DNA of 10,143 nt from a bacterium (lineage in GTDB: Bacteria > JAHJDO01), in NCBI GenBank assembly GCA_030611945.1, contig JAUWOV010000062.1:1-10143 (forward strand). Direction: 5' to 3'. The notes under the pieces are model-generated. The model was given only the letters and a program-made list of their open reading frames with translations. It was not told where the DNA came from and did not search any database. The position numbers and the translations under genes were made by a program. This document shows positions 1-10,143 of the stretch, one piece after another. The stretch's first letter is position 1. Each line of letters starts with the position of its first letter.

Positions 1-1
1 G

Positions 2-142
2 CCTTGGCAATTAGCTAAAGATAAGGTGCCGAATCTGGACAAGCGCTTGCTTATGATTCCTCCTATTGACCTTGATACTGCGATTAGATTAGATCAGTCT
101 TTTTCTGCCCAGGGGGGTAATGATGTGTTGACCGTTCCCTAG
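2..142 (+). CDS. 3' end of an unidentified gene (partial at left edge)
   Basis: Forty-six codons are open from the window edge to a TAG stop at 140-142. The product is the C-terminus of something I cannot name. It contains the stretch KRLLMIPPIDLDTAIRLDQSF. The pattern of a basic residue, a hydrophobic strand, PP and then a 'lD.sF' segment is faintly like the C-terminal part of P22-type phage coat proteins, but this is weak and should not be used as a name. The same frame stays open for 37 more codons after the amber stop, to 254-256, and the +1 frame also gives a short plausible tail. The natural end may therefore have been altered by a point mutation or frameshift. No intrinsic terminator with an adjacent T-run follows directly; a hairpin repeat lies 50 nt downstream. 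Confidence 0.4.
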   Translation, partial: PWQLAKDKVPNLDKRLLMIPPIDLDTAIRLDQSFSAQGGNDVLTVP

Positions 143-191
143 GAAGAAGCAACCCAGAATTATTATCGCAAAAGAAGATTTAATGACTTAT

Positions 192-224
192 TGGAAATGG
201 TAAGATACATCCTTACCATTTCCA
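192..224. repeat. 13-bp hairpin repeat, complete copy
   Basis: The arms 192-204 (TGGAAATGGTAAG) and 212-224 are perfect reverse complements around a 7-nt loop. The first 26 bases (192-217) occur again without change at 10006-10031, where the right arm is cut short. This makes it a dispersed element and not just a local terminator. It could still help end transcription of the gene stopping at 142, but the nearest T-run begins about 11 nt after the stem. Confidence 0.75.
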
Positions 225-243
225 TGCACATATCATTTTTTAT

Positions 244-273
244 TTGCATTTTCTAATAGCTTTGCTTTATAAT
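244..273 (+). promoter_or_regulatory. sigma70-like promoter for the MC1-like gene
   Basis: A consensus -10 box TATAAT lies at 268-273. A weak -35 candidate, TTGCAT, lies at 244-249 with an 18-nt spacer. Transcription would start near 280 and give a leader of about 35 nt before the strong ribosome binding site. The -10 match is convincing; the -35 is not. Confidence 0.6.
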
Positions 274-314
274 GCCATAAACTAATAAGCTAACTAAAAC
301 AAGGAGGAGAAAGA

Positions 315-620
315 ATGGCAAAGAAAGCAGAAGCAAAGCTCTACTCACTGAGAATAGGCAAAAAGGAAGATCACATCTTTAAAGGGAAAGGTGCAAGACA
401 GGCTGCTTTAAAAGCTGCTTCCAGAGGGCTAAAGGACACTGACGGTCTCATTAAATTAAGAGAGCACAGCAAGAAAAAAGACGGCAAATGGAGAATACAC
501 ATATTTGAAGGTTCCGTAAAGAAAATTGCTAAACCCGCTAATGCGCCCGATTGGATGCCAGATACAATAAACAAACCGGTTGCAAAAAAACTCCGCGTGG
601 AAAAATTAGACAAAATATAA
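315..620 (+). CDS. MC1-family chromosomal architecture protein (archaeal-type DNA-bending protein)
   Basis: The 101-residue basic protein matches the MC1 family of monomeric DNA-bending nucleoid proteins known from Methanosarcina and haloarchaea. Shared landmarks are the GKxxRQAALKAAxRG segment (residues 24-38, here with ARQAALKAASRG), the D/I-LRE strand (43-50), a KW.IHIFEG strand (58-66), and the proline-rich arm P74, P78, W80, P82 leading into I-KP--KK-R-EKL (85-98). The MC1 proline/tryptophan arm contacts and sharply bends DNA. The family is usually about 93 residues, so this copy is essentially full length with a short lysine-rich N-terminal extension. The start is set by the ribosome binding site AAGGAGGAG at 301-309, six nt before ATG, and by the TATAAT promoter upstream. 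It is a single-gene transcription unit that ends at a terminator shared with the converging map gene. The odd point is the host: the surrounding genes are bacterial. The family call is strong; binding and bending in this host are inferred. Confidence 0.9.
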   Translation: MAKKAEAKLYSLRIGKKEDHIFKGKGARQAALKAASRGLKDTDGLIKLREHSKKKDGKWRIHIFEGSVKKIAKPANAPDWMPDTINKPVAKKLRVEKLDKI

Positions 621-638
621 TACAAATTATTTCGTAAG

Positions 639-677
639 AAAAAAAATAGTTAGCTCCGACCAACAGCCGGAGCTTTT
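639..677. terminator. bidirectional intrinsic terminator between MC1-like gene and map
   Basis: The stem AGCTCCG (652-658) pairs with CGGAGCT (668-674) around a 9-nt loop. On the + strand it runs straight into TTTT (674-677). On the - strand the stem is followed after five nt by a run of eight T (complement of 639-646). It therefore serves both converging genes; the map stop codon at 678-680 touches its edge. Confidence 0.8.
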
Positions 678-1430
678 CTATTGGGAAAGCGTAAGGATTT
701 CTGTACCGCTATCAGTAATAGCTACAACATGTTCAAACTGCGCAGACAAACTGCCATCAGCGCTAACAGCTGTCCAGCCATCTGATAACACTTTTGTTTG
801 ATATGAGCCTGCATTAATCATGGGCTCAATTGCTATAACCAGCCCTTTTTTTAGAGTCATACCTGTGCCTGATTTGCCAAAGTGCTGCACCTGCGGATCT
901 TCATGAGCGCCGGACCCTATGCCGTGACCAACAAAATCTCTTACAACCGAAAAACCCTGTCGTTCAACATATACCTGAATAGCGCTGCCAATATCACCTA
1001 ACCTGTTATTTTCTATTGCTTCATTAATGCCAATGTCTAATGCTCTTTTTGTAACTTCAACAAGTTTTCTTGCAAGAGAAGATATATCTCCAACAGGATA
1101 GGTAATTGCTTTATCTCCGTTGTAACCATCTTTACAAACGCCAACATCCACAGTTATTATATCGCCTTCTCTTAAAATCTCATCTTTTCTAGGTATTCCA
1201 TGAACTACTGTATTATTAACAGAAGCGCATATACTGTTTGGATATCCTCGAATCCCCAAAAAAGATGGAATTGCATCAAAACTTCTAATATAGTCTTCAG
1301 CCAATCCGTCTAAATAAAGAGTAGAAACACCGGGTTTAATATGTTTGGAAATATAATCCAAGGTTTGTGCAGTTAATTGACAGCTTAACCTTATAAGTTC
1401 TATTTCTTCCGCTGATTTGTAATAAACCAT
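678..1430 (-). CDS. map: methionine aminopeptidase, type I
   Basis: This cytosolic metalloprotease removes the initiator methionine from nascent proteins after deformylation. At 250 residues it is the compact bacterial type Ia form without the type II insert. The five metal ligands of the pita-bread fold are present: D95 (in TVDVGV), D106 (in YNGDKA), H169 (in GHGIG), E202 (in IEPM) and E233 (in QFEHVVAI). The substrate-side histidines H77 (VVHGIP) and H176 (AHEDP) are present too. The ATG gives an N-terminus (YKSAEEIELIR) typical of the family; the ribosome binding site is weak, so it may depend on translation from the upstream leuA/cimA-like gene 33 nt away. It is the last gene of the leftward cluster and ends at the bidirectional terminator. 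A bacterial-type enzyme here argues that the host is not an archaeon. Confidence 0.97.
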   Translation of the reverse strand: MVYYKSAEEIELIRLSCQLTAQTLDYISKHIKPGVSTLYLDGLAEDYIRSFDAIPSFLGIRGYPNSICASVNNTVVHGIPRKDEILREGDIITVDVGVCKDGYNGDKAITYPVGDISSLARKLVEVTKRALDIGINEAIENNRLGDIGSAIQVYVERQGFSVVRDFVGHGIGSGAHEDPQVQHFGKSGTGMTLKKGLVIAIEPMINAGSYQTKVLSDGWTAVSADGSLSAQFEHVVAITDSGTEILTLSQ

Positions 1431-1463
1431 AGCCTAAATACAAATTAGAAATTGTCCTTGCTC

Positions 1464-2993
1464 TTACTGTTCTCGCGCAATAATGTTTAGCATCCTCTCA
1501 GATGCCTTAATAGCTGCTATAATCTGATCAGAATCAACGCCAATAGTTTTAAAAACCTTGTCTTTGGCAGACCATATTATCAATGTTTCAACTAAAGCGC
1601 TTGTTTTTCCTCCTGGAGGAATTCTAACTTCATAATCAATTAATTCCGGCATGGAGAGTTTTATCCTGCTGCACGCTTTTTTTAAAGCATTCATAAAAGC
1701 ATCGTATCCACCATTACCGGACGCAGATTCTTTTATCTTCTGTTCTCCGTATTGAAGGACAAATGACGCTGTCGGCAAAATTCCCTTTCCGCTTGTTATA
1801 ATACAATCTGTGATTTTAACTAAACTACCTTCTCCTATTTCAAGTACATCGGCAATTATAAAAGGCAGATCCTCTATTGTGATTGACTCTTTTTTATCAC
1901 CAAGCTGGATTATCTCCTGCAGGACTTTCTTCTTGTTTTCTTCAGTCAGCTCTATTCCCAATTCAATCAAATTTTGATCTAACGAAGCCTTTCCGCTCAG
2001 TTTACCAAGAGCATATGTTCTTTTTCTGCCAAATCTTTCAGGCAAAAGCGGATTTGCATATAAATTTGCCTTCTTATCTCCATCAGCATGGATTCCACTG
2101 GTTTGTGTAAAAACGTCCTGACCAACAATTGGTGTGTTTGCGGCAACTCTCTTACCTGAAAAAGTCTCTACCAATTTACTGGCAGAAACAATCTTTCTTT
2201 CAACAATATGTGTCTTATATTCTGTATTATCATGAATATTCGCTGCAATTTCACCCAAAGAAGCGTTGCCTGTACGTTCGCCTAAAGAATTAACAGTAAC
2301 ATGAATTGCCACAGCTCCTGCCTCAATTGCATACAGGCTGTTTGCAGTGGCAAGACCATAATCATTATGCGCATGAAAGTCAAACCCCATATCAGGGAAT
2401 GAATTTACCATATCCTTAACATAGGTATATGTTGTATGAGGAGTAAGAATTCCAAGAGTGTCAGGCAGCATTATTCTGTTAACATTCATATTGCATAGCG
2501 CTCTCGTAATTTCCATAACATAATCCTTAGAATCTCTATAGCCATTAGACCAGTCTTCCAAGTAAATATTTACAATGACCCCTTTTTCTTTTGCATAATC
2601 TATTGTCTCTTTTATTTCACTGATATGCGTCTTTATATCTTTGCGTAATTGAAATTTCAGATGCTTTTCCGAGCCTTTAGTTAATAGATTCATTATCTTA
2701 GCGCCTGTTGATACTATCCAGTCAACAGACGCTTTATGATCAACAAATCCCAATACTTCAACCTTGTTTAGGAAGCCTCTCAATTTTGCCCATTGCATGA
2801 TACTTGTAACGGATTCCTTCTCACCCTGAGACACTCTGGCAGACGCAACTTCTATTCTGTCTATACCTACTTCATTAAGTAACATCTTGGCAATATTCAA
2901 CTTCTCACTGCGAGAAAAAGAAACACCCTGAGTTTGTTCTCCATCTCTTAATGTTGTATCAAGTATTTCAATAACTCTCTTAACTTTTCCCAT
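1464..2993 (-). CDS. LeuA/CimA-family synthase (2-isopropylmalate or citramalate synthase)
   Basis: The 509-residue enzyme has an N-terminal HMGL-like TIM barrel and a C-terminal LeuA regulatory (dimer) domain. Such enzymes condense acetyl-CoA with a 2-oxo acid to start leucine synthesis (from 2-oxoisovalerate) or the citramalate route to isoleucine (from pyruvate). Seen directly: DTTLRDGEQ at 12-20 (catalytic Arg and metal Asp), the HAHND metal site at 207-211, GERTGNASLGE at 238-248, and the linker GIHADGDKKANLY near 300-312. The C-terminal domain from about 385 carries GNGGYDAFMNALKKA and ends at about 505. The text resembles the LeuA2-like group annotated as 2-isopropylmalate synthase in Bacteroidetes, but I cannot separate this from citramalate synthase by eye, so no symbol is given. 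Start: ATG with AAGGAG seven to nine nt upstream; that site overlaps the stop codon of the rhuM-like gene (TAA at 3005-3007), suggesting translational coupling. No leu/ilv genes adjoin it. Confidence 0.9.
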   Translation of the reverse strand: MGKVKRVIEILDTTLRDGEQTQGVSFSRSEKLNIAKMLLNEVGIDRIEVASARVSQGEKESVTSIMQWAKLRGFLNKVEVLGFVDHKASVDWIVSTGAKIMNLLTKGSEKHLKFQLRKDIKTHISEIKETIDYAKEKGVIVNIYLEDWSNGYRDSKDYVMEITRALCNMNVNRIMLPDTLGILTPHTTYTYVKDMVNSFPDMGFDFHAHNDYGLATANSLYAIEAGAVAIHVTVNSLGERTGNASLGEIAANIHDNTEYKTHIVERKIVSASKLVETFSGKRVAANTPIVGQDVFTQTSGIHADGDKKANLYANPLLPERFGRKRTYALGKLSGKASLDQNLIELGIELTEENKKKVLQEIIQLGDKKESITIEDLPFIIADVLEIGEGSLVKITDCIITSGKGILPTASFVLQYGEQKIKESASGNGGYDAFMNALKKACSRIKLSMPELIDYEVRIPPGGKTSALVETLIIWSAKDKVFKTIGVDSDQIIAAIKASERMLNIIAREQ

Positions 2994-3004
2994 ATTAAAG
3001 CTCC

Positions 3005-4072
3005 TTATTGATTATTCCTGCCTTTGGCATCAACTTTTTTGTTGCTTTCTATTTTCTTGGTTTCGTTAACTAATACATCAAAAGAATTTCCTCTTTTATC
3101 ATAAGCAATCTGTCTTTTTTTAGAATATTTTTCGTATTCCTTCTCTGCGGCTTTCATGGCAATCTGATGCGATATTTTTCCTGCATGCGTTAATATTTCT
3201 CTTTCGTTAAGTCGCAAAAAAGAATTCAGCTTACTAATCCAATTTCTCATATACATTGGAATACGTCTCATTGCCTGCCCCTCTGCAAAAATCAAATATT
3301 GTTCAACTAAATTATTTAAGGCCAGCAATTCTTTTTCGTCTAAATAGTTTTTCGCAATTTCCACATCATCTTTGCGAATTTTTACTCCCCGCCAACTTAT
3401 TAATCCCATACTTGCTTTCTTACTGTCTGCTCTTTTATGAATAATTTCTGCAGCGGTTTTCCCTGTAATCGCCCAATGCATCTTATTTTGAACGGTCTTA
3501 AAAAAAACAATACTCATTTCATTCGTTGGGTCATAGTCAACACTTGTGGCATAAATATCTGTAATTTTCTGATAAAAACGCCGTTCGGATGTTCGTATAT
3601 CCTGAATACGCCTAATTAACTCATCATAATAATCAAACGGCTGGTTTGGATTCTTGAGCCGTTCATCATCTAAAACAAACCCCTTAACTATATATTCCCT
3701 TAAATGACGTGTTGCCCATTGCCTGAAATGAGTTGCTACCCTGGATTTAATACGATATCCAACAGATATGATCATGTCTAAGTTATAATAATCTACCTTC
3801 CTTTTGACTTGACGCTCACCCTCTTTTCGAACTATTAAGAAATCCTTAATAGTTGCATTCTTATTGAGCTCTTCCTCATCAAAGATGTTTTTAATATGCA
3901 TATTGATATTCGGAACCGTTGTTTGAAATAGTTCTGCCATCAATTGCTGTGAAAGCCACACCGTTTCATCTTGGAATCTAACATCAATCTTAGTTTCACC
4001 TGTTTCGGTTTGGTAAATAATAAGCTGTGATTTATTTTTATCTCTATTAGCCATAAAGCGTTTTATCTCCAT
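3005..4072 (-). CDS. RhuM-family protein (virulence RhuM, DNA-binding type)
   Basis: The protein has up to 355 residues and belongs to the Virulence_RhuM family, named from a Salmonella pathogenicity-island gene and often found beside type I restriction genes. Its molecular role is unproven. Visible blocks: the entry strand QLIIYQTETGETKI (16-29), a helix-turn-helix-like region VWLSQQLMAELFQTT..NI..HIKNIF (38-64), YYNLDMIISVGYRIKS (95-110), FRQWATRHLREYIVKGF (116-132), and RRFYQKITDIYATSVDYDP (164-182). The core ends with KTAAEIIHKRADS (205-217) and MGLISW (222-227). Length is full for the family and the frame is unbroken. Start choice is uncertain: the ATG at 4072 has GGAG directly against it, while the second ATG (4054, MANRDK) gives the usual family N-terminus but sits 12 nt from GGAG. 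It lies 12 nt after the second exported protein and 11 nt before the LeuA/CimA-like gene, so it is embedded in the cluster. Confidence 0.88.
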   Translation of the reverse strand: MEIKRFMANRDKNKSQLIIYQTETGETKIDVRFQDETVWLSQQLMAELFQTTVPNINMHIKNIFDEEELNKNATIKDFLIVRKEGERQVKRKVDYYNLDMIISVGYRIKSRVATHFRQWATRHLREYIVKGFVLDDERLKNPNQPFDYYDELIRRIQDIRTSERRFYQKITDIYATSVDYDPTNEMSIVFFKTVQNKMHWAITGKTAAEIIHKRADSKKASMGLISWRGVKIRKDDVEIAKNYLDEKELLALNNLVEQYLIFAEGQAMRRIPMYMRNWISKLNSFLRLNEREILTHAGKISHQIAMKAAEKEYEKYSKKRQIAYDKRGNSFDVLVNETKKIESNKKVDAKGRNNQ

Positions 4073-4084
4073 CTCCTGTTCTTT

Positions 4085-4648
4085 TTAAAATGCTCCCTCC
4101 GTCATTGCAAAGGACAAAGTCTCGCGACCCCGAACGCTTTCGGGGTCATTCTCCGACTTGATCGTGGAATCCAGATGTTTGTTGCGCAATGTCATTTCCA
4201 TATTATTTTTCTCTAATTTGTCTGATAAAGATTTGACCCCCAAATCCGATGAGTCTCCCCTAGGTCCTTTCATTACTTTAAGTTTATCGACATACATACA
4301 TATTATCCATGTTTGTGGAAAGGGAGATAAATTGTTCTTAGTTGAACCTGCATGGAATCTAGTACTCAACCGTCCTTCTACATGAATCCAACTACCTGGT
4401 TTGATCTTCTTAATCTTGTCGCGAAATTCATTGTCTCCGTATAGTGCGCAAGTCTGTCCTCCAACATACCCAGTGGACAGATAATATCGGTAGAGATATT
4501 TGGGACAGATTTTAAGAACTCCCTCTAATATGTGCATCTCTTTGTCAATTTCTTGGCATTTCGCTTGATTCTGCTGTGCTCCTGTCACATTGGTTAGAAT
4601 GAAAGCGATACATAGCACATACATAATTATGTTTTTAATGCGTTTCAT
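4085..4648 (-). CDS. small exported protein of unknown function with repeat-derived C-terminus
   Basis: The protein has 187 residues and I do not recognise the family. Residues 1-24 are a Sec signal peptide: MKRIKN, a hydrophobic core IIMYVLCIAFILTNV, and likely cleavage after VTGA. The mature part holds cysteines C31, C48 and C67 and a stretch GSWIHVEGRLSTRF (85-98) that reads like a beta-barrel (OB-like) strand pair; the fold is inferred. Residues from about 157 to the end (HLDSTIKSENDPESVRGRE...FAMTEGAF) are encoded by palindromic repeat DNA at 4126-4170 and flanks, so the original C-terminus was probably replaced or extended. Its stop is 12 nt before the RhuM-like start, and its own ATG lies 12 nt after the stop of the other exported protein, so the two small exported proteins are likely cotranscribed and may act together in the envelope. 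The ribosome binding site is weak (GAAAGA). Confidence 0.75.
   Translation of the reverse strand: MKRIKNIIMYVLCIAFILTNVTGAQQNQAKCQEIDKEMHILEGVLKICPKYLYRYYLSTGYVGGQTCALYGDNEFRDKIKKIKPGSWIHVEGRLSTRFHAGSTKNNLSPFPQTWIICMYVDKLKVMKGPRGDSSDLGVKSLSDKLEKNNMEMTLRNKHLDSTIKSENDPESVRGRETLSFAMTEGAF
4126..4170. repeat. two abutting palindromes inside a coding 3' end
   Basis: At 4126-4147 the sequence GACCCCGAACGCTTTCGGGGTC is a 22-bp inverted repeat with one mismatched pair. Directly next to it, 4148-4156 and 4162-4170 form an imperfect 9-bp stem (ATTCTCCGA / TCGTGGAAT) around a 5-nt loop. On the - strand the second reads like CTGGATTCC...GAATGAC, a dispersed-repeat pattern seen in many bacterial genomes. 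The core CCCGAA..CTTTCGGG is shared with the 32-bp palindrome at 10053-10084. All of it is translated as the tail of the small exported protein. Confidence 0.7.
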
Positions 4649-4660
4649 AAGTACTGTCTT

Positions 4661-5140
4661 TCACTGTTTAAGCTCATCCTTGACATTTTCTAGGTATTTA
4701 CCAAGTTGAATCATCTGTTCGGTAGAGCAGAACAATAATGACACTGCTCCATGTTGAAACGAATAAGTTTGATAAATTCCTTTATGTCTTACAGGGGAAT
4801 TCACAAACAGTAAACAAAGATCATTTTCTCGAAGGATAATCCGTTCATCTTTAGGCAGTATCCTTTTTGTCTTTGGACTTGTTGTGAGCACTGTGATTTC
4901 ATTGTTGACTTTTAAATTGCCCTTAAGCACTTCAAGGATTTGAATCCGAGCTAATACCGCATCATAACCTTTAATCTTTTCCTCTATATCTGCGAACCCA
5001 GTGACCCTGCCAACCACAATATTCTGAGAACCATCGACAATATTTTTGAGAGAAACAGCTATTCTCTCGGCATTAGCGGGACAAATGGCAAACGAAATGA
5101 TGAGGGCAAGAACTATCTGAATATTTGCAATCTTGTTTAT
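4661..5140 (-). CDS. small exported protein of unknown function, apparent ATA start
   Basis: I read this as 159 residues starting at an ATA codon (5138-5140). The frame has no ATG. The first GTG (5017) would give 118 residues but would discard a clear signal peptide and has no good ribosome binding site. From the ATA, residues 1-24 read (M)NKIANIQIVLALIISFAICPANA: a lysine, a hydrophobic core and an ANA cleavage site before ER. The mature part begins ERIAVSLKNIVDGSQNIVVG and continues with ARIQILEVLKGNLKVNNEITVL, a pattern common in small secreted beta-barrel proteins of no known activity; C-terminal residues DLCLLFVNS and VSLLFCSTEQM look like further strands. No catalytic motif is visible. 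It is the first gene of the leftward cluster, 165 nt from the AlbA_2 gene, and its stop overlaps nothing. An in-frame stop at 5162-5164 closes the frame upstream. If the ATA is not used, the gene may be silent. Confidence 0.7.
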   Translation of the reverse strand: MNKIANIQIVLALIISFAICPANAERIAVSLKNIVDGSQNIVVGRVTGFADIEEKIKGYDAVLARIQILEVLKGNLKVNNEITVLTTSPKTKRILPKDERIILRENDLCLLFVNSPVRHKGIYQTYSFQHGAVSLLFCSTEQMIQLGKYLENVKDELKQ

Positions 5141-5153
5141 GATATGACCTCCT
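5138..5153 (-). promoter_or_regulatory. strong ribosome binding site ahead of an ATA start
   Basis: On the - strand AGGAGGT (complement of 5147-5153) is followed by six nt (CATATC) and then ATA AAC AAG. Spacing is ideal for the ATA, and the signal peptide begins exactly there. This is the main reason for placing the start at 5140 and not at the internal GTG. Confidence 0.7.
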
Positions 5154-5304
5154 GTAAACAGCTATTTTTTGTCAGGTGTATCAGTTGTTTGGAATTTGCC
5201 ATTCGTATGTGTATATTATCTTTGTAGCTGCCATTTGTTTTGCTAGATTTCCATACTGCTTACATATTTAGCAAAAGAGGTTTGTTTGGGAATAGGCAGA
5301 GTAA

Positions 5305-6675
5305 TTATTTTTTTGCTTTCCAATATCCACCTTTATCAGGACCAATTCTTTCAAGTAATCCTTTTTGTTTTAGTTTAGAGATGTTTTTCTCAACCGCTGT
5401 CGTACTAATGTCAAACTTTTTAGCGAGCTCTTTTGCTGTAATATATTTATCTTTCCTAATCCATGAAATAATTTCTATTTGATTTTCTCCCAACCTTTCT
5501 CCCAACCTTTCTCCCAACCTTTCAGTGACCTTCTCATCAATCTTTGTCATCTTTAGATATTCTCTACTCGGCTTAAAAACAACATAAAAATGCGTATCGG
5601 TGTATTCTATCTTTGGATAAGGCGCATTTTCTTTCTTGCAAATATCTCTCATTCTCTTCATGCCGGAACCAATTTTTTCGCCGAAATGAATACGAGAAAA
5701 TAAATCTGCGACAAGATGATTTCTTCTAAAAATAGTTTTGCCTAAAACAAATTTCTTCGGCTTAACCCAGATATTCTCTATCTGGATTCTATCAGGAAAA
5801 AATTTTAATATGTTGTTGTGCCCATGTTCAAAATAATCTTTATGCATTACAGAATTTATAACTGCTTCTCTTATAGCTTCAAAGGAGTACTCATAAATAT
5901 TTTCCCTCTGAGGTCTTCCTGTAATTCTATAAGCAACTTTTGCATACAGTTGAACAAAGTCCATAACCTGCTCAATAATTTCAAATAGACCGCCGGTTAT
6001 TTCTTTTCTGTCAATTATATCCACACCTTCTTTGTCTTTGAAAAGCACCACTGTAAAGACCGACCATGGGATAAATTTTTGAGGTTCTTTAGCAAAGAAT
6101 AGAATTCCAGCATTGTTAAGATAGATTTTTCCTTCTTGAGCCTCTTTTGCTCCTAAACTGCTAAGAATTTTTTCAGTAGGCAGCGTTTTGGAAAGACCTG
6201 CTAAATCTAAAAACTTATTTATTTTCTCTCTGCTAAAATCTCTTGGATAACTGAATTTTTTATTTATTAGTTCGTCAAATCTTACTTTTCCTTCTGATTT
6301 AAAGAAACTTAAAATTTCACTTCTGCTCATCTTTTGAGAATTCGCACCAATTCTTTTATAAAATCCAGATGAACACCTGTAAGGCTTATCCTCTCCTTCC
6401 TTTATTTTTATAATTAAAATATTCTCTAAAGATTTAATAGTAATTTTTATTGGTGGATCACAATTCCTAACAATATTCTGAATATCCGATTTCAACTTGT
6501 TTGTTATTTTCAGACCTTTAATTTCGCCCCCATCGGTTACTCCTAAAAGTATGCTTCCACCTGAAGAATTAGAAAAAGCAACAAAATCTTTTTCAACACT
6601 AGAAAAACCCTGCTTAAATTCCATGAAATATCCTTCGCCTTCCTTTAGAATCAGAGCAAGTTCTTTTTTATCCAT
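5305..6675 (-). CDS. AlbA_2-domain transcriptional regulator with C-terminal winged helix
   Basis: The protein has 456 residues. Residues about 15-125 are an AlbA_2 (Schlafen-type, divergent AAA_4) domain: E19-F-K, the FSNSSGGSILLGVTD block (34-48), and PYRCSSGFYKRIGANSQKM (98-116). Residues about 260-345 match the HATPase_c_4 domain of this group: FEAIREAVINSVMHKDYFE (265-283) and GEKIGSGMKRM (332-342). A short repeat linker (ERLG x3, residues 385-396) leads to a winged helix at about 397-456 with recognition helix ISTTAVEKNISKLKQKG. Databases often call these putative transcriptional regulators or, misleadingly, RecG-like helicases; there is no helicase motif. Its ATG overlaps the stop of the upstream BioD/DRTGG gene by 8 nt (ATGGATAA), so translation is coupled and it is the last gene of the mtnP operon. 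Which DNA or RNA it binds cannot be read from the sequence; autoregulation of the operon is a reasonable inference. Confidence 0.9.
   Translation of the reverse strand: MDKKELALILKEGEGYFMEFKQGFSSVEKDFVAFSNSSGGSILLGVTDGGEIKGLKITNKLKSDIQNIVRNCDPPIKITIKSLENILIIKIKEGEDKPYRCSSGFYKRIGANSQKMSRSEILSFFKSEGKVRFDELINKKFSYPRDFSREKINKFLDLAGLSKTLPTEKILSSLGAKEAQEGKIYLNNAGILFFAKEPQKFIPWSVFTVVLFKDKEGVDIIDRKEITGGLFEIIEQVMDFVQLYAKVAYRITGRPQRENIYEYSFEAIREAVINSVMHKDYFEHGHNNILKFFPDRIQIENIWVKPKKFVLGKTIFRRNHLVADLFSRIHFGEKIGSGMKRMRDICKKENAPYPKIEYTDTHFYVVFKPSREYLKMTKIDEKVTERLGERLGERLGENQIEIISWIRKDKYITAKELAKKFDISTTAVEKNISKLKQKGLLERIGPDKGGYWKAKK
5485..5520 (-). repeat. three 12-bp tandem repeats encoding ERLG units
   Basis: The unit TTCTCCCAACCT (as on the + strand) occurs three times without change, and a fourth copy begins (TTC) before diverging. 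On the - strand it encodes repeated ERLG/GERL residues between the ATPase-like domain and the winged helix. Because the unit is a multiple of three, gain or loss of units keeps the frame. Related proteins often carry comparable short repeats (for example KVTE or KVGE units) at the same place. Confidence 0.85.
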
Positions 6676-7783
6676 TTTGATTTCCGCTTAATCTCTTAAA
6701 TAATCTTTCAACATCTACATACTCTTCAACAAGGCTTTTGGCAGTTTTTATTTTCTCCATATCCGTCTCAGCTATCTTAACTACAAGGTCATGTATCAAT
6801 GATGCAACTCCGTAAGTATCTATATTCACAGCAAGAACAGGTATAGTTGTCTTTTGTATGAGATTCATTACAGACTGGTGAATCTGCATCTTACCTGTTA
6901 ATATGATTCCTGATATCCTGTGTTTTCTCTCTGTTCCAATAACTGAAGAACTCATGGCAGCAAGCACAATATCCTCTCTATCCGCAGGTGTAATTAACAG
7001 CACTCTCTCTCCAAAAAAGCCCAACGCATTATGGGGAGTCATTGCTCCTACTACAATCTTTTCAATTTGATTATCAAGAGATTCCCTGCCATTTATAAGC
7101 TTTGAAGGAATGCTTTCCATAACTTGTTTTATACTTGGCCATGTAAGGCGCTTTGTATACGGTATAGTTCCAAATAGCTCAATCCCCTTCTTTGCTAAAC
7201 CTCTTTCAATATAATCCTTAATTTTATCCATTTTATCGGGTATTACTTTATTAATTACAACACCTACTAATTCTACTCCCTCTTTTTCAAACAAGGCTTT
7301 ATTTAAAACAATCTCATCTATTGGACGTCCGATCCCGCCTACCGTTATTATCAGCACCTTTGCGCCCAGCAATTTTGCAACAGACCCATTTCCAAGATCA
7401 AAGACAGACCCTACACCGGCATGACCTGTTCCTTCAATCACCACCAGATCCTTTCCCTTTGAAACTTCCTTATAAGATTCCATAATAATGTTGGATAAAA
7501 CCTGTTTCTTTCCATGATCTATATATTCTTCTGTAAAACCCCTCTCAACAGCTATTGGGCTTATATGCCGCAACTCTCCATCGCAATTACAACAACTCTT
7601 TATCAGCACAGCATCCTCATCAACTTTATATCCTTCAATCTCTACATATCGTTGACCAACAGGTTTCATAAATCCAATATTCTTGGCATACTGTTTAAAT
7701 GCCATTATAAGACCAAGACTTACCAATGTTTTTCCGTCATTTTGTCTTGTAGCTGCAATAAATAATTTCTTTTCTTTAGACAT
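6668..7783 (-). CDS. BioD-like ATPase with DRTGG domain (stand-alone phosphotransacetylase N-terminal half)
   Basis: The protein has 371 residues. The N-terminal half is a dethiobiotin-synthetase-like (AAA_26) domain: P-loop variant ATRQNDGKTLVSLGL (11-25), VIEGTGHAGVGSVFDLGNGSVAKLLGA (115-141), then IITVGGIGRPIDE (145-157) and VVINKV (175-180). The second half, about 220-330, is a DRTGG domain with LLITPADREDIVLAAM (262-277), GIILTG (292-297) and PVLAVNIDTYGVAS (315-328). This is the architecture of the regulatory N-terminal region of long phosphotransacetylases, but the catalytic Pta domain is absent: the ORF stops cleanly with a helical tail, so this is the known stand-alone form and not a truncation. 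Its biochemical role is unsettled; nucleotide binding and a regulatory role in acetyl-phosphate or related metabolism are inferences. ATG lies 6 nt after the mtnP stop with a poor ribosome binding site, so coupling to mtnP is likely. It overlaps the AlbA_2 gene by 8 nt. Confidence 0.88.
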   Translation of the reverse strand: MSKEKKLFIAATRQNDGKTLVSLGLIMAFKQYAKNIGFMKPVGQRYVEIEGYKVDEDAVLIKSCCNCDGELRHISPIAVERGFTEEYIDHGKKQVLSNIIMESYKEVSKGKDLVVIEGTGHAGVGSVFDLGNGSVAKLLGAKVLIITVGGIGRPIDEIVLNKALFEKEGVELVGVVINKVIPDKMDKIKDYIERGLAKKGIELFGTIPYTKRLTWPSIKQVMESIPSKLINGRESLDNQIEKIVVGAMTPHNALGFFGERVLLITPADREDIVLAAMSSSVIGTERKHRISGIILTGKMQIHQSVMNLIQKTTIPVLAVNIDTYGVASLIHDLVVKIAETDMEKIKTAKSLVEEYVDVERLFKRLSGNQNG

Positions 7784-7789
7784 AATATT

Positions 7790-8647
7790 CTATAAATATT
7801 TCCCTGCTATAATATCTAGTTTATCCTTTGCCTGTTTAGGGATAACGCTTCTATCTGTTATGATCGCATTAGAAAGTGCGTTAGCGCACTCGCACTTTCT
7901 CTCAGATGAAATCTCTTTAACAGCTGCTTTTATAATCTTCTTTGCATTCTCTGAATTTTTACTAAGATTCGCAATTATAGCATCAACGCTTACTATTTCT
8001 TCTGTCTCATGCCAACAATCATAATCAGTAACCATTGCCATTGCCCCGTAGCAGATCTCTGCTTCTCTTGCCAGTTTTGCTTCCAGTAGATTCGTCATCC
8101 CAATAACATCAAACCCCATTTTTCTATAAAAGAACGATTCTGCTTTTGTAGAAAACGCAGGGCCTTCCATATTCAGGTATGTTCCTCCGTTATGAACTGT
8201 CAGTCCAAATCCCTTCCCCGTCTCGTATAGTATCCTGCTCAAATCAGGGCAAACAGGATTAGCAAAACTAATATGAGCAACTATGCCATCTCCAAAAAAA
8301 CTGCATTTACGAGCCTGACTGGTCCTATCAAAGAACTGGTCAGGAATAACAATATCCAGAGGATGAAGGTTGTCTTTAAGACTTCCAACAGCGCCAACAG
8401 AAATAATCCATTCCACACCGAGCTTTTTCATGCCGTAGATATTGGCGCAATAATTTATTTCGGAGGGCGAGAGTTTATGTCCTCTTCCATGCCTTGGAAG
8501 AAACACCACCTCTCTTTCAGAAAGAGTGCCTGTAATATACTTATCCGAAGGCTTCCCAAATAGAGTATCTATCTCAAGCTCATCTACATTTTTTAGCTCT
8601 TTCATATCATAGAGCCCGCTGCCACCAATAATACCTATTTTTGCCAT
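7790..8647 (-). CDS. mtnP: S-methyl-5'-thioadenosine phosphorylase
   Basis: The 285-residue cytosolic enzyme splits 5'-methylthioadenosine, the by-product of polyamine synthesis and of AdoMet use, with phosphate to give adenine and 5-methylthioribose-1-phosphate. It belongs to the purine nucleoside phosphorylase family 2. Seen: phosphate loop GGSGLYD (8-14), RHGRGH (52-57), the block NGGTYLNMEGPAFSTKAES (153-171), VIGMTNLLEAKLAREAEICY (181-200) and TDYDCWHE (207-214), whose two Asp (D208, D210) mark preference for 6-aminopurine (MTA over inosine-type substrates). A CxC pair, C252/C254, matches the C-terminal CxC motif known in Sulfolobus MTAP II. I chose ATG 8647 (MAKIGIIGG): it has AGGGGG a few nt upstream and the family N-terminus. 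The in-frame ATG 25 codons earlier falls in the -35 box of the promoter. It is first in the operon with the DRTGG and AlbA_2 genes. No mtnA or other methionine-salvage gene is nearby. Confidence 0.96.
   Translation of the reverse strand: MAKIGIIGGSGLYDMKELKNVDELEIDTLFGKPSDKYITGTLSEREVVFLPRHGRGHKLSPSEINYCANIYGMKKLGVEWIISVGAVGSLKDNLHPLDIVIPDQFFDRTSQARKCSFFGDGIVAHISFANPVCPDLSRILYETGKGFGLTVHNGGTYLNMEGPAFSTKAESFFYRKMGFDVIGMTNLLEAKLAREAEICYGAMAMVTDYDCWHETEEIVSVDAIIANLSKNSENAKKIIKAAVKEISSERKCECANALSNAIITDRSVIPKQAKDKLDIIAGKYL
7871..7900 (-). other. nested hairpins in the mtnP 3' coding region
   Basis: AGAAAGTGCG (7871-7880) and CGCACTTTCT (7891-7900) are perfect 10-bp complements around a 10-nt loop. 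The inner AGTGCG (7875-7880) can instead pair with CGCACT (7885-7890). The two folds exclude each other. They cover the codons for the CxC motif, so codon constraint may explain part of it. No function is shown. Confidence 0.4.
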
Positions 8648-8693
8648 ATTAGACCCCCTATCTAAAAAATCCGAAATTCGAACATTGTCCCGT

Positions 8694-8722
8694 ATTATGT
8701 CATATGGGGAATGAGCAATCAA
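8694..8722 (-). promoter_or_regulatory. sigma70-like promoter of the mtnP operon
   Basis: On the - strand TTGATT (complement of 8717-8722) is followed by exactly 17 nt and then CATAAT (complement of 8694-8699). TGA precedes the -10 box, giving an extended -10. The start of transcription would be near 8687, leaving a leader of about 40 nt before ATG 8647. Confidence 0.7.
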
Positions 8723-8784
8723 GGCAATTTATGTTTACGCCACCCTGTCGTTGCCCATCGCAACCGCCTACTTTAGCTGGCAGT

Positions 8785-8968
8785 TATTGTAGGGGCAGCC
8801 CTTGCAGCTACCCGTTTGACCATGATAATTTTATTTATTTATTCAGCCTAACATTAATTATTAAACAGCCACTTCCAATTTAATATTACCATAGCTCAAG
8901 CTACCTAAGATCTCAATAAAAACATTCATAAAGAAAAAAGGGCGGAGGCAAGCCCTGCCCCTACAATA
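8785..8968. repeat. inverted repeat pair, possible MITE-like element
   Basis: TATTGTAGGGGCAG (8785-8798) recurs as its exact reverse complement at 8955-8968. Each copy continues inward into its own imperfect hairpin: GGGGCAGCCCTTGCAGCTACCC on the left, GGGCGGAGGCAAGCCCTGCCC on the right. The bases TA lie just outside TTGTAG and CTACAA at both ends, as would be expected from a TA target duplication. Two independent insertions of a widespread GTAGGGGC-type palindrome in opposite directions is the main alternative. No ORF of transposase size is inside. Confidence 0.5.
8934..8961 (-). terminator. intrinsic terminator for kilA-N, supplied by repeat DNA
   Basis: On the - strand, about 40 nt after the kilA-N stop, GGGCAGGGCTTGCCTCCGCCC can fold (GGGC/GCCC outer stem, AGG/CCT inner stem with a two-base bulge) and is followed at once by TTTTTT (complement of 8934-8939). 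The hairpin is the body of the dispersed repeat. Confidence 0.65.
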
Positions 8969-8999
8969 TGAAAATTGGAGAATGACAAACAAGATTGCT

Positions 9000-9821
9000 T
9001 TATGCTTTATCCTTCCCACTCCCCAAACTCATTGATGGTGTTTCTTGAGTAAGCAATTTCATTTGATGAATTGCGATTTTATTTAGCTTTATCAAACGTT
9101 TATTTTGGGGAAGTTCTTCATTGATAAAAAGAGCATTCAAGTTTTCAAGATTTGATAAACATACCAGTTGAGCGACATTTGCATAATCGCGAATGTTTCC
9201 CTTCTTGTCGTGATTTTTTTCTCGCCACCCCCTGGCAGTCATGCCGAAAAGAGCAATATTTAAAACATCAGCTTCCGAGGCATAAAGAAGATTAATTTGA
9301 TTTTTAGTCAACTCAGAGGGAATGAGATTTTCTTTAATGGCGTCTGTATGAATCCGATAATTAATTCTTACCAGATTACGTTTAATGTCCCAGCCGAGTT
9401 GTTTTTGTTCCGCTTCTTTTAGCCGTTGAAATTCCTTGATGAGATATATTTTAAACTCAGCACTAATCCACATTCCAAATTCAAAGGCAATATCCTTGTG
9501 AGCATATGTTCCTCCATATCTGCCGGCTTTTGCTATAAGTCCTATTGCATTGGTTTGGGCTGTCCATTCTTTCACGCTGATTTTATAACTGTTTAAACCT
9601 GACTGACTTTTAATTATGGCATATTCGCCATAATTAAAATTGGGATTATATAAGCGCTCCCATACCCCAAGAAACTCAACAGTGTTTCTGTTTCGAAGCC
9701 AGTCTGAAATAAAAAAATCTCCATCCTTTGCTTTCAGCATATCAGTAAGGGAGATATAGTCCTCATTATTCAACGAAATTATGTTTATATCCGTATTTTT
9801 AACATTTATTTTTCTTGTCAT
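9000..9821 (-). CDS. KilA-N domain DNA-binding protein
   Basis: The protein has 273 residues. The N-terminal part, about 10-130, is a KilA-N domain of the kind found in phages, large DNA viruses and bacterial accessory loci: YISLTDMLKAKDGDFFISDWLRNRNTVEFLG (22-52), then the hallmark block GGTYAHKDIAFEFGMWISAEFKIYLIKEF (103-131). The rest is helical and basic and has a KilA-N-linked C-terminal region with LGWDIKRNLVRINYRIHTDAIKENL (142-166). It probably binds DNA, but no target or partner can be read. The ATG has GGGTG seven nt upstream. Upstream, in the same frame, lies a relic of an HsdM N-terminus with its promoter, so kilA-N is probably transcribed from that promoter. The gene ends at a repeat-borne terminator. 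KilA-N and RhuM genes are often companions of type I restriction loci, which fits the relic. Confidence 0.9.
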   Translation of the reverse strand: MTRKINVKNTDINIISLNNEDYISLTDMLKAKDGDFFISDWLRNRNTVEFLGVWERLYNPNFNYGEYAIIKSQSGLNSYKISVKEWTAQTNAIGLIAKAGRYGGTYAHKDIAFEFGMWISAEFKIYLIKEFQRLKEAEQKQLGWDIKRNLVRINYRIHTDAIKENLIPSELTKNQINLLYASEADVLNIALFGMTARGWREKNHDKKGNIRDYANVAQLVCLSNLENLNALFINEELPQNKRLIKLNKIAIHQMKLLTQETPSMSLGSGKDKA

Positions 9822-9848
9822 ATTTTACACCCACTTTGTTATAGATTT

Positions 9849-9911
9849 TTAAATTCCCGCTGTCTCTTTGTGTAGTATGTCATCAATATTTTTAAAAGTT
9901 TGTTCAAACAT
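9849..9911 (-). pseudogene. relic of a type I restriction-modification methyltransferase N-terminus
   Basis: Twenty codons from ATG 9911 read MFEQTFKNIDDILHKETAGI and then stop (TAA). The first fifteen residues match the start of a common HsdM subgroup, whose members continue with ...KDAGC..ELDYVEQTSW and run to about 500 residues. Here the match breaks at HKE and everything downstream is gone. AAGGA lies 7-8 nt before the ATG and a TATAAT further up, so the whole initiation region survived. The relic and kilA-N are in the same reading frame, separated by stops and 27 nt. Short-peptide coincidence is the alternative, but position, ribosome binding site and the run of matching residues favour a relic. 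Confidence 0.7.
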
Positions 9912-9957
9912 ATAAAAGTCCTTTTTAAAAAATATCCGCTATTTCAATAGTTTCCGC

Positions 9958-9963
9958 ATTATA
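9958..9963 (-). promoter_or_regulatory. -10 box of the former hsdM promoter, now likely driving kilA-N
   Basis: The - strand has a perfect TATAAT here, about 47 nt before the relic's ATG. At the -35 distance the sequence (TTTATG, complement of 9981-9986) is poor and belongs to a repeat fragment that may have replaced the original -35 element. Confidence 0.5.
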
Positions 9964-9980
9964 CCCCACCATTCTCAATC

Positions 9981-10031
9981 CATAAAGAAAAAAGGGCGGA
10001 GGCAATGGAAATGGTAAGATACATCCTTACC
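9981..10031. repeat. two dispersed-repeat fragments joined end to end
   Basis: Bases 9981-10005 (CATAAAGAAAAAAGGGCGGAGGCAA) are identical to 8927-8951. Bases 10006-10031 are identical to 192-217. In each case the matching copy elsewhere goes on to complete its hairpin, while here the right-hand part is missing. The junction falls exactly between the two matches. Confidence 0.85.
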
Positions 10032-10052
10032 CCCTAGGTGGAGGATACAAGG

Positions 10053-10084
10053 GACCCCATCCCGAAAGCTTTCGGGATGGGGTC
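10053..10084. repeat. perfect 32-bp palindrome
   Basis: Each half is 16 bp (GACCCCATCCCGAAAG and its complement) with no loop, centred on AAGCTT. No T-run follows on either strand, so it is not a standard terminator. The CCCGAAAG/CTTTCGGG core is shared with the palindrome at 4126-4147, so both belong to one dispersed family. Confidence 0.85.
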
Positions 10085-10140
10085 AGGAAAATATTAATAG
10101 TATCTACGGGAATATTTAAGGAGATAAAGAAAGAAGCATC

Positions 10141-10143
10141 ATG
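10141..10143 (+). CDS. possible start codon of a rightward gene (cut by window edge)
   Basis: The window ends on ATG. AAGGAG lies upstream but 17 nt away, which is longer than usual; a closer, weaker AAGAAG precedes it. Nothing of the product is visible. Confidence 0.3.

Follow-up and report, generated by a model that had tools for sequence, protein, structure and literature searches.

We identified a gene for MC1, an archaeal DNA-bending nucleoid protein, in the chromosome of a bacterium. With a probability of roughly 80%, it is a true MC1 that was acquired once from an Altiarchaeota-like archaeon, duplicated and kept beside HU. The gene lies in a 10,143-nucleotide stretch of DNA (hereafter, the window) that constitutes contig C20 of a genome bin of 1.66 Mb with an estimated completeness of 91% (Table 1).

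Table 1. Features of the MC1 locus and its neighbours (window coordinates)
Feature	Position	Strand	Remarks
Weak -35-like element, TTGCAT	244–249	+	Lies in the conserved TTTTTTATTTGCATT stretch, with a spacer of 18 bases before the -10 element
-10 element, TATAAT (perfect)	268–273	+	From sequence; also found ahead of paralogue B in the other species of the genus
Shine–Dalgarno sequence, AAGGAGG	301–307	+	7 bases before the ATG; conserved in 5/5 species of the genus
MC1 gene (paralogue B)	315–620	+	101 amino acids; ATG start; pI 10.3
Hairpin, followed by a T-rich tail on each strand	652–674	.	Bidirectional terminator between MC1 and MetAP
Type I methionine aminopeptidase (MetAP)-like gene (Peptidase_M24)	678–1430	-	PF00557; convergent to MC1
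LeuA/homocitrate-synthase-like gene	1464–2993	-	HMGL-like and LeuA_dimer domains

The first-pass annotation had placed MC1 in a bacterial chromosome, and both parts of that claim are borne out, by the markers of the host described below and by a match of the product to the Pfam MC1 profile (PF05854) of 70.9 bits, where the curated cut-off is 23 bits (E = 1.1e-19, profile positions 13–96 of 96). MC1 is the sole Pfam match, with none to the HU/IHF profile (PF00216), and the Methanosarcina MC1 of solved structure is a phmmer match (E = 1.8e-14; PDB 1t23). Judged by its sequence, the product is a genuine MC1. The RQAALKAA.RG block and the residues P74, P78, W80, P82 and I85-N-K-P88, on which the initial assignment was based, are all found in the product, and the residues align with P68, P72, W74, P76 and I79-S-K-P82 of the Methanosarcina thermophila protein. 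The two proteins, the latter from strain CHTI55 (PDB 1t23, 2khl and 2nbj), are approximately 44% identical and belong to the same family, with the same size, predicted order of strands and helix, and pI (10.3).

In published work, MC1 bends DNA through contacts made by Pro72, Trp74 and Met75 of an arm, by Arg25 of the helix and by Lys86/Ile89 (PMC3928310; complex, PMC6776556), and bending is lost on mutation of R25, P72, W74 or I89 (PMC3928310). The two proteins have almost all of their DNA-contact residues in common, among them the ones on which bending depends. In the alignment, R25, Q26, K30, P72 and W74 of M. thermophila MC1 correspond to R28, Q29, K33, P78 and W80 of the window protein, and M75, K81, K85, K86 and R88 correspond to M81, K87, K91, K92 and R94. 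Position I89 is V95 here, and valine at this position occurs in some published MC1s (PMC3928310). R28, P78, W80, M81 and K92 are invariant throughout the genus, and Q23 and R71 are replaced by glycine and alanine. Unlike the M. thermophila protein, window MC1 has a KKDGKWR extension before strand 4 and lacks Trp61, a residue that was reported to be dispensable for binding.

The AlphaFold model of window MC1 has a mean pLDDT of 89.2 and consists of strands at 8–14, 18–24, 46–50, 59–72 and 84–98 and a helix at 27–37. The modelled order of these elements is the same as in the published fold, in which two strands, a helix and three strands follow one another and the arm lies between strands 4 and 5 (PMC6776556). 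Comparison of the model with the PDB by Foldseek and VIA-align gave no significant match and listed no MC1 entry; because the sequence evidence is strong, we did not count this against membership of the family. The fold comparison also matched models of viral MC1-domain proteins (Catovirus and Faunusvirus).

The gene had been described as standing alone, with a consensus -10 element, a very strong ribosome-binding site and its own terminator. The first two signals are present and conserved in the genus: upstream of paralogue B, the TTTTTTATTTGCATT stretch is followed approximately 18 bases downstream by TATAAT and then by AAGGAGG, with the -10 block one base off in the upstream alignment of one genome (G001). 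Several copies of paralogue A have the same upstream layout, with the -10 element at the same spacing, and an extra A-type copy (L006/L174) is without this promoter. An automatic promoter scan of the window found no strong sigma-70 site for the MC1 gene because the -35 element is weak. The terminator hairpin exists but is not exclusive to MC1; its minus-strand form was scored by the program, its plus-strand tail (TTTTCTATT) was read from the sequence, and it can serve both convergent genes. The genome holds a second MC1 copy, on contig C12.

The neighbours of the gene are of bacterial type, as originally claimed, and much of their order is shared across the genus. The order for paralogue B (MC1, MetAP, LeuA-like, DRTGG protein and MTA phosphorylase (MTAP)) is whole in G002 and G004 and occurs in parts on the shorter contigs of G001 and G003. 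The MetAP gene adjoins MC1 in G001–G004, and the LeuA-like gene is syntenic in G002 and G004 and is a contig-end fragment in G003. In G002 and G004 the LeuA-like gene adjoins the DRTGG gene; in the window a segment (3005–6675) lies between them. This segment holds a RhuM-family gene, an AlbA_2/HATPase_c_4 gene and two short genes of unknown identity, and is likely to be a mobile insertion. A gene with a KilA-N domain, a phage-type domain, lies near the contig end (9000–9821). Each of the five genomes of the genus has two or three MC1 genes, and dN/dS values of 0.02–0.19 among orthologues indicate that these genes are under purifying selection and functional.

The genome that carries window MC1 is bacterial. 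Its bin has one small-subunit rRNA gene, a full-length bacterial 16S (1550 bits), and its RNA polymerase is bacterial, with rpoB and rpoC joined in one frame of 2633 residues. A search for HU or IHF, suggested by the first-pass annotation, found canonical HU as a separate gene on contig C105, beside a gene that we assigned to ribosomal protein L21 by reading the sequence; a match to Alba was looked for in the host genome and not found. Fused rpoB–rpoC frames of approximately 2600–2690 residues occur at L182 (G000:C103, 1871–9769), L183, L184 and L185. The fusion is common to the window's genus and a second phylum with MC1, described below, and no other bacterial genome that gave a hit in this search had it. 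A search of the literature brought up no earlier account of an rpoB–rpoC fusion in a phylum of this kind.

HU is retained in every genome of the genus, and the best reading of the function of MC1, which we infer from sequence, is that of an accessory architectural DNA-bending protein alongside HU. As a small basic protein, it would bind DNA as a monomer and bend it sharply. The arm residues Pro78, Trp80 and Met81 would insert and intercalate in the minor groove, Arg28 would neutralise phosphates across the compressed major groove, and Lys92 and Val95 would hold a second minor-groove contact. The predicted outcome is DNA kinked into a V-turn, with negative supercoils constrained. Conservation of the contact residues is consistent with DNA binding and bending by window MC1 in its host. 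The first-pass annotation had also suggested that MC1 may be the lineage's main nucleoid protein. In favour of that role are the number of copies and the strength and conservation of the expression signals; the retained HU is against it or neutral. Tentatively, and at somewhat less than even odds, archaeal MC1 may in two sister bacterial phyla be a major nucleoid component that has been inherited vertically since before these phyla split and that together with HU forms a mixed archaeal–bacterial chromatin.

A comparable share of probability, also short of one half, goes to MC1 being a specialised DNA bender of low abundance, acting at sites such as origins, promoters or damaged DNA, rather than a general nucleoid protein. 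HU may already cover bulk packaging in every genome of the genus, and other candidate nucleoid proteins of Haloferax exceed its MC1 in abundance (PMC7613761). Against low abundance, the two to three copies per genome, the strong conserved ribosome-binding site and the consensus -10 element suggest substantial expression.

MC1 is not confined to the genus of the window. It is present in six of the seven genomes of a second, small phylum, two of whose MC1 records are labelled ‘bacterium’ and ‘Caldisericota bacterium’, and the two MC1-bearing phyla are sisters on the rpoB tree (91/98; SH-aLRT 96 in another tree). The other bacteria sampled were without MC1: 9 of 385 and 5 of 374 bacterial genomes gave matches, all of them from the window's genus or the second phylum except for one false hit, and none of 121 genomes from the phylum of G014 had MC1 (the samples overlap). 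The false hit, a profile match of 22.7 bits in G195, was rejected, as reading of the sequence placed it in the frame of an FtsJ-like methyltransferase.

The MC1 proteins of the second phylum (L114–L120) are approximately 68–75% identical to that of the window, and the second phylum has HU where this was tested. It differs from the window's genus in having both a KGARGAALKAA and an extra SPRAAALKAA paralogue type, the latter absent from the genus. One copy, in G060 (L118/L021:4989-5252), is interrupted close to its 3′ end by an in-frame TGA, through either gene decay or an error of assembly. Another second-phylum bin contains a methanogen-type MC1 (L176, G392:C2) beside the archaeal actin gene Salactin; this is probably a misbinned archaeal contig.

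Because inclusion of viral and other long rows left a first MC1 tree poorly resolved by long branches, we rebuilt it without them (67 rows and 98 columns, a short alignment, with 16 bacterial copies). All 16 bacterial copies form one clade, on a branch that is not fully supported (99/71), and together with two copies from the Altiarchaeales assembly WOR_SM1_SCG they form a clade at 100/99.6 that is nested, with two successive archaeal branches, in MC1 of the Altiarchaeota/DPANN type. A further branch (98/90) splits the bacterial and Altiarchaeota/DPANN rows from those of Methanosarcina and haloarchaea. Window MC1 is of the Altiarchaeota/DPANN type both in its tree placement and in its KKDG-W/Y-x insert, as bacterial and Altiarchaeota/DPANN sequences have in common an insert, KKDG.(W/Y), between strands 3 and 4. 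A four-residue insertion before IKLREH occurs in all bacterial copies, those of the second phylum included, and is missing from every archaeal sequence aligned. One of the archaeal close-kin genes adjoins the gene for aIF2-beta, and that contig is therefore archaeal.

The closest relatives, in WOR_SM1_SCG (L122/L022 and L135), are sister to the bacterial clade; L022 is 62% identical to window MC1 and has the same KKDG.WR insert, and the assembly, like the window genome, has two MC1 copies. These relatives differ in having an archaeal host with no HU match and in lacking the four-residue insertion. Because the bacterial clade is nested in Altiarchaeota/DPANN MC1, transfer from archaea to bacteria is well supported, and the pattern that the first-pass annotation had named as support for transfer, monophyletic bacterial copies nested in archaea, is what the tree gives (99/71 and 100/99.6). 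Its archaeal source also stands, although the nearest relatives are of the Altiarchaeota/DPANN type and not from Methanosarcina or haloarchaea.

The gene was apparently acquired before the two bacterial phyla diverged. We propose a single acquisition from an Altiarchaeota-like archaeon by the ancestor of the two sister phyla, after which the gene would have undergone an ancient duplication, gained bacterial expression signals and been retained for a long time beside HU. The ancient duplication is suggested by the presence of both the SPRAAALKAA and KGARGAALKAA types in the second phylum; the window's genus would have kept and re-duplicated the KGARGAALKAA type.

Transfer in the reverse direction, from bacteria to WOR_SM1_SCG, is less likely than transfer from archaea to bacteria, and we consider it unlikely overall, together with repeated or separate transfers and exchange between the phyla. 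Some features of the data are compatible with such histories: the donor branch, which holds the close kin, is one single-cell Altiarchaeales assembly, MC1 is patchy in the Altiarchaeota phylum (14 of 29 genomes), and bacterial monophyly relative to the WOR_SM1_SCG copy L122 has a support of just 99/71. The wider family, however, is archaeal, with the clade of bacterial and WOR_SM1_SCG copies inside it behind two successive archaeal branches, and the two bacterial phyla are sisters with a common rpoB–rpoC fusion.

A virus had been raised as an alternative source, and we now regard delivery by a giant virus, an archaeal virus or a phage as very improbable. MC1 domains do occur in giant viruses (PMC5671483), including A437L of PBCV-1 (PMC3281028), and in three tailed-virus-like contigs from IMG/VR (L097–L099), where the domain is joined to a long lysine/alanine-rich N-terminal tail. 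The copies on viral contigs, however, are weak relatives, 38% identical over a part of the protein and on very long branches, whereas the copies from cellular Altiarchaeales share 62% identity with window MC1 and are its closest kin. No match was found among 50,697 phage records, nor in the viral contigs when these were scanned with MC1 sequences of the genus only. Giant-virus MC1-domain proteins, which have the same fold in the model comparison, are distant in sequence, with approximately 15–27% identity in fold alignments.

Least credible of all is that an archaeal MC1 contig was misplaced in a bacterial bin: although the genomes are metagenome-assembled and the Salactin-linked contig in the second phylum is one likely case, contamination is rejected for the window gene by the gene order that recurs across bins of the genus and by the 16S, HU and RNA polymerase context, and it fits poorly with bacterial-type genes in the window itself, two to three copies in all five genomes, an insertion specific to bacteria, and bacterial-type promoters and ribosome-binding sites. 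An archaeal origin of the contig, which the first-pass annotation had named as grounds for abandoning its claim, is likewise contradicted by these genes and by the bacterial 16S and RNA polymerase of the bin.

The protein belongs to a known family, and it is the distribution and the transfer that are new. We found no description of a bacterial MC1 in the literature searched, coverage of which was incomplete; there, MC1 is reported from archaea and giant viruses only. HTa of Thermoplasma (an archaeal HU) and MC1 of marine group II are likewise nucleoid proteins that were gained horizontally (PMC6877293, PMC7613761). The transfer of HTa, the best-documented interdomain transfer of a nucleoid protein, ran from bacteria to archaea, whereas that of window MC1 would have run from archaea to bacteria, into a host that, unlike that of the M. 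thermophila protein, is a bacterium with HU. The finding would demonstrate that a protein from the core of archaeal chromatin can enter a bacterial chromosome and stay there beside HU, would offer a natural system in which to study how MC1 and HU share one genome, and would mark a gene-transfer event that links Altiarchaeota with two bacterial phyla.
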